From Deltaproteobacteria bacterium (GTDB taxonomy: Bacteria > Desulfobacterota > Desulfobulbia > Desulfobulbales > Desulfurivibrionaceae), in assembly GCA_021802775.1 (NCBI GenBank), contig JAJZRJ010000008.1:1-64000 (forward strand): a stretch of 64,000 nt of DNA, in the 5' to 3' direction. The notes under the pieces are model-generated. The model worked only from the letters and a program-made list of their open reading frames with translations, had not been told where the DNA came from and searched no databases. Both the position numbers and the translations under genes were made by a program. Every line of letters starts with the position of its first letter. Position 1 is the first letter of the stretch. Of the stretch, positions 1-64,000 are shown one piece after another.

Positions 1-121
1 CTTTCACCTGCCAAGTGAGTTTTGAGGACAGGTGGAGTATAACAGTTTTATTTCGATATTTCAGCATGATATATGAATCGACAGAGATAATTTACTGATC
101 ATTCGTCACGGATTCAGGAAG
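1..121. other. AT-rich non-homologous flank abutting the truncated mutS
   Basis: This stretch is clearly more AT-rich than the mutS body that follows. In the mutS frame it carries a stop at 74-76 and then about 17 codons that do not resemble MutS. Positions 5-34 form an imperfect hairpin (CACCTG-CC paired with GG-A-CAGGTG). MutS similarity starts at about 122 with Ile-Pro-Met-Cys-Gly-Val. It could be the end of an inserted element or a rearrangement junction. I recognise no terminal inverted repeat, intron domain V or intein end, so its nature is open. Confidence 0.55.
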
Positions 122-127
122 ATCCCC

Positions 128-2572
128 ATGTGCGGGGTGCCGTACCACTCGGCCGCCTCCTACCTGGCCAAGCTCATCAAGGCGGGCTTTCGGGTAGCGA
201 TCTGCGAGCAGGTGGAAGACCCGAAGGAGGCCAAGGGGCTGGTCAAACGCGAGGTGGTGCGGGTAGTGACCCCGGGACTCGCCACCGAGGAGCAGCTGCT
301 CGACGACAAAGACAACCGCTTCCTGGCCGCCCTCTACAAGGAAGGCACGGCCTGGGGACTGAGCCTGCTCGATCTCTCCACCGGCGAATTTCTGGTGGGT
401 GAGCAGGAGAGCCTTGCAGGGCTCACGGACGAACTCACCCGCTTCGCCCCCTCGGAGATTCTGCTGGAACAGGGGGGCGATTTTGCCACCGACCGGGAAT
501 GGCGGACCGATCTCGCCGCCCTGCTGCCGGAGGCATGCCTCACCGAACGGCCAGGAGGCACCTTTTATCCGGCCACGGCGCGGGAGGCCCTGCTGGAACA
601 TTTCCGCACCATCAACCTGGCCGGCTTCGGCTGCGACCGGCTCGCAGCCGGGGTGACTGCCGCGGGCGCCCTGCTTCTCTACCTCAAGGAGACCCAGAAG
701 ACCGATCTTACGCACATCGAACGGCTCCGCGGCCTCGATCTCGCCAACGTGCTTTTGATCGACGACTCCTCCCGCCGCAACCTGGAACTGACCCGGACCA
801 TCATCGGCGGCAAGCGCGAGGGCTCACTCCTCGCCACCCTGGACCACACCGCCACCCCCATGGGCGCCCGGCTCTTGAAGCAGGCACTGCTCTTCCCGCT
901 CCAGGAGGTAAGCCGCGTCAACCGGCGGCTCGATGCGGTGGAGACCCTCTTCCGCGACCCCGGCCTGCGGCAGGAGCTGCGCGAGACCTTGAGCCAGGTC
1001 TACGACCTCGAACGCCTCAACAGCCGAGTGGTGCTGGGCAGCGCCAATGCCCGCGACCTCACCGCCCTCAAGGTCTCGCTGGAACAACTGCCACAGCTCA
1101 AAGCACGGCTGACCGGCTCTTCCGGGCTGCTGGAGGAACTGCACACCACCCTCGACGACCTGGCCGATCTCCGCAACCTGCTCGCCCGCACCATCCGCGA
1201 GGATGCGCCGGTGACCCTGCGCGACGGCAACCTGATCCGCGAAGGGTATCACCCGGAACTCGACGAACTCATCACCATCCTGCGCGACGGCAAGGCGCTT
1301 ATCGCGGGGCTGGAGGCGGCGGAGCGGGCCAAGAGCGGCATCGCCAACCTCAAGATCGGCTACAACAAGGTCTTTGGCTACTACCTTGAAGTGAGCCGCG
1401 GCCAGCTTGCCAACGTGCCGGACCACTTCATCCGCAAGCAGACCCTGGTCAATGCCGAACGCTTCATCACCCCGGAATTGAAGGAGTTCGAGCAGAAGGT
1501 GACCGGCGCCGAAGAGCGACGCCTGGAGCTGGAATACCGCCTCTTTGTCGAGATCCGCCAGCAGATAGCCGCGGCGAGTTCCCGCATCCTCCAGGTGGCC
1601 CACGCGGTGGCGCAACTCGATCTCTTTGCCGCGCTCGCCGAGGTGGCGAGCCGTTACCACTATGTGCGGCCGCAGGTCAACAACGGTGACGCGATCGTCA
1701 TTGTCGAAGGCCGCCATCCGGTGATCGAACGCAGTCTGCCGCCCGGCAAATTCGTGCCCAACGACGTGCGCCTCGACCAGAAACAGGAGGAGGTGCTCAT
1801 CATCACCGGCCCCAATATGGCGGGCAAGTCCACGGTGCTGCGGCAGACCGCGCTCATCACCCTGATGGCGCAGATGGGCAGCTTCGTGCCGGCCAGGGAG
1901 GCGGTGATCGGCGTGGTGGACCGCATTTTCACCCGGGTCGGCGCCATGGACGATTTGCGGCGGGCGCAGTCCACCTTCATGGTGGAGATGAACGAAACCG
2001 CCAACATCCTGAACAACGCCACCGAAAAAAGCCTGGTGGTGCTCGACGAAATCGGCCGCGGCACCTCCACCTTCGACGGCCTCTCCATCGCCTGGGCCGT
2101 GGCCGAGGAACTGGTGAGCAAGAACGCCAAGGGAGTAAAAACCCTCTTTGCCACCCATTACCACGAACTCACCGAGCTGGCCGCCGCCTTCCCCCGCATC
2201 CGCAATTACCACATCGCGGTGCGCGAGTGGAACGACACCATCGTCTTTCTCCACAAGCTGCTGCCCGGCGGCACCAACCGCAGTTACGGGATCCAGGTGG
2301 CGGCCCTGGCCGGTGTGCCGCAAAGGGTGGTTGCCCGCGCGAAAGAATTGTTGCATAATATCGAGCAGGGTGAGTTTAACAAAGAGGGCCAGCCGCGCAT
2401 CGCGACGGGCGGCAAAAAAACGCCGCCCGCGCACCCAAGCCAGCTGCTGCTCTTCGGTGCCGGCCGCGACCCCTTGCGCGAGCGGCTGCGGGAGATCGAT
2501 CCCAATGCCCTTACCCCCCTGGAGGCCCTACGTCTCCTTTATGAACTGAAAAGTGTGCAGGATGCGGAGTGA
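128..2572 (+). CDS. mutS: DNA mismatch repair protein MutS, N-terminally truncated
   Basis: MutS binds mismatches as a dimer and uses ATP to recruit MutL. The readable protein is 814 residues and opens at MCGVPYHSA, which in full-length MutS lies about 55-60 residues in. The missing part carries the Phe-x-Glu mismatch-contact motif. The rest is complete: connector, lever and clamp domains, Walker A (GPNMAGKST, about residue 560), Walker B ([10 protein letters not shown], about 637), the ATHYHEL motif and the C-terminal helix-turn-helix. The upstream in-frame stop at 74-76 and unrelated AT-rich DNA show that the N-terminus is not simply outside the window in frame. The product may be a mismatch-blind ATPase or a pseudogene. 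The family call is certain; whether it functions is not. Confidence 0.9.
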
Positions 2573-2609
2573 TTCACCACAGCAATACTTCTCCCGCCGG
2601 GACCGCGCC

Positions 2610-4319
2610 ATGATGCAGCCTTCCCTGCGCTGTCGCCTCACGTGGCTCCTCTGGCTGTTGCTCCTGCCGGTCGTGGCCACCGCCGCCCCCGCCGTCGACA
2701 ACCGCTACAGCGACGCCAAGGCTTACTACCAGAAGCTGCTCACCACCAAAGAGGGCAGGAGCCGCCAGCACTGGCTTGACGGCGCCAAGCGCTTCCGCAC
2801 CCTTTACCAGAAAAACCAGAATCACGAGGTGGCGCCCAAAAGCCTCTTCATGCTGGGCAACATCTACGCCGCCCTCCACGAGCGGAGCAGCAAGGCCAGC
2901 GATCTGGGCGAGGCCATCGGCTACTACGAGGATGTCGCCATCCTCTACCCAAACCATACCCTGGCGGACGATGCCCTCTTCCTCGCTGGCAATCTTTACC
3001 TGAACGCGAAGAACGCCCCCCGGAAGGCGGCCCGCACCTTTGCCAAAATCGCGGCCCTCTATCCGAGTGGCGATATGGCCACTGGCGCGGCCGAACAGCT
3101 CCACAAACTGAAGGGGCTGGATTCGCCCAGTAATGCACCGCCCACGCCTGCCGCCACTCCAGCCCCACCACCGACAGCCGCAGCAGCCACGGAATCCTGC
3201 CAGAAGGCAGAGGTGCTCTCGATCCGCCACTGGTCGAACAAGAGCTACACCCGCGTGGTGATCGAGACTGCCGCGCCGGTCACCTTCCGAAAGCAGGTGC
3301 TCGAAAAGAACGGCGACCGTCCCCGGCGCCTCTATGTCGATCTGGTCAACTGCCGCATCAGCCCCAACACCCAGCACACGCTGCCCATCGACGACGGTCT
3401 GCTCAAACAGGTGCGCAACGCCCAATTCAGCCCGGACACGGTACGGGTGGTCTTCGACACCCAGTCGGATATCTCGGATTACAAGGTCTTCAGCCTTGAA
3501 GACCCCTTCCGCATCGTGGTCGATGTGCGAAGCAACGAGGCTGTCAGCGCCAAAGCCAAGGAAAAGACAAAAGGGACCAAATCCGGCAGCATGCCAACCC
3601 TGGCCCAGCAACTGGGCCTCGGGGTGCGGCGGGTGGTGATCGATCCCGGTCATGGCGGCAAGGACCCGGGCGCCATCAGCCCGAACGGGCTTAAGGAAAA
3701 GGACATCACCCTGGCGGTGGGCAAAAAACTCGCCCAGGAACTGCATGGGCGGGGCTACGAAGTGATTCTCACCCGCGACCGCGACGTCTTCATCCCGTTG
3801 GAGGAACGCACCGCCATCGCCAACAGCAAGGAAGGCGACCTCTTCATCTCCGTCCACGTCAACGCCGCCCCCAACCAGGCGGCCAAAGGCATCGAGACCT
3901 ATGTCCTCGATCTGGCCAGCAACAAGGAGGCGATGCGAGTGGCGGCCCAGGAAAACGCCACCTCATCCAAAAACATCAGCGACCTCCAGGCCATTTTGCT
4001 CGACCTCATGAAAAACACCAAGGTGAACGAGTCGGTGAAGCTGGCCGAGGTGGTGCAGAATACCATGATAGAGGGAGTTAAACGCGACTTCGGTCAGGTG
4101 AACAATCTCGGGGTCAAGAAGGCGCCCTTCATCGTGCTGGTCGGCGCCCAGATGCCGGCGATTCTCACCGAGATCGCCTTCAGCAGCAATCCCCAGGAAG
4201 AGGAGCGGCTGCGCGACGACCGCTACCTCACCCTGGTGGCCCAGCAGATCGCCGGCGGGGTGGCCGAGTACGCCAGCAGCCTAAACCTCGCCAGCTCCCG
4301 CTATTCCGGCAGCAAATAA
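2610..4319 (+). CDS. amiC: N-acetylmuramoyl-L-alanine amidase with AMIN domain (AmiC type)
   Basis: Periplasmic zinc amidase that cleaves the amide between MurNAc and the stem peptide, typically during septum splitting. The ATG-ATG at 2610/2613 begins a signal peptide (MMQPSLRCRL, then an LLWLLLLP core and a cleavage region near ATAAPA); the frame is open upstream into mutS, but this start fits export. Order: signal peptide, helical TPR-like segment with GYYEDVAILYP (about residues 30-180), Pro/Ala linker, AMIN domain (about 200-310), Amidase_3 domain (about 340-560). Zinc and catalytic residues are visible in IDPGHGGKDPG, LKEKDI, SVHVNA and LTEIAF. The N-terminal repeat segment is an addition to the usual AMIN-amidase layout and may dock other envelope proteins. 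It follows mutS with a 37-nt gap. Confidence 0.93.
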   Translation: MMQPSLRCRLTWLLWLLLLPVVATAAPAVDNRYSDAKAYYQKLLTTKEGRSRQHWLDGAKRFRTLYQKNQNHEVAPKSLFMLGNIYAALHERSSKASDLGEAIGYYEDVAILYPNHTLADDALFLAGNLYLNAKNAPRKAARTFAKIAALYPSGDMATGAAEQLHKLKGLDSPSNAPPTPAATPAPPPTAAAATESCQKAEVLSIRHWSNKSYTRVVIETAAPVTFRKQVLEKNGDRPRRLYVDLVNCRISPNTQHTLPIDDGLLKQVRNAQFSPDTVRVVFDTQSDISDYKVFSLEDPFRIVVDVRSNEAVSAKAKEKTKGTKSGSMPTLAQQLGLGVRRVVIDPGHGGKDPGAISPNGLKEKDITLAVGKKLAQELHGRGYEVILTRDRDVFIPLEERTAIANSKEGDLFISVHVNAAPNQAAKGIETYVLDLASNKEAMRVAAQENATSSKNISDLQAILLDLMKNTKVNESVKLAEVVQNTMIEGVKRDFGQVNNLGVKKAPFIVLVGAQMPAILTEIAFSSNPQEEERLRDDRYLTLVAQQIAGGVAEYASSLNLASSRYSGSK

Positions 4320-4326
4320 ACAAAGA

Positions 4327-4354
4327 AGCCCGGCGGCCAACCGGCCGCCGGGCT
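4327..4354 (-). terminator. Hairpin terminator between convergent genes
   Basis: A perfect 12-bp stem (AGCCCGGCGGCC / GGCCGCCGGGCT) with an AACC loop. On the minus strand it is followed by a T-rich run (TTCTTTGTTTA), which fits termination of the TPR/barrel gene ending at 4383. On the plus strand it is followed by C residues, so termination of the amidase transcript is less certain. Confidence 0.75.
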
Positions 4355-4382
4355 CCCCCCCTCACCACTGCATCATCCGCCG

Positions 4383-5678
4383 CTAAAAGACGGCACTCAT
4401 CCCGACAAAAAGCAGGTTCTCGGAGTAGTCGCTGCTTTCGAGATTGGAATCGCTGTCGATGTACTGGTACTCGGCCTTGGCCTCGTAGCGCGCCAGGAAT
4501 TTGCGGCTGATCGCGAGCCCCGCCGTCTGCTTGGTGTCGTCCCGCTCCGCGCCGATGGAAGGGGTGATATGGCGGTATTCGCGGTCCTGATATTTCAGCG
4601 ACAGCCGTGCCCTGGTCTCATACCAGGCCGGCTCTTGAACCGCCGCCACCACGGTGTGGCCCCAGTAGTCGAACTCGTCCGCTGCGGCGCTCTCCCCTTC
4701 CAGCCGGTAGCCGATCTGCACATAACCACGATTCTCCATGAAGAAGGCAAAAAGATCGCCGCCCACTGCCTGGTTGACCGCATCCCGGCCATTGTCCGCG
4801 GTTTTGCGGAAATCCTTGTCCTCCAGGGTGTAATTCACCGTGGCATAAAGGCCGTGGGGCAGGAAAAAGCCGGCATTGGGGGTGAACCGGTGACTCTGCA
4901 GGAACCCCTCGCGGCCAAGGAACATATAGCTGTAGGCATAGGAGAGCCCGGCCTCCCAACCGTCGAAATCCCGGCTGCCGGTGAGCCCCAGGGTGTGGGT
5001 CTGGAGATCGAACTGGGAATAGTCGTCGTAGAGGCTCTGGTAGAGGCTGTAGGAAAGCTCGGCCTGATAGGGCTTCGGCATTGTGAGGCGGTACCCGGCC
5101 TCCAGTTCGAGGACCGCGGCAAAGTCGGCCTGGTCGGTGGCCAGGTCCTGCTCTTCCACGGTAAGGTTGTCGTCATATTCCCCGCCAAGGCCGAGCCGCA
5201 TGCGCCACGGCTTGGCAGCCTCACCCGCCTGGCGCTCGATGGTGTCGAGCAGGGTGTGGGCATTTTTGCCGGCATCGGAGCCAGGGTCCATGGCCACGGC
5301 CTGCTTGAGCGCTGTCTCCGCCTCCTGGCGCTGCCCAAGCTTGTGCTGGGCCAGGCCGATCTGATAGGTGGCAAGCTGGGCAAACTCGCGGTCGTAGCGC
5401 ATGGCCGCCTGAAAGGAGGGAATCGAGGCGGCATAGTTGCCCTGCGCCTGCATGGTGAGGCCGGCAAAGAAGTGGGCCGGGCCGTTCTGCGGCTCCCGGC
5501 GGGTGACCTGCTCCAGCAGCCGGCCTGCCTCCGGGTAGGCGCCCTGCCGGTAGAGAGCGAGCGCCTGCTCCAGCTCGCCTGCCGCTGGTGCTGCCCATGC
5601 ACTCCCTGTCCACACCACCAACGCCAGCAGCAATGCCAGCCCGTATCCTGCCTTTCGCCATGCCATCGGGACCCTCAT
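4383..5678 (-). CDS. TPR / outer-membrane beta-barrel protein, possible surface-export partner
   Basis: 431 residues. The start at 5678 has a good Shine-Dalgarno sequence (GGAAGGAAA) and begins a signal peptide (MRVPMAWRKAG, hydrophobic core, cleavage near SAWAAPA). Residues about 30-155 hold TPR-like repeats (ALALYRQGAYPEA; GNYAASIPSFQAAMRYD; LGQRQEAETALKQAVAMDP). From about 165 to the end the sequence alternates in beta-barrel style with many aromatic girdle residues and ends ...VGMSAVF, a C-terminal Phe as in outer-membrane barrels. This layout resembles Slam-type and related TPR-barrel exporters, but I cannot place it in a named family. It is the second gene of a unit with the secreted protein at 5778-6920, about 100 nt away, so substrate export or anchoring is the natural guess. 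Confidence 0.72.
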   Translation of the reverse strand: MRVPMAWRKAGYGLALLLALVVWTGSAWAAPAAGELEQALALYRQGAYPEAGRLLEQVTRREPQNGPAHFFAGLTMQAQGNYAASIPSFQAAMRYDREFAQLATYQIGLAQHKLGQRQEAETALKQAVAMDPGSDAGKNAHTLLDTIERQAGEAAKPWRMRLGLGGEYDDNLTVEEQDLATDQADFAAVLELEAGYRLTMPKPYQAELSYSLYQSLYDDYSQFDLQTHTLGLTGSRDFDGWEAGLSYAYSYMFLGREGFLQSHRFTPNAGFFLPHGLYATVNYTLEDKDFRKTADNGRDAVNQAVGGDLFAFFMENRGYVQIGYRLEGESAAADEFDYWGHTVVAAVQEPAWYETRARLSLKYQDREYRHITPSIGAERDDTKQTAGLAISRKFLARYEAKAEYQYIDSDSNLESSDYSENLLFVGMSAVF

Positions 5679-5716
5679 CGTGTTTTCCTTCCCGCCGCCG
5701 CCCGGATGCTTCCGCA

Positions 5717-5754
5717 AGAAGAGGGTTCCCGCGCAACGCAGGAACCCTCTTCTT
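5717..5754. terminator. Long hairpin between the two operon genes
   Basis: A perfect 14-bp stem, AAGAAGAGGGTTCC (5717-5730) with GGAACCCTCTTCTT (5741-5754) and an 11-nt loop. On the minus strand it lies between the secreted-protein gene and the TPR/barrel gene, where it could act as a partial terminator or a stability element making the first gene more abundant than the second. The cleaner T-tract (TTTT) is on the plus-strand side. Confidence 0.6.
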
Positions 5755-5777
5755 TTCCGTTTGTTCGTACCCCGTGA

Positions 5778-6920
5778 TTAGCCGTTGTTCCTCCTGGCCC
5801 TCGCACTGGCCCGCTGGATCTCCTTGGCCACCTCTTTGGCCACTTCCTTGGCCGCCTGCTTGGCCACGTCCTTGGCCGCCTCCCGGGCAGAATTGCGGGC
5901 CAGCTGCTTCGCCTCCTGTTTGGCCAGATCCCTGGCCGCCTCACGGGCCAGACCCTTGGCGGTTTCAGCGGCCGTGGCCTTGGCCATCAACCGCGCCTCG
6001 TTCTTGATCTGCTCCTTGGCCGCAGCCCGGCCGGCCTCCGCGGCTCCGCTCTTCACCTCGGCACGCAAGGTGCCGCGAACCCGCTCCCTGGCTTGGCCCT
6101 TGATGGCCTCACGGCTCGCACGTTCCACCTTGGCCAGGAACTTCTCCTTCTGTACCTCGGCGCGCTGCTGGAACTTCTCGTTGCCGGTCCGCTCATAGAG
6201 GGCGAGGAATTTGGCCTCCTCCTCCAGCGCCTTGGTCATGGCGTTGATCTGCTGCTTGCCGTACTGCTCGGTGACGATCTTCTCCAGCAGGTCCATGTCG
6301 TAGTTGAGCGTGAGCTCCTGCTGCACGGCGTTATTAAAGGAGCGGTTCAGGGCAAGGACCTGCTCATCAGAAAGGTTGGCCACAAAGGAAGCGACACGCT
6401 TCGCGTCGATCGACGCGGTGGTGGGATCACCCGGGGAGGGTGGCGTGTCGGTGGCAACCGGCGCTTCGGAGGGTCCAGTTTCCGTTACTGTATCTTGCTG
6501 AGAGGCTTGCCCCTCACCGCTCGCATCAGAAATGGTGCCGGTGGTGCTGGCAACCGTGGTAGTAATCGTCCCGCTGGTGGTCGTCGTCGCGGCGCCATCG
6601 GTGGTTCCCGCGGTCGCGTCGGTGGGTGCCGCGGTCGCGCCCGTTTCCTGCTTGGTCAACTCCCCCAGCAGAGTGGCCAGCAATCGCTCCCGGCTCGCGA
6701 ACTTGCTGCCGGTGGCCGTAGTCGTCGTTGCCGTCGTGGTGATTGTCGTCCCGGTGGTGGTCGCGGTGGCAGTGACTTCGGCCGGAGCAGTGGTGTCGGT
6801 GGTGGTCGCGGCGGCCACCGGCTCACTACCCGATACGGCAACCGCCTCCAAAGCCAGGGCCGTGTTATTGATCCACAACAGGGCGGCAACGATGGCGGTG
6901 ACAGAAAGAAGCTTTTTCAT
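5778..6920 (-). CDS. Secreted Thr/Ala-rich protein with Ala/Lys-rich coiled-coil repeats, unknown function
   Basis: 380 residues. The start at 6920 follows a strong Shine-Dalgarno sequence (GAGGGGGAG, 4 nt away) and gives a Sec signal peptide (MKKLLSVTAIVAALLWINN, cleavage near ALALEA). Residues about 30-175 are low complexity, rich in Thr, Ala, Gly and Ser (TTTTATG, TTTSGTITTTV), like a surface stalk. Residues about 180-260 look like an ordered helical domain (FVANLSDEQVLALNRSF, YDMDLLEKIVTEQYGKQQI). The C-terminal 120 residues are Ala/Lys/Arg/Glu-rich repeats (AREAARDLAKQEAKQLAR; AKEVAKEVAKE) predicted to be amphipathic helix or LEA-like. No lipobox. I do not recognise a family. It lies directly behind a sigma-54 promoter and ahead of the TPR/barrel gene. 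Confidence 0.75.
   Translation of the reverse strand: MKKLLSVTAIVAALLWINNTALALEAVAVSGSEPVAAATTTDTTAPAEVTATATTTGTTITTTATTTTATGSKFASRERLLATLLGELTKQETGATAAPTDATAGTTDGAATTTTSGTITTTVASTTGTISDASGEGQASQQDTVTETGPSEAPVATDTPPSPGDPTTASIDAKRVASFVANLSDEQVLALNRSFNNAVQQELTLNYDMDLLEKIVTEQYGKQQINAMTKALEEEAKFLALYERTGNEKFQQRAEVQKEKFLAKVERASREAIKGQARERVRGTLRAEVKSGAAEAGRAAAKEQIKNEARLMAKATAAETAKGLAREAARDLAKQEAKQLARNSAREAAKDVAKQAAKEVAKEVAKEIQRASARARRNNG
5824..5883. repeat. 12-nt tandem coding repeats (about 5 copies)
   Basis: Five consecutive 12-mers beginning TTGGCC (TTGGCCACCTCT, TTGGCCACTTCC, TTGGCCGCCTGC, TTGGCCACGTCC, TTGGCCGCCTCC). Read on the minus strand they encode four-residue units such as AKEV, AKEV, AKQA, AKDV and AREA. 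Degenerate copies continue towards 6000. They make the C-terminal coiled-coil tail of the secreted protein and could change copy number by slippage. Confidence 0.75.
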
Positions 6921-6991
6921 GATTCTCCCCCTCTTCAATAATGAACCACCATCACGGGTGGCAGGTAACGCATTTGGACACCCCGGGATTA

Positions 6992-7008
6992 AGCAACAGG
7001 TATGCCAG
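6992..7008 (-). promoter_or_regulatory. Sigma-54 (-24/-12) promoter for the secreted-protein operon
   Basis: On the minus strand the sequence reads C-TGGCAT-ACCTG-TTGC-T. The GG and GC dinucleotides are 12 nt apart, as in the TGGCAC-N5-TTGCA consensus, with one mismatch in the -24 block. The predicted start point is about 6981, leaving a 60-nt leader before the ATG at 6920. The promoter begins about 20 nt past the stop of the sigma-54 activator gene, so upstream activator sites would lie in the end of that gene. Confidence 0.8.
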
Positions 7009-7027
7009 AAAAAATGGGGAGGGCGTT

Positions 7028-8602
7028 TCAGCGGGAAGCGGGCCGGCGGCGGCGCGGCAGGGTGAGGTTGAGGCGCCGCAGGCGGGAGACAAAGGTGGAG
7101 CGGTTGACCCCGGCCGCCTCGGCGGCCCAGGTCATATTCATATGATGCTGTTCCAGGAGATAGGTGGCATAGTCGCGCTCCACCTCCTCCCAGGTGCGCT
7201 GGCCGAAATCCAATGCCCCGGCCGGCACCGGCATGGCGCTTGGCTGCGGGGAGAGACCCGGCGCGGGCCGCGGCATCTTCCCTGCCGGCATGGCCGGAGC
7301 CGCCATGTAAGGAGGCGGCAGATCGGCGGGTCCGATCTCCTCCTGGGCACAGACCACGGTGAGATACTTGGCCAGATTTTCGAGTTCCCGGATGTTGCCG
7401 GGCCACGGATAGGCGTGCAGCAGCGCCAGCACCTCGCTGCCCGCCCGTTTCGGCACCACCCCGTTCTTGGCCGCCTCGCGCCGCAGGAACAGGGTGAACA
7501 GCAGCGGGATATCCTCCTGCCGTTCCCTGAGCGGCGGCAGGGCAATGGGCAGGACCGAGAGGCGGTAGAAAAGGTCACGGCGGAAGGACTTTTCCGCCAC
7601 CATCCGTTCGAGATTGCGGTTGGTGGCGGCAATGAGCCGCACATCGACCCACCGCGTCTCGGTGCTGCCCAGCGGTTTGATCTCGTTGCTCTGGATCACC
7701 CGCAACACCTTGGCCTGGAGTTCGATGGGCATGTCGCCGATCTCGTCCAGAAACAGGGTGCCGCCATCGGCGGCCTCGAAGAGCCCTTTCTTGTCCTTGA
7801 CCGCGCCGGAGAAGGCGCCCTTCTTGTAGCCGAACAGTTCGCTCTCCAGCAGCGTTTCCGGGATGGCGCTACAGTTCTGCACCACCAGGGGCTGGTCGCG
7901 GCGGGGGCTCAAACGGTGCAGGCGGGTAGCGACCAGCTCCTTGCCAGTGCCGGATTCGCCGGTGATCAGCACCGGGTAATCGGTGGCCGCATAGCTGGCG
8001 AGTGTGGCGATCACCTGCTGGAAAGCCGCGCTCTGCCCCACGGCCAGACCATCTTCCCGCAGGGCCTCGATCTCGCTCCGGAGCAGGCGGGTCACGCAGC
8101 ACTGCTTGTCGTACTCCAGGGCGTTGGACAGGCTTACCGCGCCGATGTTCACCAGCTCCTGCAGGAAATCGAGGTACTGTTTTTCGAGGTTGACCTGGGA
8201 GTGCTCGGGGTTGGTGTCGATGACCTCCACCGCGCCGTAGACAGTGCCGTCTTTCAGCTGCAGCGGGAAGGCGAGGATGAGGCTGCTCTTGAGGGCCAGA
8301 TCCGCCTCGATGGCCTGGAAGTGGCGCGGGTCGCCATCCGGCCGGGAGAGGGCCATCTTGCCGGTCTCAATCACCCAGCGCACCAGGCTCTTGGCCTCCA
8401 GGGGCAGACAGAGCCCCTTGACCTTGTCGCTCTCGATCCCCTCGGCCTCGACGCAGCAGAACCCCTCCTCCCGCCGAATCCACACCGAGCCGCGATCCAC
8501 ATTCTGGAGCCGGAGCAGGGCGCGGAGGAACTTGCGCTGCAACTGCTGCGGGTCCAGCTCATCGGAAAAGGATTGGAAGAGTTCGACCAGTGATTCGCGC
8601 AT
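7028..8602 (-). CDS. Sigma-54-dependent transcriptional activator (GAF-AAA+-Fis)
   Basis: Enhancer-binding protein that remodels RNA polymerase-sigma-54. 524 residues: N-terminal GAF sensor domain (about 20-165), AAA+ domain with Walker A GESGTGKE (about 215), sigma-54-contact loop GAFSGA (about 264; a Ser variant of GAFTGA), Walker B-like GGTLFLDEIGD, an arginine-finger region, a Pro-rich linker and a C-terminal Fis-type helix-turn-helix (WAAEAAGVNRSTFVSRLRR). There is no phosphoacceptor receiver, so a small ligand or redox cue through GAF is likely. Its own start lacks a Shine-Dalgarno sequence and a TATAAT lies 6 nt upstream, so the message may be leaderless. The sigma-54 promoter just downstream is the obvious target. 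Confidence 0.92.
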   Translation of the reverse strand: MRESLVELFQSFSDELDPQQLQRKFLRALLRLQNVDRGSVWIRREEGFCCVEAEGIESDKVKGLCLPLEAKSLVRWVIETGKMALSRPDGDPRHFQAIEADLALKSSLILAFPLQLKDGTVYGAVEVIDTNPEHSQVNLEKQYLDFLQELVNIGAVSLSNALEYDKQCCVTRLLRSEIEALREDGLAVGQSAAFQQVIATLASYAATDYPVLITGESGTGKELVATRLHRLSPRRDQPLVVQNCSAIPETLLESELFGYKKGAFSGAVKDKKGLFEAADGGTLFLDEIGDMPIELQAKVLRVIQSNEIKPLGSTETRWVDVRLIAATNRNLERMVAEKSFRRDLFYRLSVLPIALPPLRERQEDIPLLFTLFLRREAAKNGVVPKRAGSEVLALLHAYPWPGNIRELENLAKYLTVVCAQEEIGPADLPPPYMAAPAMPAGKMPRPAPGLSPQPSAMPVPAGALDFGQRTWEEVERDYATYLLEQHHMNMTWAAEAAGVNRSTFVSRLRRLNLTLPRRRRPASR

Positions 8603-8620
8603 GATGGCATTATACCATCA
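8602..8620 (-). promoter_or_regulatory. Palindromic operator with embedded -10 for the activator gene
   Basis: TGATGG-N7-CCATCA is a perfect 6-bp inverted repeat touching the start codon. On the minus strand the spacer contains TATAAT, so the activator promoter sits inside the palindrome. The -35 region is weak (GTTAAA at 17 nt). This fits autoregulation, or a second repressor, with transcription starting at or next to the ATG. Seen directly; the role is inferred. Confidence 0.5.
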
Positions 8621-8683
8621 CTTTATTTAAATTTAACACAAAATGATGATATAAAATCAATACACATGGGGCACTATGGCATA

Positions 8684-9610
8684 TCAAGCGGGCTCCGAAC
8701 GCCTAATCGGTTCTTGCTGGTCACAATGGGTGTAGATCATAGTGGTTTGCACATTGCGGTGACCGAGCAACTCCTGAATGGTACGGATGTCGTAGCCGTT
8801 TTCCAGCAGGTGGGTGGCGAAGCTGTGCCGCAGGGTGTGCACCGAAACCAGTTTGGCAAGCCCGCTTTTGCGCACCGCATTCTTTATCTGCCGTTGCAAG
8901 GTGTCCGGAAACACATGGTGCCGGCGGACCACTTGCGACCGGGGATCAACGGACAGCGACCGGGCCGGGAAGACCCAAAACCAGCCCCATTCCTTGCCCG
9001 CATCAGGGTATTTCCGCTCAAGCGCGCCTGGCAAGGCCACACCGGGAGCGCCATTACCCCGGTCCTTCTCATACAGATGCCGCATGTCCTGCAGATGTCG
9101 CCGCAACTCCTCCACCAGACTCTCCGGCAGCACTGTCCGTCGGTCCTTATCCCCCTTGCCCGCCCGGACGATCAGGCATCCCTGCGCAAAATCCACATCC
9201 TTGACTCGCAGGGCCAGACACTCGTTCAGCCGCAACCCGCATCCATAGATCAGACGGGCCATCAACCGATAGACACCATCAAGCTGTGCCAAAAGGGCGG
9301 TGACTTCCTGGCGGGAAAGCACCACCGGAAGTCGGCGGCTTTGCTTTGCCCGCACAGCCATAGATGAGATATCCAGATCCTGGCCAAGGACATTCCTGAA
9401 GAGGAACAGTAGGGCGTTGAACGCCTGGGACTGGGTTGCCTTGGCAATCCTTTTCTCCACCGCCAGATGGGTGAGGAATGCGACGACCGTGGCGCTGTCC
9501 AGGCCACTGACGGCACGGTCGCCCCGCCAAGCCATGAATTGCCGGAGCCAGCCGAGATAGGTTTTTTCCGTGGCCAGGGAAAGATGCCGCAACCTGACCA
9601 CCTGGCGCAT
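8684..9610 (-). CDS. intI: Integron-type tyrosine recombinase (IntI)
   Basis: 308 residues. Tyrosine recombinase with catalytic residues visible: Arg in [11 protein letters not shown], Lys in [10 protein letters not shown], His-x-x-Arg in [13 protein letters not shown], His in LLGHRN and nucleophile Tyr in MIYTH. The insert [19 protein letters not shown] followed by [12 protein letters not shown] is the extra IntI-specific region that separates integron integrases from XerC/D. The tail after the nucleophile ([13 protein letters not shown]) lacks the usual GVRSPLD-like ending, so the C-terminus is shortened or diverged. The ATG at 9610 has no convincing Shine-Dalgarno sequence and the frame stays open upstream without a standard start. 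It sits at the edge of an island with toxin-antitoxin genes, but no canonical attC repeats follow. Confidence 0.88.
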
Positions 9611-9650
9611 TTTTTCTTCGAGGTCATTTAATTCCGTGGTATTTTGGACA

Positions 9651-9678
9651 CCAGACGAGGGGCCCCAGACGAGGGGCC
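9651..9678. repeat. 14-bp perfect tandem duplication
   Basis: CCAGACGAGGGGCC occurs twice head to tail (9651-9664 and 9665-9678), upstream of the integrase start, where an integron attI site would normally lie. It may be replication slippage or a pair of integrase-binding direct repeats. Confidence 0.8.
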
Positions 9679-9689
9679 ATCTGCCTGGT

Positions 9690-10030
9690 GTTGCAAAAAA
9701 AAGGAATAGAGACGCACCGCATCGCCGGCCTGCCTTATCTTATCTGCCACTCCTCATTGGTGGTGGCCAGGGACCGGCTGAAGGCTTCCAGTTCATTCCT
9801 TCCCGCCAACCCGCCAACCGGAGCGGTCTCTTCGCCTCCCCGGAAGGCACGGAAGGCAACGAACCGGGCGGCCCAGATACCATAAAACTTCAACCTGTGT
9901 TCCGGCACAAGGTGACGATCGGATAAGAACTTTATGCTGCGCTGCGCCCTGCGCTGCGCCTCTGCGCTGCGCCTGCGCCTGCGCCCAAAAACGAGAAGAT
10001 CAAGGGAAGACCCGGACAAAAACCGGAAAT
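9690..10030. other. Non-coding stretch behind the integrase
   Basis: No convincing gene is visible here. Possible reading frames have skewed composition and no recognisable domain. Apart from the tandem repeat at 9937-9986 I see only gene-debris-like sequence. Core-site motifs of the form GTTRRRY or RYYYAAC, expected in attC sites, are absent from this part. Confidence 0.5.
9937..9986. repeat. Tandem repeat of CTGCGCTGCGCC
   Basis: Three near-contiguous copies of CTGCGCTGCGCC (9937-9948, 9949-9960, 9962-9973), followed by degenerate TGCGCC units to 9986. The block can fold on itself and is the most repetitive DNA in the island. Confidence 0.8.
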
Positions 10031-10033
10031 CCG

Positions 10034-10039
10034 TATAAT
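10034..10039 (+). promoter_or_regulatory. Possible -10 element (TATAAT)
   Basis: A consensus TATAAT about 50 nt upstream of the short ORF at 10088. No good -35 is seen at 16-18 nt. It is either the promoter of the broken gene or a chance match. Confidence 0.35.
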
Positions 10040-10046
10040 ATCTTAT

Positions 10047-10053
10047 GTTGGGC
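10047..10053 (+). other. GTTGGGC motif resembling an integron core site
   Basis: GTTGGGC matches the GTTRRRY core at integron recombination points and is followed by AAAGTT. No partner RYYYAAC lies within 150 nt upstream, so it is not a complete attC. It could be a simple secondary site, a degenerate attI edge, or chance. Confidence 0.3.
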
Positions 10054-10087
10054 AAAGTTCTAAACCACGCATTTGGAGGATTACACG

Positions 10088-10159
10088 ATGAAAAAAATCA
10101 TGCTTACTTTAGGGAGTCAGATGAGTCAGATGGGGTCAGGCCTCCAAGTTGCCAAGTAG
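10088..10159 (+). pseudogene. 5' fragment of a broken gene (23 codons)
   Basis: An ATG with a strong Shine-Dalgarno sequence (GGAGG, 8 nt away) opens MKKIMLTLG, then runs into a 9-nt direct repeat (AGTCAGATG twice) and GGGGTCAGGCCT, and stops at 10157-10159. The good translation start feeding into repeat-like sequence looks like a gene cut by an insertion or deletion. From memory, GGGGTCAGGCCT-like sequence occurs near REP-associated transposase genes; I could not verify this. Confidence 0.4.
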
Positions 10160-10274
10160 AAAGACGGAAAATCTGAATGACGCCGCCCCTGCTACAGTAG
10201 ACCACGACAAAATGAGTACCGAAGACAACCAATTCCCATGTGCCGCCGAGCCCCTCCGGGTCGCCTGCAATTTC

Positions 10275-10352
10275 TGCTTCGTGATTTGCCCTGGCGGCGA
10301 CAAAGCGACGCAGCGCAAGGACATCAAAACCGTGCTGGAAATCGGGCGGTAA
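10275..10352 (+). pseudogene. Remnant of a RelE/HigB-type toxin (C-terminal end only)
   Basis: The frame ending at 10352 finishes FVICPGGDKATQRKDIKTV. This matches the conserved C-terminus of HigB/RelE-like addiction-module killer proteins (LLCGGDKxxQxxDI). The rest of the toxin, including its catalytic core, is absent, and the sequence upstream in the same frame is unrelated. It lies 15 nt ahead of an intact antitoxin-like gene, the usual toxin-antitoxin order of this family. Confidence 0.7.
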
Positions 10353-10367
10353 CTCTAGGAGACCACC

Positions 10368-10664
10368 ATGGGCACCATCAAACTACGCAAATGGGAGAGC
10401 GCCGAACACCTCAAGACCGAGGAGGATATGGCGCTCTATCTGGAGGCCTGTCTAGAGGAGGCCGGGGATGATGCGGCGTTTATCGCCAAGGCCCTGGGCA
10501 ACATTGCCCGTGCCAAGGGCATGACCCAGTTGGCGCGCAAAACCGGGCTGGGCCGCGAGAGTCTTTACAAGGCCCTCTCCGGCGAAGGAAATCCGAGTTT
10601 CGCCACCATTCTCAAGGTGGTGTCGGCGCTCGGCCTCAAGCTGCACGCCGAAGCCAATCCATAA
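10368..10664 (+). CDS. Antitoxin of an addiction module (HigA-like HTH), toxin partner truncated
   Basis: 98 residues. The front segment (SAEHLKTEEDMALYLEACLEEA) plus a helix-turn-helix (GMTQLARKTGLGRESLYKAL) and the tail (GNPSFATILKVVSALGLKL) are typical of the antidote protein paired with short RelE/HigB killer proteins. The ATG follows a Shine-Dalgarno sequence (AGGAG, 6 nt away). Normally it neutralises the toxin and represses the operon. Here only the toxin's last 25 codons or so survive upstream, so this is an orphan that may act as a plain repressor or protect against related toxins. Confidence 0.85.
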   Translation: MGTIKLRKWESAEHLKTEEDMALYLEACLEEAGDDAAFIAKALGNIARAKGMTQLARKTGLGRESLYKALSGEGNPSFATILKVVSALGLKLHAEANP

Positions 10665-10681
10665 TTGATCCAGACGCCCAT

Positions 10682-10924
10682 TCAACCCTTGCCCCAGGCA
10701 TTGAGAATCACCAGTGCCTCGGCATGGCTCTTGACCTCGCCCCGCTCCGCCGCGGCCATGCCCTCCTTGATCGCCGTCACCTGCACCTCCTGAAAATCGA
10801 CAAACGCCTCAATCGCCTGGGCCGCCAGGTCGGATTTGGAACGGTGGGTTTCGTTGGTCAGCGCTCCCAGGCGTTGCGCCACTTCCGCATGGATACGGGC
10901 AGAAATCAATGTGGTTCCACTCAT
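10682..10924 (-). CDS. Orphan ribbon-helix-helix (CopG-like) antitoxin-type protein
   Basis: 80 residues, start at 10924. The N-terminus TTLISARIHAEVAQRLGAL followed by THRSKSDLAAQAIEAFVD is a ribbon-helix-helix DNA-binding unit with a short helical tail, as in ParD/CopG antitoxins. A ParE/RelE toxin would be expected directly downstream (lower coordinates), but that space is taken by the convergent antitoxin gene ending at 10664. The Shine-Dalgarno sequence is weak. It diverges from hicA, sharing a 110-nt intergenic region. It is either an antitoxin without toxin or a small regulator. Confidence 0.75.
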   Translation of the reverse strand: MSGTTLISARIHAEVAQRLGALTNETHRSKSDLAAQAIEAFVDFQEVQVTAIKEGMAAAERGEVKSHAEALVILNAWGKG

Positions 10925-11005
10925 ACATTCACTATCATTAAATTGTTTGTAATCCACTTCTGATGATACGGCACGACAACAAAAACACAAGATTAGGCTT
11001 GGCAA

Positions 11006-11026
11006 TAGTATCTCAATGTGATACTA
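11006..11026. promoter_or_regulatory. Operator palindrome upstream of hicA
   Basis: TAGTATC-N7-GATACTA is a perfect 7-bp inverted repeat 7 nt before the GTG start of hicA. A -35-like TTGGCA (10999-11004) lies at its edge, so the palindrome overlaps the promoter. This is where a HicB ribbon-helix-helix repressor would be expected to bind. The role is inferred from position and symmetry. Confidence 0.65.
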
Positions 11027-11033
11027 AATAATT

Positions 11034-11288
11034 GTGAACAGTAAACACCGCAAGACCCTTGAGGCCATCTTTGCCGACCCCGTTCGGACCAACATCCCGT
11101 GGAACGACATCGAGGCACTGCTTGTGGCCCTGGGGGCAGAGCGTTATGAAGGAAGCGGTTCACGGATTCGTTTTCTGCTGAGCGGGGTCAGGGCCACATT
11201 TCACCGTCCGCATCCCCAGAAGGAAACAGACCGGGGCGCAGTGGTTTCGGTTCGACGCTTCATCGAGGCAGGAGGGAAAAGACCATGA
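11034..11288 (+). CDS. hicA: HicA-type mRNA interferase toxin
   Basis: 84 residues, GTG start. HicA toxins have a dsRBD-like fold and cleave mRNA using one catalytic His. The sequence shows the family pattern: WNDIEALLVALGAE, then the EGSGSRIRF strand, then GVRATFHRPHPQKE carrying the His and a C-terminal VVSVRRFIEAGG. There is no Shine-Dalgarno sequence, and the operator/promoter lies just before the GTG, so the transcript may be nearly leaderless. It overlaps hicB by 4 nt (ATGA). Length and motifs look intact. Confidence 0.88.
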   Translation: MNSKHRKTLEAIFADPVRTNIPWNDIEALLVALGAERYEGSGSRIRFLLSGVRATFHRPHPQKETDRGAVVSVRRFIEAGGKRP

Positions 11289-11614
11289 TGGAATACAAAG
11301 GATACATAGGCAAGGTGGAGTTCGACGACGAGGCCGGGATTTTTCACGGCGACGTCATCAACACCCGCGATGTCATCACCTTTCAGGGCACCTCGGTTGA
11401 GGAGGTACGGCAGGCGTTTCACGACTCGGTGGACGACTATCTGGATTTTTGCGCCCAGTTGAACCAGGCGCCGGAAAAACCCTTTACCGGAAAATTCGTG
11501 CTGCGCCTTTCCCCGGACCTGCACCGCAGGCTTTACATCGCCGCCAAGGCCGCAGGCAAGAGCCTCAACGCCTGGATTACCGAGCGCCTGGACGAAACCG
11601 CCCACGCCCATTAA
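11285..11614 (+). CDS. hicB: HicB-type antitoxin with C-terminal RHH domain
   Basis: 109 residues. The N-terminal HicB-like partial RNase H fold (YKGYIGKVEFDDEAGIFHG, then VITFQGTSVEEVRQAFHDS) binds HicA. The C-terminal ribbon-helix-helix (FVLRLSPDLHRRLYIAAKA, SLNAWITERLDE) binds DNA. It is translationally coupled to hicA through ATGA. It neutralises HicA and probably represses the pair at the palindrome at 11006-11026. The pair is the only complete toxin-antitoxin module in the island. Confidence 0.92.
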   Translation: MMEYKGYIGKVEFDDEAGIFHGDVINTRDVITFQGTSVEEVRQAFHDSVDDYLDFCAQLNQAPEKPFTGKFVLRLSPDLHRRLYIAAKAAGKSLNAWITERLDETAHAH

Positions 11615-11637
11615 TCGCGCCCAAACCGTACAACAAA

Positions 11638-11670
11638 AAGGCCGGGTCAGCATTGCTGCTGCCCGGCCTT
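11638..11670. terminator. Bidirectional hairpin between hicB and the oxidoreductase gene
   Basis: A 9-bp stem AAGGCCGGG / CCCGGCCTT with an internally paired 15-nt loop. On the minus strand it is followed by TTTTTGTTG, a clear terminator for the gene ending at 11696. It also lies just after hicB on the plus strand. Confidence 0.8.
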
Positions 11671-11695
11671 GCTTATTCGGCAATCGTGAAACGAG

Positions 11696-13102
11696 TTACT
11701 CGGGTTTGGCCTTTTCCCGGCCGGCCTTGAGGTCGGTGCCTGCGAGGAAGCGGTGGATCGACTCTGCCGCCTCCTTGGCCTGGAAGACCGCCTTGGCCAC
11801 GGTCTGGGGGCCGAGTACCGCGTCGCCCGCGGCAAAGACCCACTCCACCGAGGTCTGCATGGTCACCTCGTCCACCACGTAGGTGCCCCAGCGGGTCATG
11901 GTGAAATCGAGGCCCGAACCGGCATTCGGGTCCACATCCTGGCTGATGGCCGGGATAATGGCATCCGCCTCGATCATGAAGTTGGAGCCCTCGATCACCA
12001 CCGGCCGGCAGCGGCCCGAGGCATCGCATTCGCCAAGCTGCATCCGCACGCATTCGATCTTGGTCAGCCGGCCGTTCTCGCCGTGGATCTTCACCGGCGC
12101 GGCGAGCATCTCGATGCGCACCCCTTCCTCTTCCAGGTGATGGACCTCCGCCTTGGCTGCCGGCATCTCCGCCTTGCTGCGGCGGTAAAGGATGAAGACC
12201 TGATCCGAACCGGTGCGCAGCGCGGTGCGGGCGCAGTCGATGGCCACGTTGCCGCCGCCCACCACCACCACATTGCGGCCCAGGTTCAGATTCTCGCCGA
12301 TATTGACCCGGCGCAGGTAATCGACGCCGTGGAGCACGCCGGCCAGCTCCTCGCCCTCGACCCCGAGTTTGCGGCTGGCGTGCGCCCCTGGCCCCAGAAA
12401 GACCGCGCCAAAGCCCTCGTTCCGCAAATCCTGCAAGGTCTTATCCTTGCCGATGGTAACGCCGTTGACCACCGTGACCCCGCAGCTCCGCAGGGCCTCG
12501 AACTCCGCCGCAATGACCGGCCGCGGCAGGCGGTAGGCGGGAATGCCTACGGCCAGCATGCCGCCGGAGACCGGCAGGCGCTCGAAGATGGTACAGGAAT
12601 AGCCCAGGTGAGCAAGATAATAGGCCACCGACATGCCGGCCGGACCGGAGCCGACAATGGCCACCTTCTTGTCCTTGGGCGGGGCGCAGGGCTTGAGCAG
12701 ACTCTTGCGGTTGGCTACCATCCAATCGACGATGTAGCGCTCCAGCATGCCGATGGCCACGGCCTCGCCCTTCTTGCCCCGGATGCAATGGCCCTCGCAC
12801 TGGAACTCATGCGGGCAGACGCGGGAGCAGATGGCAGGCAGCGAGTTGGTCTCGCGGTCGAGCCAGTAGGCCTCCTCGATCCTGCCTTCCCGCAGCAGCC
12901 GGATAAAACCGGGGATATCGTTGTGAATGGGGCAGCCCTCGCGGCATGCCGGTTTCTTGCACTGCAGGCAGCGCTCCGCCTCCAGCTTCGCCGTGGCACC
13001 ATCGTAGCCCGCCACCACCTCGTTGAAATTGGTCACCCGCTCGCTCGCCGCCAGCTCCTTCGGCTGCTGCCGGGGAATCGCCATCCGCTCCTTCGTCTCC
13101 AT
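11696..13102 (-). CDS. Glutamate synthase small-subunit-like NAD(P)H oxidoreductase (GltD/NfnB family)
   Basis: 468 residues. The ATG at 13102 is 7 nt from GGAGG. An N-terminal domain carries two [4Fe-4S] cysteine clusters (CLQCKKPACREGCP and CSRVCPHEFQCEGHC), followed by two nucleotide-binding folds: FAD site VAIVGSGPAGMSVAYYLA and NAD(P)H site VVVVGGGNVAIDCARTA. The family transfers electrons from NADPH through FAD and Fe-S. Two roles share it: the small or homotetrameric subunit of glutamate synthase, and the large subunit of the electron-bifurcating transhydrogenase Nfn. Nfn normally has its small subunit next door and none is seen. The glutamate synthase large subunit is also absent, so the specific reaction is unresolved. 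Confidence 0.85.
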   Translation of the reverse strand: METKERMAIPRQQPKELAASERVTNFNEVVAGYDGATAKLEAERCLQCKKPACREGCPIHNDIPGFIRLLREGRIEEAYWLDRETNSLPAICSRVCPHEFQCEGHCIRGKKGEAVAIGMLERYIVDWMVANRKSLLKPCAPPKDKKVAIVGSGPAGMSVAYYLAHLGYSCTIFERLPVSGGMLAVGIPAYRLPRPVIAAEFEALRSCGVTVVNGVTIGKDKTLQDLRNEGFGAVFLGPGAHASRKLGVEGEELAGVLHGVDYLRRVNIGENLNLGRNVVVVGGGNVAIDCARTALRTGSDQVFILYRRSKAEMPAAKAEVHHLEEEGVRIEMLAAPVKIHGENGRLTKIECVRMQLGECDASGRCRPVVIEGSNFMIEADAIIPAISQDVDPNAGSGLDFTMTRWGTYVVDEVTMQTSVEWVFAAGDAVLGPQTVAKAVFQAKEAAESIHRFLAGTDLKAGREKAKPE

Positions 13103-13138
13103 CACTTCTCCTCCAGTTCCAGATACACAGTTCGTATA

Positions 13139-13156
13139 CCTGCCCTAGCCGGCAGG
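13139..13156. promoter_or_regulatory. Inverted repeat upstream of the oxidoreductase gene
   Basis: CCTGCC-N6-GGCAGG, a perfect 6-bp inverted repeat about 37 nt upstream of the ATG at 13102, in the leader or promoter of the minus-strand gene. It may be a regulator site or a leader hairpin. No function can be read from it. Confidence 0.4.
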
Positions 13157-13347
13157 GTAGGCAACATTAATCTAAATTGCGCCATATTTCATGCGGATTT
13201 TGTCCGCCCGTCCGACCCCCTGAAATGCGCCAAGGCCGCAGTTTCCTAACGGAAAAGAGCTTGACAAACGCGCATCAATCATCCACTTTAAGGGGTAACT
13301 CCGCGAGTTGCTTGCGGAATCGACGACGAAATCACTACAGGACCATC

Positions 13348-13821
13348 ATGAAAGCGGAATTCATCAATCCCTTCCTGCACGCCACCAGGAATGTGCTCGA
13401 AACCATGGCCCAGACCAAGGTGACGCCGCAGAAGCCCCACCTCAAAGAGGGTAACACCTCCTACGGCGAGGTGACCGGCATCATCGGCATGACCTCCGAG
13501 GCGATCACCGGCTGCATGATCGTCAGCTTCTCGGAAAAATGTATCCTGAGGATCGTGGCCAACATGCTCATGGAAGAGCCTCGCGCCAAGGTCGACGACG
13601 AGGTGGTGGACGCGGTGGGCGAGATCACCAACATGATCTGCGGCGGCGCCAAGGCGGACCTCGCCAAGATCGACCACAAGTTCGACCTCGCCACCCCGAC
13701 CATGGTGGTCGGCAAGGGGGTGGAGATTTCCTACTATTCCATCGCGCCGACCATTGTCATCCCGTTTGACACCGCGGACGGCGGCTTTGTGGTGGAGGCC
13801 AATCTCGGCGAGAAGAAATAA
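13348..13821 (+). CDS. cheX: CheX-family chemotaxis protein
   Basis: 157 residues. CheX proteins dephosphorylate CheY-P to reset chemotaxis signalling, often as dimers. The family pattern is clear: KAEFINPFLHATRNVLETM at the start, YGEVTGIIGMTS, and the catalytic Glu-x-x-Asn helix in DAVGEITNMICGGAKADL (about residues 92-95). The ATG at 13348 follows AGGA. A perfect TTGACA lies at 13261-13266, but no good -10 follows at 17 nt. No other chemotaxis gene is next to it, so it is a free-standing module. Confidence 0.88.
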   Translation: MKAEFINPFLHATRNVLETMAQTKVTPQKPHLKEGNTSYGEVTGIIGMTSEAITGCMIVSFSEKCILRIVANMLMEEPRAKVDDEVVDAVGEITNMICGGAKADLAKIDHKFDLATPTMVVGKGVEISYYSIAPTIVIPFDTADGGFVVEANLGEKK

Positions 13822-13863
13822 CCCGGCCTCACCCTTGGCCGGGTTATTCCCACGCCCGGCAAT

Positions 13864-13896
13864 AAAAAAGCCGCACTCGAAAGTGCGGCTTTTTTT
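13864..13896. terminator. Bidirectional terminator between cheX and atpC
   Basis: The stem AAAAAAGCCGCACT / AGTGCGGCTTTTTT with a CGAA tetraloop is flanked by A and T tracts on both sides. It can therefore end both the cheX message (plus) and the ATP synthase message (minus). Confidence 0.9.
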
Positions 13897-13930
13897 ATTG
13901 TGCTACCCTTGGTACCCTAAGCGGGAACGC

Positions 13931-14353
13931 TCATTTGGGCTTGCGGCGCTCCGCCACCCTGAGGCGGCTCAAGGCGCGCTGCATGGCCGCCTCGGCCCGG
14001 GTGCGGTCGATCTTCTCGCGCTGGGTCATCGCCTCGGCCAGGCGCTTCTCCGCCCGCTCCTTGGCGCGCAGGGCGCGATCGACATCGATCTCCGCGCCGC
14101 GCTCGGCCGATTCCACCAGAAAGGTCACCTTGTTGTTGGAAACCTCGCAAAACCCGCCGCTGACCATCAGGTCTTCGACCTGCGCGTCCTTCTTGTAGTT
14201 CAGGACGCCGATCTTGATGGTGCTCAAAAACGGGGCATGGTTCGCCAGGATGCCGAACTCACCGGCATAGCCCGGTGCGGTGACGAGATCAACCGCCTCG
14301 CTCACCACCGCCCCCTTGGGGGTCACTACTTCAAGTTGCAGTTTTTCAGCCAT
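13931..14353 (-). CDS. atpC: ATP synthase F1 epsilon subunit
   Basis: 140 residues; last gene of the ATP synthase operon. Epsilon sits on the central stalk and can inhibit ATP hydrolysis. The N-terminal beta sandwich is evident ([39 protein letters not shown]), followed by the C-terminal helical hairpin ([16 protein letters not shown]) that makes the inhibitory arm. It lies 53 nt after atpD. Confidence 0.95.
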
Positions 14354-14406
14354 TCTTCAACCTCGCGTGCACGCTCGCGTGGAGCGCGTCTGTGCTCAGG
14401 AAGCCG

Positions 14407-16747
<2,341 letters not shown>

Positions 16748-16759
16748 AAGACCCCCTTG

Positions 16760-18283
<1,524 letters not shown>

Positions 18284-18285
18284 CG

Positions 18286-18831
18286 TTATTCACTCCCCTT
18301 GATGGATTCTTTTAAACCGGTGAGCTGCGACTTGATGCTGCCGTCGAGCACCAGATCACCCACTTTGGCCATCATGCCGCCGATGATCGACGGATCGACC
18401 GCCGTCGTGAGCACGACCTGCTTGCCGGTAATTTTCTCTAAGGTTGCCTTGACCTTGGCGCTCAGGTCGCCGGCCAATTCCGTTGCCGAAATCACCGTGC
18501 CCCGCACCACGTTATTATCCGCATCCACCAGCGCCTGATAGCCTTCGGCCAGCTCCGGCAGAATATTCGCCCGTTTTTTCTGAACCAGCAGTTGAAAAAA
18601 ATTGGCCATGACCGGGGAAGCGCCCATGCTCTTCACCAGATGCTCCATGACCTTGGCCCGCGCCTCCACCGGATAGACCGGATTGGTCAGGGCATCCTGC
18701 ACTTCGGGCATGCTGGCGAAGAGATTCGCCATGCTGTTCAATGCCGCGCCATACTGTTCGTGGGCGCCGTCCTCCTTGCCAACCGCGAAGAGCGCCTTGG
18801 CATATCGTTTTGCCAACACCGTGCTTTTCAC
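18286..18831 (-). CDS. atpH: ATP synthase delta subunit
   Basis: 181 residues. Delta joins the top of the alpha/beta ring to the peripheral stalk. The N-terminal six-helix domain ([18 protein letters not shown]) and the C-terminal strand region ([20 protein letters not shown]) match the family. Its start overlaps the end of atpF by 4 nt, suggesting translational coupling. Confidence 0.95.
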
Positions 18832-19424
18832 TGGATACCTCCCACCCTATCGAGGTAGCTCGCGACCATGGCCTGCTGGTCCGCCGGCCGCAGATTCTTC
18901 TTGATCAGCTCCTCGGCCACCAGCGCCGCCTGTTCGGCGATCTCCGCCTTGAGCTTGCTTTTGGCCACCGCCAATTCGTGAGTCACTGCCATTTCCGCCT
19001 GGCGCTTCATGTCGCCGGCGGCCCGCTCCGCATCGGCCAGGATCTTCTCCCTTTCCGCCTCGCCCTGCCTTACCGCCTCGGCCAGGATGTTCTTCGCCTC
19101 GGCATCGAGGCCGGCGAGCTTGGCTTCGCACTCCCTGTACACCCTCTCGGCTTCGGCTTTCTTGGCCTCAAGCTCTTCGAGCTGGGCGCGGATCGACTCG
19201 CGGCGGGCGCCCAAGGCATTGGCCAGGGGTTTACGCAGAAAATAGACCAGCAGGATGACCAGAGCGGCAAAGTTCAACACCCGGTAGAGCAGATCCCACC
19301 ACTTTGCGGCAGGAATCCCGCCGCCATTCGCCTCGCCGCCGGAGGCATACAGGGTGGCAGCCGTCACCAGCATGCTCACCGCGGCCAAGGCGGCAACACC
19401 ATACTTCATTCTCGGTTGCTTCAT
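18828..19424 (-). CDS. atpF: ATP synthase Fo b subunit
   Basis: 198 residues. An N-terminal signal-like or extra hydrophobic segment (GVAALAAVSMLVTAATLYAS) comes before the usual membrane helix (VLNFAALVILLVYFLRK). A long charged coiled coil follows (LEELEAKKAEAERVYRE; AVRQGEAEREKILADAERAA), forming the peripheral stalk with b'. The extra N-terminal segment makes it longer than the typical 160-residue b subunit. Confidence 0.93.
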   Translation of the reverse strand: MKQPRMKYGVAALAAVSMLVTAATLYASGGEANGGGIPAAKWWDLLYRVLNFAALVILLVYFLRKPLANALGARRESIRAQLEELEAKKAEAERVYRECEAKLAGLDAEAKNILAEAVRQGEAEREKILADAERAAGDMKRQAEMAVTHELAVAKSKLKAEIAEQAALVAEELIKKNLRPADQQAMVASYLDRVGGIQ

Positions 19425-19426
19425 GA

Positions 19427-19852
19427 TTAGAGGGTCCTCCCCAAAACTTTACTCGCCATTTCCGTGGCAAAACTATCGATTTGCCCTTTCAGCGCGATTT
19501 GCGCCTCGGCAAACTGTTGCTGGATCTGCTTCAACTGCTCGGCCTTGGCGGTCTCCATCCCCTTGCGCAGGGCGGCGAGCTTTTCGTTGCTTGCCGCTTG
19601 CGCGGCGCCGCGAACGGCATCATATTCCGCCTTGGCCTTGGCCCGGGACTCCCTGATCTTCTGGTCGAATTCATCAAGGCGGAGCTTGGCGTTCTTGTTG
19701 AAGTTGGCGATGTCGCCATCAAGGCCGCCGATCTTTTTCTGCCGCTCGAGAAGGACGTTCCGCACCGGCCGGTACAGGACAGCATTCAGAATGACGATCA
19801 AGAGCAGGATGTTGATGATCTGGATCGGCATAGTAAGGTCTATGTCTATCAT
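19427..19852 (-). CDS. atpF': ATP synthase Fo b' subunit
   Basis: 141 residues; first gene of the operon. One N-terminal membrane helix (MPIQIINILLLIVILNAVLY), then a coiled coil (KNAKLRLDEFDQKIRESRAK). It pairs with the b subunit encoded 2 nt downstream to form a heterodimeric peripheral stalk. A sigma-70-like promoter lies about 70 nt upstream. Genes for the a and c subunits are not in this window and must be elsewhere. Confidence 0.93.
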   Translation of the reverse strand: MIDIDLTMPIQIINILLLIVILNAVLYRPVRNVLLERQKKIGGLDGDIANFNKNAKLRLDEFDQKIRESRAKAKAEYDAVRGAAQAASNEKLAALRKGMETAKAEQLKQIQQQFAEAQIALKGQIDSFATEMASKVLGRTL

Positions 19853-19928
19853 GGTCTCGCCCCTTAATTGCGTAATTCGTTATGGAGTAATAGCCCGGAA
19901 ATGAATGATCGCTCATAAACAAAGAGGC

Positions 19929-19957
19929 GTTCTAATCGATATTCCAGGGCCTGTCAA
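19929..19957 (-). promoter_or_regulatory. Sigma-70-type promoter of the ATP synthase operon
   Basis: On the minus strand, TTGACA (19952-19957), a 17-nt spacer and TAGAAC (19929-19934). The predicted start point is near 19922, about 70 nt before the atpF' ATG. The promoter overlaps an inverted repeat (ATTCCAGGG at 19941-19949 with CCCTGGAAT at 19970-19978), which could be an operator or the upstream terminator hairpin of alaS. Confidence 0.65.
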
Positions 19958-19978
19958 TATTTTTTCTGACCCTGGAAT
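19941..19978. repeat. Inverted repeat between alaS and the atp operon
   Basis: ATTCCAGGG and CCCTGGAAT are perfect 9-bp arms separated by 20 nt containing a TTTTTT run. The repeat surrounds the -35 of the atp promoter. It may serve as the alaS terminator, a regulator site, or both. Confidence 0.6.
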
Positions 19979-20048
19979 TGCCTGTTTTTTCAAGGGTTGC
20001 GCGGCAAATCGCCGCCTGGCTCTCGAGAATTTAATCAAAAAAATCGTC

Positions 20049-22688
<2,640 letters not shown>

Positions 22689-22730
22689 CATTCCACCTTC
22701 GCTGCGGCTGGTTCCAGTGCCATAAAAAAA

Positions 22731-22752
22731 GCGGGATGCCTCCGCATCCCGC
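22731..22752 (-). terminator. Rho-independent terminator of recA
   Basis: The stem GCGGGATGC / GCATCCCGC with a 4-nt loop is followed on the minus strand by TTTTTTTATGG. It is a textbook terminator between recA and alaS. Confidence 0.92.
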
Positions 22753-22881
22753 CCCCTTTCATACAACCCTGTTCGCCTTTTTGCAACGCCTTTAGCGGTG
22801 GCCGGCCCTCCGCCGCTGGCGCCTCATCCCGCCCCCTTCCTCCGGGTTAGGCACACGGCGGAAAAGCGGCATCAACAGCCA

Positions 22882-23937
22882 TCACCCCCTGGCCTTTTTC
22901 TCGTCCTTGGGCGCGGCCTTGCCCTCGCCGCCGGGACTGGGCACCGGCAGGCCGTAGCCGAGACGCACCTTGGCGTCGATCTCCGCCGCCACCTCCGGGT
23001 GCTCCTTCAGGAAGACCCTGGCGTTCTCGCGGCCCTGGCCGATGCGCTCGCCGCCATACGAGAACCAGGCGCCGCTCTTGTCGATGATGTTCTGGCCCAC
23101 GGCGAGATCGAGCATGTCGCCCTCGCGGGAGGCGCCCTCGCCGAAGATGATATCGAACTCGGCGGTCTTGAAGGGCGGCGCCACCTTGTTCTTGACGATC
23201 TTCGCCTTGGTGCGGTTGCCGATCACCTCGTCGCCGTCCTTGATGGCGGTCATCTTGCGGATGTCGATGCGCATGGAACTGTAGAACTTCAGGGCGTTAC
23301 CGCCGGTGGTGGTTTCCGGATTGCCGAACATGACGCCGATCTTCATGCGGATCTGGTTGATGAAGATGATCGCGGTGTTGGTGCGCTTCAGCACGCCGGC
23401 CAGTTTGCGCATGGTCTGGCTCATGAGCCGGGCCTGGAGCCCGACATGGGAGTCGCCGATGTTGCCGTCGATCTCCGCCTTGGGCACCAGGGCGGCCACC
23501 GAGTCCACCACGATCACGTCCACCGCGCCGCTCCTGATGAGGATCTCGGCGATTTCCAGGGCCTGCTCGCCGTAGTCGGGCTGGGAGACCAGCAGGTCGT
23601 CGACGTTGACCCCCAGCCGCTCGGCATAGCCGACATCGAGCGCGTGCTCCGCGTCGATGAAGGCGGCGGCCCCGCCCTGGCGCTGGGCCTGGGCGATGAT
23701 CTGCAGGGCCAGGGTGGTCTTGCCCGAGGATTCCGGGCCAAAGACCTCGGTGATCCGGCCGCGGGGGATGCCGCCGATGCCGGTGGCGATATCGAGACTC
23801 AGGGTGCCGGTAGAGATGGCGGGAATCGCCTCGCGCTCGTCGGTGCCGAGCCGCATGATGGAGCCCTTGCCGAACTGCTTGTGAATCTGGAAAATTGCGG
23901 TTTCCAGGGTTTTGCTCTTGCTCTCCGCAATGGTCAT
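22882..23937 (-). CDS. recA: Recombinase RecA
   Basis: 351 residues. Strand exchange and LexA coprotease activity. Motifs: P-loop GPESSGKT (about residue 68), [22 protein letters not shown], the [20 protein letters not shown] loop and [13 protein letters not shown]. The C-terminus is the usual variable acidic/basic tail. The ATG at 23937 follows AGGAG. I see no clear LexA-box palindrome in the 47-nt gap after cinA, so it may be read from an upstream promoter with mtaB and cinA. Confidence 0.98.
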
Positions 23938-23984
23938 GGGAATCTCCTCTAACGAAGGAATTGGGTGAAGGCGGTTCTCTTCTT

Positions 23985-25241
23985 TTACACCGCCTCGCGT
24001 TCGGAATCAAGCAAAGAGCGGCGCACCAGATCCAGGGCGATCTGGCTGGCGTGTTCCTGGATCTGCCAGCGGTCGCCGGCAAGGTGCACGAGGTGATCAT
24101 CGGTACCGGCCGCAGTGGCCAGGGCTAGATAAACCGTGCCCACCGGCTTGGCCTCACCGCCGCCGCCAGGCCCGGCAATACCGGTGATGGAGACGCCAAG
24201 ACCGGCGCCGGTCACCCGCCGGATGCCATCGGCCATGGCCCGGGCGGTCTCGCCGCTCACCGCGCCGTATTGGGCCAGAATTGCTGACGGCACCCCGAGC
24301 AGCCTCTCCTTGAGCTCGTTGCTGTAGGCCACCACCCCGCCGAGGAAATAGGCAGAGCTACCGGAGACCTTGGTCATCTTGTGGGCCAGGAGGCCGCCGG
24401 AACACGACTCGGCCACGGCGAGCGTCTTGCCCTGCCAGCCAAGCAAGCGACCCACCACCCCCTCCAGGGAATCATTACCGCAGCCGTAGATGGCGCGGCC
24501 AAGAATCTCAACGATGGCGGTATCGCAATCCCCAAAGCGCTCCTCGATGGACGCCTCGCCGTCACCCGCTACGGTCAGACTCACATGCACCTCGGGAAAG
24601 ACCGGATAGTAGCCGATCCGCACGCCGTGGGCCGGATCCTCCAGATGCTCCAGCTTGTTGTTGATTTCCGACTCGGCCAGCCCCACCACCTTGTAGACCT
24701 TCTGCCGTACCTGTCGCCCCTCCTCGCCCTCCCAGACCGCCAGGCGGGTAAGCACGGTTTCCACCAGCAGTTCCTTCATCTCGTGGGGCACGCCGGGCAG
24801 GAAAAAGACCGGCTTGCCGTCCTGCACCAGGAAATAGCCGGCGGTCCTGGCCTCGGAATGCAGGGCATGGGCCCCGGCCGGCAGCCAGGCGAGCTTTTCG
24901 AGGGCACTCTGCACCTCTGCCGTATTGTTGGTGCCATGGGCCGCGATCTTACGGGAGATCTCGGGATAAAAGGTTGCAGGACGGGCCAGGGCCTCGGAGA
25001 CCGCCCGGTTGGTGAGGTCGTCGGTGGTGGGCCCAAGGCCGCCGGTAACGATGATAAAATCGGCGCGTGCCAAGGCCTGCCGGATGGTCTCGCCGATGAG
25101 CTCCACCTCGTCGCCGATGGTGGTCATGGCAATGACCTCATGGCCCGCGGCAAAGAGCTGGCTGGCGGCAAAAAAACTGGTGGTATTGAGAATCCGGCCG
25201 GTGGTCAGTTCGTCGCCAATGGCAATGATCTCCCCCCGCAT
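23985..25241 (-). CDS. cinA: CinA family protein (NMN deamidase / competence-damage inducible)
   Basis: 418 residues. The N-terminal COG1058 domain ([45 protein letters not shown]) is an ADP-ribose pyrophosphatase-like fold. The C-terminal CinA domain ([31 protein letters not shown]) is the nicotinamide mononucleotide deamidase of pyridine-nucleotide salvage. Start 25241 follows a strong AAGGAGGGGG. The cinA-recA adjacency is common in bacteria. It lies 13 nt after mtaB. Confidence 0.95.
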
Positions 25242-25254
25242 ACCCCCTCCTTGC

Positions 25255-26583
25255 TCAACGTGATTCCACTAAGGTGCCGGCCACGCCGTCGTCGGTCAGG
25301 CGGTCAAGCCGCACCTCCGCCACGGTGTTGGCCAGCGTTGCCGGCGCCGCAAAGATCACCGGTACATAGTGTTCGGTAAAACCGCGCAGCGTTTTGCCAC
25401 CCTTGCCGGCCTCGGCCAGCACCCGACATACTTCGCCGAGATGGCTGGCATAAAAGGCCTGCCGTTTTTGCTGATCGAGCGCCCGCAGCAGGGCCACCCG
25501 CTCATCCTTGACCATGCCCGGGATCTGGTCGGGCATGCCGGCCGCGATGGTGCCCGGCCGCCGCGAATAGGGAAAGACGTGGAGGTAGCTCACCGGCAGC
25601 TCTTTAAGCAGCGTGTAAGTGCTGCGGAAGGCGGCCTCGTCCTCGCCGGGGAAGCCGACCAGGACATCGACCCCGATGGCAAGCCCCGGCACGGCGGCAG
25701 CGCAGGCATGGATGATCTCGGCAAACTGCTGCCGGGTATAGCGCCGGTGCATGGCCGCGAGGATCCGGTTGTCGCCGCTCTGGAGCGGGATATGCAGATG
25801 CGGCATCAACGCCGGCGCCTCGGCGATCCGCGCCAGCAACGCCGGCGTGATCTCGGTGGGTTCCAGCGAACTTAAGCGGTAGCGCACCGGATGGTCTTGC
25901 GCAAGCAGCAACGCAACCAGGTCCAGCAGCGACAAGGCCGGTGAAAGATCGAGACCATAATGACCGAGATGGATGCCGGTGAGCACCATCTCCCGGAAAC
26001 CCTGTTCGACGAAAAGTCGCGCTTGCTCAAGCACCCGTTCCGGCGGCACACTGCGGCTGCGGCCCCGGCTATAAGGCACGATGCAGTAGGTGCAGAACTG
26101 ATTGCAGCCGTCCTGCACCTTGAGGTAGCTCCGGGTGCGGCCGGCAAAGGCGGTGACGGTGAGGGGGCAGACCTCGCGGGCTCCGGCAAGATCGCCGAGG
26201 TACATCTCGAGGTCGCACCGGCTGTCGGCCAGGGCGACCTCCACCAACCGGTGCTTGCAGGCGTTGCCCACCAGACAGAGGGGCTGCGCGACCAGCTCGA
26301 GAATCTCCGCGGAGGCCACCTGAGCGTAGCAGCCGGTAACGACGAGCCGGGCCCGGGGATTCGCCTTGAGCGCCCGGCGGATCAACTGACGTGACTGGGC
26401 ACCGGCCCTGGCGGTGACGGCGCAGGTATTGATCACATAAAGGTCAGCGGCCTGGGAAAAGGGGACAACGGTGAAGCCGCGCGCCGCAAAACCGGAGAGA
26501 AAGGCGGCGGACTCGAACTGGTTCACCTTACAGCCGAGAGTGGTGACCGCCACCCGGCTGATCCGTGGGTGTGCACTTTTCAT
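25255..26583 (-). CDS. mtaB: tRNA t6A37 methylthiotransferase (MtaB family)
   Basis: 442 residues. Radical-SAM enzyme converting t6A to ms2t6A at position 37 of ANN-decoding tRNAs. Layout: N-terminal UPF0004 domain with three cluster cysteines (TLGCKVNQFES, VINTCAVTARA, VVTGCYAQ), radical-SAM motif CNQFCTYCIVPYSRGRSRS, then a C-terminal TRAM-like domain (LRGFTEHYVPVIFA). The form of the first motif (GCKVNQFE) is typical of MtaB rather than MiaB or RimO. First gene of an mtaB-cinA-recA run. Confidence 0.93.
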   Translation of the reverse strand: MKSAHPRISRVAVTTLGCKVNQFESAAFLSGFAARGFTVVPFSQAADLYVINTCAVTARAGAQSRQLIRRALKANPRARLVVTGCYAQVASAEILELVAQPLCLVGNACKHRLVEVALADSRCDLEMYLGDLAGAREVCPLTVTAFAGRTRSYLKVQDGCNQFCTYCIVPYSRGRSRSVPPERVLEQARLFVEQGFREMVLTGIHLGHYGLDLSPALSLLDLVALLLAQDHPVRYRLSSLEPTEITPALLARIAEAPALMPHLHIPLQSGDNRILAAMHRRYTRQQFAEIIHACAAAVPGLAIGVDVLVGFPGEDEAAFRSTYTLLKELPVSYLHVFPYSRRPGTIAAGMPDQIPGMVKDERVALLRALDQQKRQAFYASHLGEVCRVLAEAGKGGKTLRGFTEHYVPVIFAAPATLANTVAEVRLDRLTDDGVAGTLVESR

Positions 26584-26606
26584 TCTTTGGAGATACCGGG
26601 TTTGGC

Positions 26607-26630
26607 CATGCTTTGCAATGGCAAAGCATG
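26607..26630. repeat. Perfect 10-bp hairpin upstream of mtaB
   Basis: CATGCTTTGC and GCAAAGCATG are perfect arms around a 4-nt loop, between the L,D-transpeptidase gene (ends 26659) and mtaB (starts 26583). No T-tract follows on the minus strand, so it may be a leader structure or weak terminator rather than a classic one. Confidence 0.7.
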
Positions 26631-26658
26631 CGCCGGCAGAGGGAGGAACGAAAGGGAG

Positions 26659-27285
26659 CTACTTCTTGATGATCACCTCGGTGCCGACCTTGATCACCGG
26701 ATACAACTCATCGATATCCTTGTTGCGCAGGGCGACGCAGCCGTAGGTCCACTGCCAGAACTCGCCATCGCCATGGATGAAGATCTCACCGCCCAGGGCG
26801 GTGTTCCAGGGCGGGATGGCACCCTGGTTGATGCTGCGGACAATGGCGTCGTACTGGCGCTCATCGATGAGCCGGTCGCGCAGCCCCCGCTCCGCATGCT
26901 CGCGGTTGGGATAGCTCAACCCCAGGGAGAGATGGTACTTGCTGCGCGGGTTCTTCTGGCAGATGTAGAATTTCCCTTCCGGGGTACAGGCGTCGCCCCG
27001 GCGGATCTTGTCGTCCTCCGGGTTCTGGCCGATGAGGACCGGATAGGCGCGCCAGAGCTTGTCACCGCTAAAGAGGTAGAGGGTCTTTTTTTGCTTGTGG
27101 ATTTCGATGAGCGGGTTGTCCAGCACCGAGGGGAGGGGCTGATGCTGGGCAGGATTGCGGTAACGCGCCTCCTCGGCGGAAACCGGCGGCGTGTAGGTCG
27201 CCACCCGATCATTGACCGCGGTCGGGGCCGTGCAGCCGCCGATCAAGGGCCAGCAGCCAAGAAACATGAGTGCCGAGAGACGCAT
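26659..27285 (-). CDS. L,D-transpeptidase (YkuD), predicted lipoprotein
   Basis: 208 residues from the ATG at 27285, chosen because it has a GAGG Shine-Dalgarno sequence and begins a lipoprotein signal (MRLSALMFLGCWPLIGGC, lipobox LIGGC); longer starts exist upstream. YkuD domain from about residue 60: IEIHKQKKTLYLFSGDKL, PEGKFYICQKNPRSKYHLS, and the catalytic region EIFIHGDGEFWQWTYGCVAL with the Cys nucleophile and His. Such enzymes make 3-3 crosslinks or attach proteins to peptidoglycan. The form with SLGLSYPN is typical of small anchored YkuD proteins. It lies downstream of a second, different YkuD gene. Confidence 0.9.
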   Translation of the reverse strand: MRLSALMFLGCWPLIGGCTAPTAVNDRVATYTPPVSAEEARYRNPAQHQPLPSVLDNPLIEIHKQKKTLYLFSGDKLWRAYPVLIGQNPEDDKIRRGDACTPEGKFYICQKNPRSKYHLSLGLSYPNREHAERGLRDRLIDERQYDAIVRSINQGAIPPWNTALGGEIFIHGDGEFWQWTYGCVALRNKDIDELYPVIKVGTEVIIKK

Positions 27286-27455
27286 CCGTTGCCTCGGCGA
27301 TCTCAGAATCGATAAGTCATTCATGAGGCCGGCTTCACATCCTCCGTCTCGCGTGCGCCGCAAGGCCGAGGCACCCATGAGCAGATGCCTGTCGCTCTTG
27401 GCGACGAATCCACATGTTCCTTATACCACTTTTCCCCGAAAGGCAACCACCCCTT

Positions 27456-28484
27456 TCAATCATGGATCCAGATCAGGGTGCCGGGGGGGCTCTGGCGGTT
27501 CGCGGTTCGCCCCTTGCGCGGCAAGGCCTCCGGGCCAGTGGTCCACTGGTAAAGCCACCTGGCGTCCTTGGGGGAGAGATTCACGCAGCCGTGCGAGCTG
27601 GTCAATCCGAAGATATCATGCCAGTACGAGGCGTGCAGGGCATACCCCTGGTAGAAAAACATCTGCCAGAGCACGTCTTCCAGGAAATAGAGGTCGTCTC
27701 CGGCCACACCGCCACTCATCTTTCTCCGCTCCGTCTTGAAATAGATGCGAAAGGATCCCCGCACCGTGGGAAAACGGGAATCGCCGGCGGAAATCAGGGT
27801 GGAAAAAATCATCCGGTTCCCCTCGTAGGCCGTCAGGGTCTGCTCGTTGAGGCTCACGTCGAGCCAGCGCTCGGTCGCCCCGACGCCGTCCGGCCGCTGC
27901 CGAGGGATTACCAGGCCGAGACGCCGGTAGGGCAGCCAGCCGCCGCAGCCGATATTGCACCACTTCTCGCCATTGGCCTCGGTGATTTCATAGATATAGA
28001 CCAGAGAGCGCTCCGGCAAGGTCAGGGCGTCCAATTCCGTCAGGGCGCCCGGCGCGCTGACGACCTGACTGGTGAAGAGCACCCAGGCAAAGAGCTTGTC
28101 CTGGCCGGGCGGCACCATGATGCCCTGATGACTTGAGGGCGTAACCGGCGCCAGGGTCTCGGCCCGCACGTATTCGCCGCGATTAATCTGATACCACTCC
28201 TCGCCCTCGACCTCGATCGAATCAGGGCTTTCGAGGCTGACGCCGACGTAGCCGGCCGGCAGGTAACGCAGCGGTGCCTTACCGCGCCCATCATCCCCAG
28301 GAGCCGCATAGACCGGCACTGTCTGCTTGCCATTGACCAGGGCATAGGGGATGTGCAGCAGGTCAGCCTCCACCTTGGGGCGCACCAAGCCGGTGATCTC
28401 GGTCACGCAGAAATCCCCGCCCTCGGCCAACGCCGGTTGGACCATCAAAGCAAGGGCAAGGAGCAGCACCCCATTGTTTGCCAT
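27456..28484 (-). CDS. Secreted L,D-transpeptidase with N-terminal SH3-like region
   Basis: 342 residues from the ATG at 28484, which has GAGGG upstream and starts a signal peptide (MANNGVLLLALALMVQPALA). The middle (TVPVYAAPGDDGRGKAPLR, YVGVSLESPDSIEVEGEEWY) looks like SH3-type wall-binding repeats. The C-terminal YkuD domain begins near WLDVSLNEQTLTAYEGNRMI and carries the catalytic HASYWHDIFGLTSSHGCVNL with His and Cys. It lies 37 nt after mnmA and probably shares its transcript. Confidence 0.9.
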   Translation of the reverse strand: MANNGVLLLALALMVQPALAEGGDFCVTEITGLVRPKVEADLLHIPYALVNGKQTVPVYAAPGDDGRGKAPLRYLPAGYVGVSLESPDSIEVEGEEWYQINRGEYVRAETLAPVTPSSHQGIMVPPGQDKLFAWVLFTSQVVSAPGALTELDALTLPERSLVYIYEITEANGEKWCNIGCGGWLPYRRLGLVIPRQRPDGVGATERWLDVSLNEQTLTAYEGNRMIFSTLISAGDSRFPTVRGSFRIYFKTERRKMSGGVAGDDLYFLEDVLWQMFFYQGYALHASYWHDIFGLTSSHGCVNLSPKDARWLYQWTTGPEALPRKGRTANRQSPPGTLIWIHD

Positions 28485-28521
28485 ATCGTCCCTCTGGGCA
28501 TCCGTCGCACCCCTTTCTCCC

Positions 28522-29637
28522 TTATGCTCCCACCTGGCCGGCGCCATCTTCCGCATCGAAATCCGCAATCTCGCCGCATCCCACCACGCGCTCACCGTCG
28601 TACACCACGGCAAACTGGCCCGGCGCGATGGCACGCTGGGGGGTATCGAATACCACCCGCAGGCCGTTTCCCGTTACCGCCAACCGTGCCGGCGCCGCCG
28701 GGTGGCGGTAACGGAGCTGCACCAGATAGCGGCCCGGCAGCCGCGGCGGAGAACCAGCCTGCCAATGCACGTCCTCGACCATCAGAGAGAAACGGTACAG
28801 CTCACTTTCCTTGCCGACGATCACCGCATTCCGCGCGGCATCGAGCGCGACCACATAATACGGCGTGGCATCCGGCAACCCCAGCCCCCGACGCTGGCCG
28901 ATGGTATAACAGTGGAGCCCCTTGTGGATTCCGAACTGCCGGCCATCGCTGGCCAGAAGCGGGCCGCTTTCCGGCGGCGTTCCGCCATATCCCGCCACAA
29001 AATCAGCCACCCTCTGCGCCTCTAAAAAACAGACATCCTGGCTTTCCTGACCGTGCCGCCCCGCAAGGCCACGCTGATCCGCCAGCTGGTAGACCTCCTC
29101 CTTGGTCCGCTCCCCCAAGGGAAAAAGCAACTGCCGCAACTCGTCCTGGCCGAGGCGGCAGAGGAAATAAGACTGATCCTTGCGCTGGTCCCTGCCCCGC
29201 AGCAGGTGACAGCGCCCCGTCTCATCGCGCACAACCCGGGCATAGTGGCCGGTGGCCAGCAATTCGCCATAACGGGGCACCACCTGCCTGAGCAGCTCGC
29301 CGGCCTTGATCCGGCGATTGCAGACCACGCACGGGTTCGGGGTCTTGCCGGCCGCGTAGGCAGCAACGAAATAGTCGAGCACCTCCTGCCGGAAAACCGC
29401 ATGCAGATCGACCACCACCAGCGGGATGCCGAGATGGTCGGCCACTGCCCGGGCTTCTTCCTCCTGGTGTCGTACGTCCCGGTGGAGGAGGCGCATGAAA
29501 ACCCCGGTCACCACCGCACCCGCCTCCTTGAGCAGGGCCGCGGTCACCGAGCTGTCCACCCCGCCGCTCATGGCGACAACGATTTTTTTGTTGTATAGTT
29601 GGGCAAGCCCTGACGCCATGTTCCGTTCTTCCCGCAT
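28522..29637 (-). CDS. mnmA: tRNA-specific 2-thiouridylase MnmA
   Basis: 371 residues (a second ATG at 29619 gives 365). It thiolates U34 of tRNA-Lys, -Glu and -Gln. The PP-loop VAMSGGVDSSV binds ATP. The two catalytic cysteines are in TPNPCVVCNRRIK and KSQDVCFLE, and the GQRRGLGL motif lies between the central and C-terminal barrels. Complete and conventional. It diverges from the U32 gene at 29704, another U34 modification factor. Confidence 0.96.
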   Translation of the reverse strand: MREERNMASGLAQLYNKKIVVAMSGGVDSSVTAALLKEAGAVVTGVFMRLLHRDVRHQEEEARAVADHLGIPLVVVDLHAVFRQEVLDYFVAAYAAGKTPNPCVVCNRRIKAGELLRQVVPRYGELLATGHYARVVRDETGRCHLLRGRDQRKDQSYFLCRLGQDELRQLLFPLGERTKEEVYQLADQRGLAGRHGQESQDVCFLEAQRVADFVAGYGGTPPESGPLLASDGRQFGIHKGLHCYTIGQRRGLGLPDATPYYVVALDAARNAVIVGKESELYRFSLMVEDVHWQAGSPPRLPGRYLVQLRYRHPAAPARLAVTGNGLRVVFDTPQRAIAPGQFAVVYDGERVVGCGEIADFDAEDGAGQVGA

Positions 29638-29703
29638 CCATTACCGACACCGGCCGCGACAGGACCGACTATACCATAATTTCAGCCAAGAGACCGTTGA
29701 GAA

Positions 29704-30948
29704 ATGATCCCGCTTCCGGAACTGCTGGCCCCGGCCGGCACCTTTGAAAAGTTGCAGACCGCCATCCGCTACGGCGCCGACGCCGTCTATTTGGGCGGCA
29801 CCAGGTACAGCCTGCGGGCGCACGCCGGCAACTTCGAAGACTACGATCTCGCGGCCGCGATCCGCTATGCCCATGACCACGGGGTCAAGGTCTATGTGAC
29901 GATCAATGCCTTTGCCCACAACGCCGACCTTGAAGGCCTCCCCGCCTATCTCCGTACCCTGCGGGAGGCTGCGGCCGATGCGCTGATCATCGCCGACCCC
30001 GGCGTGCTGGCGATTGCCCGGAGGACGGTGCCGGAAGTGCCGATTCACCTCAGCACCCAGGCCAATGTCACCAACCGCGAGAGTGCCTTGTTCTGGGTGG
30101 CCCAGGGGGTCAAGCGGCTCAACCTGGCGCGCGAACTTTCGCTGGTCGAGATTCGCGAAATTCGGACCGCCACCCAGGCGGAACTCGAACTTTTCACCCA
30201 CGGCGCCCTGTGCATCTCATACTCCGGCCGCTGCCTCTTGAGCCTCTACCTCACCGGCCGCAACGCCAACCAGGGCGACTGCGCCCACCCCTGCCGCTAT
30301 CGCTACCGGCTGGAGGAGGAAAAACGGCCGGGCCAGTTCTTCCCGGTGGAGGAGGATGGCCGCGGCACCTACCTGTTCAATGCCAAGGATCTCTGTCTGC
30401 TCCGGCGGCTGCCCGAGCTGATCACGGCAGGGGCCGATTCGCTCAAACTCGAAGGCCGCATGAAAAGCGTCTACTATGTGGGGGCCATTGTCCGGCTCTA
30501 CCGGGCAGCGCTCGATTACTGGCAGGAGCATGGCCTGCCGGCCCCGGGTGAAACCGCGAGGCTGCCAAGCGTCTTTGGCGAAGAGTTGCACAAGATCGGT
30601 TCCCGCGGCTATACGGAAAATTTTCTCGATGAACCGCCGGGGCCGGTCGACATGCTTTACAAAGGCGCCACGGTCCGGGCCGAATATGCGCCGGTGGGCA
30701 TTGTCCGCGAGGGCGAAACCTCGCCGCTCATCGAGACCAGAAACCCGATTACCGTTGGCGAGACGGTCGAATATCTCGGGCCGGGACTCGCCAACCTTCC
30801 TGGCCGTATCGTCGCCATCACCGACCAGCAGGGCAACCAGCTCCATCGCGCCAACCCCAACCACCTCGTGCGCCTCACCCTCGATCCGCCGGGGCAGGGT
30901 TGGCAGCCGCTGGGGCTTATCAGAAAACAGGCCGTCAACGGAGGATGA
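29704..30948 (+). CDS. trhP: Peptidase U32 family protein (TrhP-like tRNA hydroxylation factor)
   Basis: 414 residues. It opens with PELLAPAGTFEKLQTAIRYG and carries the U32 signature ELFTHGALCISYSGRCLLS with its cluster-type cysteines, then GDCAHPCRYRY. Family members such as YegQ/TrhP hydroxylate U34 of tRNA using prephenate-derived chemistry; older annotations call them collagenase-like peptidases. The length fits TrhP rather than RlhA. It is next to mnmA and coupled to the zinc-ribbon gene that follows. Confidence 0.85.
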   Translation: MIPLPELLAPAGTFEKLQTAIRYGADAVYLGGTRYSLRAHAGNFEDYDLAAAIRYAHDHGVKVYVTINAFAHNADLEGLPAYLRTLREAAADALIIADPGVLAIARRTVPEVPIHLSTQANVTNRESALFWVAQGVKRLNLARELSLVEIREIRTATQAELELFTHGALCISYSGRCLLSLYLTGRNANQGDCAHPCRYRYRLEEEKRPGQFFPVEEDGRGTYLFNAKDLCLLRRLPELITAGADSLKLEGRMKSVYYVGAIVRLYRAALDYWQEHGLPAPGETARLPSVFGEELHKIGSRGYTENFLDEPPGPVDMLYKGATVRAEYAPVGIVREGETSPLIETRNPITVGETVEYLGPGLANLPGRIVAITDQQGNQLHRANPNHLVRLTLDPPGQGWQPLGLIRKQAVNGG

Positions 30949-30950
30949 CC

Positions 30951-31310
30951 ATGCGGTGCGACAAATGCCAGGCCCCGATCCCGCCAGGCGAAGAAGAATC
31001 CATCCACGGCCGCACGGTCTGCGAGGAGTGCCTGATGGATATCCTCTCGCCGGCCCGAACTTGCGACCCGTGGGCCGTGCGCAGCGCCCAACAGACCATG
31101 GATACCATGGCCGGCGGGGCACAGCTCACCCCCAATCAAGAACGGATTCTGGCCATTCTCAGAGAGACCGGCGGCGCTTCCCTCGTTGATCTGGCACAGC
31201 GTCTTGCCAGCAAGCCCCATGCCGTGGAACGCGAGATCGCCACCCTGCGCCACATGGAGAAGGTACGCGGCGCCCTGATAGAAGGACGCAAAATTTTTCG
31301 CCTCTGGTGA
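30951..31310 (+). CDS. Zinc-ribbon / winged-helix-like protein, unknown function
   Basis: 119 residues. The ATG at 30951 is 7 nt after GGAGG and an alternative ATG at 30945 overlaps the stop of the U32 gene, so translation is coupled. The N-terminus has paired CxxC motifs (MRCDKCQ and CEECLMD), a small zinc ribbon. The rest (LTPNQERILAILRETGGAS, VDLAQRLASKPHAVEREIATL) reads as a winged helix. It is probably a nucleic-acid-binding partner of the tRNA-modification gene, by position only. Confidence 0.7.
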   Translation: MRCDKCQAPIPPGEEESIHGRTVCEECLMDILSPARTCDPWAVRSAQQTMDTMAGGAQLTPNQERILAILRETGGASLVDLAQRLASKPHAVEREIATLRHMEKVRGALIEGRKIFRLW

Positions 31311-31459
31311 CTCTTCACTTCACGCGGCCGCTGGCGCCGCAAAAAAAGTTGCAAAAATCCTTCCCCGCCCGCATACTGGACATCAAGAAACATTATGACC
31401 AAACAGGCGCCCCTGATGCTGCCGCCACGGCTGACTCGATCCCCATTCCGGAGGCCGGT

Positions 31460-31981
31460 ATGAAAAAATCGCTCCTCGCCACCGCCCTTTGCTGGGCTCT
31501 CCTTGCCGCTCCGGCCTCTGCCGCCGACATGGGCGTCTCCTTCGGTCTCGGCCAATCCGAAGGCGGAGTGGGCATTTATCGCCTCGGCCTCCACCGCGAC
31601 TTCGGTGTCAAGTGGCTGGAGTCCTCGGCCGGCCATTTCGGCGGCTACTTCGAAGGTTCAGCCGCTTACTGGGAAGAAGGCAGCGAGGACAACACCGTCT
31701 TTGCCGTCACGCCGGTCTTTACCTACACCTTCAACCTCCAGGGCCAGCCGGCGGTCCATCCCTATGTCGAAGCGGGCATCGGCGCCGGCTACGTGAGCAA
31801 GAAGATCATCGACGGCCGCGACCTCTCCTCCCATTTCCAGTTCGAGGATCGTCTCGGCCTCGGCGTTAATTATCGCGGCCACAAGATCGCCGCCCAGTTC
31901 TTCCATTACTCTAATGCCGGCATCAAGGAGCCCAACGACGGTATCGACATCTGGCTCCTTTCGTACACCTATCCCTTCTAA
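31460..31981 (+). CDS. pagL: Lipid A 3-O-deacylase-like outer-membrane protein (PagL family)
   Basis: 173 residues. The ATG at 31460 is close behind GGAGG and begins a signal peptide (MKKSLLATALCWALLAAPAS). The body is a small 8-stranded barrel pattern ending in YTYPF with a C-terminal aromatic. The catalytic His-x-Ser motif is present in AAQFFHYSNAGIKEPNDG, with a nearby Glu as in PagL. The enzyme trims the 3-O acyl chain of lipid A in the outer membrane. Family-level confidence is good; substrate is inferred. Confidence 0.82.
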   Translation: MKKSLLATALCWALLAAPASAADMGVSFGLGQSEGGVGIYRLGLHRDFGVKWLESSAGHFGGYFEGSAAYWEEGSEDNTVFAVTPVFTYTFNLQGQPAVHPYVEAGIGAGYVSKKIIDGRDLSSHFQFEDRLGLGVNYRGHKIAAQFFHYSNAGIKEPNDGIDIWLLSYTYPF

Positions 31982-31988
31982 GCCCAGC

Positions 31989-32010
31989 GGCGGCGGGTAC
32001 CCCCGCCGCC
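31989..32010 (+). terminator. GC-rich hairpin after the PagL-like gene
   Basis: GGCGGCGGG and CCCGCCGCC form a 9-bp stem 8 nt after the stop codon. No T-tract follows, so its efficiency as a terminator is uncertain. Confidence 0.45.
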
Positions 32011-32034
32011 CTGCTCACCGGACTTTTCCGCGGC

Positions 32035-32904
32035 ATGAATTCCCTCCCGGCTCCCCGCCCTAAACCGGCGCTCATCGACAGCGCCACCTTCAAGATTTTC
32101 TACGGCGAGGTGCCGATCGCGGTCCAGCTTTTCAACGCGGCCGGGGTCTTGTGCATGGCAAACCCTGCCTGGGAATCCCTCTGGCAGGTAAAGGCCGCGG
32201 ATATGGTCGGCCGCTACCATGCGCTGGAGGATGCCCAGATGGCGCAGATCGGGTTTGCCGAATTATTCCGGCGCTGCCTCAATGGCGAATCACTGGAGAT
32301 CCCGGACTTTTTTTACGATCCGGCCCGCTCCGGCAATACCGGCCGCAGCCGCTGGCTGCGCTCGACCATGCACAAGGTCCATGACGCCCTCTCCGGCGAG
32401 CCGTATGTGATGCTCTGCCACCTCGATGTCACCGAACGCAAGCGGGCCGAGCAGAAACTCTCTTCCCATGCCCGCCGGGTCGAGGAGGCCAACATCAGCA
32501 TGAAGATGCTGCTCCGCCAGGTGACCATGGCCAAGGAGGAACTGGAACGCACCATCAGCGACAATCTCAAGTCCCTTATCCTGCCCACCCTGAACGAATT
32601 GGAGAACAAATTGGCCGACCGCCCGGAACGTGCCTATGTCCAAGCGATCCGCGCCAACGTCGGCCGCCTCACCTCGGCCCTGCCTTCCCAGCTCGCCGCC
32701 CGGTACCTGAATCTCACCCCGCGGGAGCAGCAGGTGGCCGAGTTGATCCGCCAGGGCCGTACCACCAAGGAGATCGCGGCATTGCTCGGCGTCTCCCGCC
32801 GGACCGTGGAGTTCTATCGCGACGCCATCCGCCGCAAGTTCGGGCTCAAGAGCCGCAAAGTGAACCTCCGGTCCTTCCTTGTCGCCCCTCCCCATCCCAC
32901 CTAA
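32035..32904 (+). CDS. PAS-domain LuxR-type transcriptional regulator
   Basis: 289 residues. A PAS domain (about 25-140: FYGEVPIAVQLFNAAGVLCM, then YVMLCHLDVTERKRAEQKL) is followed by a helical linker (about 140-215) and a LuxR helix-turn-helix (LTPREQQVAELIRQGRTTKE, VSRRTVEFYRDAIRRKFG). No kinase or receiver domain, so it probably senses a ligand or redox state directly. The start lacks an obvious Shine-Dalgarno sequence. No target is evident; the neighbours are a PagL-like gene and a degenerate receiver. Confidence 0.85.
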   Translation: MNSLPAPRPKPALIDSATFKIFYGEVPIAVQLFNAAGVLCMANPAWESLWQVKAADMVGRYHALEDAQMAQIGFAELFRRCLNGESLEIPDFFYDPARSGNTGRSRWLRSTMHKVHDALSGEPYVMLCHLDVTERKRAEQKLSSHARRVEEANISMKMLLRQVTMAKEELERTISDNLKSLILPTLNELENKLADRPERAYVQAIRANVGRLTSALPSQLAARYLNLTPREQQVAELIRQGRTTKEIAALLGVSRRTVEFYRDAIRRKFGLKSRKVNLRSFLVAPPHPT

Positions 32905-33035
32905 TTTTATCGGTAATTTTTCCGTATTTTTTTCGTATTGTGTTCTTAAGGGAAATCCTTTTTGGTGCGATTGTAACCACCGAGTGTTCTTTTTTTGCGC
33001 ATAATTAAAATGTTAGACGCTGTCATAAGGCCCCC

Positions 33036-33590
33036 ATGCACACCACCATCCTGCTGGCAAAGGAACCGGACCTGATCCGCGAAGGGCTCGCCGAGGCACT
33101 GACCAAGGCGCATTACCGGGTGATCCTCGCAGCCAACAGCAACGAGGCCCTGCAACTTCTCAAACAACACCATATCGACCTCATTCTCGCCGACCTGCAA
33201 CTCCCCTCCACCGCCTGCCTGACTCTGCTCCGCGAGGCACGAGGACTCCACCCGCTCATCGGTTTCATCTGCCTCAAGGGCTACAGCGATGAGGAGATGG
33301 TCCGCGAGGCGCTGCGCCGCCAGGCCGACGACTTCCTGCTGCCGCCTTATGACCGCCACGAACTCTATTTCCGGGTGACGGCCTGCCTGGCGAAACAGGC
33401 GCTGCGCCGGACCGCCCAGGCGGAAAAAAAGCTGCCGGTCTGCGCCGGCTGCCGGAAGGCTAATCCCAAGGGAGCCTCCGGCAAGGGACGCGATGCCTGG
33501 GTTGATCTTGAGACCCTCCTCGCCGACCAGGCGAGCATCACCCTCACCCATGGCCTTTGCCCGGAATGCGCGCACCGTTTTCCTACCTGA
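33036..33590 (+). CDS. Degenerate response-regulator receiver with C-terminal zinc-type motif
   Basis: 184 residues. Residues 1-120 follow a receiver fold, and the phosphoacceptor Asp53 is present (DLILADLQLPS). However, the acidic pair is replaced by Lys9-Glu10 (LLAKEPDL), the Thr/Ser of strand 4 by Lys (ICLKGYSDE) and the conserved Lys of strand 5 by Pro (FLLPPYD). The C-terminus has two Cys pairs (VCAGCRK and LCPECAHRF) in the pattern often found at the end of signalling proteins in this bacterial group. It is probably phosphorylation-independent. Its end overlaps the M1 peptidase gene by 25 nt. Confidence 0.78.
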   Translation: MHTTILLAKEPDLIREGLAEALTKAHYRVILAANSNEALQLLKQHHIDLILADLQLPSTACLTLLREARGLHPLIGFICLKGYSDEEMVREALRRQADDFLLPPYDRHELYFRVTACLAKQALRRTAQAEKKLPVCAGCRKANPKGASGKGRDAWVDLETLLADQASITLTHGLCPECAHRFPT

Positions 33591-35713
33591 TCCCGCTGCT
33601 GGCCTGGACCGCCATCTGCTTCTCACCGGCGGTTCCGACCTGTTCCGCCGGGACAACGGCGCCCCACTATGATCTGACCGTTACCCTTGACCCGGCAACG
33701 CACCGGATTTACGCCACCGCCACCATTACCCTGCCAGCCGGGGCTCCGGCAGAACTCCCTTTCATCCTCCATGCCGGCCTCAGGCCCAAACCCCTTACCC
33801 CCGACGTAACCCTGCTGCCGCAAGGGAAAATCCAGGGAACCGTCCCCCTCGAATCCTATCTGCTCCGGCGGCCTGCCGGCCTCTCCCGGCTCACCGTCCG
33901 TTATGGCGGCCCGATCTTCCACCCCCTGCCGCCCTACGGCGCCGAATACGCCGGAAACTTCCGCGACACGCCGGGCACTATCGAACCGGAAGGGGTTTTC
34001 CTGAGCGGCGCCACGGCCTGGTACCCGCAACTGCCCTCTGACCGTTGCACCTTCCGCCTCCAGGCCAGGCTGCCACCGGGCTGGCTGGCCGTGAGCCAAG
34101 GCGAGATGGCCAATGCCTCCGGCCGCACCATCTGGAAAGAAAACCATCCGCAGGAGGAAATCTATCTGCTCGCCGGCCGCTTCACCCGCTACCAACAGCG
34201 AACCGGCAAGGTCATGGCCATGGCCTTTCTGCGCCAGCCTGACCCCGAGTTGGCCGCCCGCTACCTTGCCGCCACCAGCCACTATCTCGCGCTCTACGAA
34301 CGGTTGCTCGGGACGTATCCCTATGCCAAGTTCGCCCTGGTGGAAAACTTCTGGGAAACCGGCTTCGGCATGCCCTCCTTCACCCTGTTGGGCCCCACGG
34401 TGATCCGCCTGCCCTTCATCCTCCACACCTCCTACCCGCATGAAATCCTCCACAACTGGTGGGGCAACGGCGTCTATGTCGATTACGAACAGGGTAACTG
34501 GTCCGAAGGACTCACCGCGTATCTTGCCGATCACCTCCTCAAGGAGCAGCAGGGCGAAGGCGCAGAATACCGGCGGGGGGTGCTCCTGAAGTATACCGAC
34601 TACGCCGCGATTGGCCGCGACCTGCCGCTCACCCGCTTCACCTCGCGCCACAGCGCCGCCAGTGAGGCAGTGGGCTACGGCAAGGCGCTGATGCTCTTTC
34701 ATATGCTGCGGCAGGAACTGGAAGACGAAGCCTTTATCCAAGGGCTGCGGGAGTTCTACCAAACAAACCGTTTCCGCTCCGTGGGCTTTCGCGAGGTGGA
34801 ACAAACGTTCAGTCGGGCCGCGGGTCGCGACCTCAGGGCATTTTTCCGGCAATGGCTGGAACGGACCGGCGCTCCACGGCTGGCAATAAGACAGGCTGTT
34901 GTGAAGGAGGAACAAGGCCACTTCCGATTGAGTGGCACCCTGGTGCAGGAGCAGGTGGACGAGGCTTACGCCTTGACGGTACCGATAGCAATTACCACGG
35001 AAGGCAGCAGCGAGGCCATGGTCACCACCATTCCGGTGACTGCCAGGGAGCAGTCCTTCTCCCTGCTCTTCGAGCGCCGGCCGCTGCGGTTCGATGTAGA
35101 CCCGCGGTACGATCTTTTCCGGACCCTTGATCGGCAGGAGAGCCCGCCGGCGCTCTCCCGGCTTTTTGGCGCCCACCGGTTGCGCATCGTATTGCCGGCA
35201 GATGATCCGCTCTTGCCCGGCTACCGGAAGTTGGCCGAAGCCCTGCGCCAGAGTGGACCGGAAAAGGTGGACATCGTGGACGCGGCTGCCATCGACACCT
35301 TGCCCGCCGACCGGGCCGTGCTCCTGCTGGGGTGGAAAAATCGCCTGCTGCCGGCGATGCAGCAGGCCCTGTCCCCTTATGGGGCGACCATCACTGCGGA
35401 GGGTCTCCAACTCCCCGGCCGGCCGCTGGCGCGAAAGAACAACAGCATCGTCGCTGTTGGCCGCCATCCGGCCAATCCCGGTCAACCGCTCGCCTGGATC
35501 GCCACCGATGTTGCCGCCGCCATTCCCGGCCTCGGCCGCAAACTACCCCACTACCACAAATACGGCTATCTCGCCTTTGCCGGCGAGGAACCAGCCAACA
35601 CCGTCAAAGGCATCTGGCCGGCGGTAGCCTCGCCGCTCATCGTCCAGTTGACCGACACGCCAGTGGCCTTGGGAACCCTGCCGCCCCGGCCACCGCTAAC
35701 CGCCGGGCCTTGA
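33566..35713 (+). CDS. Exported M1-family metallopeptidase with extra C-terminal domain
   Basis: 715 residues from the ATG at 33566. The N-terminus has a signal or anchor segment (PFSYLIPLLAWTAICF). An aminopeptidase-N-like beta domain leads to the gluzincin site HEILHNWWGNGV (about residue 291) with the third zinc ligand in GNWSEGLTAYLADH (about 314). The usual GAMEN exopeptidase loop is not seen; the matching stretch reads GFGMPSFTLLG, so aminopeptidase specificity is doubtful. Residues about 530-700 form an additional alpha/beta domain (RLRIVLPADDPLLPGYRKLA, AVLLLGWKNRLLPAMQQAL) that I do not recognise. It overlaps the degenerate receiver gene, suggesting joint expression. Confidence 0.8.
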   Translation: MRAPFSYLIPLLAWTAICFSPAVPTCSAGTTAPHYDLTVTLDPATHRIYATATITLPAGAPAELPFILHAGLRPKPLTPDVTLLPQGKIQGTVPLESYLLRRPAGLSRLTVRYGGPIFHPLPPYGAEYAGNFRDTPGTIEPEGVFLSGATAWYPQLPSDRCTFRLQARLPPGWLAVSQGEMANASGRTIWKENHPQEEIYLLAGRFTRYQQRTGKVMAMAFLRQPDPELAARYLAATSHYLALYERLLGTYPYAKFALVENFWETGFGMPSFTLLGPTVIRLPFILHTSYPHEILHNWWGNGVYVDYEQGNWSEGLTAYLADHLLKEQQGEGAEYRRGVLLKYTDYAAIGRDLPLTRFTSRHSAASEAVGYGKALMLFHMLRQELEDEAFIQGLREFYQTNRFRSVGFREVEQTFSRAAGRDLRAFFRQWLERTGAPRLAIRQAVVKEEQGHFRLSGTLVQEQVDEAYALTVPIAITTEGSSEAMVTTIPVTAREQSFSLLFERRPLRFDVDPRYDLFRTLDRQESPPALSRLFGAHRLRIVLPADDPLLPGYRKLAEALRQSGPEKVDIVDAAAIDTLPADRAVLLLGWKNRLLPAMQQALSPYGATITAEGLQLPGRPLARKNNSIVAVGRHPANPGQPLAWIATDVAAAIPGLGRKLPHYHKYGYLAFAGEEPANTVKGIWPAVASPLIVQLTDTPVALGTLPPRPPLTAGP

Positions 35714-35754
35714 CCGTCCATTGCCGCGTCACCGACGAGGCGTCGTTACTTCGC

Positions 35755-36108
35755 TCAACCGCCGCCGATCTTGCAGGAAGCACCCCCGGCCGGGGTATCC
35801 GCACCGGCGGTCTTCTCGGGGCCGAGCACGTAGCCACGCGCCACCTTGACCCGCACGTTGTCGGCGATCTCCAGGGTCACCACCGCATCGGTCATCCCGG
35901 TGATGGTGCCGTAAAGACCGCCGCTGGTGATCACCGCATCGCCCTTCTTCAGGTTGGCGAGGAACTGCTGGTGTTCCTTGGCCTTCTTCTGCTGCGGCCG
36001 GATCAGCAGAAAATAGAAGATCACAAAAATGAGGATGAGCGGAATAAACGCCCCAAACCCGCCGCCCGCTGCCGGAGCCGCGTCGGCGGCATATGCGATA
36101 CCTGTCAT
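35755..36108 (-). CDS. yajC: Preprotein translocase accessory subunit YajC
   Basis: 117 residues. A single membrane helix (FIPLILIFVIFYFLLIRPQQ) is followed by a small cytoplasmic domain (FLANLKKGDAVITSGGLYG). YajC associates with SecDF. It lies directly after tgt (24 nt), the classic tgt-yajC order; secDF would be expected next but the convergent M1 gene takes its place. Confidence 0.95.
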   Translation of the reverse strand: MTGIAYAADAAPAAGGGFGAFIPLILIFVIFYFLLIRPQQKKAKEHQQFLANLKKGDAVITSGGLYGTITGMTDAVVTLEIADNVRVKVARGYVLGPEKTAGADTPAGGASCKIGGG

Positions 36109-36132
36109 GATTCCCTCCGTACTGGTGATTGC

Positions 36133-38542
<2,410 letters not shown>

Positions 38543-38551
38543 GGCGGGCGG

Positions 38552-38812
38552 CTAGTGGAGGAAATGGACAAAGACCTTGACCCCGAAGCGGTAGAGCTTG
38601 CTGTGCAGCTCCTGCAAGGCCCGGGTGCCGTCCGCCTGGCCGAAATCGACCTGGTAGCGGAAACGCTTCTTCAGTTCGGTGAGGTGCTTGTAGCACGGCC
38701 GGCCGTAATGCGCCTCGGTGCCGTCCTGGTACCACTGGCGGAAGCGCTTTTCGATCTCATCGTATTTCGCCGGGTCTGCCTCCTCCACATCGAGCAGGAT
38801 TTCCGCTTCCAT
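38552..38812 (-). CDS. Conserved-looking small protein, unknown function
   Basis: 86 residues, soluble and acidic at the start (MEAEILLDVEEADPAKYDEI), then basic (KHLTELKKRFRYQVDFGQAD). No recognisable motif, signal peptide or membrane helix. It is spaced 9 nt from the peptidase gene and 13 nt from the coiled-coil gene, so it belongs to the same transcript. I cannot assign a role. Confidence 0.65.
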   Translation of the reverse strand: MEAEILLDVEEADPAKYDEIEKRFRQWYQDGTEAHYGRPCYKHLTELKKRFRYQVDFGQADGTRALQELHSKLYRFGVKVFVHFLH

Positions 38813-38825
38813 CGTGCCTGGCTCC

Positions 38826-39422
38826 TTAATTCAATGGGGTCAGATGCTGTTCAATGAGCTGCTTGTGCTGTTCCAGGGCGCGGCCGTACTGCTGATTCAG
38901 TTCAGTCTGGAGGCGCTGCCACTCCTCCTGGAATTTCGGGTGCTGAGCCGGACTAAGCTTCATGGCCATGCCGGTCTGCTGGGCCAGGGTCTTTTCCATC
39001 ATCTCCATCTGCCGCACAAACTGGCCCTCGAGCTGCTGCTTGAGCTGGTCCCGGTGCTGGAGGTAGTGGTCGAGGATCTTCTTCATCTCGCCGCAGACCG
39101 TGAGCAATTCGCCGTTGGCTTGCCCGACCGCCACCAATCCTTCCATGGCCTTGGCGGCCTGGCCGATCTGATCGGCAGCGCGGGGCAGGAAGATGTTGCG
39201 CAGCAGGGTCTGCACCACCCCGCGCTGCACATGAGCGCGGGCCGCGGCGTCAAGGCTGGCGAGCCGCTGGGCCAGATCCGCGGCCTCGCCACGCAGCCAG
39301 GCGGCTCCAAGGCGCATGCCGTCTTTCATCCGCTCCGCGGCCCCGAGGTCCACGGCCGGACCGCCGCCCATGCGAGCGGCCCGTTCCATCACCTTTTCCA
39401 TGGTGCTCTTGATCTCTGCCAT
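38826..39422 (-). CDS. Helical coiled-coil protein, unknown function
   Basis: 198 residues from the ATG at 39422, preceded by AAGGAG. Almost wholly helical, with heptad-like stretches (LDHYLQHRDQLKQQLEGQFV, RLQTELNQQYGRALEQHKQL). It lacks a signal peptide and has no catalytic motif. The N-terminus (STMEKVMERAARMGGG) is Met-rich. It lies downstream of the aldolase/dehydrogenase gene, with a 90-nt gap. Confidence 0.7.
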   Translation of the reverse strand: MAEIKSTMEKVMERAARMGGGPAVDLGAAERMKDGMRLGAAWLRGEAADLAQRLASLDAAARAHVQRGVVQTLLRNIFLPRAADQIGQAAKAMEGLVAVGQANGELLTVCGEMKKILDHYLQHRDQLKQQLEGQFVRQMEMMEKTLAQQTGMAMKLSPAQHPKFQEEWQRLQTELNQQYGRALEQHKQLIEQHLTPLN

Positions 39423-39511
39423 CCTTTCTCTCCTTACGAACGACGCAGCCACACACCTGCTACCATACAATACCGCGGCCCAGCCGTCAGCCCAAAACAT
39501 TCATGCGCGCA

Positions 39512-41599
39512 TCAGCGCGGAAAGGCCGCCGGAATCCCGCCGTCCACCGGCAGGGTGGCGCCGGTGGTAGGGGTGAGGCCCGAGGCGAAGAAGACCACAC
39601 CATTGCCCACGTGGTCGGCCAGCACCTCGGTTTTCAGCAGATTACGATTACGATAATACTCCTTGAGCCCCTCCGGGTCGAGGTCGCGAGCCCGCATGCG
39701 GTCCGGCCCCACCACATCCCAGAGGCCGGAAGAGACGCCGTCGGCATCGAAGATGGCGTCGGCATTGATCATGTTGACCCGCACCTTAAACTCCGCCAAT
39801 TCCAGGGCCGCGATCTTGCCGAGCTGATGGGCACCCGCCTTGGAAGCGCTGTAGGCGCCAAAGGCCGGGCCGGGGTCAAAGACATTCTTCGAGCTGTTGA
39901 TGATGATCTGGCCGCCCATCCCCTGGCGGCGGAAAAGCGGCACCGCGGCCTTGATTACCTCGAAGACCCCGAGGCAGTTGACTGCCATCACCTGCTGGAA
40001 CCTGGCGGTATCGAGCGCCTCCAGCCGCGCCACGTGGGCGATGCCGGCATTGGGCACCAGGATGTCGAGACCGCCGCTGTCGCGAACCACCGTGCAAAGG
40101 GCAGCGCGAACCGAGGCCCCATCAGTCACGTCCATGACCAGCGGGCTCACCCTCGCCGCGCCAAAACGGGCAGCGAGCTTGTCGCACACCGTCTGCAACC
40201 GGGCCTGATCAATGTCGGTGAGGAAGACCCGGGCGCCCGCCTCCAGCAGCTTACGGCCGATGCCCAGGGCGATCGCCCCGCCGCCACCGGTCACCAGCGC
40301 CACCCTGCCAGCGAGCGGCAGGGGGTTGGCCTGGCCGAGCTTGGCCTGCTCCAGGCTCCAATATTCCATGTCGAAGATGGCGCTGGCCGGGAGTTCCTTG
40401 TAAGGGCCAGCGGCCGCGCCAGCGACCTTGGCCAGCACCGTGTGTTCGGCGATGTCGGCCGCGATCCGCGCCGCTTTGGTGCTGGCGCCCACCCCCACGA
40501 TGCCCAGCCCCGGCACCAGCACCACCCGCGGCAGGGAGTCGAGCCTGACCCGTGTTCCCTTGACCGCCACCTGGCCGGCAAAGTAGGCGTCGTAATCGGC
40601 AACATAGGCCGCTACCTTTTCCGCGATGCAGGCCGCCATGGCCGCCTCGTCGGTTATGCCGGCAACATCGAGGAAAAGCGGATAATTCTTGGTGCGGATC
40701 ACATGGTCCGGGGTGAGCACGCCGGTGGAGAAAAGCGGCTCGGCATCGGGCCGAGCGAGGGCCGCCAGCACTTCCGGACTCTGGCGCAGATGGAGCAGCA
40801 TCGGCTGCCGGCTGCCGGCCTTGTCTGCCGGGCTCAGGGCGCCACGCAGGAGGGGCAGCAGGAGTTCCAAGTCCGGCGTGGTGACGGCCTTCACGGCTAT
40901 CGCCCTGGTTTTCTTGGCGGCCGCGGCGAGGAAGGTTTCGGCCCGGCTCACATAGTCGATCATCCGCCCGTAGGCCGTCCGGGCATCGTCGCCAAAGGTG
41001 AAGATGCCGTGGTGCATGAGGATGATCGCCTCCACCTCCGGCTGTTTTTCGTACAGCTCGACCATGGCCTTGGCCAGGGGGAAGCCGGGCATGATGAAGG
41101 GCAGGATGGCGATCTTTTCGCCCAGTGCCTCGCGGAGCTTGGTTTCGCCGCCACGCAGATTGGTGAGGGTGACGATGGCGTCGGCATGGGTGTGGTCGAT
41201 GAAGCGGTGGGGCAGAAAGGCGTGGACCAGGGTCTCGATCGAGGGGTTGGGCGAACTCGCATCGAGCAGATGGGTGCGGAACTGGTTGACCATCTCCTTG
41301 TCGGTGAGACTCTCCAGCGCCCGCAGCTTGCGGAGATAGGCGAGATCAAGGGCCGGAAAGCCGGCAGGCTCGATGGTAGCCAGATCCCAGCCGCTGCCCT
41401 TGATGTAGAGCACCTCCATGGGCTCGCCGAGGATGGTGTTTACCGTCGCCTTGGCCGAGGTGTTGCCGCCGCCGTGGAGCACCAGCGATTCCTCCTGGCC
41501 GATAAGCCGCGAGGTATAGACCCGCATGGCCAGGGTCGCGGGACCATCGGCCCGGCCGAGACACCGCGCGGCCTCCTCTGCGGAAAAACGATTCTTCAT
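39512..41599 (-). CDS. Bifunctional class II aldolase / short-chain dehydrogenase
   Basis: 695 residues. The N-terminal class II aldolase/adducin domain has metal-site histidines in IDHTHADAIVTLTNL and IILMHHGIFTFGDD and the LVLHGGGNTSAK motif. The C-terminal short-chain dehydrogenase has the Rossmann start VALVTGGGGAIALGIGRKL, the NAG motif (LVPNAGIAHVA) and the Tyr-x-x-x-Lys pair in GAYSASKAGAHQLGKI. Fusions of this kind include rhamnulose-phosphate aldolase/lactaldehyde dehydrogenases, but the sugar substrate here is not evident and no sugar operon surrounds it. Confidence 0.9.
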   Translation of the reverse strand: MKNRFSAEEAARCLGRADGPATLAMRVYTSRLIGQEESLVLHGGGNTSAKATVNTILGEPMEVLYIKGSGWDLATIEPAGFPALDLAYLRKLRALESLTDKEMVNQFRTHLLDASSPNPSIETLVHAFLPHRFIDHTHADAIVTLTNLRGGETKLREALGEKIAILPFIMPGFPLAKAMVELYEKQPEVEAIILMHHGIFTFGDDARTAYGRMIDYVSRAETFLAAAAKKTRAIAVKAVTTPDLELLLPLLRGALSPADKAGSRQPMLLHLRQSPEVLAALARPDAEPLFSTGVLTPDHVIRTKNYPLFLDVAGITDEAAMAACIAEKVAAYVADYDAYFAGQVAVKGTRVRLDSLPRVVLVPGLGIVGVGASTKAARIAADIAEHTVLAKVAGAAAGPYKELPASAIFDMEYWSLEQAKLGQANPLPLAGRVALVTGGGGAIALGIGRKLLEAGARVFLTDIDQARLQTVCDKLAARFGAARVSPLVMDVTDGASVRAALCTVVRDSGGLDILVPNAGIAHVARLEALDTARFQQVMAVNCLGVFEVIKAAVPLFRRQGMGGQIIINSSKNVFDPGPAFGAYSASKAGAHQLGKIAALELAEFKVRVNMINADAIFDADGVSSGLWDVVGPDRMRARDLDPEGLKEYYRNRNLLKTEVLADHVGNGVVFFASGLTPTTGATLPVDGGIPAAFPR

Positions 41600-41630
41600 G
41601 CCGATTACCCTTTCTTCGGGAAATAGTGCC

Positions 41631-42353
41631 TCAGTCCTGCAGGCGGAACTCCTGTTTGCGGCGCTGGTAGGCCGTGTCCGCCAGTTGCTTGAGCGGCCGG
41701 CGAATCCGGCGTAAGGGTACCAGAGGCGGGATGATGGGCAAAGATTTTTCTATGGGTTCCGGTGGGGCGACCCGCAGTTTTTCCTCAAGTCCAGGCACTG
41801 TCCCCAAGGCCGGGCCGGAGTCCAACGGGTTGCCACCGATATCGGCATGCCTGTCGAGCCCCCGCAGGAAGGTCATGATGTTGCCGAGATCGTTCTGGCG
41901 GTAAAAGAGGCGGATCTCCTCCTCGATGGTCTCCTGTTCCGAGCGCAACTCGCCGAAGCGTTCCAGATACCGGCTCACATGCTCGACCAGCGTTTCGTAG
42001 CTGTTGAGGATCAGGTTGCGGAAACGGGCGGCCATGGTCAGCCCGCCGGCTCGGACCCCCTCGAAGACGCGGCGGCGGATGGTGGGCGACTGCACCACAT
42101 AGGGATCGTAGAACATCGCCTTCCGGAGCCCGGTGAGATCACAGAACTCCTGGATGAGCGCCTCGTCGCGCAGCAAGATGTAAATCCGCACCAGATCGAG
42201 GCAGATCTGCTGCTCAACGGTCAGGCTCTGCTGGCGGATGCGGCGGTCAAGGGCCTTTTTATCCTCCTCAATGAGGCGACGGAAACCGAAATAGCGGTCG
42301 GCCAACTCCTTCTTGATCTCGTAGGCCAGCACCTTGGCGATATCGTGTTCCAC
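41631..42353 (-). CDS. Helical protein of unknown function, GTG start
   Basis: 240 residues. GTG at 42353 is directly behind AAGGAGGGGG, which decides the start; a longer in-frame ATG exists at 42398. Mostly helical (VEHDIAKVLAYEIKKELADR, then EDKKALDRRIRQQSLTVEQQ), with a Pro-rich C-terminal tail. No signal peptide or known motif. It begins the long minus-strand run and diverges from dnaG. Confidence 0.7.
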   Translation of the reverse strand: MEHDIAKVLAYEIKKELADRYFGFRRLIEEDKKALDRRIRQQSLTVEQQICLDLVRIYILLRDEALIQEFCDLTGLRKAMFYDPYVVQSPTIRRRVFEGVRAGGLTMAARFRNLILNSYETLVEHVSRYLERFGELRSEQETIEEEIRLFYRQNDLGNIMTFLRGLDRHADIGGNPLDSGPALGTVPGLEEKLRVAPPEPIEKSLPIIPPLVPLRRIRRPLKQLADTAYQRRKQEFRLQD

Positions 42354-42516
42354 TCCCCCTCCTTCTACCAGGCCGCCCTGACCCCTCGGCACCGCCATGA
42401 AACCGGATGCCTGTTTACCGCGCCCCTTGCGGAATTGCGGTCAGCAGGGTATGGTCGTATGGGTATCACAGCCGACAAAAAAAGAAAAGCCTCGCGTGTA
42501 ACCTGTCATTTTTTTC

Positions 42517-42544
42517 TTGACAAAACAAAAAGATGCAGTAGAGA
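42517..42544 (+). promoter_or_regulatory. Possible sigma-70 promoter of dnaG-rpoD
   Basis: A perfect TTGACA at 42517-42522 in an AT-rich stretch, with TAGAGA at 42539-42544 after 16 nt (3 of 6 to TATAAT). Position and the strong -35 favour a promoter; the -10 is weak. Confidence 0.45.
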
Positions 42545-42609
42545 AAAGAAGAGTTATTATTGGCGCGTATGATGCACATGCCTGCTGTAAGGGCCCCGGG
42601 AGAATGACC

Positions 42610-44379
42610 ATGGGTGGTGCATACCGGCAAGACCGCCAAGACACGGTGCAACGTGTCAAGGAGGCGGCTGACATCGTCGAGATCATCGGCGAACACGTCA
42701 GCCTGAAGCGCGCTGGCGTCAACCTCAAGGGCCTCTGCCCCTTCCATTCGGAAAAGACCCCCTCCTTTACCGTCCGCGCCGACCGCCAGACCTATCACTG
42801 CTTTGGCTGCGGCGAAGGCGGCGACGTCTTCAGCTTCATGATGCAGTACCACCGGATGAGCTTTGCCGAGGCGCTCAAGGAACTGGCGCGGCGCTACAAC
42901 GTGTCGCTGCCAGAGGATTCCGGTTCCACCGAGGAACTGGCCAAAGCCAAACAGCGCGAGGATCTGCATGCGGCCAACGACAAGGCCGCAACCCTCTATC
43001 ACGAACTGCTGCTCCACAGCCCCCAGGCCGAACCGGCCCGCCGGTATCTCGCCGAGCGCGGCATCCCGGCGGAATTCATCAGCCGCTTCCGGCTCGGCTA
43101 TGCCCCGGAGCAATGGGATTTTCTGGCCAAGACGCTGGCCAAGGAGAAAATCGCGCCGGCCATCGCCGCCGAGGCCGGGCTCCTGGTGGCCAAGGAAAAG
43201 GGCGGCCATTACGACCGCTTCCGCCAGCGGGTACTCTTCCCGATCCTGGGCCTCACCGGCCGGGTCGTCGGATTCGGCGGCCGCATCCTGGGCGAGGGTT
43301 CCCCGAAATACCTCAACTCGCCGGAAACCCCGATCTTCGACAAGGGCCGCACCCTCTTCGGCCTCCACCAGAACCGGGAGGCCATCCGCAAGAGCAGGAA
43401 ATGCCTGGTGGTGGAGGGCAATTTCGACCTGCTCTCCCTGGTGGTCCATGGCGTGGAAAACGTGGTGGCGCCACTCGGCACCGCGCTCACCGCCGCCCAT
43501 GTCCGCACCCTGCGTGGTTACTGCGACGAGGCCTACCTGCTCTTCGACGGCGACAGCGCCGGGCTCAAGGCTGCCATGCGGTCGGTGCCGCTTTTCCTGG
43601 GCGAACAACTCGGTGCCAAGGTGGTGGTGCTGCCGGACGGCCACGACCCGGACACCTTCATCCGCGCCCACGGCGAGAAAGGACTCAACGCCCTGCTCTC
43701 CAACGCCCAGTCGCTGCCGGAATTCGTCTTCGCTGCCCTGGCCCGCCAGCACGGCCTGGAGGTGGAGGGCAAAAGCCGCATTGTCCGCGAACTGCGCGCC
43801 ATCATCGCGGCTATCAGTGACCGCGATCTGCAGCGCACCCTCTTTGCCAACCACTTTGCCAAGAAACTGGAGGTGGCGCCGGAACTGCTGCTGGGCAGTG
43901 AGAGCGCAGCCAAAGCATCGCCGTCGCCCGTTGCCATGGGCTCCCGCCAGCCGAACCGCACCCTGACCAAGAACGAGGAGAAGCTCTTCGGCTTTCTGCT
44001 GGTGCATCCGGAGCACATCACCGAGTTTCTGGCCGCCGGCCTCGAAGAGTCCGTCACCAGCGACTTCGGCCGGGAAATTCTGCTGGCGTTCAAAGAGGCG
44101 CCAACCACCGCGGCCGGGCCGGAACGCATCCTCGACCTGATCCAGGGTCCGGAAAAATCGAGCCTTTCCCGCCTGCTGGTGACCACCCCGGCGTACGCCG
44201 ACGAGGTCAAAAACGAGGCCGTGCAGGAGATGCTCGCCTGGCTGAAAAAAAACAGTCTGCGGGCCAAGAAGGAACGACTCTTGCAAGGCATTTCCGCGGC
44301 TCATCAATCCCAGGACGAGGCATTGTGGCTGCGGCTTTTGGCGCAGAAAAAGGAGCTCGACGAGGCCATTAGGGGATGA
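42610..44379 (+). CDS. dnaG: DNA primase
   Basis: 589 residues. The ATG at 42610 is 7 nt after GGGAG; another ATG lies at 42604. Zinc-binding CHC2 domain (GLCPFHSEKTPSFTV and CFGCGEGGDVFSF), then the TOPRIM RNA-polymerase core (LVVEGNFDLLSL, CDEAYLLFDGDSAGLKA), then a C-terminal DnaB-interaction domain from about residue 440. It lies upstream of rpoD, part of the classic macromolecular-synthesis operon, but without rpsU. Confidence 0.96.
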   Translation: MGGAYRQDRQDTVQRVKEAADIVEIIGEHVSLKRAGVNLKGLCPFHSEKTPSFTVRADRQTYHCFGCGEGGDVFSFMMQYHRMSFAEALKELARRYNVSLPEDSGSTEELAKAKQREDLHAANDKAATLYHELLLHSPQAEPARRYLAERGIPAEFISRFRLGYAPEQWDFLAKTLAKEKIAPAIAAEAGLLVAKEKGGHYDRFRQRVLFPILGLTGRVVGFGGRILGEGSPKYLNSPETPIFDKGRTLFGLHQNREAIRKSRKCLVVEGNFDLLSLVVHGVENVVAPLGTALTAAHVRTLRGYCDEAYLLFDGDSAGLKAAMRSVPLFLGEQLGAKVVVLPDGHDPDTFIRAHGEKGLNALLSNAQSLPEFVFAALARQHGLEVEGKSRIVRELRAIIAAISDRDLQRTLFANHFAKKLEVAPELLLGSESAAKASPSPVAMGSRQPNRTLTKNEEKLFGFLLVHPEHITEFLAAGLEESVTSDFGREILLAFKEAPTTAAGPERILDLIQGPEKSSLSRLLVTTPAYADEVKNEAVQEMLAWLKKNSLRAKKERLLQGISAAHQSQDEALWLRLLAQKKELDEAIRG

Positions 44380-44439
44380 ACTTCGTGGTTGTTGCGGCAC
44401 GCGCCGCCCAAGGGAAATACTAGAGAGAGGAGACGGGAC

Positions 44440-46083
44440 GTGACGAAAAAAAAGCGCGCGGCAGTGGAGGACGAGGGCCTGATCGCCGAGGCCACCTCAC
44501 ACGAAGAGGAGGCCCTGTTCCACGAGGGCGGCCTCGACGCTGGCGATGCGGTGGATGAAACCGCGAGCTGGCTCATGGAAGAGGCCGACGACCTCCACCC
44601 CCTCTTCGAAGGCCGCGAGGGAGAGGCCGGAGACGAGGTGGCGGACCTCGACCTGGAGGGCACCACAAAGGCCGAGACCGAGGCGGATGCCGATCCGGAA
44701 CACGCCACCCTCGCCCGGGGGGATGACGCGTACACCATCCAGCTCGATCCGGTCAAGGTCTATCTCCAGGAAATGGGCGCGGTGCCGTTGCTCTCGCCGG
44801 AAGAGGAAACCAACATCGCCATCCGGATCGAGGAGGGTGAAAAGAGGATTCAGAACGCCCTCCTCACCACGCCGCCGGCCATCGAGTATCTGAAGGAAAT
44901 GGCCGAAAAGGTGCGCGAGGGCAAACGGGCGGTCACCGACCTGCTCCGCGGCCTGGACGAATCCGACGGCTCCGCCGTGGCCACGGCGGCCAAACGCTTT
45001 CTCTGGCAGGTGGCCGAGGCCGACCGGCTGGTGCGGGAACTCACTGCCCTCCGGCTCGACCTGATCCCTGCCAAAGGCAACAAGAGTGCCGCCCAGAAGA
45101 TCAAAACGCGCCTTACCCGCAACAATAAGGCGGTGGCCGCACTGTTCGAGGAAGACCGCGTCAGCGCCAAACATCTCAACGCCATCATCAAGCGGGTCCG
45201 CAAGTTGGAGAAAAAGCTGCGGCCCGAACCTGCCCTTGCCAAGGCCGGCACCGAGAAGTGCCGCGCCTACCGCTGCGGCTGTCTCAAGGCGCACCGCATT
45301 GACCATGAGACCCTGCACGAGATCCTCCTCGAAGTGACCGCGGGCGAAACCGCAAGCCGCGAGGCCAAAAACCTGCTGGTGCAGGCCAACCTGCGCCTGG
45401 TGGTGAGCGTGGCCAAGAAGTACGCCAACCGGGGCCTGCAATTGCTCGACCTGATCCAGGAGGGCAACATCGGGTTGATGAAGGCGGTGGAGAAATTCGA
45501 ATACCGCCGCGGCTACAAATTCAGCACCTACGCCACCTGGTGGATCAGACAGGCGATCACCCGGGCGATCGCCGACCAGGGCCGTACCATCCGCATCCCG
45601 GTGCACATGATCGACACCATCAACCGGCTCTTGAAGGGCGCCAAGGATTTTCTGCGCGAGACCGGCCGCGAGCCCACCCCGGAGGAGATGGCCGAACGGC
45701 TGGAGGTCGATCCCGGCAAGGTCAAGAACATCCTCAAGATCGCCAAGGAGCCGCTCTCCCTCGATACCCCGATCGGCAGCGGCGAGGACAGTTACCTTGC
45801 CGACTTCATCGAGGACTCCTCCACCCTGGCCCCGGACGAGGCGACCATGCTGGAAAATCTGCGGGTCAGCCTGCGCCGGGTACTGAAAACCCTCACCCCG
45901 CGCGAGGAGATGGTGCTGCGCATGCGCTTTGGCATCGATACCGCCGTGGACCTCACCCTCGAAGAGGTGGGCGAGAGCTTCTCGGTCACCCGCGAACGAA
46001 TCCGCCAGATCGAGGCCAAGGCGCTCAAGAAGCTGAAACACCCCTCGCGGCGCAACCTGCTTCATTCCTTTTACAACGATTAA
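44440..46083 (+). CDS. rpoD: RNA polymerase primary sigma factor (RpoD)
   Basis: 547 residues. GTG at 44440 follows AGGAG by 8 nt. An acidic N-terminus stands in for region 1.1; region 1.2 begins at [20 protein letters not shown]. Region 2 has [18 protein letters not shown] and [14 protein letters not shown], and region 4 has [20 protein letters not shown]. The non-conserved spacer between 1.2 and 2 contains an unusual cysteine cluster ([13 protein letters not shown], about residues 274-286) not typical of RpoD. It is 60 nt from dnaG. Confidence 0.96.
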
Positions 46084-46103
46084 CCCACACGCTGGCCTTT
46101 GAC

Positions 46104-46135
46104 GACGGGATGCGGCATTGCAGCCGCATCCCGTC
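46104..46135 (+). terminator. Strong hairpin after rpoD
   Basis: A 13-bp stem, GACGGGATGCGGC with GCCGCATCCCGTC, and a 6-nt loop, 20 nt after the rpoD stop. There is no T-tract, so it may terminate inefficiently or protect the 3' end. Confidence 0.55.
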
Positions 46136-46231
46136 GCGCTTCTGCTCCGGCCCCCTTGACAGGCCCGGCCTGCCGCGGGCAAGATAGAAATCGATTGACA
46201 CCATGGCCATCCTGCCACTAGGCTGTGGCCC

Positions 46232-47371
46232 GTGCCCGACGGACCAGACAAAAAGGATTTTTATCGTAAAATCATGGCCTTACTTGACTGGCTCACCCTC
46301 ACCCTGACCCCTGGTTGCGGTCCCGCGACCGCCCGCCGCCTGCTCGACCACCTGGGCGAGACCGGCGCGGCCACCGCAACGCCCGCGACCATGGCCGGAG
46401 TTCCCGGCCTGCGGGAGGAGGTGCGCCGGCATCTGGGCGATCCGGCCATCCGACAGCGGGCAGCCGAGGAGCTGGAGCGCTGCCAGCGCGCGGGAGTAAA
46501 CCTGGTGGCCTGGGACGATCCACGCTATCCCGCCCTGCTCAAGGAAATCGCCAACCCGCCGCTGGTGCTTTACGTGAAAGGCGATGCCACCCTGCTTGCT
46601 GCTCCGGCCTTGGCGGTGGTCGGCGCTCGGGCCGCCACCTCCTATGGCCAGAAGATTGCCGGCGAGATCAGTGCGGGACTTGCCCGCCATGGCTTTACGG
46701 TGGTGAGTGGCCTGGCCCTTGGCATCGACGGCATGGCCCATCGCCATGCCCTGCGAGCCGGCGGCAAAACCATCGCCATACTCGGCTGCGGCGTCGATCT
46801 GCCCTACCCGGCCCAACACCGCGACCTCTACCAGGAGATCGCCGGCCAGGGTGCGCTGGTAAGCGACTATCCGCTGGGCACGCCGCCGGAAGGCTTCCGC
46901 TTCCCGGCCCGCAACCGAATCATCAGCGGGCTGTGCCGCGGGGTGGTGGTGATCGAGGCAGCCAAACACTCCGGCTCGCTCATCACGGCGGAATTGGCCA
47001 TGGAGCAGGGCCGCGAGGTCTTTGCCGTGCCCGGCCGGGTCGATTCGGCAAAAAGCGAGGGATGCCACCGCCTGATCCGCGAGGGCGCCACCCTCATTCA
47101 TACGGTGGCCGACATCCTCGTCGAACTCGACTATTCCGCACCGGTCGCGATCAAAGCACCCCGGCCGGCGGCCGCCACGCAGGAGCTGAGCGCCGAGGAG
47201 CAGTCCATTGTCGCCTGCCTGGAGGCGTACCCGAAGGACATCGACACCATCATCACCACCACCCGGCTCTCGGCCCAACGGGTGGCCACCCTGCTCCTCG
47301 GGCTGGAACTCAAAGGGGTGGTTGCCTCGCACCCCGGCCAACAATACCTGCGCCTCGGCGCCACCTCGTAA
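46232..47371 (+). CDS. dprA: DNA-processing protein DprA
   Basis: 379 residues from a GTG at 46232; an internal ATG at 46274 (MALLDWLTLT) is an equally good start. DprA loads RecA on incoming single-stranded DNA during transformation. N-terminal helical domain, Rossmann-like core with ALAVVGARAATSYGQ, VVSGLALGIDGMAHRHAL and FRFPARNRIISGL, and a C-terminal winged helix (LSAEEQSIVACLEAYPKDID). It is 23 nt upstream of topA. Confidence 0.94.
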   Translation: MPDGPDKKDFYRKIMALLDWLTLTLTPGCGPATARRLLDHLGETGAATATPATMAGVPGLREEVRRHLGDPAIRQRAAEELERCQRAGVNLVAWDDPRYPALLKEIANPPLVLYVKGDATLLAAPALAVVGARAATSYGQKIAGEISAGLARHGFTVVSGLALGIDGMAHRHALRAGGKTIAILGCGVDLPYPAQHRDLYQEIAGQGALVSDYPLGTPPEGFRFPARNRIISGLCRGVVVIEAAKHSGSLITAELAMEQGREVFAVPGRVDSAKSEGCHRLIREGATLIHTVADILVELDYSAPVAIKAPRPAAATQELSAEEQSIVACLEAYPKDIDTIITTTRLSAQRVATLLLGLELKGVVASHPGQQYLRLGATS

Positions 47372-47394
47372 CCAACGAAAGGTCACGCGTTTTT

Positions 47395-49698
47395 ATGGGA
47401 AAATCGCTTATCATCGTCGAATCGCCCGCCAAGGCCCGCACCCTGCAGAAATATCTGGGCAACGCCTATACGGTCAAGGCCTCGGTCGGCCACATCCGCG
47501 ACCTGCCGGTCAAGACCCTGGGGGTGGATGTCGAACACGACTTTGCCCCCAAGTACGTCACCATCAAGGGCAAGAGCAAGGTCATCGGCGAGTTGCAAAG
47601 CGCCGCCGCCAAGGCCGACGCCATCTACCTGGCCCCCGACCCGGACCGCGAGGGCGAGGCCATTGCCCACCACATCGCCGAAACCCTGGGCGAGATCAAA
47701 AAACCGGTCCACCGGGTGCTCTTTCACGAATTGACCAAGAAGGCGATCCTCGCGGCCCTGGAGCAGGCCACCACCATCAACCAGCATCTCTTCGAGGCGC
47801 AGCAGGCCCGCCGCATCCTCGACCGGCTGGTCGGCTACCAGATCTCGCCGCTGCTGTGGGACAAGGTCCGCCGGGGGCTCTCCGCCGGCCGGGTGCAGTC
47901 GGTGGCGGTGCGCATGGTCTGCGAGCGGGAGGAGGAGATCAGCCGCTTCGTGACCGAGGAGTATTGGACCATCGCCGCCCGGCTGGAGGGCAAGACGCCG
48001 CCGCCCTTTATGGCGCAGCTTGAGAGCATCGGCGGCAAGAAAATCGACCACCGCAAGGAAAAGATCGGCGACGAGGCCACGGCGCAACACCACGCCAAGG
48101 CGCTTAAAGACGCCACCTACACGGTCGACAAGGTGGAAAAGAAGGAAAAGCGGCGATTCCCGAGCCCGCCCTTCATCACCTCCACCCTGCAGATGGACGC
48201 CAACCGCAAGCTCCGCTTCACCGCCAAGAAGACCATGTCGCTGGCCCAGCGCCTCTACGAGGGCATCGAACTGGGCGATGAGGGCCCCACCGGTCTCATC
48301 ACCTACATGCGGACCGATTCGACCCGGATCAACGACGAGGCCGTGGCTGCGGTGCGCGACCATATCGCGGCCCGGCACGGCGCGGCCTTTCTGCCCGGCA
48401 AGCCCACGGTCTACAAGACCAAGAAATCGGCCCAGGACGCCCACGAGGCGATCCGGCCCACCGACATCAGCAAGACGCCGGAGAGCCTGGCCCCCTACCT
48501 CGACAAGGACATGCTGGCACTCTACACCCTGGTCTGGAAACGCTTTGTCGCCTGCCAGATGGCGCCAGCCATCTATGACCAGACCACCATCCAGATCGCG
48601 GCGGGCGACTATGGCCTCAAGGCCGTGGGCTCCATCATGCGTTTCCTGGGCTTCATGACCCTCTACGTGGAATCAACCGACGAGGCCGAAGGCGGCGAGA
48701 CGGAGAGCGAAAACGAGGCCGCCCTGCCGGACCTGAAAAAGGGCGATACCCTGCGGCTCCTCGATCTTGCGCCCAAGCAGCACTTCACCCAGCCGCCGCC
48801 CCGCTACACCGAGGCAACGCTGGTCAAGGCCCTGGAAGAAAACGGGGTCGGCCGGCCGAGCACCTATGCCGCCATCATCTCCACCATCCAGGAAAAGGAA
48901 TACGTCACCCTGGCCCAGCGCAAGTTCATGCCCACCGATCTGGGCAAGCTGGTGAACGAGCTGCTGGTTGCCCATTTCCCCGGGGTGATGGACATCGACT
49001 TCACCGCCTCCATGGAGGAAAACCTCGATGCCATCGAGTCGGGCAAGGCGAAGTGGGTCAAGGTGTTGCGCGATTTCTACGGCCCCTTCAGCCAGACCCT
49101 CGACAAGGCCAGGGAGGAGATGAAGTCGGTGAAGCGGAGCGCCATTCCCACCGAAATTCCCTGCGCCCTCTGCGACGGCAAGATGGTGATCAAATGGGGC
49201 AAGAACGGCGAATTCCTTGCCTGCGAGAACTTTCCCACCTGCAAACACACCCAGAATTTCACCCGCAACGAGGAGGGGGCCATCGTGCCGGTGGCGCCGG
49301 AACAACCGGAAGAGTCCGGCGAGGTCTGCGAAAAATGCGGCCAGCCGCTGGTCTATCGCCAAGGACGCTACGGTAAATTTCTCGCCTGCTCGGGCTACCC
49401 GAAATGCAAGAACGTCCGCGCCCTGTCCACCGGGGTGCCCTGCCCGGAACCCGGCTGCGACGGCGAACTGGTGCAGAAGATCTCCAAACGCGGCAAGGTC
49501 TTCTACAGCTGCGGCCACTACCCTAAATGCACCTTTGCCCTGTGGGACAAGCCGGTCAAGGAACCCTGCCCGCTCTGCGGCTCCCCCTATCTCCTGGAAA
49601 AGGAGAGCAAAAAGAGTGGCCTTGCTTGGCGCTGTCCCAATAAAGCCTGTAGCTACACCCGCAAGTTCGATGACGAAGACGGTTCCACGGAAGGATAA
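47395..49698 (+). CDS. topA: DNA topoisomerase I
   Basis: 767 residues from the ATG at 47395. Type IA enzyme relaxing negative supercoils. TOPRIM motif (SLIIVESPAKARTLQKYLG, DPDREGEAIAHHI), active-site Tyr in LITYMRTDSTR and GRPSTYAAIISTIQ, and C-terminal zinc ribbons at CALCDGKM, CEKCGQPL, CPEPGCDG and CPLCGSPY. The dprA-topA order is common in bacteria. Complete. Confidence 0.97.
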   Translation: MGKSLIIVESPAKARTLQKYLGNAYTVKASVGHIRDLPVKTLGVDVEHDFAPKYVTIKGKSKVIGELQSAAAKADAIYLAPDPDREGEAIAHHIAETLGEIKKPVHRVLFHELTKKAILAALEQATTINQHLFEAQQARRILDRLVGYQISPLLWDKVRRGLSAGRVQSVAVRMVCEREEEISRFVTEEYWTIAARLEGKTPPPFMAQLESIGGKKIDHRKEKIGDEATAQHHAKALKDATYTVDKVEKKEKRRFPSPPFITSTLQMDANRKLRFTAKKTMSLAQRLYEGIELGDEGPTGLITYMRTDSTRINDEAVAAVRDHIAARHGAAFLPGKPTVYKTKKSAQDAHEAIRPTDISKTPESLAPYLDKDMLALYTLVWKRFVACQMAPAIYDQTTIQIAAGDYGLKAVGSIMRFLGFMTLYVESTDEAEGGETESENEAALPDLKKGDTLRLLDLAPKQHFTQPPPRYTEATLVKALEENGVGRPSTYAAIISTIQEKEYVTLAQRKFMPTDLGKLVNELLVAHFPGVMDIDFTASMEENLDAIESGKAKWVKVLRDFYGPFSQTLDKAREEMKSVKRSAIPTEIPCALCDGKMVIKWGKNGEFLACENFPTCKHTQNFTRNEEGAIVPVAPEQPEESGEVCEKCGQPLVYRQGRYGKFLACSGYPKCKNVRALSTGVPCPEPGCDGELVQKISKRGKVFYSCGHYPKCTFALWDKPVKEPCPLCGSPYLLEKESKKSGLAWRCPNKACSYTRKFDDEDGSTEG

Positions 49699-49735
49699 CC
49701 TGCCGGTCGGCCAGGCTTTTTATTTTTTTCTTGAG
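49699..49735 (+). terminator. Probable topA terminator
   Basis: CTGCCG and CGG-C-CAG pair with one bulge, followed by GCTTTTTATTTTTTTC. The stem is short but the long T-rich run just after the stop fits termination. Confidence 0.6.
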
Positions 49736-49753
49736 GGGCGGGCCTTTTTTGCT

Positions 49754-49780
49754 TAACCTTGTTTTCAGGCAACCCGATAA
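49754..49780 (+). promoter_or_regulatory. FliA (sigma-28) type flagellar promoter
   Basis: TAACCTTG (49754-49761), exactly 11 nt, then CCCGATAA (49773-49780). The -10 block matches 7 of 8 bases of GCCGATAA and the -35 block 5 of 8 of TAAAGTTT, with the consensus spacing. It faces the flagellar rod-like gene starting at 49829. Confidence 0.7.
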
Positions 49781-49828
49781 GAAAATTGAAAAGGGAAAGT
49801 GTGCGCTGATTGCGCCAAGGAGCATGCC

Positions 49829-50182
49829 ATGGTTTCAGGAATCCACGCCGCCCTTTCCGGCCTGATGGCCCTGCAGCAGAAGGTAGAATCTACTGCCCAC
49901 AATACGGCCAATGTCGACACCGACGGCTACAAGAAAACCGTCGTCACCCTGACCGAACAGGCGCCGCAAGGAGTCACCGCCCAGGCCGCCACCGTCAACA
50001 CCCCTGGCCCCATGGTCTATGAGCAGACCGGCGAGGGCGAGACCCTGGTGGAACAGTCCAACGTGGAGCTGACCGAGGAACTGCCCAACCTGATGCTGAG
50101 CCGCCGTTTCTTCCAGGCCAACCTCAAGACCGTGCAGACCGAGGACGCCATGCTCGGCGACCTGCTGGACACCCTGGGCTGA
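49829..50182 (+). CDS. Orphan flagellar rod/hook-like protein
   Basis: 117 residues. The ATG at 49829 is 6 nt from AAGGAG. The N-terminus SGIHAALSGLMALQQKVEST then AHNTANVDTDGYKK matches the N-terminal helix and NxAN motif of flagellar rod, hook and hook-basal proteins. The C-terminus (VELTEELPNLMLSRRFFQAN, LKTVQTEDAMLGDLLDTLG) matches the FlgG/FlgE C-terminal helix. The central domain is almost absent, so the protein is little more than the two self-assembly helices. No other flagellar gene is nearby. Confidence 0.82.
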   Translation: MVSGIHAALSGLMALQQKVESTAHNTANVDTDGYKKTVVTLTEQAPQGVTAQAATVNTPGPMVYEQTGEGETLVEQSNVELTEELPNLMLSRRFFQANLKTVQTEDAMLGDLLDTLG

Positions 50183-50207
50183 TTCGCCACCGCAACCAGG
50201 AAACAAC

Positions 50208-50239
50208 AAAGCCCGTTCTCCGCAGGGGGAACGGGCTTT
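50208..50239. terminator. Bidirectional terminator between rod-like gene and pyrC
   Basis: AAAGCCCGTTC and GAACGGGCTTT form an 11-bp stem with a 10-nt loop, flanked by A and T residues, between convergent genes. Confidence 0.88.
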
Positions 50240-50255
50240 TTACGTGACGCCGCGC

Positions 50256-51542
50256 TCAGCGTCGGCAGGTCACGCGGCCGGCGCACAGGGTGAGCACGGC
50301 CCGCCCCTCCAGTTCCCATCCCAGAAAGGGCGAGTTCCGGCTCTTCGAATGGATATCCGCCTCGGTGAAAACGAAACGCGCCTCCGGGTCGATCACCGTC
50401 ACATCCGCCGCCGCACCGGGCGAAAGCGTGCCGCCCGCCACCCCGAGGATGCGGGCCGGATCGAGGCTCATCACCTCCACCAGCCGGCGCGGGGTCAAAA
50501 CACCGTCGCGCACCAAGGCCAGGGCCAGCGGCAGGGAGGTCTCCAGGCCGATGATACCGTTGGCCGCCAGATCGAACTCCACCTCCTTTTCCGACTCGCT
50601 GTGCGGCGCATGATCGGTGGCGATGGCATCGAGAGTGCCATCGGCCAATCCGGCGCGAATGGCCGCCACGTCATCGGCGGTACGCAGGGGCGGATTCATC
50701 TTGGCCCGGGTATTGTAGCGGTCCACCGCTGCCTCGGTGAGGGAAAAATAATGGGGTGCGGTCTCGGCCGTCACCCGGCAGCCTTGCGCCTTGGCCCGGC
50801 GGATGAGGTCCACCGACTCGCGGGTGCTGACATGGGCGACGTGCAGCGGCCGGCCGGTATAACGCGCCAGCGCAAGATCGCGGTAGACCATGATCTCTTC
50901 GGCGACGCGGGGGATGCCGCGCAGTCCCAGCCGGGTGGCGAGCGGCCCCTCGTTCATCACCCCGTTTTCACTGAGGCTCAGCTCCTCGGCATGGGAGATC
51001 ACCAGCAATTCGTGGTTGGCCCCGTACTCCATGGCACGGCGCATAAGCTGACTGTTGCTCACCGGCCGGCCGTCGTCGGTGACCGCCACCACGCCGGCGC
51101 GTCGCATTTCGCCTAACGGGGCCAACGACTCGCCCTGCATTCCCCGACTGATCGCCCCGACCGGATAGACCCGGGCCGATCCCTCCCGCGCCTTGGCCAG
51201 AATGAGTGCGGTGACCGCCTCGCTGTCATTCACCGGCCTGGTGTTGGGCATGCAGGCCACGGCGGTAAACCCGCCGGCTGCCGCTGCCTTGGTCCCGGTA
51301 ACGATGGTTTCTTTATATTCCTCACCCGGCTCCCGCAGATGAACATGCATATCGATAAGTCCGGGCACGATCCATTTGCCGGCTGCATCAACGATCTCGG
51401 CACCGGCAGTGCGCGCCGCCGGCGCGCGGCCAGGAAAGACGCCGGCAACGAGCCCGCCCTCGATGAGCACATCACCTTGGACATCAAGGTTGTTCGCCGG
51501 ATCGATGATTCTCCCGCCTGCGAGCAGCAACGCCTGACTCAT
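50256..51542 (-). CDS. pyrC: Dihydroorotase
   Basis: 428 residues. Zinc amidohydrolase of pyrimidine synthesis. Metal site [17 protein letters not shown], substrate region [15 protein letters not shown], further ligands in [11 protein letters not shown] and [12 protein letters not shown], and catalytic Asp in [16 protein letters not shown]. The HVHLREPG form marks class I dihydroorotase. It lies 5 nt after pyrB. Confidence 0.97.
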
Positions 51543-51547
51543 AAACC

Positions 51548-52480
51548 TCAGTCGCCTCCCATGATCAGATAGAGCAGGGCCATGCGCACCGCCACCCCGT
51601 TGGTAACCTGATCGAGAATCACTGATCGCGGCCCGTCCGCGACCTGCGGGTCAATCTCCACCCCGCGGTTGATCGGTCCGGGGTGCATGATCAGGGCATC
51701 GGGCTTGGCCAGATCGGCCACGGACCGACTGATCCCGAAAAAGGTCGCGTATTCGCGCAGCGAAGGGAAAAGCGGGTCCTGCTGCCGCTCCTTCTGGATG
51801 CGCAGGGCCATCACCACATCGGCATTGGCCACCGCTTCCCGCACCGAAGGCACGACCGTGGCGCCCATCTCTTCAATACCTTGAGGAATCAGGGTAGCCG
51901 GGCCGCTGACACAGACCTGGGCGTCCATCTTGCTAAAGCCGATGATGTCGGAGTGCGCCACCCGACTATGGGCAATATCGCCGATGATCGCCACCTTAAG
52001 CCCCTCAAGCCGCCCCTTCTTTTCCTGCACGGTCATCAGGTCGAGCAATCCCTGGCTGGGGTGCTCGTGGGTGCCGTCGCCGGCATTGATCACCGAGGCG
52101 TTGATGTGGTTGGCCAGCAGGCGGGCGGAACCGGAACGGGAGTGGCGGATGATGATACAGTCCGGATTCATGGCCGCGAGATTTTTCGCGGTGTCGATCA
52201 GGGTCTCGCCCTTGGCGGTACTGCTGCCGGAATTGGATATATTGAAGGTGTCGGCGCTCATGCGCTTGGCCGCCACTTCAAAGGAAAGGCGGGTTCTGGT
52301 GCTGGGCTCGAAAAAGAGATTGATGACCGTCTTACCCCGCAGGGCCGGCACCTTCTTGATGGCGCGCTGGGAAATTTCCTTGAAGGAAGAGGCGGTCTGC
52401 AGGACCACATTGATGTCGGCCGGCGAGAGATCGGCCAGACTCAGGACATGCTTGTGCGGAAAGGGCTGGTCAGTTGCCAT
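51548..52480 (-). CDS. pyrB: Aspartate carbamoyltransferase catalytic chain
   Basis: 310 residues. Carbamoyl-phosphate loop [19 protein letters not shown], middle motif [18 protein letters not shown] and C-terminal [13 protein letters not shown]. Commits to pyrimidine synthesis. No regulatory chain (pyrI) is adjacent; the pyrB-pyrC pair matches the form where dihydroorotase partners the catalytic chain. Confidence 0.97.
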
Positions 52481-52577
52481 GCTCCACCTTGCGCCGTGAG
52501 CGCCTCTCCTCGAATACCCGGAGGCCGGCCACTCTCAAATCGCTCTTATGAAGAAGCGGCCCGCAGGCCGCGTGGAT

Positions 52578-53207
52578 TCAGTGAATAAAATTGCCGATTC
52601 GGCTCCAGCGCACGGCAAAGTTGTCACGGTCCCACGACCAGTATAGCATAAAGGACTTACCCTTGATCGCTCTAAAATCGACAAATCCCCAAAAACGGCT
52701 GTCGTGGCTGTTGTCGCGGTTGTCGCCCATCACGAAGAGCGCATTGGGCGGCACCGTCACCGGGCCAAAGGTATCGCGCGGATCAACCTCGCCCGGGATG
52801 ATCTCCGGCCTTTTGTGTTTGACGTAAGGCTCGGTGATCTCTTTGCCATTGACATAGAGTTTCTTATCAATGCCCTGCACCGTGTCCCCCGGAATCCCGA
52901 CCACCCGCTTGATAAAATCCTGATCCGGGTTCTGGGGGAACTTGAAGACAATCACTTCACCGCGTTGCGGCGTACTCACCGGCAGCCAGAGGGCGCCGGT
53001 GAGGGGGTTCTTGACGCCGTAGGCAAACTTGTTCACCAACAGGTGGTCGCCGACAAGCAGGGTGTCCTCCATGGAACCAGAGGGAATCTTGAAGGCCTGC
53101 ACCACAAAGGTGCGGATGAAGAGGGCGAGAAGCAGGGCGATGCCGATGGCCTCCGCGTATTCGCGGAAGACGGACTTCTTGGGGACCTCAGCGGACTCGG
53201 TGTGCAA
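52578..53207 (-). CDS. lepB: Signal peptidase I
   Basis: 209 residues from a TTG at 53207, which sits 9 nt from GGAGG and is the most credible start; longer in-frame starts lack a Shine-Dalgarno sequence. One membrane helix (AEAIGIALLLALFIRTFVVQ), catalytic Ser in FKIPSGSMEDTLLVGD, catalytic Lys in DFIKRVVGIPGDTV and the C-terminal VMGDNRDNSHDSRFWGFV box. It processes exported proteins. A 44-residue ORF with a very strong Shine-Dalgarno sequence ends 16 nt upstream. Confidence 0.93.
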   Translation of the reverse strand: MHTESAEVPKKSVFREYAEAIGIALLLALFIRTFVVQAFKIPSGSMEDTLLVGDHLLVNKFAYGVKNPLTGALWLPVSTPQRGEVIVFKFPQNPDQDFIKRVVGIPGDTVQGIDKKLYVNGKEITEPYVKHKRPEIIPGEVDPRDTFGPVTVPPNALFVMGDNRDNSHDSRFWGFVDFRAIKGKSFMLYWSWDRDNFAVRWSRIGNFIH

Positions 53208-53223
53208 AGGGACGCGCCTCCAT

Positions 53224-53358
53224 TTAAGGATAAAAATCGAGTCGAGAATACTCGAAAACATTACAAAAGACAAGGCCCTTTAGGGCATTGGGAGCGACTC
53301 CCGCCACAATATCCATGCGCCGTCCCGGCGGGCCTGACGATTGGTCCGACATCAGCAT
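53224..53358 (-). CDS. Small leader ORF upstream of lepB
   Basis: 44 codons from the ATG at 53358, with AAGGAGGGG exactly 7 nt upstream, the strongest ribosome-binding site in this region. The product begins MLMSDQSSGPPGRRMDIVAG and ends in YP; it has no membrane helix and no family I recognise. It ends 16 nt before the lepB TTG. Because lepB itself uses a poor start codon, this ORF may feed ribosomes to lepB or act as a leader peptide. Confidence 0.55.
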   Translation of the reverse strand: MLMSDQSSGPPGRRMDIVAGVAPNALKGLVFCNVFEYSRLDFYP

Positions 53359-53390
53359 CTCTTCGCCCCTCCTTCATAACCGAATAACCA

Positions 53391-53405
53391 GTTAATTTTA
53401 TTAAC
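53391..53405. promoter_or_regulatory. AT-rich palindrome GTTAAT-TTT-ATTAAC
   Basis: A perfect 6-bp inverted repeat with 3-nt spacer, about 35 nt upstream of the lepB leader ORF start on the minus strand. Its position suggests an operator or part of the lepB promoter. Confidence 0.45.
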
Positions 53406-53499
53406 ATAAAACATCAATCATTTTTCTTCACCTGCAAGACCGGACAAACAATCTTTCCCACTTTTTTCAAAAATTCCACCGGTTAGCGCCCGTTTTCGC

Positions 53500-53529
53500 T
53501 TGACACCCCTCTTTTTTTCTGTCTCTAAT
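53500..53529 (+). promoter_or_regulatory. Sigma-70-type promoter of the pil genes
   Basis: TTGACA (53500-53505), 18-nt spacer, TCTAAT (53524-53529; 5 of 6 to TATAAT). It faces pilM, leaving a leader of about 120 nt. Confidence 0.7.
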
Positions 53530-53655
53530 GCAAGAAGACAAGCGGCAACCGGGCGCAGCGCCATGATTTTGCGGTCTTTTTTCCCTGCCCCCGACGGCTT
53601 GTCCACGGTAACACGAGAAAAAGTCGGCATTGTCAGGAGTTTGCGAGCATCTGTT

Positions 53656-54765
53656 ATGGATTTTAAACTGCCCAATCTTCATCTGCCCTCGCGGCCAAAG
53701 GGTTCGTCTCTATCCTTTGGCAAAAAGCAGCCGCTGTCTCTAGGCCTTGACATCGGTTCGCACTCCATCAAGATCTGCGAATTCGCCCAGACCGGCAGGG
53801 GCGGCTACAGGCTTCTCGCCCTTGGCAGCGCGCTCATGCCGCCCGATGCCATGGAGGACGGCGCCCTGCTTGATCCGGGCGCCGTGGCGAAAGTAATCGC
53901 CTCTTTGGTCGGCAACCTGAAGATCAAGGGAAAACGGGTTGCCTTTTCCGTTTCCGGCTATTCCGTCATCGTGAAAAAAATCAATCTGGAAGTGATGACC
54001 GAGGCGGAACTGGAAAAGCATATCCACGAAGAGGCCGAGCAGTATATCCCCTTTGACATCAACGACGTCTACCTTGACTTCCAGGACCTGCACACCAACA
54101 CCGAAGGCGAGGAGCGCACCGACGTCATGCTGGTGGCGGCCAAACGCGAGGTGGTGGATGGCTACCTTGACATGCTCCGCACGGCCGGGCTCAAACCGGT
54201 GGTGGTGGATGTGGATGCCTTTGCCCTGGAAAATGCTTTTGAGGCCAATTTCGGCCTCAGGGACAACGTGGTGCTCATCGACATCGGCGCCTCCAAGATG
54301 AACATCAACATCATCTCCGGCGGCATCTCCACCCTGGCCCGCGATGTGGTCCTCGGCAGCCGCCAACTCACCGAGCAGATCCAGAGCCGCTTCGGCCTGA
54401 ATCATGAAGAGGCCGAAGCCCTCAAGACCGGCGCCCAACCGGCGGGCGACCTGCGACCAGAGATCGAACGCCTTTTTGCCGAAACCTGCCGTCAGTGGGT
54501 GGCCGAGATCAAACGGGCCCTCGACTTTTACGCCTCCAACTATCCCGATGCGCCCATCGACAAACTGGTACTCTCCGGCGGCGGCGCCCGCATCGCCGGT
54601 TTGGCCGACTTCATTGCCAAGGAAACCGGCATGCCGGTCGAGATTTTCAACCCCTTTGCCGAAGCAGAATTCAACACCGATGCCATTGATCCCGCCTATC
54701 TCGAGGCCATTGCCCCGCAAATGGCGCTGGCAGCCGGTCTGGCAACCCGCCCTGTGGAGTTTTAA
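53656..54765 (+). CDS. pilM: Type IV pilus assembly ATPase-like protein PilM
   Basis: 369 residues from the ATG at 53656. Actin/FtsA-like cytoplasmic platform protein with phosphate-binding motifs LGLDIGSHSIKICEFAQTG and VVLIDIGASKMNINII and the adenosine motif KLVLSGGGARIAGLADFI. PilM binds the N-terminal tail of PilN. The AGGAG nearest the start is 16 nt away, so the start is slightly uncertain. First of a coupled pilM-N-O-P run. Confidence 0.93.
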   Translation: MDFKLPNLHLPSRPKGSSLSFGKKQPLSLGLDIGSHSIKICEFAQTGRGGYRLLALGSALMPPDAMEDGALLDPGAVAKVIASLVGNLKIKGKRVAFSVSGYSVIVKKINLEVMTEAELEKHIHEEAEQYIPFDINDVYLDFQDLHTNTEGEERTDVMLVAAKREVVDGYLDMLRTAGLKPVVVDVDAFALENAFEANFGLRDNVVLIDIGASKMNINIISGGISTLARDVVLGSRQLTEQIQSRFGLNHEEAEALKTGAQPAGDLRPEIERLFAETCRQWVAEIKRALDFYASNYPDAPIDKLVLSGGGARIAGLADFIAKETGMPVEIFNPFAEAEFNTDAIDPAYLEAIAPQMALAAGLATRPVEF

Positions 54766-54771
54766 AACGGC

Positions 54772-55377
54772 ATGATCCGCATCAACCTGCTGCCCATCAA
54801 GGAAATCAAACGCAAACTCCGCCTCCGGAACGAGGTGATCCTCTTTGCCGCTTCCTTCCTCGGGGTACTGGTCGTACTCGGCGCCATCAGCCTCGGCATG
54901 GCCCAGAAGGTGAGCGCCTTGACCGAGGAGATCAAAACCCTGGAAGACAAACGCAAATCCGTCGACCGGATCGTCAAACAGATCGACAAGCTCCGGAAGG
55001 ACAAAAAAACTCTGGAGACCAAACTTGCGGCGGTTGACAAGCTCAAGTCCGACTCCCAGCTCATGGTGCATGTGCTGGATGAGGTCGCCAACCGCACCCC
55101 GACCGCCAGCATGTGGCTCACCTCGCTCAAGGTCAGCGGCACCTCCATGCAGTTGAACGGGGTTGCCCTTGATAACGCGACCATTGCCCAGTACATGCGG
55201 GCGCTGGAGGCCTCCGACTACTTCGGCCCGGCGGAACTGGCCAATGCCTCGCAAACCGTGGTGGCCGGCCAAAAGCTGAAGTCTTTCGGGCTTACCCTGG
55301 CTATCACCCCACTCCAACCGGCACCACCTGCGGCCCCGGCTGCTGCACCCGCCAAGGAGGGCGCCAAACCACAATGA
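54772..55377 (+). CDS. pilN: Type IV pilus inner-membrane protein PilN
   Basis: 201 residues. It begins MIRINLLPIKEIKRKLRLRN, the conserved INLLP motif that docks on PilM. One membrane helix follows (FAASFLGVLVVLGAISLGMA), then a periplasmic coiled coil and ferredoxin-like domain. The C-terminus has a Pro/Ala tail. It overlaps pilO by 4 nt. Confidence 0.94.
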   Translation: MIRINLLPIKEIKRKLRLRNEVILFAASFLGVLVVLGAISLGMAQKVSALTEEIKTLEDKRKSVDRIVKQIDKLRKDKKTLETKLAAVDKLKSDSQLMVHVLDEVANRTPTASMWLTSLKVSGTSMQLNGVALDNATIAQYMRALEASDYFGPAELANASQTVVAGQKLKSFGLTLAITPLQPAPPAAPAAAPAKEGAKPQ

Positions 55378-56018
55378 ACCCGAAACTTGAGGCCCTCAGC
55401 AAAGGGTTTGATGCGTTTGTCGATACCAAGGTCAGCCGCCTCACCCCACCGCACAAGCTCCTGATCTGTATCGGTGCCTGGGCGCTGCCGGCGATTGCCT
55501 GCATCTTCCTGGTGTTCATGCCGAAAAGCACGGAAATCAACCAACTGAAAGGGAAGAAGGCCCGGCTCGAACAGGAACTGCAGAAAGTCGAAAAAATCGC
55601 CAAGGACCTCGACAAACATCGGGCCGAGATGCGGGCGGTGGAGGAACAGTTCAAGGCGGCCTCGCTCCTGCTGCCGGAACAGAAAGAGATTCCCAACCTC
55701 CTCACCAATATCTCCGGCCAGGGTACCAATTCAGGGCTTGAATTCCTTTCCTTCCAGCCGAAGCCGGAGGTGCCCAAGGAGTTCTATGCCGAGATCCCGG
55801 TGGACATTGCCGTCTCCGGCCCGTATCACAGCGTCGGGGTCTTTTTGGACAAGATCAGCAAGCTGCCGCGCATTGTCTCGGTGGTGAACCTCAATATGGG
55901 CACCCCCACCCAGGTCGGCAAGGAAATGTTCCTCAACTCCACCTTTAATCTGGTGACGTATCGTTTTATCGAAACACCACCAGCGGATGCCAATGCAAAA
56001 GGAAAGAAGAAAAAATAG
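55374..56018 (+). CDS. pilO: Type IV pilus inner-membrane protein PilO
   Basis: 214 residues. A short cytoplasmic segment, a membrane helix (ICIGAWALPAIACIFLVFMP), a coiled coil (KARLEQELQKVEKIAKDLDK) and the PilO-type domain (IPNLLTNISGQGTNSGLEFL). It pairs with PilN. Its end overlaps pilP by 32 nt. Confidence 0.94.
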   Translation: MNPKLEALSKGFDAFVDTKVSRLTPPHKLLICIGAWALPAIACIFLVFMPKSTEINQLKGKKARLEQELQKVEKIAKDLDKHRAEMRAVEEQFKAASLLLPEQKEIPNLLTNISGQGTNSGLEFLSFQPKPEVPKEFYAEIPVDIAVSGPYHSVGVFLDKISKLPRIVSVVNLNMGTPTQVGKEMFLNSTFNLVTYRFIETPPADANAKGKKKK

Positions 56019-56592
56019 CGGCCCGGTGACACGCCACGTCATAACGCTTACCGTTGGCCTGGGGCTGGCGCTGGCCTGCTTTCCGGCACAGTTTACCTCT
56101 GCGCAACAAGGAGCGGCACCGCCACCGGCTTCCGCTGCGCCAACACCTGTGCCCTCGCCACCGCCACCATCCCCAACAGAATCAAACCCGATGGCGGACA
56201 TCGAAAAACTGCTGCAGGAAAACACGCTGGCCTCTGTCTTTGTGTACCAGCGCGAGGGTCGGCCCGATCCCTTCTTCCCCTTCCTCACCCAGCAACCCCA
56301 GAGGGGGGGCGGAACGGGTGGTGAATCCACCGGGATGCAGCGCTTCGACCCCGGCCAATTGCGGCTGGTGGCCATTATCAAGACGGCGAAGGGGCGGGTG
56401 GCCATGGTCCAGGATTCCGCCGGCATCGGCTACACGCTCCGCCGCGGCTCCCGCATCGGCCGCAATGGCGAGGTGGTCGATATCCTCGCCAACAAGGTGA
56501 TCATCCGGCAGGAGGCCTTTTCAGCGACCAAGGAAAAACAGTACCGCACCACGGAGATGGTGCTAACGAAAGACGGAGACAAGAAGCCATGA
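55987..56592 (+). CDS. pilP: Type IV pilus lipoprotein-like PilP
   Basis: 201 residues. Hydrophobic export segment (VITLTVGLGLALACFPAQF); a Cys is inside but without a clear lipobox. A Pro-rich linker is followed by the PilP domain (RPDPFFPFL, FDPGQLRLVAIIKTAKGRVA, RRGSRIGRNGEVVDILANKV). PilP bridges PilN/O to the secretin. It overlaps the next gene by 4 nt (ATGA). Confidence 0.9.
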   Translation: MPMQKERRKNSGPVTRHVITLTVGLGLALACFPAQFTSAQQGAAPPPASAAPTPVPSPPPPSPTESNPMADIEKLLQENTLASVFVYQREGRPDPFFPFLTQQPQRGGGTGGESTGMQRFDPGQLRLVAIIKTAKGRVAMVQDSAGIGYTLRRGSRIGRNGEVVDILANKVIIRQEAFSATKEKQYRTTEMVLTKDGDKKP

Positions 56593-58652
56593 TCGTGCGC
56601 GCCCGACTGCCCTTTATACTCACCGCCCTGCTGGCGCTGGTGCTGTCATCGGCTCGCTGGACCGGCACGGCGTCAGGCGCCGCTGCTGTGGAAAAGGAGC
56701 CAACATATCAGATATCCGTCATCAAGGTGGAACAAAACGCGGATGAATTCCGACTCCGGATTCAGGGCAACGCTCCCCCCACCTATACGATATACGAACT
56801 CTTTGAGCCGCTGCGGGTCATCATCGACGTGGCGGATGCAACGCTGATCGCCACCCCGACCCTGCCGACGGATTTACCGCAGGGACCGATCCAACAGGTC
56901 AAGACCCAGGTGCTGCACGAACAGGAACCGGCCATTACCCGGGTGGAAGTCGTTCTGGCCGAGGATCGCGGCTATTCGGTGGAGCGGCGCAGCAACGATA
57001 TCCTCATCGCCTTTGCCAAGGAGGTCAAGAGCGAGAAGGTCGCCCTGCCCAAATCAAAAAAGACCGTGGCAACAAAGACCGGAGCCGCCAGCCAGATAAA
57101 AACCGGTGGCGCGGCGGCAACCCTGCTCCGGGAGGTGGTCGTCGATACCAGCGACCCGGTGGTCACCAAGGTTTTCCTCCGGGCGAATGGCCCCATTGCA
57201 AAATTCAAAAAGGCGGAAATCAAGAAAACCGCCACTCGTCCCGATCGGATGTACATCGATATCCCGGGCGTTAAACTGCCGGCCAAATCGCTCCGGCACA
57301 AGGTCGGCACCACGCTGGAAGGTGTTCGGGCGGCGCAGCGCGACGGCACGGTGCGGGTCGTCTTCGACTCCGGCCTTGCGGCACTCTTTGCCTACGATGT
57401 GCAACCCCAACCCGACGGCATGGTGGTTACTATTGCCGCTCCGGCGGAGTCGGCCAGCCTGAAAACTGTCTCGCCGACCCCGCCGCCGGCTCCCGCGACC
57501 ACCGACCCCGCAACCGCGCCGCAACCAGCGGGTGAAAAAGGCATATCCGCCTTGCTGCTCGCCGCGGAAAACGCCGAGGAACTGATCAAACCAATCCTCC
57601 CGCCGCTCAAGAAAACCAAGACCGCCGCGGGAACGGCAACCGTCAAACCGGCTAAAGGGAAGGGAAAGAAGGCACCGGCCATGAAAGTGGCCAAATCCGC
57701 CCCTGCTGCCGACACGTACAGCTTTGCCGGCTACACCAAACAACGGATCAGTGTGGACTTCTACAAGATCGATCTCCACAACGTCTTCCGCCTCTTTGGC
57801 GAGATCAGCGGCCAGAACATCGTGGTAGACGAGGCGGTCAACGGTACCCTCACGCTGGCGCTCAATGAAGTGCCGTGGGACTTTGCCCTGGACATCATTC
57901 TCAACCTCAAGGACCTCCAGAAGGAGGAACGATTCAACACCATCGTCATCGCGCCCAAGGCCAAGCAATTTATCTGGCCCAAGGTCGCCACCCAGAATAT
58001 CGCCTTCTCTGCCGACGGCGGCGAGAGGCTTGAGCCGATCTCCATCAAACAGCGGATCGAGACCCCCAAGGGCGTAATCGAGGCCAAGGCCATCATCCGC
58101 GAAGCCAGCGCCCTGGACAGCAAGGGCGACTATGCCGGCGCCCTGGCCGGCTACGAAAAGGCCTTCGCCTTGTGGCCGGATAATGACCAGCTGGCCGGAC
58201 GGATGGCGACCATCTGCCTCGTGCATCTCGGCCAAAATGCCAAGGCCGCCCATTATGCCAAGGCCGCCTTTGCCGCCGATCCGACCAATCTGAACGCGGC
58301 GCTCCAGGCAGCCATCGCCCTGGCCAACATGAAGAAGGTGCCCGAGGCCAAGGAATACTTCGACAAGGCCATCAACAACGACCAGGCAGCGGCAGAGGCG
58401 CTTCTCAGCTATGCCGCCTTTGCCGAGGAATACAACAGTTACAACGGCGCTCTTGCCCTGCTGGACCGGCACGCGGAACTCCATGGCGACACGCTGGACA
58501 GCATGGTCGCCACGGCCCGCCTCCTCGACAAGAAGGGCGACCGCCGGGCGGCGGCGGAGCAATACCGGACCGTGCTGCTCTCCGGTTACGAACTGCCGGC
58601 GGATCTCCAGCAATACATCAAGGGCCGCATCGCCGCGGCCGAGAATATGTAG
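56589..58652 (+). CDS. AMIN/STN-domain pilus protein with C-terminal TPRs (PilQ N-terminal part without the pore)
   Basis: 687 residues with a signal peptide (LPFILTALLALVLSSARW). Two AMIN-type domains (about 40-150 and 185-295) precede a Pro/Ala/Lys-rich linker. A secretin STN/N0-type domain follows (about 380-465: RISVDFYKIDLHNVFRLFGE, ALNEVPWDFALDIILNLKDL), which in PilQ leads into the pore. Here the pore is missing: the chain continues into TPR-like repeats (ALDSKGDYAGALAGYEKAFA, KEYFDKAINNDQAAAEALLS). It is followed at once by a separate secretin. Probably a periplasmic scaffold binding peptidoglycan, PilP and the secretin. Confidence 0.85.
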   Translation: MIVRARLPFILTALLALVLSSARWTGTASGAAAVEKEPTYQISVIKVEQNADEFRLRIQGNAPPTYTIYELFEPLRVIIDVADATLIATPTLPTDLPQGPIQQVKTQVLHEQEPAITRVEVVLAEDRGYSVERRSNDILIAFAKEVKSEKVALPKSKKTVATKTGAASQIKTGGAAATLLREVVVDTSDPVVTKVFLRANGPIAKFKKAEIKKTATRPDRMYIDIPGVKLPAKSLRHKVGTTLEGVRAAQRDGTVRVVFDSGLAALFAYDVQPQPDGMVVTIAAPAESASLKTVSPTPPPAPATTDPATAPQPAGEKGISALLLAAENAEELIKPILPPLKKTKTAAGTATVKPAKGKGKKAPAMKVAKSAPAADTYSFAGYTKQRISVDFYKIDLHNVFRLFGEISGQNIVVDEAVNGTLTLALNEVPWDFALDIILNLKDLQKEERFNTIVIAPKAKQFIWPKVATQNIAFSADGGERLEPISIKQRIETPKGVIEAKAIIREASALDSKGDYAGALAGYEKAFALWPDNDQLAGRMATICLVHLGQNAKAAHYAKAAFAADPTNLNAALQAAIALANMKKVPEAKEYFDKAINNDQAAAEALLSYAAFAEEYNSYNGALALLDRHAELHGDTLDSMVATARLLDKKGDRRAAAEQYRTVLLSGYELPADLQQYIKGRIAAAENM

Positions 58653-58721
58653 TTACGCTTTCCAAGCAAACGGATGACGCTAATGACCCGACAAGAACAA
58701 CCCCGGCCCAAAGGCACGACC

Positions 58722-60368
58722 ATGAAACGCTCGCAACCAGTGATACGTATCGCGATAGTGGCCCTGCTCGCGCTGCTCTGCTCCTGTGCTCCGGCGACGA
58801 AGACCAAACCGGCGGAATCGGCCCAGGCCAAGGAAGTTGAACAAAACACGCTGGAGCCGGGGCAGTTGCCGGTCCGTTTCCAGCAGCCCTCCTATGTGCT
58901 GAAAGAGTCCGCGGCCGGATCGCAACTCGGGCTTGGCGAAACAGCGGAAATCAAGATCCCCATCGGCGCCGACATCTCCTCCACCACCGGGCCGGTGGCC
59001 TTGCGCGACATCCTGAAGCGCCTGGCCGCCCTCAAGAAGATGAACATCAGCTGGGCCAGCGATGTGGACCAGTCATCCATGGTGGACGTGGATATCCGGG
59101 CTGAGGATGACTTTTTCGAGGCCATCGACAACATCCTCCGGCAGGTCGATTACTATCATGAGATCAAAGGCAACACCATCGTGGTGCAATACCGCGAGAC
59201 CAGGAAGTTCCACGTGGCCATGCCCTTCATGAAATCGACGTACAATACCGCAGTGGGTGGCGATGTCCTGGGGAGCAGCACGGGTGCCAGTGGCGCGAGC
59301 GGCGTTAAAGGAAATATCCAGATCACCAGCGAAAACAACCAGTTTGACATCTGGGACAACATCAAGAAAAACATCGACCAAATCCTGGAGATATGGGAGG
59401 AGACCGTTCCCCCGCCAGCCGCTGCAACCGCCGCAGCCCCGCAGGCCGGTGCGCCGCAGCCCGCCCAAGCCGCCCAACCGGCCGCCGCCGCAGCGACCAA
59501 ACGGAATGTCCAGGCCGGCAAGGGCTACTACAGCATCGATAAGCCCATCGGGCTGATCACCGTCACGGCCCCGCGGCCGCTGGTCGAAAAAATCGGCACA
59601 TATCTGGATAACCTGAAAAAGGAACTCTACCGTCAGGTTTCCATCGAGGCCAAGATCGTGGAGGTCACCATTGATGACACCTCCAAACGGGGTATAGACT
59701 GGAGCGGCTTCCTGACGGGCAAAGGATTGTCAATGACCCTCTTTGGCAGCTCGGGCGTTATCTACGATCCTAATCGGGACAACAGGAAACGCGGCGTGAC
59801 CGAGATTGCCGTGACCGGCAATCCCTTTAAGGTTGCTTTGGACTTCCTGGACGAACAGGGCCCCTCCAAGGTGCTGGCCAACCCGAAGCTGAGTGTCATG
59901 AATGGCCAGCCGGCCCTGATCAGCGCGGGCGACAGCATCAAGTATATCGACAAAATCGACGCAACGGTCAGCGAAAGCGGCGTCGTCACCTATTCTGCCA
60001 CCACGGCAACCCTCATGTCCGGCTTGGGCATGTCGGTGCTCGCCACCATCATGGATAACGACGAAATTATTCTCAGCCTCACGCCGGTCACCTCAAAACT
60101 GGAAAACAATGAAATCGAATACATTCCTATCGGTGCCGGAACGGTGGGTGTTCCCAGGATCAAGCTTAGGGAAATGAACACCACGGTACGCGTCAAGAGC
60201 GGCGAGGTTTTGGTGATCGGCGGGCTGATCGACAACGCCGAGAGCGATGATCGCACCAAGATTCCGTTTTTGGGAGATATCCCGGGAGTTGGTTCCCTCT
60301 TCTCGCACTCTGAAAAAAATACGAAAAAAACCGAGCTGGTCATCATGCTCCAACCCAAGATTCTCTAA
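58722..60368 (+). CDS. MshL/PilQ-like secretin lipoprotein
   Basis: 548 residues from the ATG at 58722, with AAGG upstream and a lipoprotein signal (IRIAIVALLALLCSC, lipobox LLCSC). The N0-type region (VALRDILKRLAALKKMNISW) and MshL-like segment (RKFHVAMPFMKSTYNTAVGG) are followed by the secretin pore (VSIEAKIVEVTIDDTSKRGI, VLANPKLSVMNGQPALISAG, GEVLVIGGLIDNAESDDRTK, IPFLGDIPGVGSLFSHSEKN). It forms the outer-membrane pilus channel. The lack of AMIN domains fits their presence in the preceding gene. Confidence 0.92.
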   Translation: MKRSQPVIRIAIVALLALLCSCAPATKTKPAESAQAKEVEQNTLEPGQLPVRFQQPSYVLKESAAGSQLGLGETAEIKIPIGADISSTTGPVALRDILKRLAALKKMNISWASDVDQSSMVDVDIRAEDDFFEAIDNILRQVDYYHEIKGNTIVVQYRETRKFHVAMPFMKSTYNTAVGGDVLGSSTGASGASGVKGNIQITSENNQFDIWDNIKKNIDQILEIWEETVPPPAAATAAAPQAGAPQPAQAAQPAAAAATKRNVQAGKGYYSIDKPIGLITVTAPRPLVEKIGTYLDNLKKELYRQVSIEAKIVEVTIDDTSKRGIDWSGFLTGKGLSMTLFGSSGVIYDPNRDNRKRGVTEIAVTGNPFKVALDFLDEQGPSKVLANPKLSVMNGQPALISAGDSIKYIDKIDATVSESGVVTYSATTATLMSGLGMSVLATIMDNDEIILSLTPVTSKLENNEIEYIPIGAGTVGVPRIKLREMNTTVRVKSGEVLVIGGLIDNAESDDRTKIPFLGDIPGVGSLFSHSEKNTKKTELVIMLQPKIL

Positions 60369-60391
60369 GATCACAGCAAGGCATGCAAAAG

Positions 60392-60418
60392 AAAAAGCCC
60401 GGCAGAGCCGGGCTTTTT
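60392..60418. terminator. Bidirectional terminator between the secretin gene and secB
   Basis: AAAAAGCCCGGC / GCCGGGCTTTTT, a 12-bp stem with a 3-nt loop. A and T tracts on both sides let it end both convergent transcripts. Confidence 0.93.
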
Positions 60419-60449
60419 CTTTGCTTACCTTTTCGCTCAACGCGGCTGC

Positions 60450-60938
60450 TTACTGCTTTGCCCCCTCGGCTGCCTGCTGGCGGCGGGAATTTTCATAGAG
60501 CGCCAGGAAGTTCACCGGCTCCATGAGGAAGGGGATGAAGCCGCCATCCACCGAGGCCTGGCTGATGAGCTGGCGGGTGAAGGGGAAGAGCAGGGCCGGA
60601 CACTCCACGGAGAGCACCGGCGGGATATGCTCGGCCGGGATATTCTTCAGCAGAAAGACGCCGGCGTGCTCCACCTCGATGAGAAAGAGCGATTTGCCGG
60701 AGGTGCTGGCCGTGACCTTGACGGTGATGGCCAGCGTCACCTCGTAGTGATCCTCGGCCTCAAGCTTACGGTGCTTAAGCCCCAGATTCACATCGACTTT
60801 CGGCTCGCCGCCCTTCTCCAGAAAGACATCGGGCGCATTGGGATTCTCAAAGGAGAGATCCTTCACATACATCTTCTGCAGCCGGAAAACCGGCGCAGCC
60901 TGTTCCTGGGCCGCAGTGCCCGCTTGCTCGTCTGACAT
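60450..60938 (-). CDS. secB: Protein-export chaperone SecB
   Basis: 162 residues. Tetrameric chaperone that keeps preproteins unfolded for SecA. Typical segments: FRLQKMYVKDLSFENPNAPD, the central strand VEHAGVFLLKNI and LLFPFTRQLISQASVDGGFI followed by EPVNFLALYE. Length and motifs match. Confidence 0.95.
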   Translation of the reverse strand: MSDEQAGTAAQEQAAPVFRLQKMYVKDLSFENPNAPDVFLEKGGEPKVDVNLGLKHRKLEAEDHYEVTLAITVKVTASTSGKSLFLIEVEHAGVFLLKNIPAEHIPPVLSVECPALLFPFTRQLISQASVDGGFIPFLMEPVNFLALYENSRRQQAAEGAKQ

Positions 60939-61051
60939 TCCATTCTCCTTTCCGGATCAAGAGGCATTGCCTCGTTATTGCGACAACCGTCTCACCGGTT
61001 ATACCGGATGGCGGTAAAAGAGACAAGCGCGGAAAAAGCTGCCAACGCGGC

Positions 61052-63910
<2,859 letters not shown>

Positions 63911-63940
63911 AATAATAAACTAAGAATGAAGAATGAAAAG

Positions 63941-64000
63941 TTAAGAGTTTTTCTTCTTCGAAGTAAGGAGGATGGCTGACAACATCTTGATAATCTGCTC
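63941..64000 (-). CDS. C-terminal fragment of a gene running off the right edge
   Basis: An open frame enters from the right edge and stops at 63941-63943, giving the last 19 residues (EQIIKMLSAILLTSKKKNS). The short helical, Lys-rich end is reminiscent of small four-helix-bundle proteins, but the fragment is too short to assign. It lies about 30 nt upstream of uvrA in AT-rich DNA. Confidence 0.35.
   Translation of the reverse strand, partial: EQIIKMLSAILLTSKKKNS

Follow-up and report, generated by a model that had tools for sequence, protein, structure and literature searches.

A pore-less PilQ-like protein and a separate MshL-clade lipoprotein secretin encoded after pilMNOP in Desulfobulbales

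In the usual view of type IVa pili (T4aP), the exit pore is always PilQ, with all its domains on one chain. In the window analyzed here, the first 64,000 nucleotides of contig JAJZRJ010000008.1 of a Deltaproteobacteria bacterium, pilM, pilN, pilO and pilP are followed by a gene for a PilQ-like protein that has no pore, which we call the scaffold, and then by a gene for a secretin of another clade. This raises the question of whether the two chains together stand in for PilQ, what each of them would contribute, and whether the genome encodes another exit pore that could serve the pilus.

Two chains downstream of pilMNOP

The reading frame of the scaffold is intact (Table 1). Pfam models recognized two AMIN stretches (E value of 2.6e-14), an STN domain at residues 410 to 457 (1.9e-7) and TPRs at residues 499 to 660 (several models), and no secretin pore model matched in this search of the chain. 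The top NCBIfam match was the STN part of PilQ (TIGR02515, residues 385 to 459, 1.6e-18), with a score of 66.9 bits that covers the STN domain only and stays far from the cut-off of 284.35; the scaffold is thus not a PilQ in the sense of one chain running from STN to pore, although it does carry the AMIN and STN combination of PilQ. The best sequence match in the PDB was PilQ of M. xanthus (2.5e-23), and this protein also came first (3.1e-13), followed by TPR proteins, in a Foldseek search with an AlphaFold2 model of the scaffold built on 41 homologues. In this model (mean pLDDT of 82), two beta domains at residues 40 to 143 and 179 to 283 and the STN domain at residues 386 to 456 precede a block of 11 TPR helices at residues 494 to 686 (pLDDT of about 91 to 98). 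The STN domain is the most conserved part of the scaffold, with a mean commonest-residue frequency of 0.77, compared to 0.53 for the TPR part and 0.46 to 0.49 for the AMIN domains. The TPR part overlays MamA, PilF, PilW and many unrelated TPR proteins (Z of 16 to 18) and, since the match is tied among them, the fold cannot name its partner. The matches to MshN, TadD and PilF were likewise generic and shared with unrelated TPRs, and TIGR02521 gave just 25 bits (cut-off of 154). The scaffold has the TPR fold of pilotins such as PilF, PilW and TadD, but its plain signal peptide has no lipobox, so that it is not a lipoprotein as they are. Beyond the scaffold, a single further AMIN domain was found in the genome, at positions 3222 to 3488 (+) in an ORF of 588 aa close to where the window begins.

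Table 1. Coordinates of the genes, domains and signals of the locus, numbered from the first letter of the window
Feature	Position	Strand	Basis
pilM	53656..54765	+	PilM_2 6.2e-77; TIGR01175 272.6 bits (cut-off 133)
pilN	54772..55377	+	Pfam PilN 1.1e-19
pilO	55374..56018	+	Pfam PilO 1.8e-43
pilP	55987..56592	+	Pfam PilP 2.6e-6, above gathering score; 4 bp overlap with scaffold start
Scaffold: signal peptide, two AMIN, STN/N0, TPR (687 aa)	56589..58652	+	Pfam, NCBIfam, PDB match, AlphaFold2, conservation
AMIN domain 1 (residues 40-143)	56706..57017	+	Pfam AMIN 45-132; AlphaFold2 beta domain
AMIN domain 2 (residues 179-283)	57123..57437	+	Second Pfam AMIN stretch; AlphaFold2
STN/N0 domain (residues 384-458)	57738..57962	+	Pfam STN; PilQ-STN bit scores; conservation
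TPR superhelix, 11 helices (residues 491-687), where the N1-pore region is expected	58059..58649	+	Pfam, AlphaFold2, fold comparison
MshL-clade lipoprotein secretin	58722..60368	+	TIGR02519 269.2 bits; tree; fold match BfpB
Lipobox cysteine codon (Cys22 of the 548-aa form)	58785..58787	+	Invariant in 38/38 homologues
N0-like domain of the secretin (about residues 90-170)	58989..59231	+	AlphaFold2 fold; own HMM
Secretin pore domain	59847..60365	+	Pfam Secretin 392-564
Terminator-like hairpin, 16 pairs then T-rich, directly 3' of the secretin gene	60388..60422	+	Pattern match only

The second chain matches the Pfam secretin domain (9.9e-40) and scores above the curated equivalog cut-off of the MshL model TIGR02519 (250.2 bits), just below which the secretins of some relatives fall (range of 243 to 254 bits). 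On the PilQ model TIGR02515 it obtained 125.9 bits, over the pore part only, and did not reach the cut-off of 284.35. Its start is likely the ATG at 58722 rather than the ATG at 58674 listed for the ORF, as the former fits the signal peptide and the homologues. In the AlphaFold2 model, an N0-like domain and a second alpha/beta element accompany the barrel, and the top fold match was BfpB (2.4e-23). The N0-like domain is strongly conserved, and its HMM gave 118 to 150 bits inside its group and at most 13.7 bits on scaffolds. Scaffold-linked secretins end at the barrel, with a tail of 0 to 11 residues and no S-domain, whereas the tail counts 24 to 54 residues in MshL of the MSHA pilus and 61 in GspD. 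An invariant lipobox together with the missing C-terminal tail indicates that the secretin likely reaches the outer membrane (OM) unaided, and no PilW/PilF-type pilotin scored above the cut-off of its model in the 59 genomes searched. The initial annotation, which described an AMIN and STN chain ending in TPRs instead of a pore, followed by an MshL-like lipidated secretin, is thus borne out for the first chain by Pfam, NCBIfam and AlphaFold2 alike and for the second by the TIGR02519 score and the lipobox cysteine.

The genes pilM, pilN, pilO and pilP precede this pair in the order of the T4aP alignment and secretin operon (pilMNOPQ); for pilM, the ATG at 53656 is a likelier start than the listed TTG at 53500. 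The overlap of pilP with the scaffold gene and the hairpin behind the secretin gene make a single operon likely, and a sigma-70 promoter scan found no match. Two tandem pilP genes lie 5' of the scaffold gene in one Desulfobulbaceae MAG (L022:8193-9246).

Elsewhere in the same genome we found PilB (756 bits, cut-off of 675.65) along with a second PilB/TfpB-like ATPase, two PilT proteins above their cut-off, and, on contig 18, PilC, whose best match (NF052606, 571.8 bits) stays below the equivalog cut-off of 700. The genome therefore holds PilB, PilC and PilT as expected of a type IVa pilus, and judging from gene content a retractable T4aP would be encoded in scattered loci, apart from a second, MSH-like system on contig 50. 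A PilB of 740 aa on contig 69 (L014:7787-10006) harbors an N-terminal MshE-related c-di-GMP domain, and its C-terminal part (residues 605 to 731) matches CRP-type cyclic-nucleotide regulators; these domains suggest that pilus extension may be under nucleotide control.

Occurrence and descent of the pair

A six-row profile of the scaffold was searched across the genomes of the order, which we take from the named relatives (Desulfobulbaceae and Desulfurivibrionaceae MAGs) to be Desulfobulbales, a group active in sulfur cycling. The scaffold was found in 174 of 194 genomes, in 132 of the 141 near-complete ones and in 60 of 62 genera, which leaves about 10% of the genomes without a detected scaffold, gaps that are only partly explained. 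A phylum-wide draw of 345 genomes gave 40 matches at 1e-35: 14 inside the order, 19 outside it, mainly over the STN-TPR part, and 7 over the AMIN-STN part only, in frames of 715 to 857 aa. The two AMIN-STN-only matches that we read (L068 and L069, family f30) turned out to be canonical PilQ, a single chain of about 800 aa encoded in the same slot after pilMNOP, which is the strongest argument for reading scaffold and secretin as a stand-in for PilQ.

We read 41 distinct scaffold loci, and the next gene encoded a secretin (A2-type) in all of them; pilM, pilN, pilO and pilP lie 5' of the scaffold gene wherever the contig permits, although pilP escaped detection in L065. Of these loci, 15 come from outside the order, from about ten other families, and have the STN-TPR form, mostly without AMIN: the domain is absent in 11 of them, and the 4 others (families f60 and f100) align over one AMIN-like region. 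Recurrence across the order and constant gene order indicate that the arrangement is not due to chance. Outside the phylum, a plasmid collection searched for STN-TPR proteins returned only the STN domains of PilQ. An AMIN/STN fragment on the E. coli plasmid pYDC637 (L147:4669-6186) was rejected as a natural scaffold, being a PilQ apparently truncated near a group II intron.

Canonical PilQ was searched with PF00263, PF11741 and TIGR02515 in the genome itself and in the order, and in none of 146 genomes of the order did a chain with AMIN, STN and pore turn up. Frames of 700 to 850 aa matched the PilQ model from about position 98 only and are GspD-like, and the frames that do run from STN to pore measure 450 to 600 aa. 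In five closed genomes that encode the scaffold (G011, G088, G111, G143 and G153), all matches to the PilQ model were GspD-like, leaving the scaffold-secretin pair as the sole candidate for the T4aP exit pore. The pair is thus fixed behind pilMNOP across the order and in further families, canonical PilQ is absent from the genomes of the order searched, and the initial proposal that the function of PilQ is split between a scaffold and a separate lipoprotein secretin is upheld by the PilQ-like AMIN and STN domains, the slot shared with one-chain PilQ and this absence.

The two halves differ in descent. An HMM of the scaffold STN gave 55 to 79 bits on canonical PilQ of Desulfobacterota, Neisseria, Acinetobacter and Aeromonas, 5 to 30 bits on the secretins of MSH-like clusters, 12 to 18 bits on true MSHA MshL, 0.4 bits on E. 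coli GspD and at most 6.6 bits on the N0 of the partner secretin, showing that the scaffold is the front half of PilQ and not a detached MshL domain. For the secretin, we built a secretin-domain tree of 80 proteins, 30 of them scaffold-linked secretins, with named MSHA MshL references from Legionella and Aeromonas records. The scaffold-linked secretins formed one clade (support of 99/99) inside an MshL-like group (100/99) whose other members are two plasmid secretins and secretins encoded in this phylum by GspE-GspF-ExeA clusters. MSHA MshL of Aeromonas and Legionella and two relatives fell outside this group (86/73), so that the scaffold-linked secretins are not part of the MSHA MshL clade, and PilQ, GspD and the secretins of MSH-like clusters were found on the opposite side of the tree (100/98). 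On this tree the donor lineage of the secretin would be the wider MshL clade and not the MSHA locus itself. In the available text of Denise et al. (2019, PMC6668835), mshM, mshE and mshG encoded with the secretin are mandatory in the MSH model; the window locus has pilMNOP and lacks these three genes. Of the hybrid of PilQ and MSHA-type machines suggested initially, the placement of the secretin in the MshL clade stands, but its nearest kin are not MSHA secretins and the platform is that of a T4aP, with PilMNOP here and PilB, PilC and two PilT elsewhere. Clusters of GspE, GspF and usually an ExeA-like ATPase with an MshL-clade secretin, the closest kin of the window secretin, are widespread in other families of the phylum (L120-L124, L127-L131, L133, L134, L136, L137 and L139).

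A possible adaptor and its alternatives

We favor, at a probability of roughly 0.6, the reading that two proteins take the place of PilQ in this T4aP operon: a self-contained, foreign secretin and the scaffold, which keeps the periplasmic front of PilQ and acts as an adaptor between PilP and peptidoglycan on one side and that secretin on the other. The C-terminal domain of PilP binds the N0 domain of PilQ in Neisseria (PMC3441751), and by analogy the scaffold STN would dock to PilP of the inner-membrane alignment complex. The AMIN domains, which in PilQ of Pseudomonas bind peptidoglycan and position PilMNOP (PMC5285504), would hold the scaffold on peptidoglycan. The TPR superhelix may then recruit or align the secretin from the periplasmic side and so link the STN ring with the periplasmic part of the secretin, which itself would get to the OM by its own lipid anchor. 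Given this anchor, we consider it more probable that the TPR part bridges two rings as an adaptor than that it acts as a classical or TadD-like pilotin, and the invariant lipobox, the missing S-domain and the lack of PilW/PilF matches fit an adaptor. Extension and retraction would probably be driven by the PilB, PilC and PilT encoded elsewhere in the genome. Several findings count against the adaptor: the conserved N0-like domain of the secretin could dock to PilP directly, the loss of AMIN in about eight families indicates that anchoring to peptidoglycan is not universal, the tied TPR fold does not point to the secretin as partner, and a scaffold went undetected in about 10% of the genomes of the order.

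In an alternative reading, the scaffold is only an assembly factor or pilotin-like chaperone, its TPR part aiding oligomerization of the secretin and its AMIN and STN domains merely placing it, while the N0-like domain of the secretin contacts PilP. TPR proteins work with secretins in T4aP and Tad systems and probably in MSH systems, where TPR pilotins bind secretins and PilF, PilW, TadD and MshN act on them (PMC10499894). The overlay of the scaffold TPR on PilF and PilW (Z of about 16), the strong conservation of the N0-like domain of the secretin and the failure to detect PilW or PilF above cut-off are all in line with such a role. However, the STN domain is more conserved than the TPR part and keeps the N0 signature of PilQ, which would be needless in a mere chaperone; a TadD-like pilotin would find no C-terminal S-domain on the secretin, which carries a lipid anchor; and the TPR matches are tied with generic TPRs. 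We therefore regard a pure chaperone as an unlikely, though serious, alternative to the adaptor.

Other secretins and comparison with known systems

A full-length PilQ encoded elsewhere would have spoken against a split, and none was found. The genome, which is 91% complete, encodes just one secretin besides that of the window, on contig 50; it belongs to the PilQ clade, passes the PilQ cut-off (293.4 bits versus 284.35) and has no AMIN domain. It lies in an MSH-like cluster (L006:10380-18580 and L007:85-5801) with genes for a GspC/MshK-like (PilP/GspC-like) protein, PilN- and PilO-like proteins, GspF, pilins, a DUF6701 protein and two ATPases, one ExeA/MshM-like and one with an MshE-related c-di-GMP domain; in a tree of ATPases the cluster's ATPase formed a clade of its own, with no resolved link to MshE. 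One could argue that the T4aP uses this secretin, which passes the PilQ cut-off in the same genome, and that the window secretin has another function. Yet the GspC/PilP-like, PilN/O-like, ATPase and GspF genes that flank it make up a set of its own, near the DUF6701 gene. A secretin of this type turned up in just 26 of the 78 genomes of the order examined, with the neighboring cluster genes kept at each locus, whereas the scaffold-secretin pair is nearly universal. Moreover, there are closed genomes that have pilMNOP, scaffold and secretin and no PilQ-clade secretin running from STN to pore. Use of the contig-50 secretin by the T4aP is hence improbable. That a one-chain PilQ was broken by a frameshift or misassembly beside an unrelated secretin, for which nothing speaks beyond the gene being split, can be dismissed, since the frames are open, 41 loci share the same gene order across many independently assembled genomes, some of them closed, a conserved TPR part takes the place of the pore, and the secretin comes from another clade.

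A third type of secretin, of the PilQ clade, running from STN to pore and 510 to 590 aa long, occurs in the order too, in about 15 genomes; in all three of its loci that we read (L099, L100 and L102), a gene for a GspE-type ATPase lies next to it. True MSH loci look different (L125, L126 and L140). Two of them, in genomes G353 and G307 (L125 and L126), are full MSHA-type loci of this phylum with MshI, L, M, N, E and G; they lie outside the Gamma-proteobacteria, Chrysiogenetes and Epsilon-proteobacteria to which the available text of Denise et al. (2019, PMC6668835) confines MSH.

By sequence kinship, secretin types and pilus clusters appear to be crossed over in this genome. It is conceivable, though we advance this only tentatively, that a PilQ deprived of its pore turned into a ring of TPR adaptors joining PilMNOP to an MshL-clade secretin, a PilQ-clade secretin having been taken up by the co-resident MSH-like pilus. 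If so, two pilus machines of one cell would have exchanged their OM pores in both directions, and the pore would be a swappable module provided that an N0-bearing adaptor is kept. Against a strict two-way swap, the secretin of the co-resident cluster in families outside the order (L120-L124) is of the MshL clade as well, and the ATPase of the MSH-like cluster has no resolved tie to MshE.

Repeated co-option of secretins across the superfamily is described in the available text of Denise et al. (2019, PMC6668835). We found no description of a split scaffold/secretin arrangement in the literature searched, a scope that included this text and left out most subscription journals. If the two chains replace PilQ, the standard picture of how a T4aP spans the cell envelope fails in this order and some relatives, and surveys that seek a PilQ-matching secretin in pilMNOPQ could call these bacteria PilQ-less or mistype the system as MSH.

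Compared to known systems, the window secretin resembles MshL of the MSHA pilus (TIGR02519) in its score above the MshL cut-off, its lipobox and its membership of the same large clade, but it is linked to pilMNOP and not to mshI-mshQ, its closest kin are non-MSHA secretins, and its tail is shorter. With BfpB, the secretin of a type IVb pilus, it shares the fold and the lipoprotein character, but the operon here is of the T4aP type (PilMNOP) and no BfpG-like partner was identified. Like PilF/PilW, TadD and MshN, the scaffold is a TPR protein encoded with a secretin, with 11 helices as in TadD; unlike them, its TPR part is fused to AMIN and STN domains and the lipid anchor is borne by the secretin. 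With PilQ of M. xanthus, Neisseria and Acinetobacter (TIGR02515) it has in common the slot after pilMNOP, the signal peptide, AMIN and STN/N0; what differs is that the pore is on a separate chain outside the PilQ clade, with TPRs in its place. On its gene set and secretin tree the arrangement would be a variant of T4aP rather than a member of MSHA. This natural split separates the peptidoglycan anchor, the PilP dock and the pore, which are fused elsewhere, and makes it testable which part of PilQ keeps the two halves of the machine, inner and outer, in register and whether a secretin can be exchanged between filament systems.
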